In this document: piece after piece, positions 1 to 64,000 of the stretch
Position numbering within the stretch: the first letter of the stretch is position 1
Layout: each line of letters begins with the position of its first letter
Program-made: the position numbers and the translations under genes
The notes under the pieces: generated by a model
Told to the model about the DNA's origin: nothing
Database searches by the model: none
Seen by the model: the letters and a program-made list of their open reading frames with translations, nothing else
Source of the DNA: Actinomycetota bacterium
GTDB taxonomy: Bacteria; Actinomycetota; Thermoleophilia; Solirubrobacterales; 70-9
Direction of reading: 5' to 3'
Assembly: GCA_018268415.1 (NCBI GenBank)
Contig: JAFDWO010000160.1
Location: forward strand, 62,001-126,000
DNA: 64,000 bases

Positions 1-100
1 CGCGAGCTTCGCCGCCCTGCGCGCCCGACCCCCCGCGGTCGACGGCGACCCCGGGGAGCTCTACGAAGCCGAGCGCATCGACGAAGACTCCCGCTTTTAG
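1..100 (+). CDS. C-terminal end of an unidentified protein (partial)
   Basis: An open frame enters from the left edge and ends at a TAG at 98-100. The last 32 residues are rich in Ala, Arg and Pro and end in the acidic tail YEAERIDEDSRF. Nothing here identifies a family. It lies 55 nt upstream of tatA on the same strand and could be co-transcribed with it. Confidence 0.5.
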   Translation, partial: ASFAALRARPPAVDGDPGELYEAERIDEDSRF

Positions 101-155
101 GCCCCGGGCGCGGAATCTCTATGCGCCGCACCCGATCTGCGCCATACTGCTTGCC

Positions 156-338
156 ATGTTCTCCCAGATCGGACCCCTCGAGGTTGCCATCGTCGCGATC
201 ATCGCCCTGCTCGTCCTCGGCCCGAAACGCCTCCCCGAGGCGGGACGTGGTCTCGGCCGCAGCATGCGCGAGTTCAAAGCCGGCATCTCGGGTGACTCCT
301 CCGAGAAGCCGGCCAAAGTCGAGTCGAAGGTCGACTAG
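156..338 (+). CDS. tatA: Sec-independent protein translocase subunit TatA
   Basis: This 60-residue protein has the TatA/TatE layout: one N-terminal membrane helix (about residues 7-22), then a hinge with the motif LGPKRLPE, an amphipathic helix (about 27-45) and a short charged tail. TatA forms the pore of the twin-arginine translocon, which exports folded, often cofactor-containing proteins. No tatC or tatB is visible in the window, so the rest of the translocon must be elsewhere. The stop codon overlaps the stop of the convergent glycosyltransferase gene. TatA versus TatE or TatB cannot be separated rigorously, but the short length and the Pro-containing hinge favour TatA. Confidence 0.9.
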   Translation: MFSQIGPLEVAIVAIIALLVLGPKRLPEAGRGLGRSMREFKAGISGDSSEKPAKVESKVD

Positions 339-1264
339 CGGGCCGCTTCGGCCCGCTGGCGCAGCCCGGTGCCGCGCGCCGGGAACAGCGCCTGCCGCGC
401 GTGGGCGCGGTAGATCTCCGCGGGTTGTCCGGGGATGACGGTCGCGGCGAGCGCCCGCAGGGCGTAGGACCACGCGGTCAGGCCGCGGACGGCCAGCGCC
501 GCGATCCGCCCGTGGTGCTTGCGCATGTAGAGATCCCGGTTGCGGTGGAACTCGACGATCCGCGGCAGCCCGGCGCCGAGGTCGGTGGCGAGCTGATCGT
601 GGTGCACGGCGGCGGCGCCAGGGACGAAGAGCTCGTGCCAACCGGCCTCGGCGAGCCGCTTGGCGAAGTCGCACTCGTCGTAGTAGACGAAGAAGTCGGG
701 GTCCATGAAGCCGATTTCCGCGGCCGCCTCGCGGCGGACCATCAGCGCGCTCGACTGGGCCCAGTCGACCCGGCGGGTCGCCTTGCCGGTGCTTTCGACG
801 GTGAGCCGGCGGTGGAGGAAGAAGGCTCCGGCGAGCGCCGTGCGGACACCGGGGAAGCGCCACGCGCACGGGTACGGGGCGCCGTCGGCGTCGAGCAGCT
901 GCGGCGTTGCCGCGGCGGCCCCGGGATCCGCGTCGAGGGCGGCCATCAACACCGCCGCCGTGCCCGGCTTCAGTTGGGAGTCCTCGTTGAGCAGCAAGCA
1001 GTACCGGCCCTTGGCGCGCTCCATCAGGAGCGAGTCGTTGGCGGCCTTGCCCGTCGGCAGCTCGTTCTCGATCAGCTGGATGTCGCCGCCGAGCGCCCGC
1101 ACCGCGGAGGCCGAGCCGTCGGTCGAGGCGTTGTCGAGGACGAGGATCTCCCGCTCGATCCCGGCCGGGTGCGTAGCCTCGATCGCGGTCAGGCAGGAGC
1201 GTAGGAACTCGCGCCCGTTCGTGTTCACCACGCAGTAGGAGAGCTCCGGTTCCAAGGCCGCCAC
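335..1264 (-). CDS. Family 2 glycosyltransferase (rhamnosyltransferase-like)
   Basis: A 309-residue GT2 enzyme with the GT-A fold: the opening strand SYCVVNTNGREFLRSCL, the acceptor-side motif VLDNASTDGS, and the metal-binding region LLNEDSQL in place of DXD. A later block (ALMVRREAAAEIGFMDPDFF) is typical of rhamnosyl- and dTDP-sugar transferases of O-antigen and exopolysaccharide clusters. I chose the GTG at 1262-1264 because AGGGGGA lies 8 nt upstream; a longer frame would run through the palindrome at 1276-1326, which is unlikely to be coding. It faces the sugar-polymer gene block to its right and probably adds one sugar to a lipid-linked glycan on the cytoplasmic face. Confidence 0.85.
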   Translation of the reverse strand: MAALEPELSYCVVNTNGREFLRSCLTAIEATHPAGIEREILVLDNASTDGSASAVRALGGDIQLIENELPTGKAANDSLLMERAKGRYCLLLNEDSQLKPGTAAVLMAALDADPGAAAATPQLLDADGAPYPCAWRFPGVRTALAGAFFLHRRLTVESTGKATRRVDWAQSSALMVRREAAAEIGFMDPDFFVYYDECDFAKRLAEAGWHELFVPGAAAVHHDQLATDLGAGLPRIVEFHRNRDLYMRKHHGRIAALAVRGLTAWSYALRALAATVIPGQPAEIYRAHARQALFPARGTGLRQRAEAAR

Positions 1265-1275
1265 GATAATCCCCC

Positions 1276-1326
1276 TGTCGATGGGCCGAAAACTCAAGGC
1301 ATGCTTGAGTTTTCGGCCCATCAACA
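1276..1326. repeat. 51-bp palindromic repeat, copy A
   Basis: Two 23-nt arms flank the 5-nt loop GCATG. The inner 18 bp of the arms pair perfectly (core GGGCCGAAAACTCAAG), and the outer 5 bp contain one difference that would still be a G-U pair in RNA. It lies between the divergent starts of two glycosyltransferase genes. The same architecture (51 bp, same core, 5-nt loop) recurs at 14013-14063 inside dnaE2, which marks it as a dispersed element and not a local operator or terminator. Confidence 0.85.
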
Positions 1327-1343
1327 TGAGCCTCGAACGAAAG

Positions 1344-2498
1344 ATGCGCGTCCAACTCGTCGACCCGTCGGCCTTCACGCCGCCGTACGACCGCGCGCTC
1401 GCCGCGGCGCTGGCGCGCGGCGGCGCGGAGGTGGAGCTGATCACGACGAAGTTCCTCTACGGGGCCGTCCCCGAGGCGGAGGGCTACGTGGTCGACGAGC
1501 GCTTCTACCGCCGCACCGCCTCGCGCGGGCTCTCCTCCTCGGCCCGGTTGCCGTTCAAGGGCGCCGAGCACCTGCGCGACATGCTCGCCTTCCGCCGGGC
1601 CCCGAGCGACGCCGACGTCGTCCACTACCAGTGGCTGACGCTGCCGGGTCTCGACCGGCGCCTGTTGCCTCCGACCCGTCCACGGGTGATGACCGCGCAT
1701 TACATCCTGCCCCCGAATGCGAGCCGACGCGCCGCCCGCGCCGCCCGCAAGGTCTTCGGCGCGATGGACGCGGTCGTCGCCCACTCCCGGCACGGCGCCG
1801 CGCGCCTGCGTGAGGAGGTCGGTCTGCCCGCCGAGCGGGTGTGGGTGATCCCCCACGGCGCCTTCGACTACCTGACGCGCCTGCCGGAGGAGAAGCCGCT
1901 GCCGGAGGAGCTGGAGGGGGCGGAGGGCCCGGTGGTCCTCTCCTTCGGCCTGCTGCGCCCGTACAAGGGCCTCGAGAACCTGCTCGAGGCCTTCACCGAG
2001 GTCGACGGCGCCGAGCTCTGGATCGTCGGCAACCCACGGATGTCGGTGGAGCCGTTGCACGAGGCCGCCGCGCTCACCGGGGCCAAGGTCCGCTTCGTCA
2101 CCCGCTTCGTCGAGGACGCCGAGATCCCGGCGATCTTCCGCCGCGCCGACGTCGTCGCCCTGCCGTACCTCGATGCCGAGCATTCCGGCGTCCTCTACAC
2201 CGGGCTCGCCTTCGGCAAGCCGATGGTCGTGAGCGCGGTCGGTGGCTTCCCCGAGGTCGCCGACGCGGGTGCCGCGCGGCTGGTCCCGGCGGGCGACACC
2301 GGCGCCCTTGCCGCGGCACTGCGCGAGCTCGTCGACGACCCCGCCGCGCGCGAGGAGCTGGCCGCCGCCGCCCGCGCCGGCGCCGCCGGTCCCTACTCCT
2401 GGGACGAGGCCGCCCGCCTCACCCTGGCGCTCTACGAGGAACTGCTGGCGCGGCCCGATGCCGCGACCACGCGCGACCGCGCCGCGGGGCGCCGGTGA
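1344..2498 (+). CDS. Family 4 glycosyltransferase
   Basis: This 385-codon gene encodes a GT-B enzyme of family GT4. The N-terminal Rossmann domain holds an acceptor region with the block VVHYQWLTLPGL. The C-terminal domain has the donor-binding features SFGLLRPYKGLENLLEAF and a late block ending GKPMVVSAVGGFPEV, typical of retaining sugar-nucleotide transferases. I chose ATG 1344 (MRVQLVDPS) because it begins the first strand directly; an in-frame ATG at 1326 sits on the last base of the palindrome and is the alternative. The stop overlaps the GTG of the next gene (GTGA), so the two are translationally coupled. It likely extends the exopolysaccharide repeat unit. Confidence 0.88.
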   Translation: MRVQLVDPSAFTPPYDRALAAALARGGAEVELITTKFLYGAVPEAEGYVVDERFYRRTASRGLSSSARLPFKGAEHLRDMLAFRRAPSDADVVHYQWLTLPGLDRRLLPPTRPRVMTAHYILPPNASRRAARAARKVFGAMDAVVAHSRHGAARLREEVGLPAERVWVIPHGAFDYLTRLPEEKPLPEELEGAEGPVVLSFGLLRPYKGLENLLEAFTEVDGAELWIVGNPRMSVEPLHEAAALTGAKVRFVTRFVEDAEIPAIFRRADVVALPYLDAEHSGVLYTGLAFGKPMVVSAVGGFPEVADAGAARLVPAGDTGALAAALRELVDDPAAREELAAAARAGAAGPYSWDEAARLTLALYEELLARPDAATTRDRAAGRR

Positions 2499-3664
2499 CG
2501 ACGCTCGCCGCGATCGTCTTCTGGGTCGGCGCCCTGGCGATCGTCTACGCCCAGGTGGGCTATCCGTTCGTGCTCCGGGCACTGGTCGCGGGACGGCGCG
2601 GCCGCGAAGCGATGGGCGGGCCGAAGGCGCCCCGTCCGCTCGGCACCGGCACCGCGCCCGGCGAACCCCCGCTGGTCTCGCTGGTCATTCCCGCCTACGA
2701 CGAGGAGGAGGTGATCGCGGCGAAAGTCGAGAACGCGCTGCGCCTCAACTGGCCGCGCGAGCGCCTGCAGATCATCGTCGCCGACGATGGTTCCACCGAC
2801 GCGACCCCGGAGCGCGCCCGCGCCGCGGGCGCCGACCTCGTCCTCGAGTTGCCCCCCGGCGGCAAGGTCGCGGCGCTGAACGAAGCGGTCGCCGACGCCG
2901 ACGGCGAGCTCCTTGCCTTCTCCGACGCCAACAGCGAGTGGGCGCCCGACGCGCTCGGTCGCCTGCTGGCCCCCTTCGCCGACGAGCGCGTCGGTTACGT
3001 CTGCGGCCAGGTCAGCTTCCTCGATCCCGAGGGGGACAACCTCGAGGGTGCCTACTGGCGTTATGAGATGTCGATTCGCTCGATGGAGTCCGAGTTGGCC
3101 GGGATCACTGCCGGCAACGGTGCGATCTACGCGGTGCGCCGCAGCGCCTACGAAGACCTGCCGCCGTCGGGCAGCCACGACCTCAGCTTCCCGTTCCGCT
3201 TCGCCAAGCGCGGGCTGCGCTCCCTCTACGCGCCGAGCGCGCGCGCCGAGGAGAAGATGGTGCCGACGATCGAGGGCGAGTTCGCCCGCAAACGCCGGAT
3301 GATGGTCGGCCTCTGGGACATCGTCGTCGGCGAAGGGATGCTGGTCCCGCGCGGCTATTCGCCGCTATTCGCGTTCGAGCTCTTCTCCCACCGGCTGCTG
3401 CGCTACGCGACGCCGTTCCTCCACGTCCTCGTCCTGCTCGCCAACCTGGTGCTGCTGGGGACCGGCTGGTTCTACTACCTGGCCCTGCTCCTGCAGCTGG
3501 CGCTGCTCGGGGTCGCGGCGCTGTCGAACCGCCTCCCCGACGACACCGTGGTGCGCGTCTGCCGTTACTACGTCCTCACCCAGGCCGCGATCGTGCTCGG
3601 CCTCTGGGACCGCCTCCGGCACGGCGCCGGAGGGCGCTGGGAGAAGGCCGCCGGAACCCGGTGA
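2495..3664 (+). CDS. Membrane-bound family 2 glycosyltransferase
   Basis: This 389-residue processive-type GT2 enzyme starts with a membrane helix (about residues 3-28). It has a GT-A domain with the nucleotide motif IVADDGSTDATPERA, an acidic SDANSEW metal motif, and a region QVSFLDPEGDN before the acceptor site. Two or three further membrane helices lie near the C terminus (about 310-370). The layout resembles cellulose-synthase-like and poly-GlcNAc-synthase-like enzymes that polymerise or extrude a glycan. The QxxRW motif expected of true synthases is not evident, so a non-processive role is possible. The start GTG overlaps the preceding stop; the end is 4 nt from the next start, giving a tight operon. 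Confidence 0.85.
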   Translation: MTTLAAIVFWVGALAIVYAQVGYPFVLRALVAGRRGREAMGGPKAPRPLGTGTAPGEPPLVSLVIPAYDEEEVIAAKVENALRLNWPRERLQIIVADDGSTDATPERARAAGADLVLELPPGGKVAALNEAVADADGELLAFSDANSEWAPDALGRLLAPFADERVGYVCGQVSFLDPEGDNLEGAYWRYEMSIRSMESELAGITAGNGAIYAVRRSAYEDLPPSGSHDLSFPFRFAKRGLRSLYAPSARAEEKMVPTIEGEFARKRRMMVGLWDIVVGEGMLVPRGYSPLFAFELFSHRLLRYATPFLHVLVLLANLVLLGTGWFYYLALLLQLALLGVAALSNRLPDDTVVRVCRYYVLTQAAIVLGLWDRLRHGAGGRWEKAAGTR

Positions 3665-3667
3665 CCG

Positions 3668-4231
3668 ATGCCTGGGATCGTCGACAGATTGCTGGCGGCC
3701 TTGGGGCTCCTCGTCCTCTCCCCGGTGCTGGTCGCGGCGGCGATCTGGATCAGGCTCGACAGCCGCGGTCCGGTCGTCTACCGCCAGCTGCGGGTCGGCA
3801 AGGACGGTCGTGTCTTCGAGATGCTGAAGCTGCGGACGATGGTGGAGGGCTCCGACCCGGAGGGGGTCGGGACGGTGGTCGGCCGCGGTGACCCGCGGGT
3901 GACGAAGCCGGGCGAGCTGATGCGCCGCACCTCGATCGACGAGATCCCCAACCTCGTCAACGTGCTGCGCGGGGAGATGGCGCTGGTCGGCCCGCGCCCG
4001 GCCCTGCCCGCCCACCTCGACTACTTCGACCTCCACGGCCACCCCCGCTTCGACGTGCTTCCCGGAATCACCGGCTGGGCGCAGGTCAAGGGCCGCGCCG
4101 ACATCACCTGGCCCGAACGGGTCGAGCTCGACGACTGGTACGTCGCCCACCGCAGCCCGACGCTGGACCTCCGCATCCTCGCGATGACGATCCTCCCCGT
4201 CCTCAGCGGCAAGGGCGTCTCCCCCGACTGA
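3668..4231 (+). CDS. Polyprenyl-phosphate sugar-1-phosphate transferase (bacterial sugar transferase family)
   Basis: A 187-residue initiating transferase of the WbaP/PglC-like monotopic family. A single N-terminal hydrophobic segment (about 7-25) is followed by the catalytic core: VYRQLRVGKDGR, the LKLRTM block, RRTSIDEIPNL with the acidic residues that act in catalysis, VGPRPALPAHLDY, and GITGWAQVKGR. The family moves a hexose- or acetamido-sugar-1-phosphate from a nucleotide sugar to undecaprenyl phosphate, the first step of a capsule or exopolysaccharide repeat. It carries only the short form, with no N-terminal membrane bundle. The neighbouring glycosyltransferases would act on its product. 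Confidence 0.92.
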   Translation: MPGIVDRLLAALGLLVLSPVLVAAAIWIRLDSRGPVVYRQLRVGKDGRVFEMLKLRTMVEGSDPEGVGTVVGRGDPRVTKPGELMRRTSIDEIPNLVNVLRGEMALVGPRPALPAHLDYFDLHGHPRFDVLPGITGWAQVKGRADITWPERVELDDWYVAHRSPTLDLRILAMTILPVLSGKGVSPD

Positions 4232-4267
4232 TGTGATGTGACTTCGTAACGTAGATATGGTTCCCGC

Positions 4268-4819
4268 GTGGCCGATCGACCCGATGTCACGTTGCGGCGG
4301 TTCGAGGAGAACGACGCGCCCGCCGTCCACCGTTGGTTCAACAACCCCGAGGCGACCAAGTCGCTGATGGAGCAGCGCGGCAGCTTCTCGCTCGAGGACG
4401 CCGAAGGCTGGACCAGGCGGGCGATGGACGACTCCGGCGAGGACCGCAAGTACGCGATCGAAGTGGAGGGTTACGACGAGCCGGTCGGCTTCACCGCCCT
4501 GTACGGGCTCTTCCGCCAGACCGCGCCGGAGCTCGGGGCGCTGATCGGCGACGATGTCCGCGGTAAGGGGGTGGGACGGCGTGCCGAGGCCCTGACGGTC
4601 AAGAAGGCCTTCGACGAGTTCGGCGCCCACCGCGTCTACGGCCGCATCCCGGCCCGCAACGAGATCGCCAAGAAGGCGGTCGCCGGCCTCGGCTGGAAGT
4701 ACGAGGGGACGATGCGCGGCCACCTCGCGCGCGAGGGCGAGCCACCGGACGATTGCGAGGTCTGGGGCGTCCTCCCGGACGAGTTCCGCGCCGCCACCGC
4801 CGACCTGTTCGGTGGGTAG
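4268..4819 (+). CDS. GNAT N-acetyltransferase (RimJ/RimL-like)
   Basis: This 183-residue protein has the GNAT fold of the Acetyltransf_3/RimL type. It opens VTLRRFEENDAPAVHRWFNN and continues with the acetyl-CoA pyrophosphate loop DDVRGKGVGRRAEAL and a late block RIPARNEIAKKAVAGLGWK. Close relatives acetylate amino-sugar nucleotides as well as protein N-termini. The position downstream of a sugar transferase makes an amino-sugar substrate plausible (inference). The start is GTG 4268. It overlaps the next gene by 8 nt, indicating co-translation. Confidence 0.82.
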   Translation: MADRPDVTLRRFEENDAPAVHRWFNNPEATKSLMEQRGSFSLEDAEGWTRRAMDDSGEDRKYAIEVEGYDEPVGFTALYGLFRQTAPELGALIGDDVRGKGVGRRAEALTVKKAFDEFGAHRVYGRIPARNEIAKKAVAGLGWKYEGTMRGHLAREGEPPDDCEVWGVLPDEFRAATADLFGG

Positions 4820-5762
4820 GCCCTTCGCGGAGCTGATCGAGGACGGCGGCGAGGCGGCCGTCGGCGCCCCCCCGACCGAGTTCTTCCGCGGCACCCACTT
4901 CCTCGCTGCCGAGCGCGTCACCCACACCCTGCTGATCGAGGCGGGCGATGCCGAGCTGCTCGCCCCGGTGCTCGTCCGCGAGATCGGCGACGGTCCGGAC
5001 CGCGATGCCGTCTCCCCCTACGGGTATCCGGGCTTCTCGATTGTCGGCGCCTGGGACCAGGGCGGGCTCGATCCCACCACCGTCGACTTCCGGCGGACCG
5101 GCCTGGTGTCCGTCTTCATCCGCCACCGGCTCGACCTGGTGCCGCTCACCGGCTCGACCGAGCGCAACATCGTGCAGATCCACGACCCGGCCCTGAGGCC
5201 GAAGAGCCGGCCGAGCGACCGCCGGCAGGTCCGGCGCAACCTCGAGGCCGGTTACGCGGTCGAGCTGATCCCGAGCGCCGCGACGAGCGCCGCGCAGCGG
5301 GCCGCCTTCCTCGACCTCTACGAGCAGACGATGCGCCGCACCGGCGCCGCCCCGCACTACTTCTTCGGCGCCGCCTACTTCGACGACATCCTCGGTTCCG
5401 AGCGCACCTGGCTGGCCCTGGCCACAGACCCCGAGGGTGCCCCGGCGGCAGCCTCGATCGCCTGCGTCAGCGATGGCTACCTGCACTACTACCTCAGCGG
5501 CAGTGCCGACGCGCGCCTCGCGGACTCGCCGATGAAGAACGTCCTCGCCCGCCTGGTCGGGCACGCCGACGAGCTCGGTCTGCCGCTCAACCTCGGTGGC
5601 GGGATGAGTGCGGGCGACGCGCTGGAGGAGTTCAAGCGCGGTTACGCCAACCGCACGCTCGCCTGGCGCACCTCGGAGGTCGTCTGCGATCCGGAGCGCT
5701 ACACGGCGTTGTCAGCCGGGAGTGACGCCGGCGGGTTCTTCCCCGCCTACCGCGCCCACTGA
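4812..5762 (+). CDS. FemAB/BioF2-like GNAT acyltransferase
   Basis: A 316-residue protein whose C-terminal half matches the Acetyltransf_6 (FemAB-related) fold: RQVRRNLEAGY begins the helix bundle, followed by LYEQTMRRTGA, a strand block AASIACVSDGYLHYYLSG, and PMKNVLARLVGHADELG. Such proteins in polysaccharide clusters transfer acyl or aminoacyl groups to sugars, while FemX-type members act on peptidoglycan stem peptides. The substrate cannot be read from sequence. The GTG start overlaps the previous gene by 8 nt. It closes the exopolysaccharide operon and is convergent with metF. Confidence 0.75.
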   Translation: MGRPFAELIEDGGEAAVGAPPTEFFRGTHFLAAERVTHTLLIEAGDAELLAPVLVREIGDGPDRDAVSPYGYPGFSIVGAWDQGGLDPTTVDFRRTGLVSVFIRHRLDLVPLTGSTERNIVQIHDPALRPKSRPSDRRQVRRNLEAGYAVELIPSAATSAAQRAAFLDLYEQTMRRTGAAPHYFFGAAYFDDILGSERTWLALATDPEGAPAAASIACVSDGYLHYYLSGSADARLADSPMKNVLARLVGHADELGLPLNLGGGMSAGDALEEFKRGYANRTLAWRTSEVVCDPERYTALSAGSDAGGFFPAYRAH

Positions 5763-5779
5763 GGCCTGGCCGATCCAAC

Positions 5780-5794
5780 GTCCGGCCACCGGAC
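5780..5794. terminator. Short hairpin between convergent genes
   Basis: GTCCGG and CCGGAC flank a 3-nt loop in the gap between the acyltransferase stop and the metF stop. There is no T tract. It may slow polymerase from both sides, but this is a weak call. Confidence 0.3.
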
Positions 5795-5817
5795 CGACGG
5801 ACGACCGCGCCGGGGGA

Positions 5818-6741
5818 TCAGCCGATGCGGCCGGCGAGGCGCGCCGCGTCGCCGCGGGTCCGCTCCCACGGCTTCGAGGCCTTCAGCGCGCCCAGCACCG
5901 CGCGCGTCGCCGGGGCCCGGTTCAGGGCGTAGAAGTGGATCCCCGGGGCACCCGCGATCAGGAGCTCGGAGCACTGCTGCGCGGCGTAGGCGACGCCGAG
6001 CTCGAACTCGCGCTCGGGCTCGTCCCCGGCTGCCGCGAACGCCGCTTCCAGCGGCGGCGGAATCGAGGCTTCGCAGAGCTCGCAGATGCGCTTGGTCTGG
6101 GCGAAGCTGCCGACCGGGATCACCCCGGCCAGGATCGGCACCTCGATCCCCGCCGCCCGCGCCGCGGCGACGAAGTCGAAGTAGACCTGGTTGTCGAAGA
6201 AGAGCTGGGTGGTGAGGAAGGAGGCGCCGGCTTCCACCTTCTGCTTCAGGTAGGCAAGGTCGGTCTCCAGGTCGGGCGCCTCCGGGTGCACCTCCGGGAA
6301 GCAGGCGCCGCCGAGGGCGAAGTCCCAGGGACCGGCCTTGATGAAGCCGGTCAGCTCGGCGGCGCTGCCGAGGCCGCCCGCGGGCTGGACGAAGTCGGCC
6401 TGCCCGCGCGGCGGGTCGCCGCGCAGCGCGAAGACGTTCTCGATCCCCGCCGCGGCGATCTTGTCGAGCGTCGCCGAGAGGCCCTCGGTCGTCTCGCCGA
6501 CGCAGCTCAGGTGGGCCATCGTCTCGAAGCCGAGCTCGTCCTTCAGTGCCCGGGTGATCTCCACCGTGCCGTCGCGGGTCGAGCCGCCCGCGCCGTAGGT
6601 GACGGAGACGAAGTCGGGCTCCAGCTCGCGCAACTGGCGCGCCGTCTCGTACAGCGATTTCTCGCCCTCCGGGGTCCGGGGCGGGGAGAACTCGACCGAG
6701 AAGGTGGGTCGCTTGCCGGCAATGATGTCGTCGACGCGCAT
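5818..6741 (-). CDS. metF: 5,10-methylenetetrahydrofolate reductase
   Basis: This 307-residue flavoprotein reduces 5,10-methylene-THF to 5-methyl-THF for methionine synthesis. The family blocks are all present: FSVEFSPPRTPEGE near the N terminus (including the catalytic Glu), SVTYGAGGSTRD, the FAD/folate block FALRGDPPRG, FLTTQLFFDN, and ILAGVIPVGSF. Length and order match bacterial MetF, a TIM barrel with no C-terminal regulatory domain. The ATG start is clear. An MFS transporter gene follows on the same strand after a gap of about 60 nt. Confidence 0.95.
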   Translation of the reverse strand: MRVDDIIAGKRPTFSVEFSPPRTPEGEKSLYETARQLRELEPDFVSVTYGAGGSTRDGTVEITRALKDELGFETMAHLSCVGETTEGLSATLDKIAAAGIENVFALRGDPPRGQADFVQPAGGLGSAAELTGFIKAGPWDFALGGACFPEVHPEAPDLETDLAYLKQKVEAGASFLTTQLFFDNQVYFDFVAAARAAGIEVPILAGVIPVGSFAQTKRICELCEASIPPPLEAAFAAAGDEPEREFELGVAYAAQQCSELLIAGAPGIHFYALNRAPATRAVLGALKASKPWERTRGDAARLAGRIG

Positions 6742-6797
6742 CGCTCAAGGGTACCTGCGCGCGCCGGGCCGGCTCCCCGATGCGCCGCGGGGCGCCC

Positions 6798-8222
6798 TCA
6801 GCCGACCGGCGTGGCCGGGCCGGGTGGTGCCGACGCCGCGCCCTTCGCCGCCGCCCGCGCTTCGAACTCCGCCTCGATCTCCTCCAGCGGTTTGCCCTTG
6901 GTCTCGGGGACGAACTTCCAGCAGAACCACAGCGTCAGCACCCCGATCGCCGCGTAGAACCAGAAGGCGCCGGAGCGCCCGAGCGCTTCGATCAGCAGCA
7001 GGAAGGTCAGCGAGACGATGAAGTTGAAGGTCCAGTTGGCCATCGTCCCCAACCCGGCCGCCTTCGAGCGCACGCTGAGCGGGTAGATCTCCGCGTTCAG
7101 CAGCCAGAAGATCGGCCCGAGGCTGATCGCGAAGGAGGCGACGTAGGTCATCAGGCTGACGATCGCGACGACCGAGGCGACGGTCGACCCGCCGCCGCCG
7201 ACGAAGGCCCCGCCGAGCGCGATCAGCGAGATCACCATCCCGGAGACGCCGATCATCAGCAGGGTGCGCCGCCCCGCCCGGTCGAGCAGGCGGATCGCGA
7301 CGAGCGTCATGCCGACGTTGATGATCCCGACGCCGACCGCGGCCAGGATCGAGCCCGCCGAAGAGTTGACGCCGGTGAATTCGATGATCGTCGGCGCGTA
7401 GTAGATGACCGTGTTGATGCCGGTCACCTGCTGCAGGATCGCCAGCCCGATGCCGACCACCAGGGCCGCCTTCACCGCCGGTTTGAGGAGGTCCGACCAG
7501 GCGCCCGGCTTGGCGTCCGACTGCACCGACTGCTCGATCTCCTCCAGCTCCCGGTCGATCGTGTCGGGGTCGTCGACGCGAATCTTCGCCAGCACCGCCC
7601 GCGCCGCGTAATCGTCCCCCTTCATCACCAGCCAGCGCGGGCTCTGCGGCATCCGCAGCATCCCGAACGCGAGCCCGAGCGCGGGCACGCAGCCCAGCCC
7701 GAGCATCCAGCGCCAGCCTTCGATCCCGTCGAAGGCGAGGCCGACCAGGTAGGCGACGAGGATGCCGATCGTCACCGCCAGCTGGAAGAAGCTGACGAGC
7801 CGGCCGCGGCTCTCCGGCGGCGCGACCTCGGAGATGTAGACGGGGGCGGCGGCCGAGGCGAGCCCGATCGCGACGCCGATCACGACGCGGGCGACGACGA
7901 GCATGAGGAGCCCGGGCGCGGCGGCGCTCCCCAGCGCCCCGACGATGAAGACGAGGGCGGAGAGCAGGATCATCAGCCGCCGGCCGTAGTTGTCGGCGGC
8001 GGGGCCGGCGATCGCCGCGCCGCCCACCGCGCCGATCGGCACCGCGGCGACGACCAGGCCCTGGGCGAAGCTGCCGAGGTCGAAGTCCCCCTTGATGAAC
8101 AGCAGGGCGCTGGCGATGACGCCGGTGTCGTAGCCGAAGAGCAGGCCGCCGAGCCCGGCGATCGCTGCCGTCAACACCACGTTGCGCCGTGCCCGCCGCG
8201 CGGACTCCTCCGACCCGTTCAT
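6798..8222 (-). CDS. Sugar-porter-type MFS transporter
   Basis: A 12-helix MFS protein of about 474 residues of the sugar porter family. Diagnostic pieces are GGLLFGYDTGVIASALLFI in helix 1, the loop PESRGRLVSFFQLAVTIG, the central RWMLGLGC and PQSPRWLV blocks, QQVTGINTVIYYAP in helix 7, and PETKGKPLEEIE at the end of helix 12. Members import hexoses, pentoses or polyols by proton symport; the exact sugar is not predictable. I chose ATG 8222 (MNGSEES); an in-frame GTG at 8234 is the alternative. Confidence 0.9.
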   Translation of the reverse strand: MNGSEESARRARRNVVLTAAIAGLGGLLFGYDTGVIASALLFIKGDFDLGSFAQGLVVAAVPIGAVGGAAIAGPAADNYGRRLMILLSALVFIVGALGSAAAPGLLMLVVARVVIGVAIGLASAAAPVYISEVAPPESRGRLVSFFQLAVTIGILVAYLVGLAFDGIEGWRWMLGLGCVPALGLAFGMLRMPQSPRWLVMKGDDYAARAVLAKIRVDDPDTIDRELEEIEQSVQSDAKPGAWSDLLKPAVKAALVVGIGLAILQQVTGINTVIYYAPTIIEFTGVNSSAGSILAAVGVGIINVGMTLVAIRLLDRAGRRTLLMIGVSGMVISLIALGGAFVGGGGSTVASVVAIVSLMTYVASFAISLGPIFWLLNAEIYPLSVRSKAAGLGTMANWTFNFIVSLTFLLLIEALGRSGAFWFYAAIGVLTLWFCWKFVPETKGKPLEEIEAEFEARAAAKGAASAPPGPATPVG

Positions 8223-8577
8223 GCCGGCGAGCACCCTATCCGCGCACTTTGCGGAATGGAAGGGGCAGTTCGTCGAGTGGGGGGAGGGGGCGGCCCGGGA
8301 TCGGGATGCGCGAGGAAGGACGCGATCCGTCCGAGGCGCCTCCTACCGTTCGCGCTGGTCGTGGGGACCCTGCCCCTCCCGCGACCAGCGACCGGGGCGC
8401 AGTCATCTGCGGGAGCCGGGCGTCGCGAGCACTCCCCGCGAGTCGTGCCGTGACTAGCCCGCCCGATCCCGCTTAGCGAGGTGAGCGGCGCTGCTCTGCG
8501 GCCGCTCGCCGCGCCCCGTTCCGTCGCCGCGGGCGGCACCTTGCGCCGGCCCCGCGGCGCTGTGGGACGATGCCCGC
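8223..8577. other. Intergenic region with a strong hairpin
   Basis: About 350 bases separate two divergent genes. No convincing coding frame is seen. A hairpin at 8353-8390 has 9-bp outer arms (CGCTGGTCG / CGACCAGCG) and an inner GGGG/CCCC stem around a 6-nt loop. A second GC-rich inverted repeat (GAGCGGC / GCCGCTC) lies near 8483-8507. Both could be part of a leader RNA or terminator-like structures; no T tract follows either. Confidence 0.4.
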
Positions 8578-9351
8578 GTGGGGGAGGAGGTTCGCTACGA
8601 GCGTGTCGGCGCCGCCGCGGTGCTGACGATCGATCGGCCGGAGCGCCGCAACGCCGTCGACGCCGCCGCCGCGCGGGCGCTGCGCGCCGGGCTCGCGCGC
8701 TTCGAGGCCGACGAGGCGGCGCGGGTCCTGGTCCTGACCGGGGCCGGGGGAGAGGCGTTCTGCGCGGGCGCCGACCTGAAGGCGATGGACCTCGACGTCG
8801 ACGATTCCGCCGGGCCGATGGGCTTCAGCCGCCTTGCCGCGTCGAAGCCGACGATCGCCGCGATCGATGGCTGGTGCCTGGCCGGCGGGCTCGAGCTGGC
8901 GCTCTGGTGCGACCTGCGCCTGGCGACGCCGCGGTCGACCTTCGGCTGCTTCGAGCGCCGCTGGGGCGTGCCCCTGGTCGACGGCGGCACGCAACGGCTG
9001 CCGCGCGTGGTCGGGCTCGGCCGGGCGCTCGACCTGATCCTCAGCGGCCGCGCCGTCGACGCCGAGGAGGCGGAGCGGATCGGCCTCCTCACCGCCGTCA
9101 CCGCCCCCGGCGCCCACCTGGAGCGGGCGCTGGAGCTGGCCGAGACGCTTGCCGCCTTCCCCCAGGACACGATGCTGGCCGACCGCCGGGCCGCGATCGA
9201 GGGCTTCGGCCTGCCCCTTGCCGATGGCCTCGCGCTGGAGCATCGGCTGGGCCGCGAGACGCTCGCCACCGCCGCCCGCGGAGCTGGCCGCTTCGCCTCC
9301 GGCGAGGGTCGCCACGGTGCCCCGGCCCCGCCCGATACCTGCTGCTCCTGA
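8578..9351 (+). CDS. Enoyl-CoA hydratase/isomerase family protein
   Basis: A 257-residue crotonase. It has the oxyanion-hole segments AFCAGADLKAMD and CLAGGLELALWCD. Both catalytic glutamates of true enoyl-CoA hydratases have counterparts: the Glu in GGLELAL and the Glu in CFERRWG. The GGTQRLPRVVG block and RAVDAEEAERIGLL complete the family pattern. It probably hydrates 2-enoyl-CoA in fatty-acid or amino-acid breakdown. The C terminus is short and ends in a low-complexity CCS tail. Two TetR regulators follow on the same strand and may control it or a linked function. Confidence 0.88.
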   Translation: MGEEVRYERVGAAAVLTIDRPERRNAVDAAAARALRAGLARFEADEAARVLVLTGAGGEAFCAGADLKAMDLDVDDSAGPMGFSRLAASKPTIAAIDGWCLAGGLELALWCDLRLATPRSTFGCFERRWGVPLVDGGTQRLPRVVGLGRALDLILSGRAVDAEEAERIGLLTAVTAPGAHLERALELAETLAAFPQDTMLADRRAAIEGFGLPLADGLALEHRLGRETLATAARGAGRFASGEGRHGAPAPPDTCCS

Positions 9352-9386
9352 CCGCCCCGCGCGGGGACCGACGGGTCGTCGGAGTC

Positions 9387-9412
9387 GAGTGCAGGACCCG
9401 GTTCCTGCACTC
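9387..9412. promoter_or_regulatory. Perfect 10-bp-arm palindrome between hydratase and TetR gene
   Basis: GAGTGCAGGA and TCCTGCACTC flank a 6-nt spacer. It lies 36 nt after the hydratase stop and about 40-65 nt before the TetR starts. No T tract follows, so an operator for the downstream TetR protein is as likely as a terminator. Confidence 0.5.
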
Positions 9413-9450
9413 AAGAAAGCCCAAGTTGAAGTTGGATCAGTTCCGGTACC

Positions 9451-10113
9451 GTGCTGTTCGTGGCTCAACGTTCGTCGATGCGACCGCCGCCCGGTCGCCA
9501 GCGCCTCTCTCGTGAGTTCATCGCCCGCCACCAGCGTGCGCGGATCATCACCGCCCTCGCCGAGGAGACCATGGACCGCGGCTACCGCGCGGTCACCGTC
9601 GCCGACATCGTGCGTCGGGCCGGGATCGCCCGCAACACCTTCTACGACAACTTCTCCTCGAAGGAAGACTGCTTCCTCGCCACCCAGGAGTACGCGGTCG
9701 AGGAGGCACTCGCCCGGATCATCGCCGCCGCCGCGGAGCTCGAGACCTGGGAAGAGCGCCTCGCCGCCGGACTCGGCGCGTTCCTCGCGTACGTGGCGAG
9801 CGAACCCGCCCTTGCGCGCACCTGCATCGTCGAGGCGCTGTCGGCCGGTGAGGCCGCGCAGGAGCGCTACGAGGAGTCGCTGCAGGCGTTCCTGCCGCTG
9901 CTGCGACTGGGCCGCGAGGCCTCGCCGCAGGGGGACGACCTCCCCGACACGCTGGAGGAGACGATCGCCGGTGGAATCTTCTGGGTCATCTACAAGCGCA
10001 TCGTGCTCGGTGAGACCGAGAAGATCGAGTCGCTGCTGCCGGACCTCGTCGACTTCGCCCTGACCCCCTACATCGGCGCCGAGTCCGCCCAGCGGGCGAC
10101 CGCCCGGCTGTAA
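9451..10113 (+). CDS. TetR-family transcriptional regulator (first of a tandem pair)
   Basis: A 220-residue protein with an N-terminal TetR DNA-binding domain at about residues 30-80: ALAEETMDRGYRAVTVADIV, then the recognition helix region AGIARNTFYDNFSSKEDCF. The C-terminal ligand-binding half is alpha-helical and not assignable. GTG 9451 and ATG 9478 are both possible starts. The downstream gene is a paralogue with the same spacing of motifs and a matching C-terminal block (ESLLPDL, TPYIG versus TPFVG), so the pair arose by duplication. Such proteins usually repress their own and neighbouring genes until a small ligand binds. Confidence 0.85.
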   Translation: MLFVAQRSSMRPPPGRQRLSREFIARHQRARIITALAEETMDRGYRAVTVADIVRRAGIARNTFYDNFSSKEDCFLATQEYAVEEALARIIAAAAELETWEERLAAGLGAFLAYVASEPALARTCIVEALSAGEAAQERYEESLQAFLPLLRLGREASPQGDDLPDTLEETIAGGIFWVIYKRIVLGETEKIESLLPDLVDFALTPYIGAESAQRATARL

Positions 10114-10127
10114 ACGATAGGTATCGT
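10114..10127. promoter_or_regulatory. Palindromic operator candidate before the second TetR gene
   Basis: ACGATA-GG-TATCGT lies in the 20-nt gap between the two TetR genes, immediately before the GTG start. The position and symmetry fit a TetR-dimer site or an overlapping promoter. Confidence 0.45.
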
Positions 10128-10133
10128 CGCCTC

Positions 10134-10817
10134 GTGGCTCTCGATCCAGCCGAAGCTGCCGAGTACCCGCCGGAGCTCTCCCGCCTGCCCCCTGGCCGGC
10201 ACGGGCTGCCGCGCGACTTCGTCGTCCACAACCAGCGCGAGCGGCTGATCGCCGGGCTCGCCGAGGCGGTCGCCGAAAAAGGTTATGGCGGCACCACGAT
10301 TGCCGACATCACCCGCCACGCGGCGGTCTCGCGGCGCACCTTCTACGAGCACTTCGACGGCAAGGACGAGTGCTTCGTCGCGGCCTTCGACACGGTCACC
10401 GAGCAGTTGCGCGAGCGTGTCGATGCTGCCTTCAACGCCGAGGACGAGTGGCCCGCCGCGACCCGTGCCGGGATCGAGGCGATGCTCGCCTTCCTTGCCT
10501 CCGAACCGAACCTGGCGCGCTTGGCGATGGTCGAGGCGCTGGTCGCCGGCCCGGTCGTGGTCGAGCGCTACGACGCCGCCGTGCAGACCTTCCTCCCCTA
10601 CATCGCCGCGGGCCGCAAGGGCGCGTCCAAAGCGGTCCTCAAGCACCTCTCCGACTCGACCGAGGAAGCGCTGGTCGGCGGCATGGTCTCGCTCGTCTCC
10701 CGCCGCATCGTCGCCGGTCAGACCGAGGACCTCGAGTCCCTCCTCCCCGACCTCACCGAGTTCACCCTCACCCCCTTCGTCGGCAGCGACGAGGCGGCCC
10801 GCGTCGCCCGCGCCTGA
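10134..10817 (+). CDS. TetR-family transcriptional regulator (second of a tandem pair)
   Basis: A 227-residue regulator with the TetR helix-turn-helix at about residues 38-85 (AEAVAEKGYGGTTIADITRH, then AVSRRTFYEHFDGKDECF). The C-terminal domain matches that of the preceding gene over most of its length, including FLASEPNLARLAMVEAL and LESLLPDLTEF. The first 30 residues form a Pro-rich extension. It starts at GTG 10134, 20 nt after its paralogue. It is convergent with dnaE2. Target genes are unknown; the enoyl-CoA hydratase upstream is the nearest metabolic candidate. Confidence 0.85.
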   Translation: MALDPAEAAEYPPELSRLPPGRHGLPRDFVVHNQRERLIAGLAEAVAEKGYGGTTIADITRHAAVSRRTFYEHFDGKDECFVAAFDTVTEQLRERVDAAFNAEDEWPAATRAGIEAMLAFLASEPNLARLAMVEALVAGPVVVERYDAAVQTFLPYIAAGRKGASKAVLKHLSDSTEEALVGGMVSLVSRRIVAGQTEDLESLLPDLTEFTLTPFVGSDEAARVARA

Positions 10818-10834
10818 CCGGCCCGCGAGCGTCC

Positions 10835-13800
10835 TCATCTCCGCCGCCCGAAGCTGTGCCCGCCGGGGGCGACCGCCCGCAGCTCGGCGATCGCGAGCTT
10901 GCGCAGCTCCTGGCTGCGGCGCCAGGGTGAGGGGTCGCGGCCGGAGCCGATCGGCGGTTCGCGCCGCGACGGGCGCGCGGGGGAGGGGAGCGTCTCGTCG
11001 CCGTCCGCCCTCTCGGTCTGCTCCAGCTCCTCGATCGTGGCGATGAGGACGTTGGTCGTCCCTTCGCGCCGCTCGAGCTTGCCGCGGGCACGGATCAGGG
11101 GGGCGGCGCGGACCACGGCGCGGCTCTGGTCGTAGACCCGCGCGGGCACGATCAGGTTGACGACGCCGAGCTCGTCCTCGATCAGCATGAAGACGATCCC
11201 CTTCGCGGTCTCCGGCCGCTGGCGGGCGACGACCATCCCCGCCACCTCGACCGTCGCCCCGTCGGCGACCCGCTCGAGGTCGGCACTGCTCGAAAGCCCC
11301 GCGCCGAGCCGGGGGCGCATCAGCGCCATCGGGTGGCGACCGAGGACCATCCCGGTCGAGCGGTAATCGGCGATCACCTCGCCCCACTCACCGAGCCGCT
11401 CCAGGCGGGGCGGCTCGGGCGGCTCGATCGGCAGGGAGAGCTGCGTCGTGCCCTGGCCCGCCCGCCGCCCGTTGCCGGTGACGCCGACCCGCCACAGTGC
11501 CCGCCGCCGTTCCTCCTCGGCGCCGAGAGGCACTTCGTCGAGCGCTCCCGCCCAGGCCAGCTTTTCGAGGCTCGGCAGCCCGACCCCGGAGCGTGATGCC
11601 AGCTCGGCGATGCCGCGATATGGGCCGCCCCGCTTGCGCTCGGCGACCAGCGCCGCCATCTCCTCCTCGCGCACCCCCTTCACGTAGCCGAGGCCGATCC
11701 GCACCACGAGCCCGCCCGGCGCCCCCTCCGGTTCCCCTCGCCGAAACGGCGATTCGACGTGGCAGAGGACGCAACTGAGGTTGGCGTCGACGCTCGCGAT
11801 GCGGACCTTGCGACGGGCCGCCTCGTGGACCAGGGCGTCGGGCGGGTAGAAGCCCATCGGCTGCTCGTTCAGCAGACCACAGAGGAAGGCCGCACCGTGG
11901 TGGACGCGCAGCCAGGCCGACTGGTAGGCGAGCAGGCCGAACGCCGCCGAGTGGGCCTTCGGGAAGCCGAAGCCGGCGAAGCCCTGGATCTTCTGCCAGA
12001 TTTCCTCCGCCGGCGCCGGCGGGACGCCCCACCTCTTCCCGGCCCCGGCGATGAAGTCCTGACGGTGGTCCTCGATCGCCTGTTGGGAGCGCTTGCGGCT
12101 CATCGCCCGTCGCAGGCTCTCCGCCCGGGCGGGGGTGAAGCCCGCGAACTCCATCGCCACCTCCAGCACCTGCTCCTGGTAGACGATCGTCCCCAGGGTG
12201 TCGCCCAGCGGCTTCTTCAGGGAGGGGTGCTCGTAGGGTGGCTCGAAGCTCGGGTCTTCGCGCTGGCGTTTGCGGCGTTCGATGTAGGGGTGGACGGCGC
12301 CGCCCTGGATCGGACCGGGGCGGACCAGCGCCACCTGGACGGTGAGGTCGTCGAGGGTTTCGGGATGGGTGCGGGGCAGCATCTGCATCTGGGCGCGGCT
12401 CTCGATCTGGAAGACCCCGGTCGTCTCGGCCGCCTGGATCGACCTGAAGGTCTCGGCGTCGTCGAGCGGGATCCGCGAGAGGTCGATCCGCTTCCCCACC
12501 GCCGCTTCGACCTCGTCGACACAACGTTCGACCGCGGAGAGCATCCCCAGGCCGAGCAGGTCGATCTTCAGCAACCCGGCGTCGGCGCAGGAGTCCTTGT
12601 CCCACTGGACGATCTGGCGGCGCTCCATCGCGGTCGGTACCACCGGGCAGAAGTCGGTCAACGGCGCGGTGGCGATCACCATCCCGCCGGAGTGCTGGGA
12701 GGCGTGCCGCGGTAGGCCGAGCGCCTCCTTGCCGATCTCCATCAGCGCCTGCCAGCGTCGCGAGCCCGCCCTCCTCGTGCCGATCGCGGCGGCGATGTCG
12801 CGTTCCATCTCCTCGACCGACTCGTGGAAGCCGACCACCCCCGCGACCTTCTCGATCTCCTCCGGCGGCAGCCCGAGCACCTTGCCGAAATCACGGACGA
12901 CACCGCGCGGACGGTAGGTCGGGAAGGCGGCGACGAGGGCGGAGCGGTCGGCGCCGTAGACCTCGTGGACGCGGGGGATGAGGGCCTCGCGGACGTCACG
13001 GGGGAAGTCGAGGTCGATGTCGGGCATCGAGCGAGCGTCGTCGGAGACGATTTCGTCGTTGAGGAAACGGCCCGTGAAGAGGTCCGCCTTCACCGGGTCG
13101 ATGTGGGAGAGACCGGTCAGGTAACAGACGATCGAGCTGACGCTCGAGCCCCGGCCGCGGCCTGGCGGTAGGAGGGATCGGGCCGCCTCCCGTCCCCGCA
13201 CCTCGAGCGCGACCTCGCGGGCGAGCTCGAGCAGGCGGTGGTGGAGGAGGAAGAAGGCGGAGAGGTCGATCTTGCGGATCGTCCTCAGCTCCGACTCGAG
13301 CCGCCCTTCGGCCTTGCGTCGATCCACCCCCGGGGGATAGGCGGCGACCAGCCGTTCGCGGCAGAGCCGGGCGAGCTCGGCGTCGGCGTTCTCCTCCTGC
13401 GGGTAGCTGTAGCCGAGGTCCGTGTTGAGGTTGAAGGCGAGCCGCTCGGCGAGGCGCAGGGTCTCGGCGACGGCGCCCGGGTGCTCGGCGAAGCGCTCGG
13501 CCATCGCGGCGGGCGAGTCGAGCGCCGAGCTGGAGTTGCCGCGCCGGCGGGGCTCGCTCGACTCGAGCGTCTCACCCAGCCCGATCGCGACCAGCGCGTC
13601 CTGGAGGTGGGAGCGGGAGCGGGCGTGGGCGTGGACGTTGCCGGTGGCGACGGTGGGGACCCCGAGCCGCTCGGCGAGCAGCGCCAGCCAGCGGTTGCGC
13701 GCCCGGTCCCGGCGCCAGTAGGGACGCTGGAGCTCGACCCGGAAGCGATCGCGGCCGAAGGCGGCCAGCAGCCGGCGCCCGAGCCTCTCGCCCGCCGCCG

Positions 13801-14299
13801 TGTCGCCGCGCTCGAAGGCCCCCGCGAGCGCCCCGTCCCGCGCGCACCCCGAGAGGCAGACGAGCCCGTCGGCGTGTCGCTCGACCTCCTCCAGCGTCGT
13901 CCACGCCGGTTCCGCGACCCGCGCCGTGTTGTCCCGCGTATGAGCGTGAGCGGCGGTAAGGAGCCGGCAAAGGTTCCGATACCCCACCTCGTCCTCCACC
14001 AGCAAGGTCAGATGTTGACGGGCCGAAAACTCAAGCCCGTCTGGAGTTTTCGGCCCGTCAACAGCGGGGTGCGACGAAAGGCACACGGTCAGCTCGGCGC
14101 CGGTGATCGGGCGCAGGGCGAGCTCCTGGGTGCAGTGGGCGAACTCCATCGACCCCCAGAGGCCGTCGTGGTCGGTCAGCGCCAGCGCCGGGTAGCCGAG
14201 CTTCTCGGCGGCTTTCGCCAGCTCCTGCGGGGTCGAGGCACCGTCGAGGAAGGAGAACGCCGAGTGGGCGTGCAGCTCGATGTAGGGGGCAGTCGACAT
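10835..14299 (-). CDS. dnaE2: Error-prone DNA polymerase III alpha subunit DnaE2 (ImuC)
   Basis: This 1154-residue C-family polymerase opens with the PHP domain (ELHAHSAFSFLDGAS). It carries the catalytic acidic motif MPDIDLDFPRDVRE at about residue 425, the thumb/finger blocks DLTVQVALVRPGPIQGG and RRAMSRKRSQQ, and a C-terminal OB fold (about 1010-1100). It lacks the long C-terminal tau-binding tail of replicative DnaE, as DnaE2 does. It performs error-prone translesion synthesis together with ImuB. Start ATG 14299 gives MSTAPYIELHAHS directly. Residues about 79-95 are encoded by a 51-bp palindromic repeat inserted in frame. It is the last gene of the imuB operon, with a 7-nt gap from the DUF6504 gene. 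Confidence 0.95.
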   Translation of the reverse strand: MSTAPYIELHAHSAFSFLDGASTPQELAKAAEKLGYPALALTDHDGLWGSMEFAHCTQELALRPITGAELTVCLSSHPAVDGPKTPDGLEFSARQHLTLLVEDEVGYRNLCRLLTAAHAHTRDNTARVAEPAWTTLEEVERHADGLVCLSGCARDGALAGAFERGDTAAGERLGRRLLAAFGRDRFRVELQRPYWRRDRARNRWLALLAERLGVPTVATGNVHAHARSRSHLQDALVAIGLGETLESSEPRRRGNSSSALDSPAAMAERFAEHPGAVAETLRLAERLAFNLNTDLGYSYPQEENADAELARLCRERLVAAYPPGVDRRKAEGRLESELRTIRKIDLSAFFLLHHRLLELAREVALEVRGREAARSLLPPGRGRGSSVSSIVCYLTGLSHIDPVKADLFTGRFLNDEIVSDDARSMPDIDLDFPRDVREALIPRVHEVYGADRSALVAAFPTYRPRGVVRDFGKVLGLPPEEIEKVAGVVGFHESVEEMERDIAAAIGTRRAGSRRWQALMEIGKEALGLPRHASQHSGGMVIATAPLTDFCPVVPTAMERRQIVQWDKDSCADAGLLKIDLLGLGMLSAVERCVDEVEAAVGKRIDLSRIPLDDAETFRSIQAAETTGVFQIESRAQMQMLPRTHPETLDDLTVQVALVRPGPIQGGAVHPYIERRKRQREDPSFEPPYEHPSLKKPLGDTLGTIVYQEQVLEVAMEFAGFTPARAESLRRAMSRKRSQQAIEDHRQDFIAGAGKRWGVPPAPAEEIWQKIQGFAGFGFPKAHSAAFGLLAYQSAWLRVHHGAAFLCGLLNEQPMGFYPPDALVHEAARRKVRIASVDANLSCVLCHVESPFRRGEPEGAPGGLVVRIGLGYVKGVREEEMAALVAERKRGGPYRGIAELASRSGVGLPSLEKLAWAGALDEVPLGAEEERRRALWRVGVTGNGRRAGQGTTQLSLPIEPPEPPRLERLGEWGEVIADYRSTGMVLGRHPMALMRPRLGAGLSSSADLERVADGATVEVAGMVVARQRPETAKGIVFMLIEDELGVVNLIVPARVYDQSRAVVRAAPLIRARGKLERREGTTNVLIATIEELEQTERADGDETLPSPARPSRREPPIGSGRDPSPWRRSQELRKLAIAELRAVAPGGHSFGRRR
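14013..14063. repeat. 51-bp palindromic repeat, copy B, in frame inside dnaE2
   Basis: The arms are 23 nt, with the outer 20 bp perfectly paired (GGGCCGAAAACTC core), one mismatch in the inner three, and a 5-nt loop. It matches copy A at 1276-1326 in length, loop size and core. Its 51 nt equal 17 codons, so dnaE2 stays in frame; the encoded stretch (VDGPKTPDGLEFSARQ) lies between the PHP strands ending CLSSHPA and beginning HLTLLVED. Confidence 0.88.
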
Positions 14300-14306
14300 C
14301 GCCGCC

Positions 14307-14558
14307 TCAGGCCCGCTGGCGGTACCAGCGCCCGTCGCCGGGAGCGCGGAGATCGTGGAAGACGGTGAGGGCGCGGCCATCGGCCATCACCAGCTCGAAG
14401 TAGCGGCGGTGCAGTGGCCGCGGCGTCCACCAGCGATCCTCGACCACCCACTCCTCGCGCACCGCCTCGACCGCCGCCCCGCCGACCGCCCGCGGCACCC
14501 CGCCCGCGGCGCACACCGCGACCGCCCGCGGCTCGTTGAGGCGACGCGGCCCGACCAT
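14307..14558 (-). CDS. DUF6504-type small protein of the mutasome operon
   Basis: An 83-residue protein with the core VREEWVVEDRWWTPRPLHRRYFELVMADGR and a Tyr/Arg-rich end. This pattern is typical of small proteins encoded between imuB-like or dinB-like genes and dnaE2 in actinobacteria (DUF6504 from memory). The function is unknown; operon position suggests a structural or regulatory part of the translesion complex. The start overlaps the imuB stop by one base (TGATG), and the stop is 7 nt before dnaE2. Confidence 0.7.
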   Translation of the reverse strand: MVGPRRLNEPRAVAVCAAGGVPRAVGGAAVEAVREEWVVEDRWWTPRPLHRRYFELVMADGRALTVFHDLRAPGDGRWYRQRA

Positions 14559-15634
14559 CAGAGCTCCGGGAAGGAGGTGAGGAGGTGCCGGCGCTCGGGG
14601 ACGCGCGAGGTCACGTCGACGGCGAGGACGCGGAGCAGCGCGTCGGCGCCCTGGGTGGCGCGGACCTCGCGCACCGCCGCGCCGAGCCGCCGCCGGCGCG
14701 GCTCGGCCCCGCCGACCTCCATCACCAGCTGGTCGGCGGCGGGCGGACCGAAGCCGAGCGCCCGCAGTCGCAGGGCCTCCGCCGGCCCCGGCAGCCCCTC
14801 CAGCCGCGGCACCAGCAGCCGCCGCAACGGCGCTGCGGCGGCGGTGGGACGGCCGAGCCCCTGGTCGACGCTCCAGCTGCCGCCGCCGCAGAGGCGCGCC
14901 CCGAGCCGCACGCCGAGCAGCGTCCGCCCCTTCCGCTCGGGGGCCGCCAGCAGCCGATCGATCAACAGGTGGAGCGCCCGGTCGAGTTGGCCGCCCGCCA
15001 CCCCTTCGGGGAGCTCGATCTCCTCGACCAGGTCCTCGTGCGGGACGCGCGGGCGCAGCGGCTCCTCCTCGCCGCGGGCGATCCGCAGGGCGCGCAGCCC
15101 GAGCGGCCCGAAGCGGTCGGCGACCTGGTCCAGGGTGAGGCGCCGCAGCTCGCCCAGGGTGCCGATCCCCAGCCGCTCCAGCGCGGTGACCAGCTCCGCC
15201 GCCGCCCGCGGCTCACCCAGCCGGTCGACCAGCACCGCGGTCGGCAGCGGCGCCAGGAAGCGGCCGAGCCGAGCCGGCGCCACCACCCCCTCCCCGCGTT
15301 CAGCGGCGCCGCGTGCCGCGGTCCGGGTCGGTGCCACCCCGATCAGGACCGGCACCCCGATCGCCCGCCTCGCCACCGCTGTCACCCCGGCGACCTCGCC
15401 GCCGTAGAGCCCGCGCAGCCCGCCGACCGCGAAGAAGACCTCCCCGGCCCGCTCCGTCTCGACCCCGGCGCCGATCCCCTCCAGCGCCCGGGCCACCGCC
15501 TCGGTCAGCTCCGTCGCCGCGACCGGATCGTCCACCCGCCCGTCAAGAGGTGGGCGCCCGGGCCGAAGCCCCCCGGAGTGGCCCGGGCGCTCAGGAGTCG
15601 CCAGACGACAATCGATGACGCAGGCGATCTCCAT
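14558..15634 (-). CDS. imuB: ImuB-like, Y-family polymerase homologue (non-catalytic, shortened)
   Basis: A 358-residue protein with Y-family architecture: a short palm strand (MEIACVIDCRLATPE), an FFAVGGLRGLYGG block where active polymerases have the SxDE catalytic pair, GVAPTRTAARGAA, a helix-hairpin-helix thumb (LGIGTLGELRRL), and a C-terminal little-finger domain. ImuB proteins are known to lack the catalytic acids and to act as the bridge between the beta clamp and DnaE2. Compared with usual ImuB (about 500 residues) the segment between the first strand and the VEPS-like region is missing about 60 residues. ATG 15634 is preferred because the LexA box sits directly upstream. No imuA' gene is adjacent. 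Confidence 0.8.
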   Translation of the reverse strand: MEIACVIDCRLATPERPGHSGGLRPGRPPLDGRVDDPVAATELTEAVARALEGIGAGVETERAGEVFFAVGGLRGLYGGEVAGVTAVARRAIGVPVLIGVAPTRTAARGAAERGEGVVAPARLGRFLAPLPTAVLVDRLGEPRAAAELVTALERLGIGTLGELRRLTLDQVADRFGPLGLRALRIARGEEEPLRPRVPHEDLVEEIELPEGVAGGQLDRALHLLIDRLLAAPERKGRTLLGVRLGARLCGGGSWSVDQGLGRPTAAAAPLRRLLVPRLEGLPGPAEALRLRALGFGPPAADQLVMEVGGAEPRRRRLGAAVREVRATQGADALLRVLAVDVTSRVPERRHLLTSFPEL

Positions 15635-15635
15635 A

Positions 15636-15649
15636 CGAACGTATGTTCG
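15636..15649 (-). promoter_or_regulatory. LexA (SOS) box upstream of imuB
   Basis: CGAACGTATGTTCG fits the actinobacterial/Gram-positive LexA consensus CGAACRNRYGTTCG exactly. It ends one base before the imuB ATG, so LexA binding would cover the promoter and start region, and the transcript may be leaderless. It should make the imuB-DUF6504-dnaE2 operon DNA-damage inducible. Confidence 0.88.
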
Positions 15650-15693
15650 CACGTCGTGCAAGCACCGGCATCAGACAAAACGTTGCGAACGCG

Positions 15694-16536
15694 TCAGCGC
15701 AAGAAATCGCCCGCGAGCGCCTCGCTCAGCTCCCACAGCCGGCGCCGCGCCTCGGGGTCGTAGGCCTGGTCTTCGGCGCGAGCTTCGGTCTCGCGGTCGA
15801 AGAAGCGGCCGGTGACGTCGTCGAGATCGGGATCGACGGCAAGCCGGACGGTCGCCTCGACCCCGCGCTCGAGGGCGTCGACCGAGGTGCGGCGCTCCTC
15901 GAGCACGATCTTGGTCGGCATGAAGGTGGCGGGGTGGAGGGAGTTGACGGTGACGCCGGCGTCGGTGGGGAGGCGGTAGGCCAGCTCGTTGGCGAAGGAG
16001 ATCTGGGCGAGTTTCGACTGCGCGTAGGCACGGCGGCCTTCGTAGAGGGAGCGCTCCAGTTGGGGGTCGTCGAAGTCCAGGGAGGCCTGGCCGAGCGAGG
16101 CGACCATGACGATGCGGGCCGGCGCCGAGCGTTCGAGCAGCGGCAGCAGGCGGGTGGTGAGGACGAAGCTCGCCAGGTAGTTGACCGCGAAGCGCAGCTC
16201 GAGGCCGTCGGCGCTCTCCTCCCGGTCCGGCGAGTCGGGGAGGCCCGAGCCGATGCCGGCGTTGTTGATCAGCAGGTGCAGCGCGGGGAGCGCCGCGATC
16301 TCCTCGGCCAGGGCCCCGACCTCGGCCAGCGAGGCGAAGTCGGCGCGGTGGGTGTGGACCTCCTCGTTGCCGGTCGCGGCGACGATCTCCCGAGCCGCGG
16401 CGGCGAGCTTCTCCGCGCTGCGCCCGTGGATGTGGACGGTCGCGCCCATCCCGGCCAGCCGCTCGGCGACCGCACGGCCGAGCCCGTCGGTGGCCCCGGT
16501 GACCAGCGCGACGGTGTCCGCGGGTGCCCGGCTCAC
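15694..16536 (-). CDS. Short-chain dehydrogenase/reductase
   Basis: A 280-residue SDR. The cofactor motif is VTGATDGLGRAVA (TGxxxGxG), the structural motif is LLINNAGIGSG (NNAG), and the catalytic region has a Ser in VASLGQAS with YAQSKLAQ (YxxxK). The longer substrate loop around the active site resembles retinol-dehydrogenase/WW-oxidoreductase-like SDRs, which often use NADP(H). The substrate is not predictable. Its start overlaps the stop of the upstream zinc-type oxidoreductase gene by 4 nt, so both are one operon. It ends 59 nt before the imuB start. Confidence 0.88.
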   Translation of the reverse strand: MSRAPADTVALVTGATDGLGRAVAERLAGMGATVHIHGRSAEKLAAAAREIVAATGNEEVHTHRADFASLAEVGALAEEIAALPALHLLINNAGIGSGLPDSPDREESADGLELRFAVNYLASFVLTTRLLPLLERSAPARIVMVASLGQASLDFDDPQLERSLYEGRRAYAQSKLAQISFANELAYRLPTDAGVTVNSLHPATFMPTKIVLEERRTSVDALERGVEATVRLAVDPDLDDVTGRFFDRETEARAEDQAYDPEARRRLWELSEALAGDFLR

Positions 16537-17471
16537 GGCACCCTCAGGACGATCTTGCCCGCCCCGTGGCTCGCTTCGGCGTGGCGGTGGGCGTCCGCCG
16601 CCCGCTCCAGGTCGAAGGCCTCGCCGACCTCGATCTGCAGCTTGCCCCGCTCGATCAGATCACAGAGCCCGGCCAGCCCGACCGGGTCGGGCTCGACCAG
16701 GATCCCGGTCGAGCGCTGCTTGCGCCGCGCGGCCTGCTCGTGCAGCTTCGGGTCGACGCCGCTCGGCACCGAGACCAGTGTCCCGCCCGGCCGCAGCACG
16801 GCCAGCGAGCGCTCGCCGTAGGAGCCGGTGAAGTCGATGATCGAGTCGAGGTCCGCGCAGCGCCGGTCGAAATCATCGTCGCGATAGTCGAGGACCTGCC
16901 CGGCGCCGAGGCCTTCGAGGAAGCCCGCCTGCTCGCCCCGCGCCGTCGCGATCACGTTCGCCCCGCGCGCGACGGCGATCTGCACGGCGAGGTGGCCGAC
17001 TCCCCCGGCGCCACCGTGGATCAGCACGTCGTCGCCCTCCTGCACGCGGATCGTGTCGACGAGGATCTGCCAGGCGGTCAGCCCGGCCAGCGGCAGCGCC
17101 CCCGCCTCGGCGACCGAGAGCGCGTGCGGCTTGTGCTCGAAGTGGCGCGAGGGCGCGGTCACGTACTCGGCGTAGGCGCCGGCTTCGCGTGGGAACCAGG
17201 GCATGCCGAAGACCTCGTCGCCGACCTGGAAGCGGGTGACGCCCCCGCCCACCGCGGTGACCTCGCCGCAGACGTCCCAGCCGACCGTCAGCGGCAGCCC
17301 GCCCATCGACGCCGCGGCTCCCATGCCGGCTCGCGTCTTGAAGTCGACCGGGTTCACCCCGGTGGCCCGCACGCGGACCTGGACCTCGGTCGGGATCGGC
17401 TCCGGCACCTCGACCTCGGCGAGCTGCAGCACCTCCGGGCCGCCGAACTCGCGCTGGACGATCGCCTTCAT
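16533..17471 (-). CDS. Zinc-independent NADP-dependent MDR oxidoreductase (quinone-reductase-like)
   Basis: A 312-residue medium-chain dehydrogenase/reductase. It begins MKAIVQREFGGPEVLQLAEV, typical of quinone oxidoreductases, and has GVNPVDFKTR, VGWDVCGEV, and the nucleotide loop IHGGAGGVGHLAVQIA. No structural or catalytic zinc cysteines are seen, consistent with the NADPH:quinone reductase branch. It probably reduces quinones or enones. It is co-transcribed with the downstream SDR and divergent from an MFS pump (47-bp gap), suggesting a shared stress or xenobiotic response (inference). Confidence 0.88.
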   Translation of the reverse strand: MKAIVQREFGGPEVLQLAEVEVPEPIPTEVQVRVRATGVNPVDFKTRAGMGAAASMGGLPLTVGWDVCGEVTAVGGGVTRFQVGDEVFGMPWFPREAGAYAEYVTAPSRHFEHKPHALSVAEAGALPLAGLTAWQILVDTIRVQEGDDVLIHGGAGGVGHLAVQIAVARGANVIATARGEQAGFLEGLGAGQVLDYRDDDFDRRCADLDSIIDFTGSYGERSLAVLRPGGTLVSVPSGVDPKLHEQAARRKQRSTGILVEPDPVGLAGLCDLIERGKLQIEVGEAFDLERAADAHRHAEASHGAGKIVLRVP

Positions 17472-17518
17472 CAGGGGCGATCTTAAGCCGATCGTCCGGT
17501 TCGCTACGTTCGCTCTCC

Positions 17519-18820
17519 TTGAGGTGGCTATCCCGGATAGCGGTCGACGTCCAGCCTTTACGCGAGTCGCGCGACTTCCGCCTGGTCACGCTGGGTTCGG
17601 TGATCACCGGCCTCGGGTCCCAGGCGGCCTTGGTGGCGCTGCCCTACCAGGTGTTCGTGATCACCGGTTCGGCCTTCCTCACCGGCCTGCTCGGCCTCGC
17701 CGAGCTCGGCCCGCTGATCGTCGCCTCGCTCTTCGGCGGCGCTCTTGCCGACCGCTTCGAACGGCGCCGGCTGCTCCTGCTCTGCCAGTACGCCCTGGTC
17801 GCGACCGCTGCCGCCCTCGCGGTGGCGGCAGCGACCGGGCCGCCGCCGGTCTGGATCCTCTTCGTCCTCGCCGGCGCGCTGGCGGGTGCCTCGGCGATCG
17901 AGCGGGTGGTCGCCTCGGCGATCGTCCCGAGGACGGTTGCGCCGGAGATGCTCCCGGCGGCGATCTCGCTGACCTACGGGCTCTTCCAGCTGACGATGGT
18001 CGTCGGGCCGGGCCTCGGCGGCATCCTGATCTCCCTCTTCGGCATCACCACGCCCTACGCGGTCGACGCGGTCAGTTGCCTCGGCATGGCGGGGGCGGCG
18101 GCGATGATGTCGCGGCAACCGCCCGCGGTGCGCGCGGCCCGCGAGCCGGTCCTGCGCTCGATCCGCTCCGGCATTGCCTACCTGCGCAAGCTGCCGGCGG
18201 TGACCGCGGGCTTCGTGATGGACCTCAGCGCGATGACCTTCGGCATGCCGCGCGCTCTCTTCCCGGTGCTGGCGCTGACCGTCTACCACGCGGGCGCGGC
18301 CGGGACCGGGCTGCTCTACGCCGCGGTCGCGGCGGGCTCGACCGTCGCCGCCCTGACCACCGGCTGGATGTCCCACGCGCGCCGCCTCGGGCGCATCGTC
18401 CTCGTCGCGGTCGGCGCCTGGGGGATCCTCGTCGCCGCGGCCGGCTTCGTCGAGAGCATCTGGCCCGCGGCGGTTCTCTTCGCCCTCGCGGGCGCCGCCG
18501 ACTCGGTCAGCGCCGTCTGCCGCGCCACGATGATGCAGACGCTGACCCCGGACGAGATGCGCGGCCGCGTCTCCTCCGTCTTCAGCCTCGTGGTCGCGGG
18601 CGGCCCGCGCCTCGGCGACGTCGAGTCAGGAACCGTCGCGGCCCTCACCACGCCCGCCTTCTCGGTCGTCTCCGGCGGCCTCGTCTGCCTCGCCTCGGTC
18701 GGCGTCGTTGCCCTCGCCTTCCCCCAGCTCGCCGCCTACGACTCCGCTGCGGTCGGCCGTGAGGGTGTGGTCCGGCAGAGCCTCGAGGACGAGGCGCTGG
18801 AATCGAGCGAGCTGATCTGA
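17519..18820 (+). CDS. MFS transporter (enterobactin-exporter/MFS_3-like)
   Basis: A 433-residue transporter with about 12 membrane helices. The N terminus SRDFRLVTLGSVITGLGSQAALVALPYQVF and the loop GGALADRFERRRLLLLC are typical of the MFS_3/EntS-like efflux family. The block GRVSSVFSLVVAGGPRLGDVESG near the C terminus is also characteristic. It probably exports a small molecule or siderophore. The start is TTG 17519, with CTCC just upstream on the same strand. It is divergent from the MDR/SDR operon and convergent with the DUF5519-type gene. Confidence 0.85.
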   Translation: MRWLSRIAVDVQPLRESRDFRLVTLGSVITGLGSQAALVALPYQVFVITGSAFLTGLLGLAELGPLIVASLFGGALADRFERRRLLLLCQYALVATAAALAVAAATGPPPVWILFVLAGALAGASAIERVVASAIVPRTVAPEMLPAAISLTYGLFQLTMVVGPGLGGILISLFGITTPYAVDAVSCLGMAGAAAMMSRQPPAVRAAREPVLRSIRSGIAYLRKLPAVTAGFVMDLSAMTFGMPRALFPVLALTVYHAGAAGTGLLYAAVAAGSTVAALTTGWMSHARRLGRIVLVAVGAWGILVAAAGFVESIWPAAVLFALAGAADSVSAVCRATMMQTLTPDEMRGRVSSVFSLVVAGGPRLGDVESGTVAALTTPAFSVVSGGLVCLASVGVVALAFPQLAAYDSAAVGREGVVRQSLEDEALESSELI

Positions 18821-18876
18821 GGGCGGGGGCGACCCGTCTGGCGCCGGCGACCGGGGTCCGTGGGACGCGCGTCGAC

Positions 18877-18899
18877 TTTCGGTTGCTATGCAACCGAAA
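18877..18899. terminator. Perfect palindrome between convergent genes
   Basis: TTTCGGTTGC and GCAACCGAAA flank TAT. It lies in the 142-nt gap between the convergent MFS and DUF5519-type stops, so a bidirectional terminator is the simplest reading. There is no T tract. The core GGTTGC-TAT-GCAACC also resembles MarR/TetR-type operators. Confidence 0.45.
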
Positions 18900-18962
18900 C
18901 TAAACACGGAGATTCTTGAGCGACTGGAAGGTCGGGAGGAAGAGAGGAGTTCCCGCAACCCC

Positions 18963-19283
18963 TCAAGCAGCCCGCCGCTCGAGCGCGGCGTCGTAGTTGA
19001 TCCGCATCAGGGCGATCACGTCGTCGACGTCGGCTTCGTCGGCGATCCGCCGCGCCGCCGGACCATGCTTGCCGGGGAAGACCGGGTGCTCGGTGATCCG
19101 GCCTTCGGCGGCGAGCTCCTCCCAGCGCTCGCGGGGGAAGGAGAAGTGGGCGGCGTGATCGCCGTGAAGGTGGCCGAGCTCCCGGTGCCCGAGGCGGAAG
19201 GCGAACTCGCCCCGCCTCCCGGGGCCGGCCTCGACCCCGTCCCAACTGGTCACCTCTGTGGTTATGCGTTCGCTTGGTCTCAT
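18963..19283 (-). CDS. DUF5519/'luciferase-domain' small protein
   Basis: This 106-residue protein matches the small 'luciferase family' (DUF5519) pattern: EFAFRLGHRELGHLHGDHAAHFSFP, RITEHPVFPGKHGPAARRI and a C-terminal DDVIALMRINYDAAL. The name is historical and no light reaction is implied; the function is unknown. ATG 19283 is preferred over an in-frame TTG at 19304 because the latter would place the SoxR box inside the gene. It is divergent from soxR and shares its operator, so redox control by SoxR is likely. Confidence 0.75.
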   Translation of the reverse strand: MRPSERITTEVTSWDGVEAGPGRRGEFAFRLGHRELGHLHGDHAAHFSFPRERWEELAAEGRITEHPVFPGKHGPAARRIADEADVDDVIALMRINYDAALERRAA

Positions 19284-19298
19284 CTGGCAAAGATAGAA

Positions 19299-19316
19299 GT
19301 TCAAGTAAGCTTGAAG
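19299..19316. promoter_or_regulatory. SoxR box
   Basis: TTCAAG-TAAG-CTTGAA is an inverted repeat with the layout of the known SoxR site (TCAAG, 4 bp, CTTGA). It lies 9 nt before the soxR GTG and 15 nt before the ATG of the divergent gene, so one site can serve both promoters. Confidence 0.8.
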
Positions 19317-19325
19317 TCAAGCCCC

Positions 19326-19805
19326 GTGTCCCAACTATTGACGATCTCCGAGACGGCGCGGCGCAGCGGTGTCGCCGCCTCCGCCCTCCGCTATTACGAA
19401 GAGCGTGGCCTTATCGCGGCCGCCGAGCGCGAGGGCGCCGGTAATCACCGTCGCTATCCGCGACCGGTGCTGCGGCGCATCGCCTTCATCGTCTTCGCCC
19501 AGAAGGTCGGCCTGAGCCTCGACGAGATCGCCGCCGAGCTGGCAAAGCTGCCGCCGCACGGCGCCCCCGGACGCAAGGATTGGTCGCGCCTGTCCGCCAC
19601 CTGGCGCGGGCGCATCGACGAGCGGATCGCCGAGCTGGAGCGCCTCAAGGAGGGCCTCACCGAGTGCATCGGCTGCGGCTGCCTCTCGCTCGACCGCTGC
19701 AGGCTGGCGAACCCGGACGACCGCGCCGCCGGCTTCGGTTCGGGCCCGCGCTACTGGCTGGGCGACCCGCGCCCCGACCCGCCGGCCCCCTCCGCGAAGG
19801 ACTGA
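19326..19805 (+). CDS. soxR: Redox-sensitive MerR-family activator SoxR
   Basis: A 159-residue MerR-type regulator. The N-terminal winged helix (LTISETARRSGVAASALRYYEERGLI) is followed by a dimerisation helix and the [2Fe-2S] cluster motif CIGCGCLSLDRC, giving cysteines at about 114, 117, 119 and 125 in the SoxR spacing CX2CXCX5C. The downstream block NPDDRAAGFGSGPRYWLGD is also conserved in SoxR. Oxidation of the cluster by redox-cycling compounds or endogenous quinone-like metabolites switches on target promoters. The GTG start follows the SoxR box, so it is probably autoregulated. In actinobacteria SoxR usually controls a small set of oxidoreductase and efflux genes. Confidence 0.93.
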   Translation: MSQLLTISETARRSGVAASALRYYEERGLIAAAEREGAGNHRRYPRPVLRRIAFIVFAQKVGLSLDEIAAELAKLPPHGAPGRKDWSRLSATWRGRIDERIAELERLKEGLTECIGCGCLSLDRCRLANPDDRAAGFGSGPRYWLGDPRPDPPAPSAKD

Positions 19806-19856
19806 CGGGGCAAGCTTCGATGTTGCGCTCGCCGGGCGGGCGGGTAGCCGTGAGCC

Positions 19857-20294
19857 ATGCAGATGGCGCGGGCGGAGATCGATCGACTCCAGGCCGACTT
19901 CGGCCCGCCGCCGCGGAAGGCGCGTCGCCAGGAGTTCGGGCTGGACGAGCTGCGCGACGTCCGCGCCCTCGTCGCCGCCGCGGCGACCGCCGCGGGGCTG
20001 TCCCCGGGCCGCGCCAACGACCTCGTGGTCGCCGCCTCCGAGCTCGCCGCCAACAGCATCCTGCACGGCGGCGGTCGCGGCCTTGCCTCGGTCTGGGGCG
20101 AGAGGGGAGCGATCCTCGTCGAGGTCGCCGACGCGGGCACGATCACCGACCCTGGGGTCGGCCGCGGGCGGCCCGACCCTCGCGCCGAGCACGGCCGGGG
20201 CCTCTACATCGCGGGCCGGCTCTGCGACAAGGTGTCGATCGCCAGCGGCGCGACCGGCACGCGGATCAGGCTGGAGATGAGCGCCGGGCAGTGA
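19857..20294 (+). CDS. Anti-sigma-factor-type ATPase (RsbW-like HATPase domain)
   Basis: A 145-residue GHKL ATPase domain: N box VVAASELAANSILHGGG, G1 box VEVADAG, and a G2 region RGLYIAGRLCD, followed by GTRIRLEM. The family includes serine-kinase anti-sigma factors of partner-switching systems. An N-terminal stretch of about 40 residues is unusual. The gene is convergent, with adjacent stops, with a PAS/GAF/PP2C phosphatase of the kind that reverses such a kinase, so the two probably belong to one signalling pathway. No anti-anti-sigma (STAS) or sigma gene is adjacent. Confidence 0.8.
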   Translation: MQMARAEIDRLQADFGPPPRKARRQEFGLDELRDVRALVAAAATAAGLSPGRANDLVVAASELAANSILHGGGRGLASVWGERGAILVEVADAGTITDPGVGRGRPDPRAEHGRGLYIAGRLCDKVSIASGATGTRIRLEMSAGQ

Positions 20295-22307
20295 CTAGAC
20301 CCGCCGCAGGGCTAGCAGGACGACGTCGTCCTGCAGCTCGCCGCCCGCCCGGCTGACCGCGTCGCCGCGCAGCCGCGCCGTCAGCTCCTCCAGCGCCAAC
20401 GGCGCCAGGTACTCGGCAAGCCGCGCGAGCTCGAGTGGGTCGCGATGCTCCGAGGGCGGCCCCGCCTCGAGCCAGCCGTCGGTGCAGAAGAGGAGCGTGT
20501 CGCCCTGCTCGAAGGCGGCGTCGTGGCGCTGCACCTTGGCGTCGTTCAGGGCCCCCAGCACGGTGCCGCCGCCGAGCAGCCGGGCGCCGCCCCGGCGCAG
20601 GTGGACCGGCGGCGGGTGGCCGGCGCTCGCGACCGTCAGCGTCCAGTGGCCGCTCGCGTCCTCCCGCAGCCGCACCAGCACCGCGGTGGCGAAGTCGTTC
20701 AGCCCGGTCCCCTCCAGCAGCAGCTCGTTGACCCGGACCAGGACCTCCTCCGGCTCGTCGACCTCGCGGGTCAGCCCGCGCACCGCGTGGCGCACCGCCA
20801 CCGAGACGCCCGCCGCCGCCGACCCCTTGCCGGCGACGTCGCCGATCAGCACCCAGCAGCCGTCCGGGGTGGGCAGCACGTCGTAGAGGTCGCCACCGAT
20901 GTCGATCCCCCGCCCGGCCGCCTCGAAGACGACCGAGGACGCGAGGCCCGCCACCCGCGCCGGCCGCGGCGGGCGCAGCCCCCGCTGCAGGTTGCGAGCG
21001 ATCGCATCGCGCTCCTGGTAGAGCTGCGCGTTGTCGAGCGCCAGCGCGGCGCGCTCGCCGAGCTCACCGAGGAACTCGAGGTCGGCCGGTTCATAACGGA
21101 CGCCGGCGTGGGCATGGAGGAAGGAGAGCGCGCCGATCGTCCGCCCGCGCGCGGAGAGCCCGACGACCGCCGCCGATTCGTAGCCGGTGTCGTCCATCAG
21201 CGCCCGGTGCTCGACGTTCTGGGCGACCGCGTCGGCCACCTCGGGCTCCTTCAGGTCGGTCCAGATCATCGGTCGGCCGTCGCGCAGTACCTGGGCCACC
21301 GGGTGCTCGCCGTCCGCCTCCAGCGGCGACTCGCGGCGGATCCGCTCGAGTCGCTCCGCCGCGCCGGGCATCGCCGACGCGGCCACCGAGTCACCGATCC
21401 GCCCGTCGGGCCGGATGAAGTCGATGACGCAGACCTCGGCCAGCTCGGGGACCGCTTTGGCGACCAGGTTGCGCGCCGTCTCGACCGGGTCGAGCGAGGC
21501 GTCGAGATCACGGGTGGCGAAGATCAGGAAGTCGCGGGCGCGCCGCCGCCGCCGCTCGCCGGTGATGTCGCGGGCGATCACGGAGGCGCCGTAGAGGTGG
21601 CCCGCGGCGCTGCCGATCGGGGAGATCGTCAGCGCGACGTCGATCACGGTGCCGTCCTTGCGGATCCGCCGCGTCTCGTGCGATTCCAGGTGCTCGTCCT
21701 TGCGGATGCGGCCGAGGATGACGTCGACTTCGTACTTCAGCTCGTCGGGGATCAGAAAGGAGACGTGACGGCCGACTGCCTCCTCGGGCGTGTAACCGTA
21801 GAGCCGTTCGGCCGCCGGGTTCCAGGTGGTGACGACCCCCTGCAGGTCTTTGGAGAAGACCGCGTCACGGCTCCCGGCGACCACCTGCTCCATGTGCGCC
21901 CTGGTGCGGTCGGCATCGAGGAGGTGGCTCACGTCGCGGGCGAGGACGGTCGGCCCGCCGCCCGCCGAGGCCGCGCGGACGATCGTCAGCTCGACCCGGA
22001 AGGCGCCGCCGTCGGGCCGTCGGGTCGGCAGCCCGATCCGCCGACCGAGCAGCTCGACGTCGTCCCCCGGCCCGACCGCGTCGCCGGCGAGGCAGCGGCG
22101 CACCGGATCGCGCAGCTCGGCCGGGACGATCAGCTCGACCAGGTCCGCGCCGATCGCCCCGGAACGACCGATGCCGAAGAGCGCCCCGGCCGCCTCGCTC
22201 CACTCGACCACCCGCAGCTCGGCGTCGAGGAGGATCACCGCGTCGAGCGCGGACGAGACGATCCCCGCGACCCCTTGCCGGACCGGCTCCTTGACCAACT
22301 TCACCAC
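20295..22307 (-). CDS. PAS-PAS-GAF-PP2C (SpoIIE/RsbU-type) phosphatase
   Basis: A 670-residue multidomain regulator. Residues about 10-125 form a PAS fold (ALDAVILLDAELRVVEWSEAA), about 128-250 a second PAS with PAC (AVFSKDLQGVVTTWNPAAERL), and about 265-420 a GAF domain. The PP2C-type phosphatase spans about 440-670 and has the metal motifs DIGGDLYDV, IGDVAGKGSAAAG and TDGWLEA. Such proteins dephosphorylate anti-anti-sigma factors in response to signals sensed by PAS and GAF. There is no membrane segment, so the sensor is cytoplasmic. The start is one of two consecutive GTGs at 22302-22307. The divergent cupin gene starts 40 bp away. Confidence 0.88.
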   Translation of the reverse strand: MVKLVKEPVRQGVAGIVSSALDAVILLDAELRVVEWSEAAGALFGIGRSGAIGADLVELIVPAELRDPVRRCLAGDAVGPGDDVELLGRRIGLPTRRPDGGAFRVELTIVRAASAGGGPTVLARDVSHLLDADRTRAHMEQVVAGSRDAVFSKDLQGVVTTWNPAAERLYGYTPEEAVGRHVSFLIPDELKYEVDVILGRIRKDEHLESHETRRIRKDGTVIDVALTISPIGSAAGHLYGASVIARDITGERRRRRARDFLIFATRDLDASLDPVETARNLVAKAVPELAEVCVIDFIRPDGRIGDSVAASAMPGAAERLERIRRESPLEADGEHPVAQVLRDGRPMIWTDLKEPEVADAVAQNVEHRALMDDTGYESAAVVGLSARGRTIGALSFLHAHAGVRYEPADLEFLGELGERAALALDNAQLYQERDAIARNLQRGLRPPRPARVAGLASSVVFEAAGRGIDIGGDLYDVLPTPDGCWVLIGDVAGKGSAAAGVSVAVRHAVRGLTREVDEPEEVLVRVNELLLEGTGLNDFATAVLVRLREDASGHWTLTVASAGHPPPVHLRRGGARLLGGGTVLGALNDAKVQRHDAAFEQGDTLLFCTDGWLEAGPPSEHRDPLELARLAEYLAPLALEELTARLRGDAVSRAGGELQDDVVLLALRRV

Positions 22308-22346
22308 CCAAAAGTACTGATTTGTGACATTGGTAGCTTCCAGTTC

Positions 22347-22814
22347 ATGAGGAAGACGAACATCGGGGAGCCGGACTTCGTCCGGGACGAGACCGACCCG
22401 GAGGGATTCCGTGCCGGGATGGCGCGGCTGGGCAGCCTCCTGGGCGCGCAGGAGACCGGGATCAGCGTCTACGAGCTGCCTCCGGGGCAGGCGATCTGCC
22501 CCTACCACTACGAGTGCGGCGAGGAGGAGTGGCTGCTGGTCCTGAGCGGGACGCCGACCCTGCGCACGCCGGAGGGGGAGGAACCGCTCGCGCCCTGGGA
22601 CGTCGCCTGCTTCCCCCGCGGGCCGGAGGGGGCCCATCGGATCCGCAACGAGGCCGAGGACGTCGCCCGCGTCCTGATGTTCTCCACCGTCGTCAACCCG
22701 ACCGCGACCGTGTACCCGGATTCCGACAAGGTCGGGATCTGGACCGACGACCCGGAGAGCACGGTGATGGTCCGCCGGTCCGCCGGGGTCGGGTACTACG
22801 ACGGCGAGACCTGA
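22347..22814 (+). CDS. Cupin-domain protein
   Basis: A 155-residue single-domain cupin. The first metal motif is seen in CPYHYECGEEEWLLVLSG, and the second around PWDVACFPRGPEGAHRI. A later part (VVNPTATVYPDSDKVGIW) is typical of cupins annotated as sugar- or phosphomannose-isomerase-like. The metal ligands His and Glu are present, so an isomerase, dioxygenase or sensor role is possible; none can be chosen. It starts at ATG 22347 with no strong ribosome binding site and is divergent from the phosphatase. Confidence 0.8.
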   Translation: MRKTNIGEPDFVRDETDPEGFRAGMARLGSLLGAQETGISVYELPPGQAICPYHYECGEEEWLLVLSGTPTLRTPEGEEPLAPWDVACFPRGPEGAHRIRNEAEDVARVLMFSTVVNPTATVYPDSDKVGIWTDDPESTVMVRRSAGVGYYDGET

Positions 22815-22887
22815 GCCGCCGCCGGTTATCCTCGCCGCCGACCTTCGCCACCGATTAGTTCTCGTCCCCCCGCCGGTCCCTAGCCAC

Positions 22888-24351
22888 ATGACCACCACCG
22901 CACAACCGGATCGCAACCGCTGGTTTGCCCTCTACGTCCTCTGCGCGGGGATGCTGATGATCGTCCTCGACGGCACGATCGTGAACGTCGCGCTGCCCTC
23001 GATCCAGGAAGACCTCCACTTCTCGCAGGCGAACCTGGCCTGGGTCGTCAACGCCTACCTGATCCCGTTCGGGGGCCTGCTGCTGCTTGCCGGGCGCCTC
23101 GGCGACCTGCTCGGCCAGCGCCGCGTCTTCATCGCCGGCCTCGCCATCTTCACGATCGCCTCGGCGCTCTGCGCCGCCTCGCCCGACCAGGGCGTGTTGA
23201 TCGGTGCACGGTTCATCCAGGGAATCGGCGGGGCGCTCGCCTCGGCGGTGATCCTGGCGATGATCGTGCGGATGTTCCCGGCGCCGAACGAGCAGGCGAA
23301 AGCGATCGGCGTCTACGGCTTCGTCGCCTCCGCGGGCGGCTCGATCGGCCTCCTCCTCGGCGGCGTCCTCACTCAGGCGATCTCCTGGCACTTCATCTTT
23401 GTCATCAACCTGCCGATCGGGGTGCTGGTCGGCTGGCTGGCGCTGCGCCTGGTCGACAACCCTGACGGCCTCGGGCTCGAGCAGGGCGCCGACTTCCCCG
23501 GCGCCGCGCTGGTGACGGTGGCGCTGATGCTCGGCGTCTTCACGATCCTGCAGATCACCGAATGGGGCTGGGTCGACGCGCGCACGATCGCCGGCCTGGC
23601 GCTGGCCGCGGCGCTGCTGGTCGCCTTCGTCCGCCGCCAGGGGCGGATCGCGAACCCGCTGATGCCACTGCGCCTCTTCCACTCGCGCAACGTGGTCGGT
23701 GCCAACGCGGTGCAGGCGCTGCTGGTCGTCGGGATGTTCGGGATGTTCTTCCTCGGCGCCCTCTACCTGCAGAAGGTGCTCGGTTACAGCGCCCTCGAGG
23801 TCGGGCTCGCCTTCCTACCGACGACGGTGGTGATGGGCGGCCTCTCGCTCGGCTTCTCGGAAAAGCTGATCATGCGCTTCGGCCCGCGCAACATCCTCAT
23901 TCCCGGCTTCATCATGGTGACGCTCGCGCTGCTGCTCTTCGCCCGCACGCCGGTCGACGGCAACTACGTGACCGACCTGCTGCCACCGTTCCTGCTGATC
24001 GCGGTCGGTATCGGCACCTCGTTCCCGGGGATCATGACCCTGGCGATGTCAGGCGCCACGCCGCAGGACGCCGGGCTCGCCTCCGGGCTGCTCAACACCA
24101 GCATGCAGGTGGGCGGCGCGGTCGGCCTCGCGGTGCTGGCGACGCTCTCCACCGAGCGTACGAAGAGCCTCGAGGCCGCCGGTCACGCGACCGCCTCGGC
24201 GCTCACCTCCGGCTACCACGTCGCCTACCTGGTCGGGGCCGTCCTCGCCTTCGCCTCGGTGCTGATCGCGATCTTCGTGCTGAAGCCTGCGCCGACGCCC
24301 GAGATGAGCGAGCACGGCCGCGAGCACGAGCCCGCGGCGGCCGAGGGCTGA
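22888..24351 (+). CDS. DHA2-family multidrug MFS transporter
   Basis: A 487-residue, 14-helix drug:proton antiporter of the EmrB/QacA type. Motif C and its neighbours are visible as MLMIVLDGTIVNVALPSIQ in helix 1, LLAGRLGDLLGQRRVF (motif A), FVASAGGSIGLLLGGVLT and WHFIFVINLPIGVL. The C-terminal tail is His/Glu-rich and cytoplasmic. The substrate is unknown. It stands alone with 70 nt before the ATG; no dedicated TetR or MarR gene is adjacent. Confidence 0.9.
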   Translation: MTTTAQPDRNRWFALYVLCAGMLMIVLDGTIVNVALPSIQEDLHFSQANLAWVVNAYLIPFGGLLLLAGRLGDLLGQRRVFIAGLAIFTIASALCAASPDQGVLIGARFIQGIGGALASAVILAMIVRMFPAPNEQAKAIGVYGFVASAGGSIGLLLGGVLTQAISWHFIFVINLPIGVLVGWLALRLVDNPDGLGLEQGADFPGAALVTVALMLGVFTILQITEWGWVDARTIAGLALAAALLVAFVRRQGRIANPLMPLRLFHSRNVVGANAVQALLVVGMFGMFFLGALYLQKVLGYSALEVGLAFLPTTVVMGGLSLGFSEKLIMRFGPRNILIPGFIMVTLALLLFARTPVDGNYVTDLLPPFLLIAVGIGTSFPGIMTLAMSGATPQDAGLASGLLNTSMQVGGAVGLAVLATLSTERTKSLEAAGHATASALTSGYHVAYLVGAVLAFASVLIAIFVLKPAPTPEMSEHGREHEPAAAEG

Positions 24352-24379
24352 ACGCTCAGATCGAGCCCTGGCATAAACG

Positions 24380-24420
24380 CCGAAACCTCGCGAGCGAGCT
24401 AATCCGCGTCCGGGTTTCGG
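24380..24420. terminator. Inverted repeat after the DHA2 gene
   Basis: CCGAAACC and GGTTTCGG flank a 25-nt loop that holds the smaller palindrome TCGCGAGCGA. It occupies the gap between the transporter stop and the diguanylate-cyclase GTG, and ends 7 nt before that start, so it may also affect translation of the cyclase. Confidence 0.35.
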
Positions 24421-24427
24421 TCGATAT

Positions 24428-25537
24428 GTGACGGTGATGCAGACGATCTCGGAGCAGATCAGCAAGGCCCGCGAGGCCTTCGCCGAAGCGCCTGACGAGC
24501 GTGCCCGGATGGGCCGGATCTCCGGCTGCCTCTGGATGGCCGCGGCGGTGGTCGGCGTGGTCGACCTCTTCATCCCCGGCACCGACCACGTGGCGACGCC
24601 GTTGGTCCTCCTGCTCGGTGCCTGCGTCTTCCTCTACGGGTTCGCCAGCGCGGTCGGCTGGATCCCCTGGGACCGCGCCTCGATCGACGCCCTCGCGATC
24701 GGCATGGTGGCCACCCTCCCGGTCGCCGGGCTGGCGATCTACATGACCGGCGGCGCGCTCTCCTACATCGAGCCGCTGCTCGTCTGTCCGCTCCTCTACG
24801 CCGCCTTCTTCTTTCCGCCGCGCTGGGCCTGGCCGCTGGCGATCGAGCTGATCGTCATCGCCGGCGCGCCGCTGGTCTATGACCCCAACGCGGTCCACAA
24901 CGCCTTCCTGCCCCGCTACGTCTCCCTCGCGATCGGGTTTCTCGCCGCCACCTGGGTGATGATCGGGCTGAAGAAGCGCCTGGTCGCCGCCGAGGCGCGC
25001 CAGCGCGAGTTCGCCAATCGTGATCCGCTCACCGGGGTCGCCAACCGACGCTACTTCGACGCGACGATGAAGCGGGAGCTGGAGCGACGGACGCGGCCGT
25101 TCGGCCGCCGCGAGCTCGACCCCAGCCCGCTGGCGCTGCTGATCCTCGACCTCGATGACTTCAAGGGCGTCAACGACCGCCACGGCCACCAGGTCGGCGA
25201 TGCCGTGCTGCGGGAAGCGACCGCGCGCATCCGCTCGGTCCTGCGCTCGACCGACACGCTGGCGCGGATCGGCGGCGACGAGTTCGCGATCATCGCCCCC
25301 GGCGCGCACGGGGACGGCGCCGCCCGCCTGGCGGAATCGGTGCGCGCGGCGGTCGCCCTCAGCCTCCCGAACGCTGACGTCCCAACGCCGAGCGCCTCGG
25401 TCGGCTGGGCCGTCTTCCCCGACGACGGCCAGGACTTCGAGACGCTGATGCGCTCCGCCGACGACTGCATGCTGCGGATCAAGCGCGCCGATCCCCGCCG
25501 CGAAGTCACGGGCGAGCTCGGCGTCGGCTCCCTCTAG
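24428..25537 (+). CDS. Membrane diguanylate cyclase (GGDEF)
   Basis: A 369-residue protein with about six N-terminal membrane helices (residues about 35-190) and a cytoplasmic GGDEF domain. The active-site loop is intact (GGDEF at about 282-286), and an inhibitory I-site RSTD lies exactly five residues upstream, so product inhibition by c-di-GMP is expected. The LDLDDFKGVNDRHGHQVGD block is canonical. It should make c-di-GMP from two GTP. The membrane part is of an unassigned sensor type. No EAL or HD-GYP partner is in the window; the exopolysaccharide genes at 0.3-5.8 kb are possible downstream targets (inference). Confidence 0.9.
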   Translation: MTVMQTISEQISKAREAFAEAPDERARMGRISGCLWMAAAVVGVVDLFIPGTDHVATPLVLLLGACVFLYGFASAVGWIPWDRASIDALAIGMVATLPVAGLAIYMTGGALSYIEPLLVCPLLYAAFFFPPRWAWPLAIELIVIAGAPLVYDPNAVHNAFLPRYVSLAIGFLAATWVMIGLKKRLVAAEARQREFANRDPLTGVANRRYFDATMKRELERRTRPFGRRELDPSPLALLILDLDDFKGVNDRHGHQVGDAVLREATARIRSVLRSTDTLARIGGDEFAIIAPGAHGDGAARLAESVRAAVALSLPNADVPTPSASVGWAVFPDDGQDFETLMRSADDCMLRIKRADPRREVTGELGVGSL

Positions 25538-25543
25538 GGCGCC

Positions 25544-25897
25544 TCAGCCCTCCTGCATCGACGCCGACTCGAGCACGCCGAGCAGCTGGGTTACCCGGCA
25601 GACCAGCAGGCGCTCCTCGTCGACCTCCACCCAGACCCCGGCGCTGGCCGGGAAGACGACGTGGTCGCCGACCTCGACCGGCATCTCCACCCCGGCTCCG
25701 GCCCACCAGTCGAGTCCCGGCCCGACCGCGAGGACGATGCCCTGTTCGGGCGGCGGCTCGTGGGTGCCGGGAGGGACGACCAAGCCTGAGCGGCGCACCC
25801 GGTCGGAGTCGAGCTCCTTGATCACGATCTGGTCGAAGAGCGGCCGCAGCTGGTGGCGCACCGACTCGATCGGATCCGGAATGCGTGACGAAGCCAT
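25544..25897 (-). CDS. GroES-like co-chaperonin paralogue
   Basis: A 117-residue protein with the Cpn10 barrel: LRPLFDQIVIKELDSDRVRRSGLVVPPG, QGIVLAVGPG, a GDHVVFPASAGVWVEVDEERLL block and a final strand LLVCRVTQLLGVLE. The mobile loop that contacts GroEL is altered (HEPPPEQG), and about 18 extra residues precede the domain. No groEL is adjacent. It is probably a divergent second co-chaperonin. ATG 25897 was chosen; a start 15 nt upstream is possible. Confidence 0.78.
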   Translation of the reverse strand: MASSRIPDPIESVRHQLRPLFDQIVIKELDSDRVRRSGLVVPPGTHEPPPEQGIVLAVGPGLDWWAGAGVEMPVEVGDHVVFPASAGVWVEVDEERLLVCRVTQLLGVLESASMQEG

Positions 25898-25954
25898 ACC
25901 CAAGTCTCGCACGCTGCGCGAACTCCCGACCGCCCCGGGGGGCGAGTTCGCGCT

Positions 25955-25996
25955 ACCGGTGCATTAACGGTGCCATGACCCCACAAATGCACCGGT
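25955..25996 (+). promoter_or_regulatory. Inverted repeat enclosing the AbiEi-like start codon
   Basis: ACCGGTGCATT and AATGCACCGGT are perfect 11-bp arms with a 20-nt loop that contains the ATG at 25975. As DNA it could be a self-repression site, as AbiEi antitoxins bind inverted repeats at their own promoter; as RNA it would form a hairpin with the start codon in the loop. Confidence 0.7.
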
Positions 25997-26877
25997 CGTG
26001 GGCGGGAGACGCCTGGGCCCTGACCAGGGCTCAGCACGGCGTGGTCGCTCGGGCTCAGCTTCTCGAGCTGGGGATGTCGCCCGAGGCGATTCGTCGACGG
26101 ATAGCGACCGGGCGCCTGCACAGGGTGCACCAGGGCGTCTACGCGGTCGGCCGGAAGGAACTCGGCCGCCACGGCGAGCTGATGGCCGCCGTACTCGCGT
26201 GCGGTCCCGGCGCGCAGCTGAGCCACCGGAGCGGCGCCGAGCTCTGGGGCATCTGCCCGAGGCATGGCGGGCCGATCGACATCGCCGTCCCCACTGACTT
26301 TTGTCACCGCCGGACGGGAATCCGATCGCACCGACAAAATGGTCTGCGTCGGCGGTATCGCCATCGGATCCCGGTCGGCGATCCGATCTCGATCCTCATC
26401 GACCTCGCGGGCTGCCTCGATGACGGAGAGCTCGAAGACGCGGTCAACGAGGCCGATCGCCGCAACCTGGTCGCGACTCCCCGCCTGCGGAGCGCGCTTG
26501 ATGGCGAGCCGCTCGCCGGTCGCCGCGGAGCGGGCCTTCTCCGCCGTCTTCTCGACTCGCAGACCTTCAGTCGCGCCCAGAACGCGCTCGAGCGGCGCTT
26601 CCTCGCGATCGTCCGCGCCGCAGGCCTGCCGGCTCCCGACACCCAGCGCCGGCTCGGTCGCTACCGGGTCGACTTCTTCTGGCCCGACCTCGGCTTCGTC
26701 GTCGAGACGGACAGCCTCCGGCATCATCGGACCGCCGGCGAGCAGGCGGTGGACCTCGGTCGAGATCAAGCCCACGTCCGCGCCGGGCTGCGCACCCTGC
26801 GCTTCACTCATTCGCAGGTCTTCCATCGCCCCGCCCAAGTTCGCGAGATCCTGACCGACGCCTTTCGCCACCTGTGA
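25975..26877 (+). CDS. AbiEi-type antitoxin domain / DUF559 protein
   Basis: A 300-residue protein. The N terminus is an AbiEi-like winged helix (about 15-65: RAQLLELGMSPEAIRRRIATGRLHRVHQGVYAVG), followed by a middle domain with SHRSGAELWGI. The C terminus is a DUF559/Vsr-like nuclease fold: FLAIVRAAGLPAP, YRVDFFWPDLGFVVETDS and LRFTHSQVFHRP, with the Asp and Glu of the PD-(D/E)XK-like core. The family is very common in Thermoleophilia. AbiEi proteins are antitoxins of type IV systems, but no AbiEii nucleotidyltransferase lies downstream (kup does), so this is a solitary or repurposed member. Confidence 0.78.
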   Translation: MTPQMHRSWAGDAWALTRAQHGVVARAQLLELGMSPEAIRRRIATGRLHRVHQGVYAVGRKELGRHGELMAAVLACGPGAQLSHRSGAELWGICPRHGGPIDIAVPTDFCHRRTGIRSHRQNGLRRRYRHRIPVGDPISILIDLAGCLDDGELEDAVNEADRRNLVATPRLRSALDGEPLAGRRGAGLLRRLLDSQTFSRAQNALERRFLAIVRAAGLPAPDTQRRLGRYRVDFFWPDLGFVVETDSLRHHRTAGEQAVDLGRDQAHVRAGLRTLRFTHSQVFHRPAQVREILTDAFRHL

Positions 26878-26901
26878 GGGCCATCGCCTAGGTTTCGCCA
26901 G

Positions 26902-28824
26902 ATGGCGACCTCCTCCCTCGGGCGCGATGCCCGCCGGCAGCTCGGCATGGCCGCGCTCGCCCTCGGTGCGCTCGGGGTCGTCTTCGGTGACATCGGCACC
27001 AGCCCGCTCTACTCGCTGCAGACGTTGTTCGCCGCCGACCACGGGGCGGTGAAGCCGACCGAAGCCGATGTCTTCGGGGTGATCTCGCTCGTCTTCTGGG
27101 CGATCACGCTGATCGTCTCGATCGAGTTCGTCCTCTTCATCATGCGCGCCGACAACGAAGGCGAGGGCGGCATCCTCGCCTTGATCGCGAAGATCGAAAG
27201 CACCAAGCTCGACAGCGCGAAGGTGAAGTTCGGGCTGATCGCGGTCGGCATGTTCGGGGTCGCCCTCTTCTACGGCGACGGGATGATCACCCCCGCGATC
27301 TCCGTCCTCTCCGCGGTCGAAGGGGTGAAGGTGGTCGAGCCGAGCATCCACTCCCTGGTGGTTCCGGTGACGATCGCCGTGCTCGTCGCCCTCTTCGCCG
27401 TGCAGCGCTTCGGCACCCACCGGATCGGCCGCGTCTTCGGCCCGCTGATGCTCTTCTGGTTCGGCGTGATCGCGGTCGCCGGCCTCGGCCGCGTCGTTGC
27501 CCACCCCGAGATCATCAAGGCGCTCTCGCCGACCTACGGCATCGAGTTCTTCGGCCGGCACTTCGGCATCGCCTTCATCTCGCTCGGCTCGGTGGTGCTG
27601 GCGATCACCGGTGCCGAGGCGCTCTACGCCGACATGGGCCACTTCGGCCGACCGCCGATCAGCCGCGCCTGGTTCTTCGTCGTCTTCCCGGCGCTGACCC
27701 TCAACTACCTGGGGCAGGGGTCGCTCATCGTCAGTGACCCGAGCGCGATCTCCAACCCCTTCTTCCTCCTGATCCCGCATTGGGGCCGGGTGCCGATGGT
27801 GGTGCTGGCGACGGTGGCGACGGTGATCGCCTCGCAGGCGGTGATCTCGGGCGCCTTCTCGGTGACCAAGCAGGCGATCCAGCTCGGCTTCCTGCCGCGG
27901 CTGCAGATCCGCCACACCTCCGCCGAGGAGATCGGCCAGGTCTACCTGCCGGCGGTCAACTGGTTCCTGCTGATCACGGTGGTGGCGCTGGTGATCGGCT
28001 TCGGCTCCTCGACTGCGCTCGGCTCCGCCTACGGGATCGCGGTCACCTGCACGATCACCGCCGACACCCTCCTCTTCCTCGTGATCGCCCGGGCGCTGTG
28101 GAAGAAACCGGGGTGGATGGTCGGCATCTTCGCCGCCGTCTTCTTCACCGTCGATCTCGCCTTCCTCGGCGCCAATCTGACCAAGACCGCGCACGGCGGC
28201 TGGTTCCCCCTGTCGGTCGGCTTCCTGCTGTTCGCCGTCCTCGGCACCTGGCGCCGCGGCACCCGGGAAGTGCGTGATGCGCGGATCGAGGCGGAGGGCT
28301 CGCTGCAGTCATTCGTCGACGAACTGCACGCCGCCGACCCGCAGCCCCCGCGGACCCCCGGCACCGCGGTCTACCTGAACGCGCGCCGCGAAACGACGCC
28401 GCTCGCGCTCCGCGCCAGCCTCGAACACGGCCACTCCCTGCACGAGTCGATCGTGATCATCTCGATCGAGACCACCCGCACCCCCTACGTCTCCGAAGAC
28501 GACCACCTGGTCGTCGACAACCTCGGCTACGAGGACGACGGCATCTCCCACCTGACCGTCAAGGTCGGCTTCCAGGAAGCGATCAAGGTGCCCCGCCTCT
28601 TCGCCATCGCCTGCACCCGCGGGCTCGAGGGCGACGCCAACGAGGAGGACGCCGTCTACTACCTCTCCCAGGTGACGATCCGCCCCGTGGACCGCCCCGA
28701 CGGCATGCGGCGCTGGCGCAAGCAGCTCTATGTCGCGCTGGCCCGCAACGCCTCGAGCCCCGCCGACTATTTCCACCTGCCCGCCGACCGTACGGTGACG
28801 ATCGGCTCGGCGATCGATCTCTAG
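26902..28824 (+). CDS. kup: Kup-type low-affinity potassium transporter
   Basis: A 640-residue K+ uptake permease. The signature GALGVVFGDIGTSPLYSL lies in the first helix, and FYGDGMITPAISVLSAVEG, LFAVQRFGTHRIG, ALYADMGHFGRPPI and NYLGQGSLI follow in the family order. About 12 membrane helices are followed by a cytoplasmic C-terminal region of about 180 residues. Kup proteins are proton-coupled importers active at low pH or under osmotic stress and are regulated by c-di-AMP in some Gram-positive species. ATG 26902 starts the gene, 24 nt after the preceding stop. Its stop overlaps the stop of the convergent SDR gene. Confidence 0.95.
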   Translation: MATSSLGRDARRQLGMAALALGALGVVFGDIGTSPLYSLQTLFAADHGAVKPTEADVFGVISLVFWAITLIVSIEFVLFIMRADNEGEGGILALIAKIESTKLDSAKVKFGLIAVGMFGVALFYGDGMITPAISVLSAVEGVKVVEPSIHSLVVPVTIAVLVALFAVQRFGTHRIGRVFGPLMLFWFGVIAVAGLGRVVAHPEIIKALSPTYGIEFFGRHFGIAFISLGSVVLAITGAEALYADMGHFGRPPISRAWFFVVFPALTLNYLGQGSLIVSDPSAISNPFFLLIPHWGRVPMVVLATVATVIASQAVISGAFSVTKQAIQLGFLPRLQIRHTSAEEIGQVYLPAVNWFLLITVVALVIGFGSSTALGSAYGIAVTCTITADTLLFLVIARALWKKPGWMVGIFAAVFFTVDLAFLGANLTKTAHGGWFPLSVGFLLFAVLGTWRRGTREVRDARIEAEGSLQSFVDELHAADPQPPRTPGTAVYLNARRETTPLALRASLEHGHSLHESIVIISIETTRTPYVSEDDHLVVDNLGYEDDGISHLTVKVGFQEAIKVPRLFAIACTRGLEGDANEEDAVYYLSQVTIRPVDRPDGMRRWRKQLYVALARNASSPADYFHLPADRTVTIGSAIDL

Positions 28825-29645
28825 TCGCCGTGGGCCTCCCGGGCCAGCCAGTCCCACTCCTCCCAGCTCGCCAGCCGGCCCTCGTAGTCGGGTCGCACGA
28901 GGTCGAATGCGTTGACGCCGAAGAAGCAGCGCAGTGGCGGCTCCTCCGCGTCGACCAGCTTGAGGATCGCCGGCCCGCTCGCCTCCGGGTCGCCGCGTTT
29001 CGTCGTGCCGCGCCGGGCCGCGGTTTTCTCGCGCACGCCGTCGTAGGCCGCCATCTGCTCGGCGTGCACCGACGAGGGCCCGGCCCAGTCGGTCGAGTAC
29101 CCCTGCGGCTCGACCAGCGTCACCTTGATGCCGAGGTCGGCGGTCTCCGCCGCGAGCGACTGGCTGAATCCCTCGAGCGCCCACTTCGAGGCGTGGTAGA
29201 GCCCGATCCCCGGGAAGGCGGTGACACCGCCGATCGAGGACACCTGGATGATGTGGCCGGAGCCCTGCTCGCGCAGGATCGGCAGCGCCGCCTTGGTCAC
29301 CCAGAGCGCGCCGAAGACGTTCGTCTCGATCTGGTCGCGGGCCTGCTCGGGCGTCACCTCCTCGATCGTGCCGAAGAGCCCGTAGCCGGCGTTGTTGACG
29401 ACCACGTCGAGGCGACCGAACGCCTCGTGCGCCTGCTTCACCGCGGCGAAGTCGGCGTCCATGTCCTGGACGTCGAGCGCCAGCGTCAGCACGTTGTCGC
29501 CGTAACGCTCGGCAAGCGGCTCGAGGGTCGAGGCGTCGCGCGCCGTCGCCGCCACCTTGTCGCCGCGCGCCAGCGCCGCTTCGGCCCAGATCCGGCCGAA
29601 GCCCTTCGAGGTACCGGTGATGAACCAAACCTTGGGATCTGCCAT
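28821..29645 (-). CDS. Short-chain dehydrogenase/reductase
   Basis: A 274-residue classical SDR: cofactor motif FITGTSKGFGRIWAEAAL (TGxxxGxG), VVNNAGYGL, the catalytic Ser in VSSIGG and YHASKWALEGFSQ (YxxxK). The ALARGDKVAATARD stretch suggests NADP(H) specificity. Members of this subgroup are often annotated only as oxidoreductases. There is a 57-nt gap to the SGNH hydrolase gene on the same strand. The 3' ends of this gene and kup overlap by 4 nt. Confidence 0.88.
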   Translation of the reverse strand: MADPKVWFITGTSKGFGRIWAEAALARGDKVAATARDASTLEPLAERYGDNVLTLALDVQDMDADFAAVKQAHEAFGRLDVVVNNAGYGLFGTIEEVTPEQARDQIETNVFGALWVTKAALPILREQGSGHIIQVSSIGGVTAFPGIGLYHASKWALEGFSQSLAAETADLGIKVTLVEPQGYSTDWAGPSSVHAEQMAAYDGVREKTAARRGTTKRGDPEASGPAILKLVDAEEPPLRCFFGVNAFDLVRPDYEGRLASWEEWDWLAREAHGD

Positions 29646-29702
29646 GTGTCCTCCCTGGGAATTGACTGGGACGACCGATCCTTGCAGGCGGCCGTGCCCG
29701 GC

Positions 29703-31481
29703 TCAGCCGCCCGGCGTGGGAGGCGGGACCTGGCTCGCCATCTGCCGGTAGCCGGCGGGGCTCGGGTGGATGCCGGTGTCGGCGCTGATCACCCACGGTT
29801 CGCCGCCGCCCTGGGGGCCGTCGCAGAAGGAGAGGTAGTGGCCGACCTCGAGCTCGTCCTGGGTCGGCGTCGCCTGCACGCTCGGCCCGTCGACGGTGAA
29901 GCCGAAGCTCGAGCAGGAGTAGGAGGCGGGGTACACCGGTTCGAGGCTGACGCCGACGTTGAAGTGGGGCGGCGCCACCACCTGGAGGCGGCTCGGGCTC
30001 ACTTCCCGGGCGACGGCGGCGATGGTTTCGTTCATCAGCTTCGCCATCTCGGCGATCTGGGTGACGCTGTAGGCGAGCGCCGAGCTGGGGATCGAGAGGT
30101 GGTACTGCATCAGGTAGATCGTCGCGTGCGTCCTTTCCACCAGGCTCGCGTACAGCTTTTTCAGTTCCCGCTTCAGGTGGACTTCTTCGAAGGCTTCTTC
30201 GACGCATTCCCGATAGCCGCCGACGACGTCGGACTCGAGCGCGCACGCCATCGACCCGAGCCCGAACAAGGTGTTGGAGAGGATCGGATTGGCGCCGATC
30301 GTCATCAGGATGTAGTCCGGGTTTTCGGCCTCGATCTGTGCGGTCGTTTCCTGGAGGCTCCCGCCGGGCAGCCAGCTGCTCGGTTCCGATCCGCTGACGG
30401 CGAAGTTCTTGTAGTTGGTGACGCCGTAGTCGTTCGCCCACTGCGCCGCCCAGGAGACGTTGTTGGCGAGCCCATAATCGGGCGCATAGGGGACCTTGGA
30501 GAGGCCGTTCGCGGTCGCGGTCGAGTTGGAGGAGCAGGCGTCGTCGAGCACCGCTCCCACCGGCTTGCATTCGTAAAGGGAGGAGAAGGACATCGGCGTG
30601 CCGTCGCTGTAGAAGCCGAACCCGGCGGTGACCGAGTCGCCCATCGCGCGGACGACCGGGCCCTGGCCCGACCGCGCGCCGGTCAGGGGAGAAGGCTGCC
30701 AGGGCCGGGCTACCTGGATGACGATGGTGGCGTGATCGAGGCCGATCGTCTCGGTGCCGGGCGTGCGCGGCGCGGTGTAGGACAGCGCCTCGTCGCCGAG
30801 GCGCGCGACGCCGGCGCTCGCGCCGGAGGCGACGCTCCAGCGCACCGGCCGGGTGCACGCGGGCAGCGGGATCGTGGCGTGTCGACGCGGCATCACTTCG
30901 ACCACCGGAACCGTGGCGCAGAAGGGCCGTGCCGCCGATGCGGACGCCGCGCCCGCACCGGCCGGGCGCACGAGCCGGACGGTGCGGTGCAGGACGCGGC
31001 TGGGCCCGATGTCGACGCGACCGTCCTCGTCGATGTCGATGCCTGCCTCGGCGTCGACCGTGACGGTCGGTTTGCGCCCTTCGTCCCAGGCCCTCGACAG
31101 CTTTCGCGCGATCGTCGTATTCAGGTCGATCTCGTGCACGAAGGTGAACGTGCGCCGCCGCTCCGGTCGCCGCTGCGGTCCGGCGCTCAGCCGGTGGAAG
31201 AGGACGCCGATCCGCGCGGCCCCCGACCCGGTGTTGATCTGGACCGCCACCGACATCCGTCGTCGCGCCGCCTGGATCGGATAACGGACGGCGAGCAGGA
31301 GGGCGGCGCGGCCGCCGGGGGTATGGGCGAGCGCCACCCGGCCGAGCTTGATCGCGGCCGGTGGGCGGATCGTCTTCTGCTCGTGCCCGCTCGGCGCCGC
31401 GCCCGCGGTCGGTGCGGCCGCGAGGAGGACGGCGAGCGCCCCGAGCAGGGCGGCGATGCGGAGTGGGCGCGGTGACTTCAC
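29703..31481 (-). CDS. Secreted SGNH/GDSL-type hydrolase
   Basis: A 592-residue exported protein. The signal peptide (about 1-30: RPLRIAALLGALAVLLAAAP then AGAAP) is followed by a 230-residue beta-rich region of unknown type. A C-terminal SGNH domain has block I VRAMGDSVTAGFGF with the nucleophile Ser, block III TIGANPI with Asn, and block V DTGIHPSPAGY with the Asp-His pair. It probably removes acyl groups from extracellular lipids, glycans or peptidoglycan. I chose GTG 31481; upstream in-frame codons lack a plausible ribosome site. Confidence 0.82.
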   Translation of the reverse strand: MKSPRPLRIAALLGALAVLLAAAPTAGAAPSGHEQKTIRPPAAIKLGRVALAHTPGGRAALLLAVRYPIQAARRRMSVAVQINTGSGAARIGVLFHRLSAGPQRRPERRRTFTFVHEIDLNTTIARKLSRAWDEGRKPTVTVDAEAGIDIDEDGRVDIGPSRVLHRTVRLVRPAGAGAASASAARPFCATVPVVEVMPRRHATIPLPACTRPVRWSVASGASAGVARLGDEALSYTAPRTPGTETIGLDHATIVIQVARPWQPSPLTGARSGQGPVVRAMGDSVTAGFGFYSDGTPMSFSSLYECKPVGAVLDDACSSNSTATANGLSKVPYAPDYGLANNVSWAAQWANDYGVTNYKNFAVSGSEPSSWLPGGSLQETTAQIEAENPDYILMTIGANPILSNTLFGLGSMACALESDVVGGYRECVEEAFEEVHLKRELKKLYASLVERTHATIYLMQYHLSIPSSALAYSVTQIAEMAKLMNETIAAVAREVSPSRLQVVAPPHFNVGVSLEPVYPASYSCSSFGFTVDGPSVQATPTQDELEVGHYLSFCDGPQGGGEPWVISADTGIHPSPAGYRQMASQVPPPTPGG

Positions 31482-31554
31482 GCCGGGCAACCTACCGCCG
31501 CCGGCCACCGCCGACGATCGGATAGCCGGCCAGAGCAGAGGCGCCCGGCGCGGA

Positions 31555-32592
31555 TCAGACCGCTGCGGGCCAGAAGCGCGCGACCCGCTCCGCCGCCGCC
31601 GCGGCGACCGCGGTCTCGGGTGCGCTCACCGACTCGCCCGCGCCGCCGAGCCCCCGCATCGTCGCCGCCACCGAGTCCGCCAGCGCGCTCGGCGCGTAGC
31701 CGCCCTCCAGCACCGCGCCCACCGGCACGCCCAGCCGACCCGCCAGCTCGCGGACCTCGACCGCCATCTGGCCGAAGTCCTCGGTGTGCAGCGCCAGGCC
31801 GGCGAGCGGATCCTCGGCGTGAGCGTCGTAGCCCGCCGAGATCAGGATCAGCTCGGGCGCGAATTCCCCCGCGACCGGTGCCACCACCCGGTCGATCAGC
31901 GACAGGAAGACGTCGCGTCCCGATCCTTCCGGGACCGGCAGGTTGATCGTGAAGCCCTCGCCGGCTCCCGTCCCGACGTTCCCGGCCACCCCGGTCCCGG
32001 GCCAGATCAGTTCCTGCTGGATCGTGATCAGGAGCACGTCGTCGCGCTCGCGGAAGATCGCTTCGGTGCCGTTGCCGTGGTGGACGTCCCAGTCGAGGAT
32101 GAGGATTCGCGAGGTGCCGAGCTCGGCGACGGCCACCGCCGCGGCGACCGCGACCGAGTCGAAGAGGCAGAAGCCCATCGCCCGCTCCGGTTCGGCGTGG
32201 TGGCCGGGTGGACGCACGGCGCAGAAGCCCGCCCGGGCCTCACCCGCCAGGAGCGCACGCGCCATCGCCGCGGCACCGCCCGCCGCGTGCGCCGCGGCAC
32301 GGTAGGAGTCGGGGCCGTCGTAGGTCTCGACGTCGATCGCGCCGCCGCCCGCCTCGCTCAGCTCGCGGATCGCGGCGACGTGGCGATGGGTGTGGACGAG
32401 CTCGAGTTCGTCGGTGCGCGCCGCGGGCGCCGGGCGCCGCTCCCAGCCGAGCCACCCCTCCGCCTCGAGCCGCCGTTCGATCGCCACCAGCCGCGGCGGC
32501 GCCTCCGGGTGCCCCGGCATCTCATCGCGCGGATCGTGCGCGAGGCTGGAGAGATCGCTGAAGTAGAGCAACGCGTCAGGCAGCTTGAGCAC
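31555..32592 (-). CDS. Histone-deacetylase-like amidohydrolase (AcuC/HDAC superfamily)
   Basis: A 345-residue arginase/deacetylase-fold enzyme. The family blocks are complete: RPPGHHAEPERAMGFC (active-site His pair), ILDWDVHHGNGTEAIF (zinc Asp and His), SAGYDAHAEDPLAGL (second zinc Asp) and VLEGGY. Bacterial members deacetylate proteins, polyamines or acetyl-CoA synthetase. GTG 32592 is chosen; a TTG at 32610 overlaps the stop of the upstream paiB-like gene (TTGA) and is a real alternative. Co-transcription with a PaiB-type gene links it to acetylation or polyamine control (inference). Confidence 0.88.
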   Translation of the reverse strand: MLKLPDALLYFSDLSSLAHDPRDEMPGHPEAPPRLVAIERRLEAEGWLGWERRPAPAARTDELELVHTHRHVAAIRELSEAGGGAIDVETYDGPDSYRAAAHAAGGAAAMARALLAGEARAGFCAVRPPGHHAEPERAMGFCLFDSVAVAAAVAVAELGTSRILILDWDVHHGNGTEAIFRERDDVLLITIQQELIWPGTGVAGNVGTGAGEGFTINLPVPEGSGRDVFLSLIDRVVAPVAGEFAPELILISAGYDAHAEDPLAGLALHTEDFGQMAVEVRELAGRLGVPVGAVLEGGYAPSALADSVAATMRGLGGAGESVSAPETAVAAAAAERVARFWPAAV

Positions 32593-32606
32593 CGCGGAGC
32601 CAGGCG

Positions 32607-33257
32607 TCAAGCGGACCGCTCCCCGGACCGCGGGTGCTCCCCCGCTTCCGCCTCCCACTCGCGTTCCATCTCGTCGGCCAGCGCGCGGTGTTCGTAGGGG
32701 CCGGGCTCCCGCAGCCTGGCGATCACCTGGCGCCGGCTCAGGTCGTCCTTGTCCTGGCTCAGCTTGCGCTTGCAGACGAAGCGGCTCACCGGGATCCGCA
32801 GCCCGACCGTTCCCTTGGCGACCTCCCGCCCCCACTCCTGGTCCAGGTAGAGGGGCTCCTCGACCTGCCGCTCGAAGCGCTCGACCAGCCGGGTCAGCGT
32901 CGTCAGGTTCTCCTCCTCGTCGAGGACCTCGGGCACCCCGTATATATGGGCGACGCTGAAGTTCCAGGTCGGCGCCCGCGTCGCCTCGGGTCCGTACCAG
33001 CTCGGTGACACGTAGCCCTGGCGCCCCTGGACGATCACCAGGACCTCCCGCTTGCCGAAGCCGTGCACCTCCTCGTCGGGGCGGCCGACATGGGTGAGCA
33101 GCGCGAGGCCCTCGGCGTCCTCGTCGAGGAGGAACGGGTAGTGGGAGGCGATGAGCTCGCCGCTCCCATCGCTGACGATCGTCGCCCACGGGTTCTCTCG
33201 AACCAGATTCCGGACTGCCTCGGGGTCGGTGGTGGCGTGCGCGGGGTTGGGCCGCAT
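32607..33257 (-). CDS. PaiB-family FMN-binding transcriptional regulator
   Basis: A 216-residue protein of the PaiB/FMN-binding split-barrel family. It shows PWATIVSDGSGELIASHYPFLLDE near the N terminus, LLTHVGRPDEE, a WYGPEATRAPTWNFSVAHIYG block and a C-terminal GTVGLRIPVSRFVCKRKLSQ. In Bacillus PaiB acts with PaiA, an acetyltransferase, in control of proteases and sporulation. No paiA-like gene is adjacent, but a deacetylase-like gene follows directly. ATG 33257 lies after a gap containing the terminator of the tiny upstream gene. Confidence 0.85.
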   Translation of the reverse strand: MRPNPAHATTDPEAVRNLVRENPWATIVSDGSGELIASHYPFLLDEDAEGLALLTHVGRPDEEVHGFGKREVLVIVQGRQGYVSPSWYGPEATRAPTWNFSVAHIYGVPEVLDEEENLTTLTRLVERFERQVEEPLYLDQEWGREVAKGTVGLRIPVSRFVCKRKLSQDKDDLSRRQVIARLREPGPYEHRALADEMEREWEAEAGEHPRSGERSA

Positions 33258-33284
33258 CGCCAGATTGTTCCCGATCGGCGGGCA

Positions 33285-33323
33285 GGGAAAAGGAGGGGGC
33301 CGGCTCCCAGGCTGCCGGCCCCC
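33285..33323 (-). terminator. Intrinsic terminator of the 22-codon gene
   Basis: On the minus strand GGGGGCCGGC and GCCGGCCCCC form a 10-bp stem with a 9-nt loop, followed by TCCTTTTCCC. It lies 7 nt after the stop of the small gene and about 30 nt before the PaiB ATG. Confidence 0.85.
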
Positions 33324-33330
33324 GAAGAGC

Positions 33331-33399
33331 TCAGGCGCCCTTGTTGGTCGAAGCGCTCGGCGCGGACATCTCGGCAACGGCGATCTTCACGATGGTCAC
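33331..33399 (-). CDS. 22-residue peptide gene with its own ribosome site and terminator
   Basis: GTG 33399 opens a 22-residue frame reading VTIVKIAVAEMSAPSASTNK plus Gly-Ala. The segment AGGGAGA lies 5 nt upstream of the GTG, and an intrinsic terminator follows the stop. An internal GTG three codons in is an alternative start. The N-terminal half is hydrophobic and the C-terminal half is small and polar. There is no signal-peptide length, no cysteine, and no nearby radical-SAM or lanthipeptide enzyme. It could be a signalling peptide, a regulatory leader or a small modulator. It is divergent from a winged-helix regulator gene 165 bp away. Confidence 0.6.
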   Translation of the reverse strand: MTIVKIAVAEMSAPSASTNKGA

Positions 33400-33462
33400 C
33401 CCCTTCTCCCTGGTCTTTTTTGCAGCGACTGTTCGGTGGGACCAGTTCCACCGCTGAAAGCG

Positions 33463-33503
33463 ATTCCAGCAGTACACGGCATTCCAGCAATATCCGCTGG
33501 AAT
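33463..33503. promoter_or_regulatory. Repeated ATTCCAGC boxes upstream of the winged-helix regulator
   Basis: ATTCCAGC occurs at 33463-33470 and 33481-33488, and its complement GCTGGAAT at 33496-33503, making an 8-bp inverted repeat with a 7-nt spacer plus an extra half-site. The gap lies between the divergent peptide gene and the regulator gene, so it is a likely operator. Confidence 0.55.
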
Positions 33504-33563
33504 TGCTCAGGAAGTCCTCTACGATCGAATGCGATATCCCGCTTCAACCAAGGAGACCAGCCG

Positions 33564-34172
33564 ATGCCCCCCGCCAAAACCGACACCGCCACGATGGAGA
33601 CGACCCTCGCCGCGATCGTCGCCCACCCGACCAGGGCACAGTGCTTCGTGATCCTGACCGAACGCACCGCAAGCCCAGTGGAAATCGCCCAGGAGATCGG
33701 CAAAGACGTGGGCCACGTCGGCTACCACGTCCGTAAGCTGCAGCAGCTCAACCTGATCGAGCTCGTCGACGAGCGGCCCGTCCGGGGGGCGGTGGAGCAC
33801 TTCTACCGCGCGATCGTGCGGCCGGTCGTGAACGAGGAGGAATTCGCCGCCCAGCCGCAGGGCGAACGCGAAATCTACACCCGCCACATCCTCCAGCTCC
33901 ACGTCAGCGATATATCGCGGGCGATGGACGAGCACGTCTTCGACAAGCGGCCGAACCGCTGGCTCGTCCGCACCCCGATCGTGGTCGACGAGGAGGGCTT
34001 CGACGAACTCGCCGCCCTCCATGCCGAGATCTACGAGCGCACCCTCGATATCCAGGCGCGCAGCGACGAACGGCGCACGGGCACAGATGACGAAGGCATC
34101 GCGACGATGTCGACCAACATGTTCTTCGAGGTGCCCGCACGACGCCGGAAGCCGACCCCCGAGCAGCCCTGA
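33564..34172 (+). CDS. Winged-helix transcriptional regulator (ArsR-like HTH)
   Basis: A 202-residue protein with an N-terminal winged helix (about 8-85): ETTLAAIVAHPTRAQCFVIL, ASPVEIAQEIGKDVGHVGYHVRKLQQLNLIELV, followed by an alpha-helical C-terminal half. The HTH is of the ArsR/GntR-like 'HTH_20' type. ATG 33564 has AAGGAG upstream. No cysteine-rich metal site is seen, so metal sensing is unlikely. It probably binds the ATTCCAGC repeats in its own upstream region and may also control the 22-codon gene. Confidence 0.8.
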   Translation: MPPAKTDTATMETTLAAIVAHPTRAQCFVILTERTASPVEIAQEIGKDVGHVGYHVRKLQQLNLIELVDERPVRGAVEHFYRAIVRPVVNEEEFAAQPQGEREIYTRHILQLHVSDISRAMDEHVFDKRPNRWLVRTPIVVDEEGFDELAALHAEIYERTLDIQARSDERRTGTDDEGIATMSTNMFFEVPARRRKPTPEQP

Positions 34173-34242
34173 CGGCACCGGACATTCATTCGTCTACAAA
34201 TCCGCACGCTCGCCGTGCGGGGTGCCTACTCTTTGTAGTCGC

Positions 34243-35910
34243 ATGCTTCTAGACGATCGATCGACCGCGCCGGAGTACTCGCCGCAGGCGCCCCGGCGTT
34301 GGCCGAAGCGCCTGTTGGTCGGCGGCCTCGTCACGCTCGTGGTCGCCGCGATCGTGGGATTTGTCGTCTCCGCCTTCGCGCTCTCCGGCGCGACCCTCGA
34401 AGCGGACGGCTCCTCGCTCGGCAAGGTCACCACCGACACCTTCGGCGGCGACGTCTCCACCGTTCACGCGACCGCGGTGAAGACCGGCACCGACGTCCCG
34501 GTCGAACTGCAGGGCGATCGCATCGTGCCGACGGTGAAGCTCCATCCCGGCGAGCAGGTGAGGGTCGAAGCGATCGTGAAGCGGCCGAGCACGATCGGCT
34601 TCCTGGCCGGCAGCGAAAAGAAGCTGACGATGACGACGACCGCCCCGACGGCGGGCCTCAAAGGCCGCTGGCTCAACGTCAAGAGCGGCAAGCAGCCGTA
34701 CGTCCACTTCAACCGCCCGGTCAGCGAGGTCGCCTACGGCCGGCCCGGCAGCCTCAAGCACCGTCGCTTCGACAAGCCGCGCACCAGCTTCACGCTCGGC
34801 AAGCAGCCGGCGGCGGGCCAGATGCTGGTGGCGGCGGCCGCCCTGCCCTGGGAGCACGTCGGCAAGTTCAAGTCCGTCACCTGGTTCCCGGCGACCGGGA
34901 CGCCGACCGTTGCCGCCACCCCGCCCGCGGGCTCCACCGTCTCCGCCTCGACGCCGCTCGAACTGACCTTCTCGAAGCCGGTGAAGAAGATCCTCGGCTC
35001 GGAAATGCCGACGCTCTCGCCGGAAGTCGCGGGCAAGTGGTCGCAGCCGAGCGCCCACACGCTGCGCTTCAAGCCCTCCGGCTTCGGCGCGCCGCTCGCC
35101 ACCGATCTGAAGGTCGTGCTGCCGGAAGAAGTTGAAGTCGTCCAGACGGACGGCTCGACCGAAAATGCCTCCGACGTCAAGTGGGAAGTCCCGGCAGGCT
35201 CCGAACTGCGCCTCCAGCAGATGCTCGCCGAGCTCGGCTACCTGCCCTTCAAGTGGACCGGCGAAGAAGTCGCCAAGACGCCGGAAGCCCAGGTCGCGGC
35301 AGCGACCACCGAAGCCCCGAAGGGCCACTTCTCGCCGCGCTGGGGCAATACCCCGTCGGGCCTGAAGGCACTGTGGACGCCGGGCGAAGCGAACGTCCTG
35401 GTGGAAGGCGCGCTGATGTCGTTCGAGGAACGGAACGGCCTCGAAGTCGACGGCATCGCCGGCCCGGTCGTCTGGGAAGCGCTGATGAAGGCGGTCATCG
35501 CGGGGGAAAAGAAACCGACGAAGGGTGCCGAAAACGGCTTCACCTGGGTTTCCGTGAGTGAGTCCCTGCCGGAGACGGTGACCGTCTGGCACAACGGCAA
35601 GTTCGTCCTCACCGGACTCTCGGCCAACACCGGGATTCCCGGTGCCGAAACCCAGCTCGGCACCCACAACGTCTACCTGCGCTACGAAGAAACGACGATG
35701 AGCGGGGAAAATCCGGACGGCTCGCACTACAGCGACCCCGGCATCAAATGGGTCTCCTACTTCTACAAGGGCGACGCCCTCCACGCCTTCGACCGCGCCT
35801 CCTACGGCAGTCCGCAGAGCCTCGGTTGTGTCGAGATGCCGCTCGAAGACGCCGAAGCGGTCTACCCCTACACGCCGATCGGCACGCCGGTCACGGTCAA
35901 CCCGGCTTAG
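34243..35910 (+). CDS. L,D-transpeptidase with Ig-like and peptidoglycan-binding domains
   Basis: A 555-residue type II membrane protein. A single N-terminal helix (about 22-48) is followed by Ig-like domains (about 60-340, of the BIg kind seen in actinobacterial LdtMt), a peptidoglycan-binding-like segment (ELRLQQMLAELGYLPF and LMSFEERNGLEVDGIAGPVVWEAL), and the YkuD domain. The catalytic motif is HAFDRASYGSPQSLGCVEM, with His and the nucleophile Cys; the usual SHGC is SLGC here. It makes 3-3 cross-links in peptidoglycan. ATG 34243 begins the cytoplasmic tail. Confidence 0.92.
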   Translation: MLLDDRSTAPEYSPQAPRRWPKRLLVGGLVTLVVAAIVGFVVSAFALSGATLEADGSSLGKVTTDTFGGDVSTVHATAVKTGTDVPVELQGDRIVPTVKLHPGEQVRVEAIVKRPSTIGFLAGSEKKLTMTTTAPTAGLKGRWLNVKSGKQPYVHFNRPVSEVAYGRPGSLKHRRFDKPRTSFTLGKQPAAGQMLVAAAALPWEHVGKFKSVTWFPATGTPTVAATPPAGSTVSASTPLELTFSKPVKKILGSEMPTLSPEVAGKWSQPSAHTLRFKPSGFGAPLATDLKVVLPEEVEVVQTDGSTENASDVKWEVPAGSELRLQQMLAELGYLPFKWTGEEVAKTPEAQVAAATTEAPKGHFSPRWGNTPSGLKALWTPGEANVLVEGALMSFEERNGLEVDGIAGPVVWEALMKAVIAGEKKPTKGAENGFTWVSVSESLPETVTVWHNGKFVLTGLSANTGIPGAETQLGTHNVYLRYEETTMSGENPDGSHYSDPGIKWVSYFYKGDALHAFDRASYGSPQSLGCVEMPLEDAEAVYPYTPIGTPVTVNPA

Positions 35911-35921
35911 GACCTAGGCCC

Positions 35922-37256
35922 TCAGTCTCCTTGGTCCGCCGCCAGGACGGCGCGCTCGATCAGGTTCGCGGCCAGCTCCGTCCCCGGCGCCGCCTGCAGG
36001 CGGCGCGAGGTCTGGGCGAGGCGGTCGGCGAGGGCGCCGTCGTCGAGCATCCGGGCGATCGCACCCCGCAGCTCCTCGGGCTCGTGGGCGTAGGTGTCGA
36101 CGCGGACACCGAAGCCGGTCTCGTCGATCCGCTGAGCGTTGTCGTGCTGGTCCCAGAAGATCGGTAGCAGCACCATCGGCTTGCCGAAGTAGAGGGACTC
36201 GGTGACCGTGTTGTTCCCGCCGTGCGTGATGACCAGGTCCACCTGGGGGAGGACCGAGGTCTGGGGGAGGAACTCGGCGCCGACCATGTTGGGCGCCAGC
36301 TCGAACTCGCTTGCCTGCGGGCCCTTGGAGACGATGAAGCGGTAGGGCGTCTCGGCCAGCTCCGCCACCAGCGTCCGCATCAGGGCGACGTCGGCGGAGC
36401 CGAGCGAGCCGAGGCTGAGGTAGACGAACGGCTCCTCACCACCGGCGAGCTCGTCCGGCAACCGCCAGTCGGGGTCGGTGGCCCGCACGCTCGCGCCGAG
36501 GTTGTGCCAGGTCGGTCCGAGGGGCTCGCGCCGGGGGTAATCGACCTCTTCGGGATAGAGGTAGAGGTTCAGGGTCGGACTGGCGTGGATGAAGTCGTCG
36601 CGGGGGAGGGGAGGGGCCCCGCGCTCGCGGCAGAACTCGTCGAAGTCGGCGTGCATCTCGTCGTGGGCGGCACGGTAGGCGTCCCAGAACCCGGCCCACT
36701 CGAAGCGGTCGTCGCTCGGCAGCCCGGAGAAGACCGGCGGCAGGTCGGGGTCCTTGATCTCCAGCGGGTTGCAGGAGGCGATCCGCGCCCAGGGCCGGCC
36801 GCTCGCGAAGAGCGCCGGGAAGGTGACGACGTTGTCCTCCACCACGAGGTCGGGCTCCAGCTCCCCGAGGATCTCCATCAGCCGCGCGTCGACGTACTTG
36901 GCGCCGTCGATCAGCGCCTGGAAGGTCGGCGCGATGAACTCGCCGAGCTGCTGGGTCGTCGGCTTGCGGAAGACCGGCGCGGTGTCGCGGATGAAGTCCT
37001 TCCAGAACTGGCCCGGCGCTTCCTCGGTTTCCGGCGGCGGGGTCAGGCGCATCAGCCGCTCCTCGAAGCCCTGTGCCTCGAGCGTCCCGGCGAAGGACTC
37101 CTCGACGATGAAGACGACCCGGTGGCCGCGCCGGCGCAGCACGTCGCCGATGCCGACACAGTTGTTGGTCGGCCCGAACGCCCCCTCCGGGAAGAAGACG
37201 ATCGTCCTGCCCCGCTGATCCATGTTGCTAAACATAGGCGGCGTGGACCTCGGCAT
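35922..37256 (-). CDS. UGT-type (MGT/GT1) glycosyltransferase
   Basis: A 444-residue GT-B enzyme of the GT1/macrolide-glycosyltransferase type. The N domain begins RTIVFFPEGAFGPTNNCVGIGDVLRRRGH. The C-terminal donor motif DLVITHGGNNTVTESLYFGKP includes the HGG core and is followed by LLPIFWDQHDNAQ. Such enzymes glycosylate lipophilic acceptors such as macrolides, sterols, carotenoids or flavonoids with UDP- or dTDP-sugars. The ATG at 37256 has GGGGA 8 nt upstream; later ATGs at 37235 and 37223 are alternatives. It is divergent from a PPOX gene. Confidence 0.87.
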   Translation of the reverse strand: MPRSTPPMFSNMDQRGRTIVFFPEGAFGPTNNCVGIGDVLRRRGHRVVFIVEESFAGTLEAQGFEERLMRLTPPPETEEAPGQFWKDFIRDTAPVFRKPTTQQLGEFIAPTFQALIDGAKYVDARLMEILGELEPDLVVEDNVVTFPALFASGRPWARIASCNPLEIKDPDLPPVFSGLPSDDRFEWAGFWDAYRAAHDEMHADFDEFCRERGAPPLPRDDFIHASPTLNLYLYPEEVDYPRREPLGPTWHNLGASVRATDPDWRLPDELAGGEEPFVYLSLGSLGSADVALMRTLVAELAETPYRFIVSKGPQASEFELAPNMVGAEFLPQTSVLPQVDLVITHGGNNTVTESLYFGKPMVLLPIFWDQHDNAQRIDETGFGVRVDTYAHEPEELRGAIARMLDDGALADRLAQTSRRLQAAPGTELAANLIERAVLAADQGD

Positions 37257-37283
37257 CGGATATTTCCCCACTGCCGAGGAGGC

Positions 37284-37694
37284 GTGACCCCGGAGGAGGC
37301 GCGCTCCCGGTTCGCCGGCGCCCGCGTCGCCCGTCTCGCCACCGCCGACGCCGCCGGCCGTCCCCACCTCGTGCCGATCGCCTTCGCGGTCGTCGGCGAC
37401 ACGATCTACAGTGCGGTCGACGCGAAACCGAAGCGCACCCGGGCGCTCCGTCGGCTCGCCAACGTACGGGCCAACCCGGCGGTGTCGCTGCTGGTCGACC
37501 ATTGGGACGAGGAGGACTGGAGCCGGCTCTGGTGGGCGCGCGCCGACGGACGCGGGCGCGTCCTCGGCCCCGACGACCGGGAAGCACGCCGGGCGATCGA
37601 GCTGCTCCGCGAGCGTTATCCGCGCCAGCGGGCCGACGGCGAGGTGCTGGCGATCGCGGTCGAGCGCTGGAGCGGCTGGGCGGCGACGCCCTGA
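37284..37694 (+). CDS. PPOX-class F420-dependent oxidoreductase
   Basis: A 136-residue split-barrel flavin/F420-binding protein. The core ARVARLATADAAGRPHLVPIAFAVVGDTIYSAVDAKPKR matches the TIGR03668-type family, and LRRLANVRANPAVSLLVDH completes the dimer and cofactor interface. The family transfers hydride from F420H2 to unknown substrates and is found only in F420-making taxa such as actinobacteria. The start is GTG 37284. It is divergent from the UGT-type glycosyltransferase. Confidence 0.88.
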   Translation: MTPEEARSRFAGARVARLATADAAGRPHLVPIAFAVVGDTIYSAVDAKPKRTRALRRLANVRANPAVSLLVDHWDEEDWSRLWWARADGRGRVLGPDDREARRAIELLRERYPRQRADGEVLAIAVERWSGWAATP

Positions 37695-37787
37695 CGGTCA
37701 GGCCGACACAGTTCCGTCACAGAGTTGGCACTGAATTCTTACTTTCCGCGCACCACTAACGCGGATTTCAGCGCCACACTTCCCTCC

Positions 37788-38492
37788 ATGCCGTTGGGCC
37801 TCTGGAAGAGCAAGTGGGAGATCCACCGCGAGGACATGGCGCGGCGGAGTGCCGAGCACCGGGAGAACCTGGAGCACTACCGCGAGGAGTCCGAGAAGCG
37901 CAGCGCCGAGCACCGTCAAGAGATGGAGCGCTACCGCTCGGAATCCGAGAAGCGCAGCGCGGAGCACCGCCAGGAGATGCGGCGTCACCGCGAGGAGTGG
38001 GCCAAGTGGCACGACGAGTCGGAACGCCGCCACTCGGAGTGGCGCGACGACGCCGAGCGTCGCGACTCCGGGCACCGCGAGAGGATGGAGCGCTGCCAAG
38101 AGGCGGCCGAGCGTCGCGACTCCGAGCACCGCGAAAGGATGGAGCGCTTCTCGGAGGAGGCCGAGCAGCGCGACTCGGAGCACCGCGAGAGGATGGAGCG
38201 CTTCTCGGAGGAGATGCGAGAGGAACGCGCGGCGGCGGAGGGCCGCTGGCTCCAGTTGGGTGAGGAAACCAGTGAGCTCCGCGCGAAATATGACCGTGAG
38301 CTGGCGGAAACGCGGCGCTTCAATCGCGAGATGCTGACGCGGCTCGATAGCACCTACGCGCACCTGACTGCGACGATGCAGTTGGTGGTCGACGAACTGC
38401 ACGAATTGAAGTTGACGGTCCGGGCCCAGACCGACGCGATCATGAAGCTGGTCGATCGATTCGAAGACCCCGAGGGCCGGCCGCCGGTTTGA
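37788..38492 (+). CDS. Coiled-coil protein with 18-residue repeats
   Basis: A 234-residue protein that is almost entirely a charged helix. Residues about 15-135 hold six or seven repeats of about 18 residues of the form RSAEHRQEMERYRSESEK or RDSEHRERMERFSEEAEQ. The period of 18 does not match a 7-residue heptad exactly but fits an 11/7 mix. Several repeats are nearly identical in DNA (38100-38225), which points to recent tandem duplication. The C-terminal part (about 160-225) is a second, ordinary coiled coil. No signal or membrane segment is seen. A cytoplasmic scaffold or filament role is possible; function is unknown. Confidence 0.72.
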   Translation: MPLGLWKSKWEIHREDMARRSAEHRENLEHYREESEKRSAEHRQEMERYRSESEKRSAEHRQEMRRHREEWAKWHDESERRHSEWRDDAERRDSGHRERMERCQEAAERRDSEHRERMERFSEEAEQRDSEHRERMERFSEEMREERAAAEGRWLQLGEETSELRAKYDRELAETRRFNREMLTRLDSTYAHLTATMQLVVDELHELKLTVRAQTDAIMKLVDRFEDPEGRPPV

Positions 38493-38503
38493 GCGCGGCG
38501 GCG

Positions 38504-39244
38504 TCAGTCGGAGGCTTGAGCGCTGCCGACCTCGGCTTCGATGCCGGTCAGCAGCCACTCGAGGCCGATCTCGAATTTCTCGGCCTTGACGCCGAGGCCT
38601 CGGTCCTTACCGATGAACTCGGCCAGGTGGGGATAGTCGCCGCCCGCCACTTGGTCGGCGATGTAGGCGTCGATCTCGGCGGCGCTGGGGCCCGCTTCGG
38701 GACGCCCGGCGCAGGGCGCGTCGCCCTTCGCCTTCGGCGACATCACTTCCCAGCGGACGAAGCCGAGGGTGTAGGTGTCGACCGCGAGGAGGACGGCGCG
38801 CTTGCGCTCGGGGGAGAGGGGGAGCTCAGAGACCGCGGCCAGCGATTGGTCGATGTGGCGCAGGGTGTTGGGGCCGAGATGGGGGCGGTGGAACGCGGCG
38901 GCGATCATCCACGGGTGGGCGCGGGTGGACTCCCGGGTGTGCTGGGCGATCTGCCGGAGGGCCTCGCGCCAGTCGTCGGTCGGCGGGCCGCCGGGGATGA
39001 TCGCGCCGGCCATCACCTCGTCCACCATCAGGTCGACCAGGTCGCCCTTGCGGCCGATGTGTGAGTAAAGACTCATCGGGCGGGCGTCGAGCTTGGTAGC
39101 AAGTCTCCTGATGGAGACCGCTTCCAGTCCGTCGGTGTCGGCGATCTCGATCGCCGCGGCGACGATCGCCTCCCGGGACAGGGGTTGCGGACCCGAAGAC
39201 TGCTCCTCGTCACGCGTCCAGACGGTGTCCAGCCCAGTTGCCAT
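38504..39244 (-). CDS. TetR-family regulator of the divergent DHA2 pump
   Basis: A 246-residue TetR protein. The DNA-binding domain (about 22-75) reads LSREAIVAAAIEIADTDGL, AVSIRRLATKLDARPMSLYSHIGRKGDLVDLM, of the tetracycline-repressor subgroup. The C-terminal half fits TetR_C with LGFVRWEVMSP. It is divergent from a 14-helix pump gene with two operator-like repeats between them, the classic arrangement for ligand-induced efflux. ATG 39244 was chosen. Confidence 0.9.
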   Translation of the reverse strand: MATGLDTVWTRDEEQSSGPQPLSREAIVAAAIEIADTDGLEAVSIRRLATKLDARPMSLYSHIGRKGDLVDLMVDEVMAGAIIPGGPPTDDWREALRQIAQHTRESTRAHPWMIAAAFHRPHLGPNTLRHIDQSLAAVSELPLSPERKRAVLLAVDTYTLGFVRWEVMSPKAKGDAPCAGRPEAGPSAAEIDAYIADQVAGGDYPHLAEFIGKDRGLGVKAEKFEIGLEWLLTGIEAEVGSAQASD

Positions 39245-39263
39245 GGGCAAAGCATACCGAGGC

Positions 39264-39295
39264 GATACGGCGTACGAGGTTCTGATACGGTGTAC
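39264..39295. promoter_or_regulatory. Pair of TetR operator boxes
   Basis: GATACGGCGTAC (39264-39275) and GATACGGTGTAC (39284-39295) are near-identical direct repeats, each with the small dyad TAC-N3-GTA, set 20 bp apart so that they face the same side of the helix. They lie in the 54-bp gap between the TetR ATG and the pump GTG. Confidence 0.75.
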
Positions 39296-39298
39296 GGC

Positions 39299-40840
39299 GT
39301 GAGTCAGTCAGAGGCCGCAGCCGCTCCCGCAGACCCGAACGCCCTCGACCGCGAGACGATGATCGTCGCAGCTGTCGTGCTGCTCGGCGCGATCATGTCG
39401 ATCCTCGACACGACGATCGTCAACGTCGCGATCGACCGTCTTTCGATCGACTTCCATGCTTCGCTGACCACGATCCAGTGGGTCGTCACCGGGTACACGC
39501 TGGCGCTCGCCGCGGTGATCCCGGCCACCGGCTGGGCCGCCGACCGCTTCGGCACCAAGCGCATCTACATCGTCTCGCTCCTGCTCTTCATGCTCGGCTC
39601 GGCGCTCTGCGCCGCCGCCTGGAGCGCCGGATCGTTGATCGCGTTCCGCGTCCTACAGGGCGTCGGCGGCGGCATGATCATGCCCGCGGTCATGACGATC
39701 ATGACCAAGAAGGCGGGGCCGCACCGGATGGGCCGCGTGATGGGCATCCTCGGGGTGCCGATGCTGGTCGCGCCGATCCTCGGCCCGATCCTCGGCGGGT
39801 GGCTGGTGGACGATGTCTCCTGGCGCTGGATCTTCCTGATCAACATCCCGATCGGCGTGGTCGCCGTGATCCTCGCCCAGATCGTGCTCGAGAAAGACAC
39901 GCCGCAACCGTCGGAGCGCCTCGACTGGCTCGGCATGGCTCTGCTCTCGCCAGGCCTGACGCTCTTCATCTTCGGCCTCGCCGAGTCGGCGAGCGGCGGC
40001 TTCGGCCAGTTCAAATCGTGGGCGCCGATCGTCGTCGGCCTTGCCCTGATCGTGACCTTCTTCGCCCACAGCTGGCGCAAAGGCGGCCGCGCCCTGATCG
40101 ACATCAAAACCTTCACCCACACCCGCGCGGGCGCGGCGGCGGGCACCTTCCTGCTCTTCGCGATCGCCTTCTTCGGGGCCCTCCTGCTGGTCCCGCTCTA
40201 CTACCAGACCGTGCGCGGCGCCTCGGCGCTCGAAGCCGGCCTGCTGCTAGCCCCGCAGGGCATCGGCGCGATGATCACGATGCCGCTGGCGGGCAAACTC
40301 ACCGATCGCTACGGGCCGAACCGCTGGCCCGCCTGCGGCATCCCGCTGCTGGTGATCGGGATCGCCCCGTTTGCCTTCGTCACCGCCCACACCTCCTACG
40401 TCTTGCTCTGCGGCTTCAGCTTCGTCCTCGGCCTCGGCATGGGCTTCTCGATGATGCCGACGATGACCGCCGCGATGCAGGCGGTGCCGGCGGCGGCGAT
40501 CGCCCGCACCTCGACCGCGATGAACATCATCCGCCAGGGCGGCGCCTCGATCGGCACCGCGATCCTCTCGGTCATCCTCACCGCCGAGGTCAGCTCCCAC
40601 ATCGCCGCGGCAAACGGCGGCGGCCTGGAATCGCTCCGGTCGCTGAGCCCGACCCAGCAGGCGGCGGCGTTGGAACCGCTGGCGAGCTCCTTTGCCTCCA
40701 CCTTCGTCTGGGCCATGGTCCTGCTCGGCATCGCCTTCATCCCGGCGCTGGCGATGGCGCTCGGCAAGTGGGAGACGGCTGCGGCCGCGCCCGACGGCGA
40801 GGCCGCGGCGCCCGACGGCGCCCACGTCGTCCTCGAGTAG
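39299..40840 (+). CDS. DHA2-family multidrug MFS transporter
   Basis: A 513-residue, 14-helix exporter of the EmrB/QacA family: LGAIMSILDTTIVNVAIDRL in helix 1, the loop TGWAADRFGTKRIYIVSLLL (motif A), GPILGGWLVDDVSWRWIFLIN and IGVVAVILAQIVL. It starts at GTG 39299, four bases after the last operator box, so the mRNA may be nearly leaderless. Expression is expected to be repressed by the divergent TetR until a drug binds. Confidence 0.92.
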   Translation: MSQSEAAAAPADPNALDRETMIVAAVVLLGAIMSILDTTIVNVAIDRLSIDFHASLTTIQWVVTGYTLALAAVIPATGWAADRFGTKRIYIVSLLLFMLGSALCAAAWSAGSLIAFRVLQGVGGGMIMPAVMTIMTKKAGPHRMGRVMGILGVPMLVAPILGPILGGWLVDDVSWRWIFLINIPIGVVAVILAQIVLEKDTPQPSERLDWLGMALLSPGLTLFIFGLAESASGGFGQFKSWAPIVVGLALIVTFFAHSWRKGGRALIDIKTFTHTRAGAAAGTFLLFAIAFFGALLLVPLYYQTVRGASALEAGLLLAPQGIGAMITMPLAGKLTDRYGPNRWPACGIPLLVIGIAPFAFVTAHTSYVLLCGFSFVLGLGMGFSMMPTMTAAMQAVPAAAIARTSTAMNIIRQGGASIGTAILSVILTAEVSSHIAAANGGGLESLRSLSPTQQAAALEPLASSFASTFVWAMVLLGIAFIPALAMALGKWETAAAAPDGEAAAPDGAHVVLE

Positions 40841-40916
40841 CCGCGAACGCGCCCGACTCGGCGCGTTCGCGCTTAACCGATGGTTGTGGCCAACTGCGAC
40901 GCGCTACGGTCGGGCT

Positions 40917-41389
40917 GTGGCGACGCGGGTCGACTATGAGACGCACGGCCGGGATACGCTCGGCGACGTCGCGCCGACCCGCGGATCGAGGCGGCGTTGG
41001 GTGACGCCCGGACCGTCCTCAACGTCGGCGCCGGCACCGGGTCCTCCGAGCCGCTCGAGCGCTGGGTGGTGGCGGTCGAGCCGAGCGCGCCGATGCGAGC
41101 GCGGCGTCCCCCCGGCGCCGCCCCGACGCTCTCCTGCACGGCCGAATCGCCGATTGCAGCGACGGCTTCGTCGAGGCCTACCGGAATCGGGCCGGAGAGA
41201 CTGCTCGATCCGGAGGTCCGGTCCGGCCAGTCGCTCTGGCAGCGGCTTGAACCCGCCGTCGTTGAGCGGATGATCGCTCGTCTCGCCGCCGACCTCCAGT
41301 CGGGGAGATGGGATGAGGAGCACGGCTCCCTGCGTGAGCGGGATAGCTACGAGGGCTCGCTGCGGCTCGTCATCTCCGAGCCGGCATAG
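40917..41389 (+). pseudogene. Decayed class I SAM-dependent methyltransferase
   Basis: Fragments of a methyltransferase occur in shifting frames. The N-terminal piece VATRVDYETHG lies in one frame. A SAM-binding piece DARTVLNVGAGTGSSEPLERW and VVAVEPSAPMRARRPPGAAP lie in another. A C-terminal piece RLLDPEVRSGQSLW and LEPAVVERMIARLAADLQSG follows, but the middle of the domain (about 60 residues of the SAM/substrate core) is missing. Intact relatives in this order read nearly the same over these blocks. It overlaps the convergent glutamine amidotransferase stop by 43 nt. Confidence 0.7.
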
Positions 41390-42123
41390 TTGCCGCCGCG
41401 CGCCGCCGCGGCGACGTCCAACCAGCGGCCGCACAGGTCGCGGCCGAGGTCGTTGAAGGCGCCGATCTTGGCTTCGATCTCGAGTGCCAGGGCGGTCGGG
41501 TCGAGGCCGATCCGGATCGCGTCGGGGTCGGTCGCGGAGTCCGCGGTCCAGCGGAGAGCGTCGGCGGCGGTGACCTCGGGGTGGAACTGGATCGCCCAGG
41601 CGAGCTCGCCGATCCGGGCGGCCTGGAGGCAGACCTCGCTACGGGCGAGCGCCATCGCACCGGGCGGTAGCGGGAACTCGTAGCCGTGCCACTGGAGGGC
41701 CTCGAAACGGGGGGCGAGCGGACCGAGCACCGGGTCCTGACGCCCGGCCTCGGTCACCTCGACGGCATGCCAGCCGATCTCGGGGCGCGCGGCGCGGCGC
41801 GGGACAGCACCCGCCGCCGCCGCGACCATCTGCCCGCCGAGGCAGATCCCCATCAGCGGCACCCGCTGCTCCAGCAGCCGCCCGACCAGTCCCCGCTCGG
41901 TGCCGATCCACCCGTGACGCCCGCCTTCGTCGGCGTTCATCGACCCGCCAAGCACGAGGACGGCGTCGTAGCCGAGTGGGTCGGCCGGAGGCCCTGCCGA
42001 CTGCGGCAGCATCCATTGGTCGACCGTCCCGCCGCGCTCGCGGATCACGTCGCCGAAGACCCCCGGCCCGGCGTCGGTTTGGTGGACGATCGCGAGCACC
42101 CTCACCCCGCCAGTCTTTCGCAT
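41347..42123 (-). CDS. Class I glutamine amidotransferase-like protein
   Basis: A 258-residue GATase1 domain protein related to GuaA-like and peptidase-C26-like amidotransferases. The nucleophile elbow is MGICLGGQMVAAAAG (Cys), and the catalytic His and Glu are in AIQFHPEVT. The opening GVRVLAIVHQTDAGPGVFGDVI is typical of stand-alone members. It can supply ammonia to a partner enzyme or act as a gamma-glutamyl hydrolase. The start is uncertain: ATG 42123 or GTG 42105. The C terminus extends about 15 residues past the usual end into the methyltransferase remnant. Confidence 0.83.
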   Translation of the reverse strand: MRKTGGVRVLAIVHQTDAGPGVFGDVIRERGGTVDQWMLPQSAGPPADPLGYDAVLVLGGSMNADEGGRHGWIGTERGLVGRLLEQRVPLMGICLGGQMVAAAAGAVPRRAARPEIGWHAVEVTEAGRQDPVLGPLAPRFEALQWHGYEFPLPPGAMALARSEVCLQAARIGELAWAIQFHPEVTAADALRWTADSATDPDAIRIGLDPTALALEIEAKIGAFNDLGRDLCGRWLDVAAAARGGNYAGSEMTSRSEPS

Positions 42124-42190
42124 CACTCCAGTCACCAAATTGGCCCACTCGCGTCTTGTCCCGCGCGCATTTCTTCCTTTGGCTTCGGGC

Positions 42191-42802
42191 ATGGCGAAGA
42201 AACGAAGGAAATGGCAGCGGGGGAAGTTCACCGACCGGCGCGAGCCGATCTGGGAGCCGCTGCTCGAAGTCCTTCCCGAGGACATCGAGGACTTCATGTG
42301 GATGGGCGAGGTTCGCCTCACCGACCGCACCCAGATTCAGTTCTACAAGCACTACTGGACCCGGAGGTACCTACTGCTCGACCTGGGAGGGCGGACCTGG
42401 ATCCAGCTGGCCGATGATCGCTACGAGGAGGCCGAAGACCCAGGGTGGATGGTTGATGCCGTCTTCCGGTTCAGGGAGACCCGTGGTGATATCGTCAGAC
42501 GAAATGAGTGGGCGGAGAGCGACAAGATCGTGTGGGCGCGATCAGCGACGAAGCATCGGATCTCGCGCGAGCGCTCACTGCGCGTCGTCCGGCACGCCGG
42601 GATCTGTAGGCGTGACCGCAGGTACCCGGATGAGTGGTACGACGATCAGCGCTTCCTGTTCTTTGGCCCGGACCTGGAGGGGATGCAGCTTGAGGTAGGC
42701 GCGGTCGCGCCCGACGACGGTTCGTTGATCATCATCCACGCGATGCCGCTGCGAGCGCGGTACCAAGGTTGGTCTTCGGAGGCAGCCAAATGGCGAACGT
42801 GA
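42191..42802 (+). CDS. Possible toxin of a type II toxin-antitoxin pair (BrnT-like C terminus)
   Basis: A 203-residue basic protein I do not recognise with certainty. Its C-terminal half (SATKHRISRERSLRVVRHAG, RFLFFGPDLEGMQLEVGAVA and SLIIIHAMPLRARYQ) has the strand-helix pattern and closing His-Ala-Met-Pro-Leu-Arg of small ribonuclease toxins. The N-terminal half (PIWEPLLEVLPEDIEDFMWM) is an added domain of unknown fold. It overlaps by 13 nt a gene for a protein with a C-terminal ribbon-helix-helix, the usual arrangement of such pairs. The ATG at 42191 is preferred. A non-toxin function cannot be excluded. Confidence 0.5.
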   Translation: MAKKRRKWQRGKFTDRREPIWEPLLEVLPEDIEDFMWMGEVRLTDRTQIQFYKHYWTRRYLLLDLGGRTWIQLADDRYEEAEDPGWMVDAVFRFRETRGDIVRRNEWAESDKIVWARSATKHRISRERSLRVVRHAGICRRDRRYPDEWYDDQRFLFFGPDLEGMQLEVGAVAPDDGSLIIIHAMPLRARYQGWSSEAAKWRT

Positions 42803-43092
42803 AAAAAAATCGGAAGCTCAAGGACGGCGAGTGGGTTACGAGGGGCGGGACCGTGGTCACCCCCGAGATGGAAGAGCGCTGGTCGAAGGAATTCGAGGAG
42901 GGTTTCGACCTCTCGACCTGGACCACGGTCAGGGTCGGTCGGCCGCCGTTGGACGGCGTGCGTGTGTCGGAACGGATCACGATTCGTGTCCCACCTGATC
43001 TGTACGACGCCGCCAAGGCCAAAGCCGAGAAGGAAAAGCGCTCGATCAGCAACCTGACCCGGGAGGCGCTGCAGCGGTATGTCGAGGGGTAG
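42790..43092 (+). CDS. Ribbon-helix-helix (CopG-like) antitoxin candidate
   Basis: A 100-residue protein whose C-terminal 45 residues form a CopG/Arc-type ribbon-helix-helix: SERITIRVPPDLYDAAKAKA and RSISNLTREALQRYVEG. The first 55 residues are charged and likely flexible, a typical toxin-binding region. The start ATG overlaps the preceding gene by 13 nt and its end overlaps the M1 peptidase by 14 nt, so all three may be translated together. The upstream partner is the putative toxin. Confidence 0.7.
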   Translation: MANVKKNRKLKDGEWVTRGGTVVTPEMEERWSKEFEEGFDLSTWTTVRVGRPPLDGVRVSERITIRVPPDLYDAAKAKAEKEKRSISNLTREALQRYVEG

Positions 43093-44443
43093 CCGCCTTC
43101 TCGGTATGGCGCTCGCGGTCTTGGTCCTCGCGAGCGTCGCTGCCGCTTCTGCCGCGGCGGCGCCGGAGCAGCCGAGCGAACCGTTCTTCCCGCGCAGCGG
43201 CAACCGCGGCTACGACGTCGAGCACTACGACGTCAGCCTCGGGTACCAGCCGCGCAGCGGGATGCTCACCGCGCGCGACGTGATCGAAGCCCGGGCGACG
43301 TCGGGACTCAGCAAGTTCTCGCTCGACCTCGACGGGCTGAAGGTCACCTCGGTCGGCGTCGACGGTGAAGCGGCGGAGTACACCCGCGGGCGGGGGAAGG
43401 TGAAGGTCGTCCCGGCGACGCGGATCGCGAAGGGTGAGGCGTTCACGGTCGAGCTCCGGTATCAGGGGGTGCCGCGCAAGGTCATCGACCCCGACGGTTC
43501 GCCCGAGGGCTGGTACCGGACCAAGGACGGTGCCGTCGGGGTCGGGGAGCCGGTGGGCACCGCCGCCTGGCTGGCGTGTAACAACGCCCCCCGTGACAAG
43601 GCAAGCCTCGACATCCAGATCTCGGTACCGGCCGGGGTGAAGGCGGTCTCGAACGGCAGGCTCGTCTCCCGCGAGAAGGTGGGCGGGCGGGTGCGCTGGT
43701 CGTGGTCGGAACCGCAGCCGATGGCAACCTACCTCGCGCTCGTCGACATCGGCAGGGGCAGGCTCGTCCAGGGTCGGGTCGGCAAGCTGCCCACCTGGAC
43801 GCTGATCGACCCGAAGCTGGCGAAGGCCTCGCGGGCCGCGATCGCCTCCCTGCCCGCGATCATCCGCTGGGAGTCACATATATATGGCCCGTACCCGTTC
43901 TCCGCGGCGGGCTCGGTGGTCGATGTCGCCGACCTCGAATACGCGCTGGAGACGCAGTCGCGGCCGATCTACGCGTTCGCGCCCGACCGCACCACGGTGG
44001 TCCACGAGACCGCCCACCAGTGGTTCGGCGACTCGGTCAGCCTCGAGCGCTGGCCCAACATCTGGCTCAACGAGGGCCTCGCGACGTGGACCCAGTGGTA
44101 CTTCGCCGAGCAGCACGGCGGCCGCAGCGCCCAGCAGGTCTTCGCCGAGCTCTACCGACGGCCCGCCTCGGCCACCGGTTTCTGGAACCCGCCGCCGGGC
44201 CACCCCGGCCAGGCGAAGAACCTCTTTGCGGTCTCCACCTACGTGCGCGGCGCGATGACGCTGCAGGCGCTGCGCGACAAGATCGGCACGCACGAGCTGC
44301 TCCGAATCCTGCGCAGCTGGGCTACCGAACACCGTTACGCGAACGGTGACATCGAAGAGTTCATGGCGCTCGCCGAACGCGTCTCCGGCGAGCGCCTGCG
44401 CGGCTTCTTCCAGCGCTGGCTGTTCGAGCGCGGCAAGCCTTAG
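43079..44443 (+). CDS. Secreted M1-family metallopeptidase
   Basis: A 454-residue exported zinc peptidase. The signal peptide (about 1-28) ends near AAAAPEQP. The zinc motif is HETAHQWFGDS, with the third ligand in NEGLATW 18 residues later. The exopeptidase GAMEN motif is degenerate (YALETQ), so aminopeptidase activity may be altered. The N-terminal beta domain is typical. At 454 residues it lacks the large C-terminal alpha domain of full aminopeptidase N, like other short secreted M1 members. It overlaps the antitoxin-like gene by 14 nt, an odd partnership. Confidence 0.88.
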   Translation: MSRGSRLLGMALAVLVLASVAAASAAAAPEQPSEPFFPRSGNRGYDVEHYDVSLGYQPRSGMLTARDVIEARATSGLSKFSLDLDGLKVTSVGVDGEAAEYTRGRGKVKVVPATRIAKGEAFTVELRYQGVPRKVIDPDGSPEGWYRTKDGAVGVGEPVGTAAWLACNNAPRDKASLDIQISVPAGVKAVSNGRLVSREKVGGRVRWSWSEPQPMATYLALVDIGRGRLVQGRVGKLPTWTLIDPKLAKASRAAIASLPAIIRWESHIYGPYPFSAAGSVVDVADLEYALETQSRPIYAFAPDRTTVVHETAHQWFGDSVSLERWPNIWLNEGLATWTQWYFAEQHGGRSAQQVFAELYRRPASATGFWNPPPGHPGQAKNLFAVSTYVRGAMTLQALRDKIGTHELLRILRSWATEHRYANGDIEEFMALAERVSGERLRGFFQRWLFERGKP

Positions 44444-44444
44444 C

Positions 44445-44615
44445 TCAGTACCACTTCCCGCGGGCGAAGCCGCCGAAGGCGATCAACCCGATCAACAGGA
44501 CGATCAGGCCCACCCAGAAGCTCCAGACGATCATCAGGACGATCCCGATGATGACCAGGATGCCGCCGAGCGAGATCCCCCCGATCCCGCCTCGAGTGTG
44601 GTCTCTTGCTGCCAT
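44445..44615 (-). CDS. Small membrane protein
   Basis: A 56-residue protein with a strong ribosome site (GGAGGT, 6 nt before ATG 44615) and two hydrophobic segments (about 12-30 and 32-48) separated by a turn. It ends GGFARGKWY. The family is not recognised. It follows the LapA-like gene on the same strand after a 92-nt gap that contains a hairpin. Confidence 0.7.
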   Translation of the reverse strand: MAARDHTRGGIGGISLGGILVIIGIVLMIVWSFWVGLIVLLIGLIAFGGFARGKWY

Positions 44616-44683
44616 GCCGTACCTCCGTTGCAGTTGACCCAGACCCGCTCCAATTACCCCCGGATCGGGTTCGTCAACCAGTC

Positions 44684-44708
44684 GCTGCACGGGCGCTGCC
44701 CGTGCAGC
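44684..44708 (-). terminator. Hairpin after the LapA-like gene
   Basis: GCTGCACGGG and CCCGTGCAGC are perfect 10-bp arms with a 5-nt loop. The right arm ends at the last base of the LapA-like stop codon. No T tract follows in the minus-strand direction, so it is a T-less hairpin. Confidence 0.5.
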
Positions 44709-44968
44709 TAGCTGCGCTTCTCGAGGTCCTGCCCCGCCCGCTTCTCTTCGCGGCGGTGGCGTCGCCAGACCGGCCCGATGTAGCCGATCAGCATCCCGAT
44801 CAGGGTGAACGCCGCGAGCACGATGATCAGCGGCGCGTCGAAGCTTGCGAACAGGACTTCGACGGAGACCGACTGCGAGTTCTGCAGGCAGACGACGATG
44901 ACGAGCGCGATCAGGACCCCGACGATCCAGGCGCGCCAGTTCGTCGGTTTTTTCTCGTGCGGTCCCAC
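44708..44968 (-). CDS. LapA-domain (DUF1049) membrane protein
   Basis: An 86-residue protein with two membrane helices (about 12-30 and 45-68) and a basic C-terminal tail (WRRHRREEKRAG). The motif CLQNSQSVSVEVLFASFDAPLIIVL between the helices is the LapA/YciS signature. E. coli LapA works in lipopolysaccharide assembly; in actinobacteria the role is unknown. The start is GTG 44968. Confidence 0.82.
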   Translation of the reverse strand: MGPHEKKPTNWRAWIVGVLIALVIVVCLQNSQSVSVEVLFASFDAPLIIVLAAFTLIGMLIGYIGPVWRRHRREEKRAGQDLEKRS

Positions 44969-45083
44969 GGCCAGATCCTAGATGCCCCGGAGGCCTGAAC
45001 CTTTCCGCGGCCGGGTTCGTAGTCCGGCCCGACGCGGTTCACCAAACGGCCGCGACCCACTCGTCCGACAGAGGAGAACGAAA

Positions 45084-45287
45084 ATGCTGAAGCGCACCGC
45101 AGTGGCTACCGCAGCCGCCTTGGTCCTGGCGATCGGCGGCTCCGGCGCCGCCCTGGCCGCGAACGGCGCCGACGATCCGCCCGGCCACCACCACGAGCAC
45201 CAGGGCAACGGCCACCACGGCAAGCATCATCACCACGGTCGCCACCACCATCAGGGCGGCGGCGACCACGGGCGCGGCGGCTACTGA
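45084..45287 (+). CDS. Histidine-rich small exported protein
   Basis: A 67-residue precursor with a signal peptide (about 1-25, LKRTAVATAAALVLAIGGSG then AALA). The mature part holds some 17 His in short runs (HHHEHQ, KHHHHGRHHHQ) with Gly, Asp and Lys. The composition suggests extracellular binding of zinc, nickel or copper. AGAGGAGA is a clear ribosome site 6 nt before ATG 45084. The stop overlaps the convergent cupin gene by 7 nt. Confidence 0.75.
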   Translation: MLKRTAVATAAALVLAIGGSGAALAANGADDPPGHHHEHQGNGHHGKHHHHGRHHHQGGGDHGRGGY

Positions 45288-45664
45288 GGCGCCCAGCGGT
45301 CGGGGTCGCGAACCCCGTCGCCGCCCTCGGGCTTGCGACCGCCGACCGCGATCACCTCGAGCCCCTCAGGCCCGGCCTCGAACGCCCGCACCACCTGCGG
45401 CGCGACCCGCACCACATCAAACCTCTGCAGCTCGACCACCTCGTCGTCCAGCCGGATCCGCCCGGACCCACCGACGACCACGTACGCCTCCTCCTGCTCC
45501 TCATGGTGGTGCCCGTCGGTAGCCACCCGGTTCGGCGCATACCTGAACAAGCTGACCCCAAGTTCCTCCGAGTCAAGATATTTCCTCGAGAACCGCGCCT
45601 CGATCTCGTCCCCCTCAAAGAGGTCCTCGATCTCCAACAAGTTTTTGACCGCGTAGTCGCTCAT
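45281..45664 (-). CDS. Cupin-domain protein
   Basis: A 127-residue cupin of the ARO-like subfamily. Motif 1 is DGHHHEEQEEAYVVVGGSGRI, and motif 2 ends VVRVAPQVVRAFEAG. Metal-ligand His and Glu are complete in motif 1 while motif 2 has lost the His (RAFEAG), which points to a sensor or binding role more than an oxygenase. The start ATG 45664 has no strong ribosome site. It is convergent with the His-rich gene. Confidence 0.85.
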   Translation of the reverse strand: MSDYAVKNLLEIEDLFEGDEIEARFSRKYLDSEELGVSLFRYAPNRVATDGHHHEEQEEAYVVVGGSGRIRLDDEVVELQRFDVVRVAPQVVRAFEAGPEGLEVIAVGGRKPEGGDGVRDPDRWAPQ

Positions 45665-45732
45665 GGGGCGAGTCTAGGGGGTGGTTGGGCTGGGGCCGTG
45701 ATCGGGATTCGAGCGCCGATCTCCGGGAAAGT

Positions 45733-46326
45733 TCAGACCCCAAGTTTGTAGGGCACTATCGCGATGAGCAGCCACTTGGCGTCTTCCTTCACAAGGCCGA
45801 GGGCGTAGTTGCTCCCGTCAGTGCCGTGATACAGCGCGTACGCTTTAGGTCCCTTTACACGCAAAGCCGCGATAGAGCCCGAGATGTTGTTCTTTCTGAA
45901 GACCTTCGATTTCGAGAGCGGTTCCGCGAATTTATGCAGGGTCTCTGGGCAGGTGTGATGCTTCTTGCCACCGAATTTGGCGTTGACCAATTCCTTGACC
46001 ATCGCCCGGTCGAGGGTTTCGCATTGGGTTTCGAAGTCACCCCGCGCACGCGCGTCGTAGCTCTTCAGGATCACGATGTTCGCTTCTTCTCGTTCCTCGA
46101 GCGAGGCTTCTTTGCCAAAGCGCGCAATCGAGTTGGCGGTCGAGATCTTCTTATTCGGTTCGACAAATTCCTTGCTCGACTGCAAGGCGGAGACTTCTCG
46201 GCCGCTCTTGTTCGGCCCGGTGCCCAAGGAGGAAGACGATCCTCCGCCCCCGCAAGCCGATACGAGCGCGCATGCGGTGCATGCGAGCAGCAATCCCCAG
46301 CCCCATCCCATCAGCCGTCTATACAT
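45733..46326 (-). CDS. Putative lipoprotein
   Basis: A 197-residue exported protein with a lipobox (LVSAC) after a hydrophobic signal, so it should be lipidated and anchored to the outer face of the membrane. The mature part starts with Gly/Ser-rich linker residues. A compact domain of about 120 residues follows (EEREEANIVILKSYDARARGD, ending in YALGLVKEDAKWLLIAIVPY), the kind of fold seen in small NTF2-like proteins. The stretch is visibly lower in GC than its neighbours, hinting at transfer. It is divergent from the BacA-like gene. Confidence 0.65.
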   Translation of the reverse strand: MYRRLMGWGWGLLLACTACALVSACGGGGSSSSLGTGPNKSGREVSALQSSKEFVEPNKKISTANSIARFGKEASLEEREEANIVILKSYDARARGDFETQCETLDRAMVKELVNAKFGGKKHHTCPETLHKFAEPLSKSKVFRKNNISGSIAALRVKGPKAYALYHGTDGSNYALGLVKEDAKWLLIAIVPYKLGV

Positions 46327-46452
46327 GGCGTGACTATACAATAGATTCTGAACGAACAGGCGGGCTATCACCAACCCCGCTCGCGAGAGGGGGGACGCCG
46401 GGACGTTCATACGTTGACTTTTCAGAACGATCGACTAACCTTGATCATAGGG

Positions 46453-47082
46453 ATGCCATCAGGCAATGACAACCAGGGGAAAGTCACGCTGGTGACCCTC
46501 GGACCAACGGGGACCTGCCATGAGCGAGCGGCGGTCGAGTACATGGCGTTTCAAGGCGTCGAGGACTTCGAGATCGACTTCATCGGCGACTTCTTCGATG
46601 GCCTGGAGCTGATCCGCGGTCGAGACAACGCGTTCTTGGTCCAGTGCAGCGCGCACCCGAAGGTGCACGAAGTCACCGAGCGGTACTGGGCCGAAGTATT
46701 CGTAGTCGACACGTTCATCTATCCCACGAAGGCTCTGGCGGTCCTCCGCCGGCGCGAGGCCGAGCGACCCAGGACGCTCGGCCTCGTCCCCGCCACTGCC
46801 GGCTACATCAACCGCGACGAGTGGGAGGAGATCATCGATGTTCAGTCGAAGCCGATCGTCGCTACCGAGTTGTTGGAAGGGCGTTACGACGCCGGCCTGA
46901 CCCACCTCGAGCATCTCGCGGCTCATCCCGACGAGCTCAGGCTCGTCGACGAGATTGGCGAAGTCGACACGACGTGGGTCGTCTATGGGACGCGTAAGCG
47001 CTTCAGCGGCGACGTGATCGGGATCCAATCGCTGGAGTTGTTCCGCCGAGGTGATTGCGAACTGTCGACCGAGGCCGTGTAG
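46453..47082 (+). CDS. BacA-like prephenate decarboxylase/dehydratase-family protein
   Basis: A 209-residue protein resembling BacA of the bacilysin pathway, which decarboxylates prephenate without aromatisation. The opening VTLVTLGPTGTCHERAAVEY matches the LGPxGTxxE block of BacA and prephenate dehydratases. A FVVDTFIYPTKALAVL segment and a closing LTHLEHLAAHPDELRL also fit. The rest of a bacilysin-like pathway (bacB, bacC, bacD) is not present. It is in the same lower-GC segment and is followed in the same direction by a winged-helix regulator. An enzyme of an unknown small-molecule pathway is possible. Confidence 0.5.
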   Translation: MPSGNDNQGKVTLVTLGPTGTCHERAAVEYMAFQGVEDFEIDFIGDFFDGLELIRGRDNAFLVQCSAHPKVHEVTERYWAEVFVVDTFIYPTKALAVLRRREAERPRTLGLVPATAGYINRDEWEEIIDVQSKPIVATELLEGRYDAGLTHLEHLAAHPDELRLVDEIGEVDTTWVVYGTRKRFSGDVIGIQSLELFRRGDCELSTEAV

Positions 47083-47136
47083 TGCCATAGTAGGGAGGGA
47101 ACGCTTCTGTCAGCCGGGGTACGCACGCTGTCGGCA

Positions 47137-48105
47137 TTGGCGCGGCCACTGAATGTGTCGATCTTGGGAGCGTTGACAAACGCTCCCCGTTCAGGCGCCG
47201 AGTTGCTCGCGGCGATAGGGGATCCGCCTCGAACGACGGCGCACCAGCGGTTTCGCGAGCTGATCGACCTCGGAACCCTTCGACGGAGACGCCGGAGTGA
47301 GTTCCCCCGCCGATCGACCTACGAACTCACGCCGACTGGCGAACTTATGCTGGAGCTGTCCTCGACGGTCGGTAGTTGGCTTGCTGCCGCTCCGAGCGGC
47401 CGCATCGCGCTCGGAAGTGCGACTGCGCAACGAGCCATCAACACCCTGCTGGCAGGGTGGACCTCGTCGATCGTTGCGACTCTGGCCGAAAACCCCATAT
47501 CCCTCACCGAACTCGACCGATCTGTCGACTCGATCCCATATCCATCGCTTGAGCGCCGCCTTTTCGCCCTTCGCCAGACGGGCTTGATCGACGTCGCAAG
47601 CGCAAACGCCAAGGGCATCCCCTATGAGGCCACGGAGTGGCTAAGGCGGGCGGTGGTTCCGATACTTGCCGCCGCCACCTTCGAGCGTCACTTGCGAGAT
47701 ACGCAATCGCTGACGGCTTGCGAGATGCGTGCCGCGCTTCTTCTCGCGGCGCCTCTTGTCAGGCTAGGGCCTAGTGACGCGCTGAGGATTGCCTTGGTGG
47801 TGCATCCGCGGCCATCGCAGGATGAGACACCAGGATCGCAACGGGCTCCAATCGGCGCGACGATCGAGATTCGAGAAGGCCGGGCGACCACGGTTTCGCC
47901 GACGGTGTCTGACGATGCTCCGAATTGGGCTATGGGGACGGCCGCCCGCTGGTCGGAGGCCGTCCTCACCGGGAGCTGTCTAGGCCTCCGTGTCGGGGGC
48001 GAAAGACCCGAACAGACCAGTGAGCTCGTCGAGGCGATGGCTCAGGCATTTCGTCGACCCCGACAACCCCTGGCTGGTGCCCAGAAGCCGCACGCGAAAC
48101 GTTGA
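47137..48105 (+). CDS. Tandem winged-helix regulator (HxlR/MarR-like)
   Basis: A 322-residue protein with two winged-helix units. The first (about 1-75) reads ARPLNVSILGALTNAPRSGAELLAAIG then RFRELIDLGTLRRRRR; the second (about 105-175) reads VATLAENPISLTELDRSVDS and LERRLFALRQTGLIDV. The C-terminal 130 residues form an unassigned sensor. This two-HTH type is widely expanded in Thermoleophilia. TTG 47137 is the first normal start codon in frame; CTG 47107 has a better ribosome site (GGAGGG, 7 nt away) and would add 10 residues of helix 1. It follows the BacA-like gene by 54 nt and may control it. Confidence 0.75.
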   Translation: MARPLNVSILGALTNAPRSGAELLAAIGDPPRTTAHQRFRELIDLGTLRRRRRSEFPRRSTYELTPTGELMLELSSTVGSWLAAAPSGRIALGSATAQRAINTLLAGWTSSIVATLAENPISLTELDRSVDSIPYPSLERRLFALRQTGLIDVASANAKGIPYEATEWLRRAVVPILAAATFERHLRDTQSLTACEMRAALLLAAPLVRLGPSDALRIALVVHPRPSQDETPGSQRAPIGATIEIREGRATTVSPTVSDDAPNWAMGTAARWSEAVLTGSCLGLRVGGERPEQTSELVEAMAQAFRRPRQPLAGAQKPHAKR

Positions 48106-48171
48106 ACATCGCGTTTTGCAGGTCCTTTGGCCGAATACGGGCGCGTCGCCGGGCCCTACGCTCACGACCTC

Positions 48172-48200
48172 TTGACTGCTCAGGAATGGGTCGATAAAGA
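48172..48200 (+). promoter_or_regulatory. Sigma-A-type promoter for the 48.3-kb secreted protein
   Basis: TTGACT and TAAAGA are spaced by 17 bp. Transcription from here gives a leader of about 120 nt before ATG 48325. Confidence 0.5.
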
Positions 48201-48324
48201 TTGCAAGGTCAGAAGCCGGAGTCGCACATCGCCAAATGAAGCGCGACCCCGGCTGCAATCTGTCCGGGCTGGGACAAAGGGAGTCTCCTCCCCGGACGAT
48301 CTGTACTCACAGGAGGATACGGAA

Positions 48325-48870
48325 ATGATCAAGAAGTTGAGCCTGCTCGCGATGGTCGTGGGCGCGGTCGCAGCCTTCGCGGCGCCCGGTGTCGCGAATG
48401 CCGCGAAACTCACAATGCCGGCCAACACGCTGGTCCCCAAAGGAACCACAATCACAGGGACAAGCACCAACACCGTGACGGAAACCACGCTGGGCAAAAT
48501 CACCTGTAAAGAAGTGATGGTTTCCGGCAACGTCGAAAAGAACACTGGCACCGAAGTCGAAGTCAAAACCGATGCGACTGCCGGTGCCAACACTGCAACG
48601 GGATGCGAAATCGTCGGCCTCGGGGCGGTGACCATCGATCCGACGCTCACCAACATCACCGCCTCAGGCGCCGGGCCGGGGACCGCTGCCTTCACCTTTA
48701 ACGTAACAGGTATTTGTGAAGCCAAATCCACCACGTCCGAAGTCACGTGGTTCGGCACCAACAAACTCCATATTACGGCCGGAGTGGCGGAATGCGGAAC
48801 CGGCGGTCTCACGGGAGACTTCACCCTGGAGACAAAAGAAGGCGGCGGCGAAGTCATCGCTGAGACCTGA
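48325..48870 (+). CDS. Secreted beta-rich protein of unknown function
   Basis: A 181-residue exported protein with a signal peptide (about 1-26) ending in VANAA. The mature region is Thr- and Gly-rich with predicted beta strands and four Cys (about positions 61, 92, 131 and 153) that may form two disulfides. AGGAGGA lies 7 nt before the ATG, a near-perfect ribosome site, and an intrinsic terminator follows the gene, so it is a strongly expressed single-gene unit. The family is not recognised, but the style is common in Solirubrobacterales genomes. Confidence 0.75.
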   Translation: MIKKLSLLAMVVGAVAAFAAPGVANAAKLTMPANTLVPKGTTITGTSTNTVTETTLGKITCKEVMVSGNVEKNTGTEVEVKTDATAGANTATGCEIVGLGAVTIDPTLTNITASGAGPGTAAFTFNVTGICEAKSTTSEVTWFGTNKLHITAGVAECGTGGLTGDFTLETKEGGGEVIAET

Positions 48871-48900
48871 TCTACCTCCTTCATTTGGGAGTAGGACCAC

Positions 48901-48931
48901 AAAGGCCGCGCTCGCTGAGAGCGCGGCCTTT
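48901..48931 (+). terminator. Intrinsic terminator
   Basis: AAAGGCCGCGCTC and GAGCGCGGCCTTT form a 13-bp stem with a 5-nt loop, followed by CTGTCTCTCTTTTCC. It ends the secreted-protein unit. Confidence 0.9.
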
Positions 48932-48946
48932 CTGTCTCTCTTTTCC

Positions 48947-48975
48947 TTGACAAGATAATGTCGTTCCTATAGCCT
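48947..48975 (+). promoter_or_regulatory. Promoter for the giant secreted-protein operon
   Basis: TTGACA is followed after 17 bp by TAGCCT (or after 15 bp by TATAGC). It lies just past the terminator and is the only good promoter before the gene at 49328, implying a leader of about 350 nt. Confidence 0.45.
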
Positions 48976-49327
48976 CCTTCCGTCAGACCAGGGAGAACCA
49001 TGATCGTCCGGTGGGACGGCCGATCATGTTAGGCAGGGGAGAGTGACCGAGTGGGGCCAGGCGCGGCAGTTCGTCATCAGCGTGCTCGACGTGCGGACAT
49101 GCTGTAGCACGCCGATTGTCCGGAGCTGCGGGGGCTGCTGAGGCCGCCGCCGGAGCTATAGGCAACGACCTTCAGCGACGACGTGGTCACCTTCAAGACC
49201 AAGGCGCAAAGTCTCACTAGCAGCGGAAAAGCCACAAGAACACGAACTACATGCATCTATCAGGCAAAACAGGGGGCGACGAGTGAGCTGCTGGCTGTCA
49301 GCTGGCGCGTTGCCGGCGAGGAGAAGC
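48976..49327 (+). other. Long untranslated leader of the giant-protein operon
   Basis: About 350 bases lie between the promoter and the GTG. A hairpin at 48999-49028 has arms CATGATCG and CGATCATG, and encloses a 10-codon frame (MIVRWDGRSC) with GGGAG upstream, possibly a leader peptide. The rest shows no convincing gene. The lower GC and the presence of structure suggest a regulated leader. Confidence 0.4.
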
Positions 49328-52300
49328 GTGAGATATCGAGCGCAATGGTCCGAGAAGTCTTTCGGCGAGGAAGGGGTCGTCGGAGGCCATGGCGGCCTCA
49401 AGTCTCATAAAGGAGATCCGCCCGCACGCCGCGGTGGGCACATCGCGCTGATCTCAGCATTTACCGTCCTACTTGCGCTGGCCGTCGTTCCGTCTGCCGG
49501 CGCCGCGCAGCTGGTCGAATTCGGGACCTTCGGGGGTCAGGCCGGTGGGGCTGGTGGTGAAATTCGCGACGGCTCCGGAGTCGCAGTCAATGAGACGGGG
49601 GCGGGAGGTGTCGCGCCGGGCTCTGTCTACGTGGCTGACTCGGCCAACGCTCGCGTCCAGGAGTTCACTGGCGGCGGCGCGTTTGTCCGTACCTGGGGCA
49701 AGGACGTCGACGCTGATGAACCAGGAACCGGCTTCGAGATCTGTACCGCCGAATCCGGCCACACCTGCCAGGCGGGCACCGGTTCGGCCGAAGCAGGTGC
49801 CCTCTCCTATCCGCGTGGTATCGCAATCGATCAAGACACCGGCAATGTCTATGTGGCGGATGGCTCCGAAGGGGCGCATCGCATCAGCGTCTTCAGTGCG
49901 ACGGGCACCTTCGAGGGCGCCTTCGGTTGGGAAGTGGACGCTGGCGCACCCGCCGAAGAACTCCAGTTCTGCACCGCCGTGACCGGCTGCCAGGAAGGGA
50001 AGCTAACTGATGCGGCAGGAGGCTTCGGGCAGATCTACAACGGGGCGTTGGCGATCGATCCCTCCAACGGGAACCTCGTACTTGGTGACTTCACCAACGG
50101 GCGTATTGACGAATACAGCTTCCAGACGAATCCCGCCGAGGAAGTGATCGGGGTTTCCTTTGTCCGCGCTTTTGGATGGAACGTCGACGCCACCGCGCCC
50201 GCCGAAGATCTGCAGGAGTGCACTGCTCTGACCGGTTGCAAGGCTGGCACTACTGGGTCCGGAGAAGGTCAGCTCGGGGAATTCCAGACCGGCCTCACCG
50301 TTGATGCCATGGGGGACATCTACGTGGTCTCCAATGCCGGTCGATGCACGTCTACGACGCCCTGCCAGCTGATGAAATTCAATCCCGACGGAACCTTCGG
50401 CGAACTCTTTGGTCCCGGATCAGGGGGTGACGCCAAGTGCCAGACGAACTGGAGCGACGGTGGGCTCCCCAGTGGACAGGCCGCGACCGCAGTCGCCGTC
50501 GACCCGACGACCCAACATCTCTTTGTGACGCGCAAGAGGACGACGGCGACGTATGAAATCTGCGAGTTCAACCAGGACGGGGAACTACTTCAGAGTTCGC
50601 CTGCCGAACCGGTCCCCACTGGTGCCACGGAATTGGAACGGGCGACCCTGACCTTGGCCGTGGCGCCCGGCGAACATGTGTACACGTTGGGCGCCGACCC
50701 GAGTAGAGCGTCGTGGCCGGTCCGATTCTTCGGCATCGTGCCCGCTGCGCCCGCCGTGGTGCTCCCGTCGACCGATGTCACCCAGACCAGCGCCATCTTG
50801 CATGGGGAAGTGACGATCCCGAAACCCGGCGGGACCGGGTTCAATATCCAATATCGCTTCGAATACGCGCCCAACAACGTAACCACTTGGTTGCATGCGC
50901 CGGCGAAGAGAAATGCGTCAGTGGGATCGACCGTGCCCGGCGCCTACCCGGTCGCCGCACCGATCTCGAATCTCCTGCCCAATACGACCTACCGCGTGCG
51001 ATTGGTCACCGTCGCATCTTCCACGACGATCAGCGACGAAGGGGAATTCAGAACCCCGGTCGCGGCTCCGACGATCAGCAATGTCTACTCGAACAACGCG
51101 GATCAGACTTCGGCAGCGCTGGGGGGACGAATCAATCCGAACGGCCTCCCCACGAGCTACCGATTCGAATGGGGCCCGACCGCCGCCTATGGCCATGTTG
51201 TGCCAGCCGAATTCGATCCGCCGATCGGCGCCGGACAGGAACCCATCCCGGTCACCGCACGGATCGCCGGTCTCGCCGCGGGCACCAGCTATCACTTCCG
51301 CATCGTGGCCGCGAGCACGGCGGGTGTGTCCGCCAGTCCCGATCATGAAGTCGAAACCCTCAACTCGTGCGGGCTGCCTGCTGGCCGCTGCTTCGAGTTG
51401 GTGTCTCCTCCGGCCGTCGGCGTCGTCGGCAGTCCAGGAAGTGTCACCACCGGAACCAGTGACATGCACTTCCAGGCAGCGGCTACGGGTCCGGGCGGGC
51501 TCGCGTACACCGTAGCGAACGGTCTGCCAGGTGCGACCTCCGGGGCCGAGGTACTCTACCTGGGCGTTCGAGGGTCCGACGGCTGGAGTTCCGGGCAGTT
51601 GAGTCCGCCGATTGCGGAACGTAATCAAACGACGGAAGGCAACAGCACCGCCAGCGTTACGCTGGGCCTCTCCGAAAATCTGTCGTGTGGAGTGGTCGCG
51701 ACCCCACAAGTCCTCACTAGCGACCCCGGTACCCGCCCGGTCATTGAAGACGGCGGATCCAACCTCTATCTCCACCGGAGTGACGGGTCGTACGCCGCGA
51801 TTACGAGCCTGCCGCCGACGAACCCTGGGTCGGTGCCGGGCCGACTCACCGCCGAATACGTAGTTGTCGGGATATCGGATGGGTGCCGCAAGGTTGTATT
51901 TGCCAGCCCTTACCACTATCCGGGTATCGCCGGATCCGGTGCACAGCGACTCTATGAATGGGACGAAGGTGTCCTCCGTAGCACTGGCATTGCGGTTGGT
52001 GGAGAACCCGTCGAAGCAACCGCGGGCGGTCTGGGCACGGTCTCCAAAGATGGCTCGCGAGTCTATTTCTCGTCAGGAGGAGCGATTTTCGTTCGCGAAT
52101 CCGGGATACGGACCCGCGAGGTGTCGGTATCGGAAACGTCGATCCCCGACACCGACGCCAGCTTTCAGGCAGCCACGCCCGACGGTGGGAGCGTCTTTTT
52201 CACGGCAACGGCAGGGCTAACCGACGAATCTAACGGCACTGGCACGGACCTCTATCAGTACAGCCTCAAGACCGAAAAGTTGACTGACCGCTCCGCTTTT

Positions 52301-53311
52301 GGTGGACCGGGTAGCGCCGAAGTTGCCGGGCTCGTGGGCGCCTCCGCGGATGGTTCGGTTGTGTATTTTGCGGCCAGCGGCGAACTTGTTCCCGGCCAAG
52401 GTCCGAGCCTAGCCGAAAATCAGCAGGACGGAACCTACTCGATCTACTCGGCGTCAGGCACCGACATCGCCTATATCGGGACGATACGCGCGGCAGACCT
52501 CCCGCGCGTATCGGTGGCCAGTCAGAGAACGTCTACGTCTTGGGTCAGTACCGATGGCCGCCTTCTGTTGTTCGAATCGTCAGCGGACGTGACCGGCTAC
52601 GCCAGCGGTGGAGCCCCGGAGGCATATCTGTTTCAGGCGAACGCCAGCGGGTCCGGAACTACCGTCTGTGTCTCTTGCCGCCAGGATGGCCAGCCGTCGG
52701 TCGGCACTAGCAGGGACCTGCCTCTTGAAACGACCGGCGTCAACTCGATCGACGGTCTCTATCGTCCTCGGTCGCTCGTCGACGCCAATGGTGAAGCACG
52801 AGTGTTCTTCTATTCGCCCGACAAGCTCACGTCGGGCGCCGCGGCAGGGGCGCGCAATCTTTACGAATGGGCTCATGCGCAGGTTTCGCGCCTGGCGACC
52901 GAACCGGCGAGCTTTGCGAACCCTCCATTCCTCGTCTTTGCGGGTGCGAGCATCAGCGGCGCGGATGTCTATCTCGCCACGCCTGAGGCGCTGACCTGGG
53001 AAGACCACGACCAGCGGTCGTCCGTGTATGACGCCCGGATCGGAGGCGGATTCCAGCAACCCCCTGGTCCGCCTGCGGCATGCAGCCCCGACACCGAAGG
53101 CTCCTGCCAGGGGTCCTCGGGCGGATCTCCTGATTCCCCGGCTGTGGGGAGCAGTTCTTTCTCGGGTCCTGGCAACGTCAAGGCTCCTCAGAAGAAGCCG
53201 CACAAGAAGAAGCAGAAAAAGAAGCCCCACAAGAGCCAGAAGAAGAAGAAGCAGCAGCAGGGGCACAGACACGGTCGCCAGGCCGGTGGCAAGCGGAGGG
53301 CTTCGAAATGA
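49328..53311 (+). CDS. Giant secreted NHL-repeat/FnIII-like protein with lysine-rich tail
   Basis: A 1327-residue protein with a signal sequence after a long N region (hydrophobic core about 40-60, then AGAAQ). Residues about 65-470 hold NHL-type beta-propeller repeats (NVYVADGS, NGNLVLGDFTNGRIDEY). About 475-690 are two FnIII-like domains, and about 700-1240 a second propeller-like region (SVFFTATAGL, VVYFAASGELV). The C-terminal 45 residues are Lys-, Gln- and His-rich. Three propeller modules share the insert W-x-VD with a Cys pair. It is probably attached to the cell surface. GTG 49328 is chosen for GAGGAG 5 nt upstream; the start is uncertain. It overlaps the next gene by 4 nt (ATGA). Confidence 0.7.
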   Translation: MRYRAQWSEKSFGEEGVVGGHGGLKSHKGDPPARRGGHIALISAFTVLLALAVVPSAGAAQLVEFGTFGGQAGGAGGEIRDGSGVAVNETGAGGVAPGSVYVADSANARVQEFTGGGAFVRTWGKDVDADEPGTGFEICTAESGHTCQAGTGSAEAGALSYPRGIAIDQDTGNVYVADGSEGAHRISVFSATGTFEGAFGWEVDAGAPAEELQFCTAVTGCQEGKLTDAAGGFGQIYNGALAIDPSNGNLVLGDFTNGRIDEYSFQTNPAEEVIGVSFVRAFGWNVDATAPAEDLQECTALTGCKAGTTGSGEGQLGEFQTGLTVDAMGDIYVVSNAGRCTSTTPCQLMKFNPDGTFGELFGPGSGGDAKCQTNWSDGGLPSGQAATAVAVDPTTQHLFVTRKRTTATYEICEFNQDGELLQSSPAEPVPTGATELERATLTLAVAPGEHVYTLGADPSRASWPVRFFGIVPAAPAVVLPSTDVTQTSAILHGEVTIPKPGGTGFNIQYRFEYAPNNVTTWLHAPAKRNASVGSTVPGAYPVAAPISNLLPNTTYRVRLVTVASSTTISDEGEFRTPVAAPTISNVYSNNADQTSAALGGRINPNGLPTSYRFEWGPTAAYGHVVPAEFDPPIGAGQEPIPVTARIAGLAAGTSYHFRIVAASTAGVSASPDHEVETLNSCGLPAGRCFELVSPPAVGVVGSPGSVTTGTSDMHFQAAATGPGGLAYTVANGLPGATSGAEVLYLGVRGSDGWSSGQLSPPIAERNQTTEGNSTASVTLGLSENLSCGVVATPQVLTSDPGTRPVIEDGGSNLYLHRSDGSYAAITSLPPTNPGSVPGRLTAEYVVVGISDGCRKVVFASPYHYPGIAGSGAQRLYEWDEGVLRSTGIAVGGEPVEATAGGLGTVSKDGSRVYFSSGGAIFVRESGIRTREVSVSETSIPDTDASFQAATPDGGSVFFTATAGLTDESNGTGTDLYQYSLKTEKLTDRSAFGGPGSAEVAGLVGASADGSVVYFAASGELVPGQGPSLAENQQDGTYSIYSASGTDIAYIGTIRAADLPRVSVASQRTSTSWVSTDGRLLLFESSADVTGYASGGAPEAYLFQANASGSGTTVCVSCRQDGQPSVGTSRDLPLETTGVNSIDGLYRPRSLVDANGEARVFFYSPDKLTSGAAAGARNLYEWAHAQVSRLATEPASFANPPFLVFAGASISGADVYLATPEALTWEDHDQRSSVYDARIGGGFQQPPGPPAACSPDTEGSCQGSSGGSPDSPAVGSSSFSGPGNVKAPQKKPHKKKQKKKPHKSQKKKKQQQGHRHGRQAGGKRRASK

Positions 53312-56300
53312 GAATGGCGAGAACCACTGCAACCGTCCTGGTGACGACCCTACTCGTCCTGGCGGCCTTCGCGACGGCCGCGATAGCCGCCGCGCCGTCG
53401 GCGGCCTGGAAGGTGCTCGCCGCCACTGGGCCGACCAACCTGCCACCTCGGCAGTCGGAGACTCAGCGTGTAACCGTGGAAGCTGAAGGGGGGCAATTCA
53501 CCCTCGCGTTCACGATCGAAGGAGAAGGTACCTTGGGCTTTGGTTCCGGTGCGGCCTTTACCACTACCGGCAGCAGTGGAGTCAGCGTCCTGTCCCCGCG
53601 CGGCGTGTTCCAGCCTGGGATGGTCGTATCGTCGGCGAACTTCCCCGTCGGCACGACCATCACGGCGGTCAGCGGCTCTCAGTTGACGCTGTCCAACGCG
53701 GCGACCGCGCCCGGTCTGACCCTCCTCAGAGCCGCTTCCAAAGAAGTCACCAACGTCTCGACCTCCACGGGTCAGTTCCATCCAGGAGACCCGATCTCCG
53801 GCGCTGGGATACCTACGGGTACGACCATCGTGTCGGTCGTCGGCAGCACCGTCACGCTCTCTGCATTTCCGACGGAAAGCGGGTCGGTAGCGCTGAAGAG
53901 TACGGAGACGACCACTCCCATCAGCGCTGGTGCTTCTGCGCCTGACGTTCAGAATGCGCTCGAAGCGCTGCCCGAGCTCTCTGCCGTTGGGGCGATCGCA
54001 GTGGAAGGCGGCCCAGGAGGCGATGTCGAGCACCCCTGGTTCGTCCATTTCGGAGGCCCCTTTTTGCTGCAGGATGTCCCTCAGCTGGCGGTGGACGGTA
54101 CTGCGTTGGTTGGTGAACATGCCAACACCTATGTCAGGACCGTGGTGCCTGGTGGGGACGGGACCGGCAAAATCGCCGTGTACCCAACCAATATCGGCGG
54201 ACTTGCGACGTCCGGTACGGTTACTGTTGAAGTCGGACCGTTGCCGCCCGGAGTCGTCATCTCTGGGCCGGGGCAGGGCAGCGGATGGAACTGCCTTGGC
54301 GGGGCAGGAGAAAGTATGGCGATTTGTACTTCAACGGTTTCTCTCGGGGCCGTGGGAACGACCTTTCAGGCCCAGCAAGGGACTGTGGTGGAATTGCCAA
54401 TCGAAATCGAATCCGCGGCTCCATTTAGGGCGAGCGCCCCGGTCACCGTCTCGGGAGGTGGGGGCGGGTCGGCCGCCGTCCAGATGCCGATCGTCGTGTC
54501 TCCCGAAGAAGCTGAGGCGGGAATTCAGGCATTTTGGGCGGGCGCCTTCGAAGCCAACGGCGAACCATCAACCCAGGCCGGCGCTCATCCCGCGAGTGCC
54601 GTGACCAACTTTGCCGTGAACACGGTGCGAGCCCCGAGCGGCGAGATCATCCCGGCAGGAGATATCAAGGACGTCGTCGTTGATCTGCCGCCCGGGTTCT
54701 TGGGCAACCCTTTGGTGACCCCGCGGTGCCCTCAAGACAACCTCGTGGCCCCTACGGACGTGAAAGAAAGCGCAATCTGTGGGGATCAGCAGGCCGTGGG
54801 TAGTTTCGGGCCCGTGATCGAACGGTTCGGCCATCCACCAAACGGCCTGGTTCGCCTCTTCAACGATCATCCGGCAATAGGCACCGCTGCGGAGTTCAGC
54901 GGGAGCGTGTTGTTTCCTGTTCAGAGCTTGGTCGGCTCGATACGCAGCACGGATGATTTCGGTGTGCGTATCCTCGCTCCCCAGGCTCCGACCTATTACA
55001 AGATTTTTGGTGCGTTCGCGGCGCTCCAAGGCATGCCTTCCGGTGCTGAAGGCAAGGCGTTCTTGACTAATCCGACCGATTGCTCAGTCCAGCGTGAAGA
55101 AGCCGGGCGAGGCCAAGGCCCCGCAACGAGGATCGAGGCGAGGACCTACCAATCGGCCACGCTTTCGTCAATGAAGGACCCCCTCCCGGTGATCACCGGT
55201 TGTGACGCCCTTACCGAAGCTTGGCTTGGTCAAGGGCCCCAGCCGCAGAACGAAGAGCCGTCGTTCAGCTTCCAGCCGACCACCGACCAGGCCTCGAGCC
55301 CGACCGGAGCCACTGCCACCCTCCACATTCCCCAGGCGGCGCTCACCGATCCAGGCAAGCTGGCTGCATCTCATCTCAAGAAGACTGTTGTCACCCTGCC
55401 GAAGGGGCTCTCGGTCAACCCGTCCTCCGCAGCAGGCCTCGAGGCCTGCAGTGAGGCGCAGGTTGGTTATGTCGGAAATGCGTTCCTTTCGCCGAACCCG
55501 ACGCGGTTCGATGAAAAGCCGGTTACCTGTCCTGATGGATCGAAACTCGGCACCTTCCAGGTGAAGACGCCGCTGCTGGAAGAAGAACTCGAAGGCACGA
55601 TTTATCTTGCGGCCCAGGAAGAAAACCCGTTCAACAGTCTGATCGCGCTCTATCTCGTGGTCGAAAGCGAACGCTTCGGGATCACGCTCAAGCTGCCCGG
55701 GGAGGTCCGGCCGGACCTGGCTACGGGTCAGCTCACTGCGACCTTCGACAACAATCCTCAGCTGCCCTTCGAAGACCTGACGCTCCACTTTCGAGGTGGA
55801 GGACCGCGCTCGACCTTGGCGACGCCGGAAACCTGCGGGCACTTCGAAACGACTGGCTCGCTCGAACCCTGGTCCGCCGAACACGGCGAGGCGCTGCCGA
55901 TCCAGGAAGCAGGCTTCTCGACGAGCGGTGCCTGTGCTTCTTCGGAAGAGTCGCGGCCCTTCGGCCCAACGTTCGAAGCCGGCACTATTGGTACCCAGGC
56001 CGGTGCCTACAGCCCTCTCGTCATCAAGGTAGATCGCAAGGATGGTGAACAGGAACTAAGGCGACTGAACTTCACCCTGCCGAAGGGCCTTACCGGCAAG
56101 CTCGCCAGCATTCCCTATTGCCCTGAGGGGGCGATCAAGGAAGCCGAAGGGAAGAGTGGCAAAGCCGAGCAGGCTTCGCCGAGTTGCTCTGCCGCCAGCC
56201 AGATCGGCACCGTGGACACGGCTGCTGGGGTCGGATCCGCCCCGATCCACGTGGCCGGCAAGGTGTATCTGGCAGGCCCGTATCAAGGAGCGCCGCTCAG

Positions 56301-57213
56301 CTCGGTCGTCGTGACGCCTGCTGTCGCTGGCCCGTTTGACCTCGGTGATGTGGTGATCAGGGCGCCGCTCTTTGTGGATCCTGAAACGGCACAGATCACT
56401 GCCCAGTCGGATCCGATCCCGACCATCCTGAAGGGGATCCCCCTGAAGGTCAGGTCGGTGGTGGTCAACCTCGACCGCTCGGGATTCACCCTGAATCCGA
56501 CCAGCTGTAATCCGATGAGCGTTTCCGCAGCTATCGAAGGATCAAACGGCGCAACCGCGAAGCCAACGAACCGCTTCCAGGTTGGTGGCTGCACGAGCCT
56601 GAAGTTCAAGCCACAGCTCGAGCTCAGTCTCAAAGGCTCGACCAAGCACACCGGGCATCCTGCGCTGAAAGCAGTGCTCACCTACCCCAAGCAAGGTGCC
56701 TACGCGAACATCGCCCGCGCTCAAGTCAACCTGCCCCACTCCGAGTTCATCGACCAGGGCAACCTTGACAAGACCTGCACCAAACCGGTCCTGCTCGAAG
56801 GGAAGTGCCCGAAGAGGTCGATCTACGGCAAGGCGAAGGCGTGGACGCCGTTGCTCGACGCGCCGCTCGAAGGCCCCGTCTACCTTGTTGGTGGTTACGG
56901 CTACAAGCTGCCTGCCTTGGTTGCTGAACTGAACGGCCAGATCCGTGTGGTGCTGAAAGGCAAAGTCGACTCAGGCCCCAACAAGGGGATTCGCAACACT
57001 TTCGAAGCCGTACCGGACGCCCCAGTCAGCCGCTTCGTGCTCGAAATGAAGGGCGGTAAGAAGTATGGCCTGCTGGAAAACTCTGAAAATCTCTGCAGTA
57101 AGTCGCAGCGGGCTATCGCGCGGTTCACGGCGCAGGATGGGAAGGTCCTGCAAGTGAAGCCGTTGATCGCCAATCAATGCGGGAAGAAGAAGGGTAAGAC
57201 CAAAAAGAAGTAG
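53308..57213 (+). CDS. Giant secreted beta-rich protein with lysine-rich tail
   Basis: A 1301-residue protein with a clear signal peptide (about 1-29, cleavage after AAIAAA). The mature part is Thr-, Gly- and Pro-rich, with repeated beta modules and a conserved block TTITAVSGSQLTLSNAAT / TTIVSVVGSTVTLSAFPT. A long C-terminal region (about 430-1290) has several NPTSC-type segments and Cys-spaced repeats typical of surface proteins of this order. The last residues are GKKKGKTKKK. The start ATG overlaps the upstream stop, so it is translationally coupled to the NHL protein, and they may form one surface complex. No enzyme motif is seen. Confidence 0.75.
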   Translation: MRMARTTATVLVTTLLVLAAFATAAIAAAPSAAWKVLAATGPTNLPPRQSETQRVTVEAEGGQFTLAFTIEGEGTLGFGSGAAFTTTGSSGVSVLSPRGVFQPGMVVSSANFPVGTTITAVSGSQLTLSNAATAPGLTLLRAASKEVTNVSTSTGQFHPGDPISGAGIPTGTTIVSVVGSTVTLSAFPTESGSVALKSTETTTPISAGASAPDVQNALEALPELSAVGAIAVEGGPGGDVEHPWFVHFGGPFLLQDVPQLAVDGTALVGEHANTYVRTVVPGGDGTGKIAVYPTNIGGLATSGTVTVEVGPLPPGVVISGPGQGSGWNCLGGAGESMAICTSTVSLGAVGTTFQAQQGTVVELPIEIESAAPFRASAPVTVSGGGGGSAAVQMPIVVSPEEAEAGIQAFWAGAFEANGEPSTQAGAHPASAVTNFAVNTVRAPSGEIIPAGDIKDVVVDLPPGFLGNPLVTPRCPQDNLVAPTDVKESAICGDQQAVGSFGPVIERFGHPPNGLVRLFNDHPAIGTAAEFSGSVLFPVQSLVGSIRSTDDFGVRILAPQAPTYYKIFGAFAALQGMPSGAEGKAFLTNPTDCSVQREEAGRGQGPATRIEARTYQSATLSSMKDPLPVITGCDALTEAWLGQGPQPQNEEPSFSFQPTTDQASSPTGATATLHIPQAALTDPGKLAASHLKKTVVTLPKGLSVNPSSAAGLEACSEAQVGYVGNAFLSPNPTRFDEKPVTCPDGSKLGTFQVKTPLLEEELEGTIYLAAQEENPFNSLIALYLVVESERFGITLKLPGEVRPDLATGQLTATFDNNPQLPFEDLTLHFRGGGPRSTLATPETCGHFETTGSLEPWSAEHGEALPIQEAGFSTSGACASSEESRPFGPTFEAGTIGTQAGAYSPLVIKVDRKDGEQELRRLNFTLPKGLTGKLASIPYCPEGAIKEAEGKSGKAEQASPSCSAASQIGTVDTAAGVGSAPIHVAGKVYLAGPYQGAPLSSVVVTPAVAGPFDLGDVVIRAPLFVDPETAQITAQSDPIPTILKGIPLKVRSVVVNLDRSGFTLNPTSCNPMSVSAAIEGSNGATAKPTNRFQVGGCTSLKFKPQLELSLKGSTKHTGHPALKAVLTYPKQGAYANIARAQVNLPHSEFIDQGNLDKTCTKPVLLEGKCPKRSIYGKAKAWTPLLDAPLEGPVYLVGGYGYKLPALVAELNGQIRVVLKGKVDSGPNKGIRNTFEAVPDAPVSRFVLEMKGGKKYGLLENSENLCSKSQRAIARFTAQDGKVLQVKPLIANQCGKKKGKTKKK

Positions 57214-57218
57214 GTCAC

Positions 57219-57282
57219 GATCCGTCGGGGTAGGAGGCGCGGCTTGGTCAGGTACAAGCAGGATCAAGCCGCGCGACGGATC
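57219..57282 (+). terminator. Nested hairpin after the giant-protein operon
   Basis: GCGCGGCTTG and CAAGCCGCGC form a 10-bp inner stem (18-nt loop), and GATCCGTC with GACGGATC an outer 8-bp stem across a 10-nt bulge. It starts 6 nt after the stop. There is no T tract. Confidence 0.5.
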
Positions 57283-57402
57283 AACCCGTAGGCGCTTTCT
57301 GAGGTGCCCTCGATTGGCGCGATGGCTGGGGCCGAGCGGCCCTACGGCCATTCCATCGTCTAAGGCCCAGTACCAACTTTTCGGTTTGCAGCTCCTGATT
57401 GC

Positions 57403-57430
57403 TTGACATCCCCTGTCTAGATGTTAGCTT
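57403..57430 (+). promoter_or_regulatory. Promoter for the 57.6-kb secreted protein
   Basis: TTGACA and TAGCTT are spaced by 16 bp. The ATG lies 218 nt downstream, giving a long leader. Confidence 0.45.
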
Positions 57431-57647
57431 TTCTCGTACCGGGTGCCGTCTGTCTGAGTTTTCATGACGCTTCACTCGGGACAGGGAAGTGCGACCGCGG
57501 GAGGCGGGAGCAGAAGCTTGGCTCAGTCGATCAAGGCCGCAGTAGTGCGGATTCCTGACCGCGCGTAGACATCTTTGCGGCGAAATTCCGCAACGTCGCG
57601 GCGCGGCAATCGCGTTCAAGAGCAGGTTGACAAAGGAGAGTCAGAAG
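57431..57647 (+). other. Leader region of the 57.6-kb secreted protein
   Basis: About 215 bases with no convincing gene. GC-rich segments can fold into several short hairpins, and AAAGGAGA before the ATG is the ribosome site. No known riboswitch family was recognised. Confidence 0.35.
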
Positions 57648-58538
57648 ATGCGTAGGAAAGTGAAATCGGCGCGTGCAGTCTGCGCCGCAACGGCGTTGGT
57701 CGCCTTGGGAGCCCTTTTCGCAGCCCCGGCCGCCCTCGCGCACAGCGGCGAATATGCAGAGTTCGACAACTGTCCGTCCACGAATCCAAGCGTGATCACG
57801 TGCCTCCATGCAACGAGCAGCGGCGGCGAATTCGTTCTGGGCAACAAAAAAGTCCCACTTGTGAATCCGGTCACCTTGCAGGGTGGTGTCACGGCAGTCG
57901 ACCCGGCGACCGGCTTCGCGAAATTGGTGGCGCCGACCAGCGGGGAAGCACTCACGAAAGCTGCTCAGCCGGTCCCGGGGGGTCTGTCAGGTCTCGTGAA
58001 CTGCAAAGAAATCAGCTTGGGTTGGTTGCGAGCATCGTGCGAAGTGATCTTCGAAAACGGACTCACCGGTGTGAACTCGACCGTCGAACTCGCGAAGCCG
58101 GCGAGCGAAGTCAAAGTCAACCTACTCAACATCCTCTTCCAAAGGGAAGTTGGCATCCAGTTGCCGGTCAAAGTTCACCTTGAAAACCCACTGCTCGGCA
58201 GCTCCTGCTACATCGGTTCGAGCAGCTCGCCGATCAACCTGTCCCTGACGACGGGCAAAACCGCCCCGCCCCTGCCCAACGAATCGATCAGCGGTTCCAA
58301 AGGGACCGTCGAAATCAAAGGTGAAGGGGAAGGAATCCTCCGTTTGAACGGCAACAAACTGGTTGACAACGCTTGGTCCGCGCCCGGCGCGACCGGTTGC
58401 GGTGGATTCTTGGTCGAATACATTCTCAACCCGATCATCAATGCCTCGGTCGGTGTCCCCTCGGCTGCGGGCCACAACACGGCCATCCTTACTGGCGTCG
58501 CTGACGAGTCGCCTGCCAGTACGGTCAACGCCCACTGA
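57648..58538 (+). CDS. Secreted protein of unknown function
   Basis: A 296-residue exported protein. The signal peptide (about 1-31) ends in AALAHSGE. The mature part is a beta-rich domain with Cys at about 42, 51, 120, 132, 195 and 257 (six, possibly three disulfides), and repeated GLT/NSTVEL-type strands. It has no enzyme motif. The family is shared with other Solirubrobacterales secreted proteins. A strong ribosome site lies 8 nt before ATG 57648, and a hairpin ends the unit. Confidence 0.72.
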   Translation: MRRKVKSARAVCAATALVALGALFAAPAALAHSGEYAEFDNCPSTNPSVITCLHATSSGGEFVLGNKKVPLVNPVTLQGGVTAVDPATGFAKLVAPTSGEALTKAAQPVPGGLSGLVNCKEISLGWLRASCEVIFENGLTGVNSTVELAKPASEVKVNLLNILFQREVGIQLPVKVHLENPLLGSSCYIGSSSSPINLSLTTGKTAPPLPNESISGSKGTVEIKGEGEGILRLNGNKLVDNAWSAPGATGCGGFLVEYILNPIINASVGVPSAAGHNTAILTGVADESPASTVNAH

Positions 58539-58581
58539 TTCCTGAAATCAAGGGTCCCGAGATCCTTTAGGGGTGATCGGG

Positions 58582-58623
58582 CGGAAGCGGCCTCGGCGTG
58601 CAAGGGTGTCGGGGCCGCTTCCG
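58582..58623 (+). terminator. Terminator hairpin
   Basis: CGGAAGCGGCC and GGCCGCTTCCG form an 11-bp stem with a 20-nt loop, followed by TTGTG. It ends the secreted-protein unit 44 nt after the stop. Confidence 0.6.
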
Positions 58624-58665
58624 TTGTGCGGCACCCCACTCAAGCGATCCGCTACGGTTGAGTGG

Positions 58666-58690
58666 TCGGGCAGGCGCCAACGCCGCCCGA
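58666..58690 (+). other. Hairpin in the leader of the DEAD-box helicase
   Basis: TCGGGC-A-GGCG pairs with CGCC-GCCCGA around the loop CCAA, a 10-bp stem with one bulge. It lies 80 nt upstream of the helicase start and is probably part of its untranslated leader, a position where helicase genes are often self-regulated (inference). Confidence 0.45.
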
Positions 58691-58771
58691 GAGAACCCGT
58701 TTCCTCCACGTGCAACAGGCACTTCGGGGCTGCTGGATCTCCCCGAAGAAGTCAATTCAAGGAGCACTGAC

Positions 58772-60139
58772 ATAGCTACGTTTGCCGAGCTCGGCACTTC
58801 CGGGCCGGTTGTCGAGGCGCTGCGCGCGCGGTCGATTACCGAGCCTTTTGCTGTACAGGAGATGGTTATTGGTGATGCATTGGCGGGCCATGATCTGTTG
58901 GTCCAGTCCCCCACCGGATCGGGCAAGACGCTGGCGTTTGGCGTGCCGCTGGTCGACTTGCTGGAGCCTGGTGCATGGGGGCCGCAGGCGTTGATCTTGG
59001 CGCCGACGCGGGAGTTGGCTTCGCAGATCGTGGATGAGCTGGAAGTGGTCGCGCGGGCGCGGCGGCTACGGGTGGCCGCTGTGTATGGGGGTGTCGGGTT
59101 CGGGCCCCAGATCGCGGCGGCGAAGAAGGCCGACATCCTGGTGGCGACGCCTGGTCGGCTGGAGGATCTGATCGCGCGGGGGGCGGTGGAGCTCGACGGG
59201 ATCGACGTGCTGGTGCTGGACGAGGCGGACCGGATGCTGGATATGGGCTTCCGGCCGGCCGTGGACCGGATCGTGGCGCTGACGCCGCGGGACCGGCAGA
59301 CGCTGTTCTTCTCGGCGACGCTTGCGGGCCCGGCCGGCGAGGCGGCCTGCGACTACACCTTCGAGGCCCGGTCGCACACTCATGCGCCGGCGGAGGAGGC
59401 GGCCGCCGACATCGAGCACCGGTTCCTGAGGGTCGAGTCGCAGAGCGCCAAGCTCGAGCAGCTGGTCGAGGTGCTGGGGGCGGAGGAGCCCGGGCGCACC
59501 CTGGTCTTCGTGCGCACCAAGCGGGGCGCAGACCGGCTGGTCAAGCGACTGCGCAAAGTTGAGGTCGAGGCGGTCGCGATGCACGGCGACAAGACCCAGC
59601 GGCAGCGTGAAAATGCCCTTGCCCGCTTCGAGCGGGGCGAGGTGATGACGTTGGTCGCCACCGACGTCGCGGCGCGCGGTATCGACGTCCCCGACGTGGT
59701 GCGGGTCATCAACTACGACGCGCCGGAGGACCGCGCCGCCTACGTGCACCGGATTGGCAGGACCGGCCGTGCGGGTCGGACCGGCACCGGGATCACCTTC
59801 GTCCTCGCCGACGAGGTGAAGGAGATGCGGAAGATCGCGAAGGAACTCGGCCTCGAGTTCGGCGCCGGTCGGAATGAGGGCGGCGCGGCGAGGCCGGGTC
59901 GCGACGCATCGATCGAGAAGCAGGGCGGTTCGCGTGGCGCCGGGAAGCAGGGCCGCGATGGCAACCGCAAGGGCGACGGCGGGCGCGGTGACGGCCGGCG
60001 CGGGCGCGAGGGTCATCGTGGAGGGAAAGCCGGGCCTCGCACGGCAGCCGACGGCGAGAACCGCAGCTCCGACGGGCCGCGTCGCAAACGTCGCCGGCGG
60101 CGCAAGCGCAAGCCGGCAGCGACCGGCGCCACCGCCTAG
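58772..60139 (+). CDS. DEAD-box RNA helicase with basic tail (apparent ATA start)
   Basis: A 455-residue RhlE-like ATP-dependent RNA helicase. It has the Q-motif region, SPTGSGKT (motif I), APTRELA (Ia), TPGR, VLDEADRMLDMGF (II), SAT (III), VATDVAARGIDVPDV (V) and HRIGRTGRAGRTG (VI). The C terminus (about 375-455) is Arg/Gly-rich and then Arg/Lys-rich, for RNA binding. The reading frame has no ATG, GTG or TTG near its ribosome site: AAGGAG is 7 nt before an ATA, after which the sequence reads ATFAELGTSGPVVEAL as expected for the protein start. Far-upstream in-frame TTG codons lack a ribosome site. Confidence 0.88.
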   Translation: MATFAELGTSGPVVEALRARSITEPFAVQEMVIGDALAGHDLLVQSPTGSGKTLAFGVPLVDLLEPGAWGPQALILAPTRELASQIVDELEVVARARRLRVAAVYGGVGFGPQIAAAKKADILVATPGRLEDLIARGAVELDGIDVLVLDEADRMLDMGFRPAVDRIVALTPRDRQTLFFSATLAGPAGEAACDYTFEARSHTHAPAEEAAADIEHRFLRVESQSAKLEQLVEVLGAEEPGRTLVFVRTKRGADRLVKRLRKVEVEAVAMHGDKTQRQRENALARFERGEVMTLVATDVAARGIDVPDVVRVINYDAPEDRAAYVHRIGRTGRAGRTGTGITFVLADEVKEMRKIAKELGLEFGAGRNEGGAARPGRDASIEKQGGSRGAGKQGRDGNRKGDGGRGDGRRGREGHRGGKAGPRTAADGENRSSDGPRRKRRRRRKRKPAATGATA

Positions 60140-60248
60140 GTCTCGGCCGAGGCGCGTTCGCGGAGATCCGCGGACAGCGCGGAGAACCGCGAGTGCGCTG
60201 GGTGGCGAACGCCCTCGAAATCGAGAAACGCTCGGCGGGCGGGGAACG

Positions 60249-60734
60249 CTAGGCGGGCGTCAGCCCGTAGTGCCGCGCGGTGTCGGTGAAGAGCGTCTTC
60301 AGGATCGCGCGGTTGACGGGCATGCCGGGGCGGCCGATCGCGGTCGGTTCGACCGCGATCGTCCAGGTGAAGCGGCAGGCGTCCGCGCCGCGGGGTTCGA
60401 CCAGGTAGTCCTCGGCGAGGGACTTGAAGAGGGGAGCGCTCGACTCGACCGCGTAGAACGAGTGGCGCCGGCCCTCCTCCCAGCGGAAATAGTGCTCGCG
60501 CAACATGCTGGCGCCCTGGAGCGCCTTCACCTCCCGCGTGGTGCCGACACCGAACGGGCGCGGCGAGGTCCAGCGAACGTCCTGGAGGATCCGGCACCAG
60601 TGGAGGGCGTCATCGGCGCAGAGTTCATCCCACACCACTGACGCCGGGCGAGCGATCTCGAAGCCCGCGCGGAGGCGGGTCGGCGCCGCCTCGAAAAAGC
60701 GCTCGTCCACCGGGGTGCAGGAGAACCAGGGCAC
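60249..60734 (-). CDS. SRPBCC (START/Bet v1-like) family protein
   Basis: A 161-residue protein with the helix-grip SRPBCC fold: FEIARPASVVWDELCADDA (first helix/strand), REVKALQGASMLREHYFRWEEGRRHSF (central strands) and a last helix with NRAILKTLFTDTARHY. Members are small ligand-binding proteins or polyketide cyclases. GTG 60734 gives a short start before FSCTPVDERFFE. It stands alone, divergent from the secreted protein at 60.9 kb. Confidence 0.8.
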   Translation of the reverse strand: MPWFSCTPVDERFFEAAPTRLRAGFEIARPASVVWDELCADDALHWCRILQDVRWTSPRPFGVGTTREVKALQGASMLREHYFRWEEGRRHSFYAVESSAPLFKSLAEDYLVEPRGADACRFTWTIAVEPTAIGRPGMPVNRAILKTLFTDTARHYGLTPA

Positions 60735-60823
60735 GATCGGACCGAGCCTACCTGCATTTGGCCAGGATCGATACAACGGCGGTATGCTCCCGAAAATGCC
60801 GCGGGGGCGACAGGGGGCAAAGC

Positions 60824-60883
60824 CACCCTCTCCGTGGACGAACGAGGCCGTCCCTCGGGAGGGTGAACGGCCGCAAAGGAGAG
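60824..60883 (+). promoter_or_regulatory. Switch-like leader before the 60.9-kb secreted protein
   Basis: CTCTCC (60828-60833) can pair with the ribosome site GGAGAG (60878-60883). CACCCTC (60824-60830), overlapping that element, can instead pair with GAGGGTG (60859-60865), and GGCCGT/ACGGCC form a third, competing hairpin. The pairings exclude each other, so the ribosome site could be masked or freed. Confidence 0.45.
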
Positions 60884-60890
60884 TAGGAGC

Positions 60891-61664
60891 ATGCGCAAAC
60901 ACGTGCTGATAGTCCTCGCGCTGGGGGCGCTCGTCGCCGTTTCGGCGGTCGGGATCGCCACCGCCGCGGGCGGCGAAGGGCCGGTGACGGTCAAGGTCGG
61001 CAACCTCGAACTGACGGCGGACGGCGGGTTCACCCCGAAAGCGCTGTCGAAGACGAAGCAGACGCCGATCGAACTCAACGCGGCCGGCTCGGTCAAAGAG
61101 GCCGACGGCAGCCATCCGCCCGCGGCCCGCGAAATCATCATCGAAGGCGACAAAAATGCCGAAGTCCACGTCAAGGGCATCCCGACCTGCAAGTCGGGCC
61201 AGCTCCAGGCGACCGACACGCAGGCGGCTCTCGCGGCCTGCAGATCGGCACTGATCGGTGAAGGCCAGACGACCGCCCAGGTGGCGTTCGCCGAACAGAA
61301 GCCGATCAACGTCCCCTCGAAGCTGCTGCTGTTCAACGGCGGCGAAAAGGGCGGCAAGATTACCTGGTATGTGCATGCCTTTTTCTCGAATCCGATCTCC
61401 GGTGCGATCGTCACCACGGTGACCATCACCAAGCACCCGCACGGTCGCTTCGGCACCCTCGCCGTGGCGAAGGTTCCGCAGATCACCGGCGGTTCGGGCT
61501 CGATCATCTCGTTCAACCTGAACATCAAAAAGGACGTCAAGGGCATCAACCCGATCAGTGCCAAGTGCACCGACGGGAAGCTCAAAGTTCACGTCCAGGC
61601 GAAATTCGAAGACGGGACGAAGGCGGAAACGGAAATCATCCGCGCCTGCACTCCGAAAGGCTGA
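60891..61664 (+). CDS. Secreted protein of a Solirubrobacterales-type family
   Basis: A 257-residue exported protein with a signal peptide (about 1-26, ending TAAGGEG). The mature domain opens VTVKVGNLELTADGGFTPKA, has a CKSGQLQATDTQAALAACRS block with paired Cys, and closes with SAKCTDGKLKVHVQAKF and ACTPKG. This pattern recurs many times in Solirubrobacterales genomes (family known to me only as a hypothetical protein). It is expressed from a regulated-looking leader and ends at a strong terminator. Confidence 0.78.
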   Translation: MRKHVLIVLALGALVAVSAVGIATAAGGEGPVTVKVGNLELTADGGFTPKALSKTKQTPIELNAAGSVKEADGSHPPAAREIIIEGDKNAEVHVKGIPTCKSGQLQATDTQAALAACRSALIGEGQTTAQVAFAEQKPINVPSKLLLFNGGEKGGKITWYVHAFFSNPISGAIVTTVTITKHPHGRFGTLAVAKVPQITGGSGSIISFNLNIKKDVKGINPISAKCTDGKLKVHVQAKFEDGTKAETEIIRACTPKG

Positions 61665-61697
61665 CGACCGGCGGCCGACGGTCGCGATCCGGCAAAG

Positions 61698-61725
61698 AAA
61701 AGGGCGGCCTTCGGGCCGCCCTTTT
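61698..61725. terminator. Bidirectional intrinsic terminator
   Basis: AAAAGGGCGGCC-TTCG-GGCCGCCCTTTT is a 12-bp stem with a TTCG tetraloop, T-rich at one end and A-rich at the other, so it can serve both strands (the secreted-protein gene and the convergent pentapeptide gene). Confidence 0.92.
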
Positions 61726-61821
61726 CGGATATGCGCAGGAAGAACCTATCCGAGCATGTATCCGAGGGCAACCGGGAAGGTACCGAGATGAGTTTCCCCC
61801 GCCGCCTCCGGTCCCGACCTC

Positions 61822-62493
61822 CTAGTCCGCGTCGCGGTCCTCGACCCTGAGGCCGGTGGCCGCGGCGAGGTGGTGGGCGAGGTCGATCAGCTGGGCTGAA
61901 TCGACGATCGCGCCGCGCAGGCCGGCCACGTCGCCGCCCAGTTGGGAGAGGTCGGAGCCGCGCAGGTCGACATCCGTCATCTCTGCCCGGCTGAAGTCGG
62001 TGCCCTCGAGCACGCAGCCTTCGAAGCGGACCGAAACGAGCTTGGCTCCGCCGAAGTCCGTGTCGAGGAGGACGCAGTCGGAGAACGTGACGCGGCTCAG
62101 CGCCGCGCCGCGCAGGTTGGCGTAGTCGAGCTTGCAGTCGTGGAGGAGGACGTCGGTGAGCTCGGCCTCGTTCAGGGCCAGGCCGGTCAGGCGGGAGCCG
62201 CGCAGTTCGGCCCGCCGCAGCAGCGCCCCGCGCCAGTCCCCGTTCGAGGCGTCGAGCGCCTCGGCGGCGACGTCCACCAGCCATAGGTCGCGCAGCACCG
62301 TGGCGGCGGCCCGCAGCCCGACCATCTTCGCGTGGTTGATCCGTCCCGACCGCGCCTCGGTACCGGCGATGTCGGCACCGACGATCTCCGCGTCCTCGAT
62401 CTCGAACCCTTCGCCGGGCTCCGGGTCGAGCTCGACCGCGCCCAGGTGCGCGGGCGCGAGGTCGGGCGGGTTGTCGCGACCGATCGGTGGCAC
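61822..62493 (-). CDS. Pentapeptide-repeat protein
   Basis: A 223-residue protein whose middle (about 45-190) is a right-handed quadrilateral beta helix of A(D/N)LXX-type repeats: ALLRRAELRGSRLTGLALNE, ANLRGAALSRVTFSDCVLLD and ADFGGAKLV-like turns. Such proteins (for example MfpA/Qnr) mimic DNA and protect gyrase, but most are of unknown role. The loops and dimer interface of Qnr cannot be recognised here. The ATG is 10 nt after the hydrolase stop, so the two genes form an operon. Confidence 0.82.
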   Translation of the reverse strand: MPPIGRDNPPDLAPAHLGAVELDPEPGEGFEIEDAEIVGADIAGTEARSGRINHAKMVGLRAAATVLRDLWLVDVAAEALDASNGDWRGALLRRAELRGSRLTGLALNEAELTDVLLHDCKLDYANLRGAALSRVTFSDCVLLDTDFGGAKLVSVRFEGCVLEGTDFSRAEMTDVDLRGSDLSQLGGDVAGLRGAIVDSAQLIDLAHHLAAATGLRVEDRDAD

Positions 62494-62503
62494 GGGCGAG
62501 AAC

Positions 62504-63415
62504 CTACGCGGTGCGCAGGAGGTCGCCGAGCTCGCGGCCGACGCGGTCGGCGGCCGCGGCGGCGGCGGGTGACCCTTCGTCCATCTGGAGGAAGTTGTGG
62601 ATCATCCCCGGCTCGCGGCGGGCGGTGACGGTGACGCCGGCCTCGCGGAGCCGCTCGGCGTAGGCCTCCAGCTCATCACGCAGCGGGTCGCGCTCGGCGC
62701 TGACGATCAGGGCCGGCGGCATCCCGGACAGGTCGGCGGTGGCGAGCGGGCTCACGCCTTCCTCGCCCCAGCGGGACTCATCGGCCACCCACTGGGAGTT
62801 GAACCAGCGGATCGCCTTCGGGTCGAGGCCACCGCCCGCGGCGTTCTCGCGCATCGAGGGCATGCTGCCGGTGAGGTCGGTGTTGGCGTAGATCAGCGCC
62901 TGCACCGCGGGAAGCGCCGCCGGGTCCTCGGAGCGCAGGCGCAGGCAGGCGAGGGTGACCAGCGTGCCGCCGGCGCTGTCGCCGAGCGCGCCCCACGGCC
63001 CGAGGCCCCCGAGCTCCGCCGGCGCGGCGGCGATCCAGCGCATCGCCCCGACGGCGTCGTCCACCGAGGCGGGCCAGGGGTGCTCCGGCGCGAGCCGGTA
63101 GTCGAGCGAGAGGACGGCGGACTCGGCGGCGACCGCGAGCCGGCGGCAGAGGCGGTCGGCGGAGTCGATGCCGCCGACGGTCCAGCCGCCCGCGTGGAGA
63201 TAGAGGACGAGCGGTGAGGCCTCCGGCCGGGGGCGGTAGAGGCGGGCGGGCAGCCCCTCGACCTCGATGTCACGGACCGTGGCCATCGCCGGGCCCGGCT
63301 GCTTCTGCGCGGCGCGCTCGCGCAGCGTCGCCCGCGCCTCCTCGACGTCCGGATCGTCCCCGAACGGCGACGGGCGGAGCGCGAGGATTTCAAGTTGCCG
63401 ATCGGCGTACTGCAC
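62504..63415 (-). CDS. Alpha/beta-hydrolase (HSL-type esterase)
   Basis: A 303-residue esterase of the hormone-sensitive-lipase family. The oxyanion-hole motif HAGGWTVGG replaces HGGG. The nucleophile is in LGDSAGGTLVTL, the acid in SAERDPLRDELEAYAERL, and the His in PGMIHNFLQMD. Members hydrolyse short-chain esters. The cap region is small. GTG 63415 was chosen because the family start lies near VQYADRQLEIL; earlier in-frame starts are unlikely. It is co-transcribed with the pentapeptide gene. Confidence 0.85.
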   Translation of the reverse strand: MQYADRQLEILALRPSPFGDDPDVEEARATLRERAAQKQPGPAMATVRDIEVEGLPARLYRPRPEASPLVLYLHAGGWTVGGIDSADRLCRRLAVAAESAVLSLDYRLAPEHPWPASVDDAVGAMRWIAAAPAELGGLGPWGALGDSAGGTLVTLACLRLRSEDPAALPAVQALIYANTDLTGSMPSMRENAAGGGLDPKAIRWFNSQWVADESRWGEEGVSPLATADLSGMPPALIVSAERDPLRDELEAYAERLREAGVTVTARREPGMIHNFLQMDEGSPAAAAAADRVGRELGDLLRTA

Positions 63416-63506
63416 GTGGGCGACATTCTGACCGCGCCGACCAGCTCGACGCCTGTCCGCGTATGGAGGACAAGCGCCGAGGGGTCGAGGCCGCGGCCGG
63501 GCGGGG

Positions 63507-64000
63507 TCAGGCAGCGGCGGCCGCCCCTCCGCGCAGGCGCTGGAGGGCCAGAGATTGCGCCTCGGCGAGGGGCGTCGTGCCGTGGCGCTCGGCTTCGTCG
63601 AGGACGAGACCGATGGTCGTGCCGATGTGGTCGACCAGGGCGGCGACGCCGTGGCGGTCGAGCTGGTGGAGCTCGGCGTAGACGGAGATGAGGCCGCCCG
63701 CGTTGACGATGAAGTCGGGGGCATAAACGACTCCGCGCCGCGTCAGGTCGGTCGCCAGGTGCTCGTCGGCGAGGATGTTGTTGGCCGCGCCGCAGACGAT
63801 CGCGCAGCGGAGGCGGTCGACCGTCTCGGCGTCGACGACGCCGCCGAGGGCGCAGGGAGCGAGGACGTCGCAGTCGGCGAGGATGGCCTCGCCCGGGTCG
63901 ATCCAGGTCGCTCCGAGCTTCTCGGCGAGGGCGCGGCGGGACGGGTCGACGTCGGTGATCGTCACCTCCGCGCCGCCGTTCACGAGGAGGCGCGCGAGGC
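63507..64000 (-). CDS. Glu/Leu/Phe/Val dehydrogenase, C-terminal part (partial)
   Basis: The gene runs off the right edge; its C-terminal 164 residues are present. VTITDVDPSRRALAEKLGA is the Rossmann dinucleotide region, ALGGVVDAETVDRL and IVCGAANNILAD are the family's conserved cofactor blocks, and VYAPDFIVNAGGLISVYAEL is typical of leucine/valine dehydrogenases. It should oxidatively deaminate branched-chain amino acids. The catalytic Lys lies outside the window. It is upstream of the esterase gene on the same strand. Confidence 0.85.
   Translation of the reverse strand, partial: LARLLVNGGAEVTITDVDPSRRALAEKLGATWIDPGEAILADCDVLAPCALGGVVDAETVDRLRCAIVCGAANNILADEHLATDLTRRGVVYAPDFIVNAGGLISVYAELHQLDRHGVAALVDHIGTTIGLVLDEAERHGTTPLAEAQSLALQRLRGGAAAAA

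What the first reader, a model, noticed from the sequence alone, without database searches (positions are those of the whole stretch)
14013..14063. 51-bp palindromic element inserted in frame in dnaE2
A 51-bp palindrome (23-nt arms, 5-nt loop, core GGGCCGAAAACTC) sits inside the PHP domain of dnaE2 and adds exactly 17 codons. An identical design occurs at 1276-1326. Mobile palindromes that insert in frame into genes are known mainly from Rickettsia palindromic elements; one in an actinobacterial polymerase gene, of the same length and loop as a copy outside genes, would be a new family. The inserted residues fall at a loop between PHP strands, where insertion could be tolerated.
Basis: partly seen in the sequence, partly recalled or inferred. 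Interest (0 to 1): 0.75.

Follow-up and report, generated by a model that had tools for sequence, protein, structure and literature searches.

The report
In-frame mobile palindromes in soil actinobacteria
The 51-base hairpin in this DNA-polymerase gene is one of about 100 near-identical copies scattered through the genome; many sit in frame inside working genes, and related species carry hairpins at the same spots with the same ends but a different, species-specific middle, so the family appears to spread and to overwrite itself.

Summary
The palindrome is real and is a genome-wide repeat. The genome holds 85 exact-core copies of fixed length (106 with a wider pattern and up to 2 mismatches). 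The family occurs in 6 of 12 genomes of one Solirubrobacterales genus and was absent from 220 other genomes of the order and 98 others sampled from the class. My gene calls place 45 of 206 analysed copies inside ORFs, in frame, including dnaE2, purQ and pabB. The frame containing the arm's TGA is used only by copies that lost the TGA (6/6). Outgroups lack the insert.

The middle is similar within each genome and no more alike at orthologous sites than at random ones, so copies turn over in concert or are overwritten. No Y1/RAYT transposase is encoded in the 12 genomes; GTAG/CGTC tags are not enriched.

Best reading: a non-autonomous mobile hairpin family that works like Rickettsia palindromic elements, with replacement of resident copies. 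The mobilising mechanism is not shown. REPs inside ORFs, including DnaE2, were already known elsewhere (PMC3733652).

The parts
14013..14063 (.). 51-bp palindrome (family A copy), in frame in dnaE2, residues 79-95 of DnaE2 (AVDGPKTPDGLEFSARQ)
   Evidence: boundaries from alignment of 73 copies
14013..14035 (+). left arm; outer part TGTTGACGGGCCGAAAA is near-invariant between copies and species, inner part is genome-specific
14041..14063 (+). right arm, one mismatch to the left arm
14064..14081 (+). 18-nt tail GCGGGGTGCGACGAAAGG, member of the degenerate tail GGGGGTGTGACGGAAGTGTGAC found beside many copies; absent at the same site in G006 and G007
10835..14299 (-). dnaE2 (error-prone Pol III alpha, PHP domain N-terminal), host gene of the insertion
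1276..1326 (.). second family A copy in the window, intergenic between divergent genes

Best explanation
The finding is one copy of a clade-specific, non-autonomous mobile palindromic (hairpin) element. SHOWN: about 100 copies of one length in this genome; near-invariant outer arms (GTYGAYGGGCCGAAAA); covarying inner stem positions; copies in frame in many genes; empty sites in relatives; copies at orthologous positions whose middles differ between species but are similar within a genome. INFERRED: the hairpin is copied from one genomic site to another. The conserved outer arms serve either as the recognition structure of an unidentified enzyme acting in trans, or as the homology used when a fork stalled at a hairpin switches template to another copy. 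Copies reach new sites and also overwrite older residents, so each genome drifts to its own dialect. Copies in genes persist when they fall in frame in a tolerant loop, as in dnaE2. No benefit to the host is needed.
For: 85 exact copies, control 0; 106 by wider pattern. Restricted to six related genomes. Sharp edges. 45 of 206 copies inside ORFs, three frames, TGA frame used only without TGA (6/6 against 24% of arms lacking TGA). Empty sites in PurQ, PabB, DnaE2 and others. 62 orthologous pairs: inner 19 nt differ by 10.0 on average, random partners 9.55, same-genome copies 3.7, outer 32 nt 1.7. Covariation 68 two-sided cells against 28.7 shuffled. L076: copy plus tail followed by half of an older palindrome. 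Tail gained in G000 at dnaE2, pabB, purQ.
Against: No mobilising enzyme found. No target duplication could be defined, because the nearest relatives are only about 80-90% identical. Some sites are filled in most carriers, so part of the pattern is old inheritance and not recent insertion. Concerted change could in part be ectopic conversion without any mobile step. Draft assemblies.
Confidence: 0.8

Rival explanations
1. The hairpins are a resident regulatory signal (transcription terminator, mRNA 3'-end or RNase target) kept at fixed places by selection, their middles changing by ordinary compensatory mutation.
For: 67 convergent and 75 co-directional intergenic copies against 2 divergent; strong covariation; many start within a few bases of a stop codon.
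Against: 45 copies lie inside ORFs, including purQ, pabB and dnaE2, where a strong terminator would truncate the mRNA; no T-run follows. Ordinary mutation does not explain why copies within a genome are alike while orthologous copies are not. Avoidance of promoters is also expected from selection against harmful insertions.
Confidence: 0.1
2. Ectopic gene conversion alone: an old set of palindromes, spread long ago and now immobile, is homogenised in each genome by template switching through the shared arms.
For: Same sites filled in several species with identical arms and different middles; near-complete loss of half-sites; arm ends vary in pairs.
Against: Does not by itself explain lineage-specific tails outside the arms, the L076 nesting, or the many sites filled in one genome with no orthologous copy found (incompletely sampled).
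Confidence: 0.25
3. A REP or RPE family in the strict sense, moved by a RAYT-type tyrosine transposase.
For: Short palindromes, 3'-end and convergent placement, some in frame in ORFs including DnaE2, as described for REPs.
Against: No Y1 transposase in 12 genomes, control rings in 5 known genomes; GTAG and CGTC not enriched at the ends.
Confidence: 0.05
4. Assembly or binning artefact.
For: The carriers with accession titles are metagenome assemblies, and some contigs end near copies.
Against: 85 exact copies against 0 in the control; six genomes from different projects share the same gene sites; ORFs stay open across the copies.
Confidence: 0.01

Closest known systems
Rickettsia palindromic elements (RPE)
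   Same: Dispersed palindromes found both between genes and in frame inside genes for conserved proteins; mobiliser unknown (PMC2229807)
   Different: RPEs described there are 105-146 bp and from Rickettsia; this is 49-51 bp with other sequence, in Solirubrobacterales, with concerted replacement of middles at orthologous sites
GTAG- and CGTC-tagged REPs with RAYT transposases
   Same: Short palindromes, mostly 3' of genes and between convergent or co-directional genes, sometimes in ORFs including DnaE2; different REPs reported at about the same recB site in two Xanthomonas (PMC3733652)
   Different: Neither tag enriched, no Y1/RAYT gene in 12 genomes, longer fixed stem
Mitochondrial mobile hairpins (yeast GC clusters, sponge RHE, double-hairpin elements)
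   Same: Short hairpins, proposed mobile, with no enzyme of their own; rapid change, merger and shuffling of units; occasional in-frame copies in genes (PMC4478555, PMC2800124)
   Different: Organelle genomes; unrelated sequences; not the fixed-arm, genome-specific-middle pattern measured here
Bacterial MITEs (Correia/NEMIS, RUP, ERIC)
   Same: Non-autonomous, inverted repeats, may fuse in frame to ORFs (PMC2229807)
   Different: About 100-200 bp, often TA ends, target duplication and a cognate IS; none of these was seen here

Membership tests
Rickettsia palindromic elements (RPE) | In-frame insertion of a palindrome in genes for conserved proteins | tested here: met
   45 in-ORF copies in six genomes; orthologues without the insert
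Rickettsia palindromic elements (RPE) | Size 105-146 bp and occurrence in Rickettsia | tested here: not met
   49-51 bp; one Solirubrobacterales genus
Rickettsia palindromic elements (RPE) | Sequence similarity to an RPE family | not tested
   RPE sequences were not fetched or aligned
REP / RAYT | Y1 (IS200/IS605-like) transposase in the genome | tested here: not met
   0 of 12 genomes for PF01797; genomes are 78-100% complete
REP / RAYT | GTAG or CGTC tag at one end | tested here: not met
   GTAG 2.4% against 5.3% background, CGTC 14% against 18.6%
REP / RAYT | Placement downstream of genes, avoiding promoters | tested here: met
   67 convergent, 75 co-directional, 2 divergent
MITE | Target-site duplication | tested here: inconclusive
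   Relatives too diverged to define the edges
MITE | Cognate autonomous IS with the same ends | tested here: inconclusive
   No half-sites flanking a transposase in the loci held, but the whole genome was not available as a file
Intrinsic terminator | GC-rich stem followed by a T-run | tested here: not met
   Flanks of 87 copies show no T-run
Known structured RNA | Match to an Rfam covariance model | tested here: not met
   0 matches at gathering score in the window and 10 loci

The most novel reading that the evidence does not exclude
A self-overwriting hairpin family: a new lineage of hairpins homes into resident copies at the same genomic coordinates, including inside genes, replacing the middle and the tail while reusing the outer arms, so that each species ends with its own dialect at inherited sites, through a mobilising system unlike RAYT.
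Probability: 0.4. Interest if true: 0.78.

Novelty: new variant of a known kind. Interest (0 to 1): 0.6.

Why it matters
In-frame palindromes have been described mainly in Rickettsia and in bacteria with REPs. Here they occur in a Solirubrobacterales clade with no RAYT, in many genes, and with a record of replacement at fixed sites. That makes an open question testable: how short hairpins without their own enzyme spread, and why copies within one genome stay alike. They also insert new peptide loops into core enzymes, a natural experiment in protein tolerance.

Tried and rejected
REP/RAYT: no Y1 transposase in 12 genomes, no tags. Reverse transcriptase as mobiliser: in 2 of 12 genomes, one carrier and one not. 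Autonomous element with split arms: not seen in the loci held. Genes between close pairs of copies and beside the repeat islands: no transposase. Phage carriage: one match in IMG/VR, at the end of a contig on the far side of an integrase gene, so probably host flank. Rfam: nothing. A first genome-label attempt and a first empty-site BLAST failed on technical grounds and were repeated. Structure prediction of DnaE2 was not run; the loop position rests on sequence alignment to solved Pol III.

Full report
Observation. The first lies in frame in dnaE2 (14299-10835, minus strand) as residues 79-95.

Family. The exact core GGGCCGAAAACTC N11 GAGTTTTCGGCCC occurs 85 times in the window's genome (reversed control 0), 102 times with up to 3 mismatches and 106 times with a more general pattern. 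Aligning 73 copies shows sharp edges: conservation begins at GTTGAY and ends at RTCAAC, with a preferred outer T on the left. On one side a weaker tail, GGGGGTGTGACGGAAGTGTGAC, follows. I oriented copies by that tail, so its one-sidedness is partly by construction, and several copies show it on both sides. In G011, copies at unrelated sites share only the 49-bp palindrome.

Distribution. Six of 12 genomes of the genus carry it: G000, G003, G006, G007, G008 and G011, about 3.8-4.7 Mb. The six non-carriers are 2.4-3.4 Mb. None of the other 220 genomes searched in the order, and none of 98 others sampled from the class, has a match. A scan of GTDB names carriers as Solirubrobacterales or Actinomycetota MAGs (70-9, RYN_247, SZAS-10/14/15); stray matches elsewhere that I inspected lack the arms.

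In-frame copies. With a simple hexamer gene finder trained on the window, 45 of 206 analysed copies lie inside ORFs, four of them near the C terminus. Of the rest, 67 lie between convergent genes, 75 between co-directional genes and 2 between divergent genes, while adjacent gene pairs in the same loci run 150, 483 and 111. Genes hit in G000 include a PabA/PabB fusion (twice), PurQ, TsaD (C terminus), an FAD-linked oxidase, glycosyltransferases and a GntR-type regulator. Three reading frames are used, giving unrelated peptides (VDGPKT..FSAHQ, GRKLK..FRP, RRAENS..FGPS), so the peptide is not what is conserved. The frame that meets the TGA of GTTGAY is used six times, each by a copy whose arm has lost the TGA, although 76% of arms have it; three of the six are orthologues.

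Empty and filled sites. DnaE2 lacks the insert in G002, G004, G005 and G009 and in the other genera aligned. PurQ is empty in G003, G004, G005, G007, G008 and G009 but filled in G000, G006 and G011. PabB is empty in G005 and G009 but filled in G000, G006, G008 and G011. The dnaE2 insert falls in a segment whose length also varies among solved Pol III alpha subunits.

Turnover. At the same dnaE2 site the middles are ACTCAAGCCCGTCTGGAGT (G000), ACCGCTCTATATCAGCGGT (G006), ACTCCATCCCTGCTTGAGT (G003), ACCCGTCAGATAGTCCGGT (G007) and AGCGCTGATATAGAGCGCT (G011), all between nearly identical arms. Across 62 reciprocal-best orthologous pairs the inner 19 nt differ at 10.0 positions on average, no fewer than for random partners from the same genomes (9.55), whereas copies in one genome differ at 3.7; the 32 nt of outer arms differ at only 1.7. 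Orthology here is called from flank similarity; the in-gene sites are the secure cases. Inner pairs covary strongly: 68 two-sided changes against 28.7 in shuffles, and slid structures fail. The tail outside the arms is also lineage-specific at some sites, with dnaE2, pabB and purQ longer in G000 than in G006 or G011. In L076 two copies are followed by a tail and the remaining half of an older palindrome with a different middle; the two may be duplicates of one event. Some vacated sites retain GTYGAYGGG (G008 PurQ and DnaE2, G006 ortholog of L013), which suggests loss of former copies or a target preference.

Mechanism. Shown: dispersal, in-frame occupancy, presence/absence, within-genome similarity with between-genome replacement, and conservation of structure. 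Inferred: copying between sites through the hairpin or the outer arms. Two routes remain open, re-insertion into resident copies or ectopic template switching; the tail and L076 favour re-insertion. No enzyme is identified: no Y1/RAYT, no correlated reverse transcriptase, no transposase beside the copies or islands examined.

Comparison. It works like RPEs (in-frame palindromes; PMC2229807) and like REPs, which also occur inside ORFs including DnaE2 and, in one reported case, as different REPs at about the same recB site in two Xanthomonas (PMC3733652). It is a member of neither by the features tested: size and host differ from RPE, and neither the tags nor the transposase of REP/RAYT is present. 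I therefore call it a new variant of a known kind. I found no report of it in the open-access library searched, which misses most subscription papers.

Limits. The carriers with accession titles are draft metagenome assemblies, the gene calls are my own, the species are about 80-90% identical at best so insertion edges are not resolved, and the copies from other genomes are a sample.

Noticed in passing
L081 1494-2560; also L026, L029, L062, L070, L094, L100: Noncoding repeat islands of about 0.4-1.2 kb begin with a family A palindrome and hold several other fixed-length palindrome families (for example TCCGCTGTTCCTTATGGTCCC.., GGACGCGTTCCGGACTTTGACCC..); some islands are 75-90% alike.
   Followed up: partly
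L006 238-297, L081 1743-1802 and relatives in G003, G006, G007, G008, G011: A palindrome family with a conserved 12-nt loop (CTGGCAGGCTGT or its complement) and species-varying, complementary stems of about 24 bp: the reverse of family A, where the outer arms are conserved.
   Followed up: no
L076 1443-1560 and 2385-2500: Each of two copies is joined through a tail to half of an older palindrome with a different middle.
   Followed up: partly
L277 (G004), FAD-oxidase gene: A genome without family A has a degenerate palindrome-like stretch (GACGGGCCTGAAACGTCC..GGACGTCTGCGGCCCGAC) at the same gene site as the family A copies of its relatives.
   Followed up: no
L292 42-76: A true family member with the GTTGAT arms at the end of a 49.6-kb IMG/VR contig whose nearby ORFs include a tyrosine integrase; probably host flank of a provirus.
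   Followed up: partly
genus-wide: Carriers have larger genomes (3.8-4.7 Mb) than non-carriers (2.4-3.4 Mb) in the same genus.
   Followed up: no

What the first reader, a model, noticed from the sequence alone, without database searches (positions are those of the whole stretch)
33285..33503. A 22-codon gene with its own ribosome site and terminator, divergent from a winged-helix regulator
AGGGAGA precedes GTG 33399, the frame is 22 codons, and a strong intrinsic terminator follows 7 nt after the stop. The opposite strand carries a winged-helix regulator whose upstream region holds three ATTCCAGC half-sites. A regulator paired with a tiny peptide suggests a peptide signal or feedback unit. 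No RiPP maturation gene is seen nearby.
Basis: partly seen in the sequence, partly recalled or inferred. Interest (0 to 1): 0.65.

Follow-up and report, generated by a model that had tools for sequence, protein, structure and literature searches.

The report
Tiny modified-peptide genes paired with regulators
The tiny gene is one of about eight in this soil-bacterium genome that each sit back-to-back with their own DNA-binding regulator and probably share a single ubiquitin-E1-like enzyme elsewhere in the genome that chemically finishes the peptides, which looks like an undescribed peptide-signalling network.

Summary
It belongs to a family. About half of the related ArsR-like regulators examined carry a divergent 18-20-codon gene of the form M-[KR]-[ILM]...[VIM]-P-x5-K-x-x-stop. 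In an unbiased scan 53 of 57 strong-SD ORFs have Lys at -3; 51 of 102 upstream windows hold such an ORF against 1 of 1020 shuffled. The window's genome has eight pairs. In other genera and families of the order, homologous peptides lie next to a ThiF/E1-like adenylyltransferase and a methyltransferase. That enzyme's best solved matches are MccB and PaaA, the microcin C and pantocin enzymes. It occurs in 28 of 232 genomes of the order, once in each of the 12 of the window's genus, and tracks the peptides (Fisher p 1.5e-17). Best reading: RiPP precursors finished in trans by one enzyme and sensed by, or controlled by, the paired regulator. Maturation in trans and signalling are inferred; invariant Lys(-3) suggests a Lys-to-C-terminus lactam. 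Against simple conservation: the window's ortholog peptides show pN/pS about 1.1.

The parts
33331..33390 (-). 19-codon precursor-like peptide gene, VKIAVAEMSAPSASTNKGA plus TGA
   Evidence: family consensus, Lys at -3, Pro at -9; start set by orthologs
33396..33405 (-). Shine-Dalgarno sequence AAGGGGGTGA, 5 nt before GTG 33390
   Evidence: sequence; same arrangement in orthologs
33295..33323 (-). terminator-like hairpin, 10-bp stem and 9-nt loop, weak U tract, 7 nt after the stop
   Evidence: fold; hairpin in orthologs read; not called by the scan
33463..33470 (+). operator-like half-site ATTCCAGC
   Evidence: invariant in the six aligned orthologous intergenic regions
33481..33488 (+). operator-like half-site ATTCCAGC
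   Evidence: mostly conserved
33496..33503 (+). operator-like half-site GCTGGAAT (opposite orientation), within a run invariant in all six orthologs except for one inserted base in one of them
   Evidence: GATTCCA/TGGAATC in 18 of 54 intergenic regions against 1.3 expected
33564..34172 (+). ArsR-like winged-helix regulator, 202 aa, with a C-terminal half of unknown fold

Best explanation
The tiny gene encodes a leader-plus-core RiPP precursor. Its N-terminal half (M-[KR]-[ILM]...) would be recognised by one ThiF/E1-like adenylyltransferase encoded elsewhere in the genome, which uses ATP to activate the C-terminal carboxylate. The invariant Lys at -3 most likely attacks it and closes a small C-terminal lactam; some members are also methylated by an associated methyltransferase. 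The finished peptide is sensed by, or its synthesis is controlled by, the divergently encoded ArsR-like regulator acting at the TGGAAT sites between the two genes. Each genome of the genus carries one enzyme and several such peptide-regulator pairs. Shown: the pairs, their recurrence, the Lys(-3) signature, the co-occurrence with the enzyme, and clustering with the enzyme in other lineages. Inferred: maturation in trans, lactam chemistry, methylation, binding of the regulator to the sites, and sensing or signalling.
For: Family: 8 of the 12 full-length regulators of the window genome have such a peptide, one of them shared with a back-to-back regulator. In the broader set, 53 of 103 regulators have a strong-SD tiny ORF, and 53 of 57 such ORFs have Lys at -3 without any C-terminal filter; control 1 of 1020. 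Enzyme: a ThiF-like protein with E1 hallmarks (GxGxLG, DxD, NRQ, K, CxxC...CxxC), PF00899, TIGR03882 above its cutoff in six of the six proteins tested. Best PDB matches are MccB (E 3e-47), then PaaA over profile positions 14-360 (5e-44), ahead of MoeB and ThiF. Co-occurrence: enzyme in 28 of 232 genomes, 12 of 12 of the genus; in-frame peptide-pattern hits in 19 of 28 enzyme-positive and 4 of 204 enzyme-negative genomes, p 1.5e-17, and without the genus 7 of 16 against 4 of 204, p 7e-7. Peptides found beside the enzyme raise the positives to 26 of 28. Linkage: in G021, G024, G065, G069, G070, G077, G078, G112, G194, G222 and G223 the peptide lies next to the enzyme gene; in several of these a methyltransferase and a regulator are near too. 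Regulation: operator-like sites conserved in orthologs; core peptide distances follow the regulator C-terminal half (Mantel r 0.35) more than its HTH (0.21).
Against: No transcript, peptide or product has been seen. In the window genus the enzyme is not linked to the peptides. Two enzyme-bearing genomes (G193, G195) show no such peptide near it. The window's ortholog peptides have pN/pS 1.15 (six sequences): no residue-level purifying selection there. The other clade tested has 0.69, and 0.56 for the last 11 codons, against 1.0-1.1 in its other two frames. The N-terminal domain of the enzyme gave no significant hit to a known RRE when searched alone. No transporter or protease was identified. 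Co-inheritance of neighbours alone would give some peptide-regulator correlation; among distant pairs it is weak (r 0.13).
Confidence: 0.62

Rival explanations
1. Unmodified linear peptide pheromones of the Rgg/SHP or ComR/ComS sort, sensed by the regulators; the ThiF-like enzyme is coincidental.
For: Pairing and multiplicity as above; the enzyme is unlinked in the window genus.
Against: Peptides and enzyme co-occur over 232 genomes and are adjacent in other lineages. The regulators have an ArsR-like winged helix, not the Rgg type (recalled).
Confidence: 0.13
2. A defensive RiPP (microcin C or pantocin-like antibiotic or intraspecies toxin) whose regulator controls production or immunity.
For: The enzyme is closest to MccB and PaaA among solved structures.
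Against: No immunity, export or peptidase gene was recognised beside the pairs. Up to eight pairs, each with its own regulator, in one genome is unusual for an antibiotic. The C-terminal residue is not the Asn that MccB needs: 15 of 55 end in Asn and the window peptide ends in Ala.
Confidence: 0.1
3. An intracellular effector: the peptide is a short-range feedback ligand or anti-regulator that never leaves the cell, modified or not.
For: No signal peptide and no linked exporter; divergent genes with shared operator-like sites.
Against: Does not by itself explain why a RiPP-type enzyme accompanies the family; export cannot be judged from sequence.
Confidence: 0.12
4. The ORF is spurious; the region is only a promoter and operator for the regulator with a chance hairpin.
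For: pN/pS 1.15 in the window clade; intergenic sites are better conserved than the peptide.
Against: 1 of 1020 shuffled windows against 51 of 102 real ones; Lys at -3 in 53 of 57; the same peptide type beside the enzyme in other families.
Confidence: 0.03

Closest known systems
IndF / indolylamide RiPP (ThiF-like, S. pneumoniae; PMC12150305, text parts 1-2 of 3 read)
   Same: RRE-ThiF enzyme activates the C-terminal carboxylate; a side-chain nitrogen near the C-terminus (Trp, fourth residue from the end) closes an isopeptide ring; short precursor
   Different: Nucleophile there is Trp; here an invariant Lys at -3 is the candidate. ind has a linked peptidase and transporter; here neither was recognised, and the enzyme would serve many precursors in trans in this genus
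Enterofaecin (EnfA/EnfB; PMC12250964, section 17 read)
   Same: 21-residue precursor, MccB-like enzyme, single-ATP C-terminal activation, proposed signalling role
   Different: WWIVI core and macrocyclic imide; linked transporters and regulators of other kinds; no Lys(-3)
Microcin C7 MccA/MccB
   Same: Closest solved enzyme by profile; very short precursor
   Different: MccB acts on C-terminal Asn; here the last residue varies and is Ala in the window
Pantocin A PaaA/PaaP
   Same: Second-best solved match, including the N-terminal domain
   Different: Different precursor motif (Glu-Glu-Asn, recalled); no paired ArsR-like regulator known to me
Rgg/SHP and ComR/ComS pairs (recalled; titles seen)
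   Same: Tiny peptide gene beside its own cytoplasmic regulator, several pairs per genome
   Different: Receptor fold differs (ArsR-like winged helix plus unassigned C-terminal half), and a shared E1-like enzyme is involved here

Membership tests
ThiF-like (TLAT) RiPP | E1/ThiF adenylation domain of RiPP type | tested here: met
   PF00899; MccB and PaaA are the best solved matches; TIGR03882 above cutoff
ThiF-like (TLAT) RiPP | N-terminal RiPP recognition element | tested here: inconclusive
   Profile aligns to PaaA from position 14, but the N-terminal domain alone has no significant match (PqqD E 0.56)
ThiF-like (TLAT) RiPP | Short precursor gene linked to the enzyme | tested here: inconclusive
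   Met in other genera and families of the order; not linked in the window genome, where the link is co-occurrence
ThiF-like (TLAT) RiPP | ATP-dependent change of the precursor by the enzyme | not testable with these tools
   Needs biochemistry
Microcin C | C-terminal Asn as the modified residue | tested here: not met
   Window peptide ends in Ala; 15 of 55 family members end in Asn
ArsR/SmtB regulators | Winged-helix fold of the ArsR type | tested here: met
   Residues 8-89 against 1uly, Z 13.2, rmsd 2.2, 81 aligned; PF12840 24.3 bits, just under its cutoff of 27
ArsR/SmtB regulators | Curated metalloregulator model NF033788 | tested here: not met
   21.9 bits against a cutoff of 55
Rgg/SHP-type peptide sensing | Peptide gene beside its regulator | tested here: met
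Rgg/SHP-type peptide sensing | Rgg-type HTH plus helical-repeat receptor (recalled) | tested here: inconclusive
   HTH is ArsR-like; the C-terminal half was modelled with low confidence
Daptide | Daptide methyltransferase NF041820 | tested here: not met
   61.8 and 57.1 bits against a cutoff of 175

The most novel reading that the evidence does not exclude
A multichannel modified-peptide signalling network: one E1-like enzyme matures about eight different precursors per cell in trans by joining Lys(-3) to the C-terminus, a ubiquitin-like isopeptide reaction inside a 19-mer, and each product is read by its own ArsR-like receptor encoded back-to-back with it.
Probability: 0.3. Interest if true: 0.88.

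Novelty: new variant of a known kind. Interest (0 to 1): 0.75.

Why it matters
If right, it adds a ThiF-like RiPP family in the order Solirubrobacterales (soil actinobacteria known largely from metagenome assemblies), with a likely new Lys-to-C-terminus ring, and a new candidate for peptide-based cell-cell signalling in Actinomycetota. The architecture of one enzyme with many precursor-regulator spokes is testable at once in vitro and could offer a set of orthogonal peptide-sensor pairs. It also shows why such systems are missed: the precursor genes have about 19 codons and sit far from their enzyme.

Tried and rejected
Chance ORF: rejected by the shuffled and strand controls. Microcin C membership: rejected on the C-terminal residue. 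Residue-level purifying selection in the window clade: tested and not found. Searching the ThiF N-terminal domain alone for an RRE gave nothing significant. The AlphaFold model of the regulator is of low confidence outside the winged helix (mean pLDDT 65.8), so the C-terminal half was not assigned; the fold list covers mainly residues 6-95. A profile scan for the enzyme gave 20 of 399 genomes of the class, all in the order, and 2 of 396 of the phylum at E 1e-50, one of them the window genome and one weak hit (G611) not followed up. Literature: searches listed no paper on a ThiF-type RiPP, or on a peptide-ArsR pair, in Solirubrobacterales or Thermoleophilia; I read PMC12250964 (outline, passages, sections 17 and 20) and PMC12150305 (text parts 1 and 2 of 3), the others only as listings. 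In one search the two neighbour queries were translated in wrong frames; one search repeats them correctly and replaces that part.

Rows dropped before counts: of the 124 unique regulators, 103 with at least 250 nt upstream and a domain E-value of 1e-40 or better were used, and 102 with at least 450 nt. Of the 86 pattern hits typed into, 26 that were not in frame or had no stop were dropped, and one of two overlapping hits of G004 listed was left out. The 60 kept include at least two that look like chance (one each in G004 and G009) besides the four genomes without the enzyme. The 55 peptides were chosen with a K/R filter and include at least one doubtful row (L067), so Lys(-3) is argued. In one search one upstream-masked regulator was counted as lacking a peptide although the letters left there match its ortholog.

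Full report
Observation. On the minus strand the frame V-T-I-V-K-I-A-V-A-E-M-S-A-P-S-A-S-T-N-K-G-A is open from GTG 33399 to a TGA at 33331. Orthologous loci begin at the codon aligned with GTG 33390 (VKI or MKI), and AAGGGGGTGA just upstream is the likely Shine-Dalgarno sequence, so I take the peptide to have 19 residues. A 10-bp G+C-only hairpin starts 7 nt after the stop; its U tract is weak and the terminator scan did not list it. The regulator on the plus strand (33564-34172) has an ArsR-like winged helix: PF12840 at 24.3 bits, just under the cutoff, and the model's residues 8-89 match 1uly with Z 13.2. The three ATTCCAGC/GCTGGAAT sites are at the stated places, and the intergenic alignment of six orthologs shows the outer two nearly fully conserved.

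A family of pairs. The window's genome has 15 regulator paralogs, 12 of them full length. Eight of the 12 have a divergent peptide of the same kind: MKIAVAEMSAPSASTNKGA (window), MKLSATAVSMPTAATSKGQ, MQLSSQGPAMPSVSTSKSS, MRMGTSQERMAPAAITKGS, MKVSTTLAAMPTSAVHKGN, MSIAETAMAVPTVSVAKAN, MKIHETAQIVPATSVQKPN and MKLCGSLPSIPHAGVSKGN (first residue written M for GTG). Across the genus (12 genomes) and some relatives, 124 unique regulators were collected. With no filter on the C-terminus, 53 of 103 have a strong-SD tiny ORF on the divergent strand; of the 57 ORFs, 53 have Lys at -3 and 44 Pro at -9. The four exceptions are 13-36 aa long, and three of them lie in loci that also carry a family peptide. 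Controls: 51 of 102 real windows against 1 of 1020 shuffled, 0 of 102 antisense and 0 of 102 sense inside the regulator, 5 of 102 on the same strand. On a tree of 103 regulators the peptide label (58 rows, including weaker SDs) needs 8 changes against 33.7 for shuffled labels; whole clades (TSPEGITQQ and RIDQR types) lack a divergent peptide. The locus is syntenic in five orthologs, with a PaiB/FMN_bind_2-type gene beyond the peptide (80-87% identity) and an L,D-transpeptidase-like gene beyond the regulator (64-77% over the aligned pieces) (the second name is my reading of the sequence).

The enzyme. A DNA pattern scan of 232 genomes of the order gave hits in all 12 of the genus with no hit of the reversed control there, and a few convincing hits in other genera and families. 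Reading around these showed homologous peptides beside a ThiF/E1-like adenylyltransferase, often with a methyltransferase and a regulator of the same family, for example G024: ThiF, MKPQEIKKPATPRSAIQKGG, methyltransferase, then divergently an ECF sigma factor and the regulator. A profile of the enzyme finds it in 28 of 232 genomes, once each, including 12 of 12 of the window's genus (in G000 it is C59:47960-49030, outside the window; in G011 only part of it was matched). In-frame peptide hits: 19 of 28 enzyme-positive and 4 of 204 enzyme-negative genomes, p 1.5e-17; leaving out the genus, 7 of 16 against 4 of 204, p 7e-7. Adding peptides seen next to the enzyme in G024, G065, G069, G070, G077, G112 and G223 makes 26 of 28; none was found in G193 and G195. 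The same next-to-enzyme search was not made in enzyme-negative genomes, so only the pattern counts are a fair test. The best solved matches are MccB (E 3e-47) and PaaA (5e-44, from profile position 14 on), then MoeB and ThiF. TIGR03882, the TOMM precursor leader-binding model, is passed by all six enzymes tested, the window genome's included. In 399 genomes of the class all 20 matches lie in the order. The methyltransferase has 20 matches in the 12 genomes of the genus, all 12 having at least one; six of these 20 loci also hold a family peptide. It resembles the daptide methyltransferase model but is far below its cutoff.

Mechanism. Known ThiF-like RiPP enzymes adenylate a carboxylate, which different nucleophiles then attack (PMC12150305 and PMC12250964). 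IndF joins the indole nitrogen of a Trp, the fourth residue from the end, to the C-terminal Ile (PMC12150305). Here the one invariant nucleophile is Lys at -3, with the two residues after it variable, so a Lys side-chain to C-terminus lactam is the simplest inference. The N-terminal M-[KR]-[ILM] part would be the leader. The shared operator-like sites (GATTCCA in 18 of 54 intergenic regions against 1.3 expected) and the closer tracking of the peptide core with the regulator's C-terminal half (r 0.35) than with its HTH (0.21) fit a cognate peptide-receptor pair; inheritance as neighbours may explain part of this. My rough odds: RiPP precursor matured by this enzyme 0.8; product sensed by the paired regulator 0.6; Lys(-3) lactam 0.4; signal that leaves the cell 0.4.

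Against. Nothing has been seen experimentally. The window's ortholog peptides evolve fast (pN/pS 1.15; the other clade 0.69), which fits diversifying specificity but also relaxed constraint. The enzyme is unlinked in this genus. No exporter or protease was identified.

Novelty. The enzyme belongs to a known kind (ThiF-like RiPP enzymes). The family, the Lys(-3) signature, the multiplication of precursor-regulator pairs around one enzyme in trans, and the lineage were not described in the papers that searches listed, as far as the listings and the two papers read show. The global survey in PMC12150305 looked for clusters with linked proteases and transporters, a criterion these loci seem not to meet.

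Noticed in passing
L220, L231, L237, L234, L153 (other genera and families of the order): In these enzyme-bearing genomes an ECF sigma factor (Sigma70_r2 plus r4, 5 of 5 tested) lies near the cluster, in four of them overlapping or directly abutting the regulator gene; the sigma-regulator pair is unexplained.
   Followed up: partly
L009/L011, L085, L089, L100, L101, L103: Back-to-back regulators of two clades share one peptide gene between them: a two-receptor cassette.
   Followed up: partly
L164:5239-6510 and L167:4542-5819: Tandem-duplicated regulators of about 420 aa beside peptides ending in KNG, with a methyltransferase gene near by.
   Followed up: no
L160:3499 and 3633: Two peptides of the family in tandem (MTIKPCPTVIPSLSLLKNR and MTIKPCSIVAPLMSSFKSR) upstream of one regulator in G054.
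   Followed up: no
L239 (G611): A weak relative of the enzyme (E 7e-52) in another family of the phylum.
   Followed up: no
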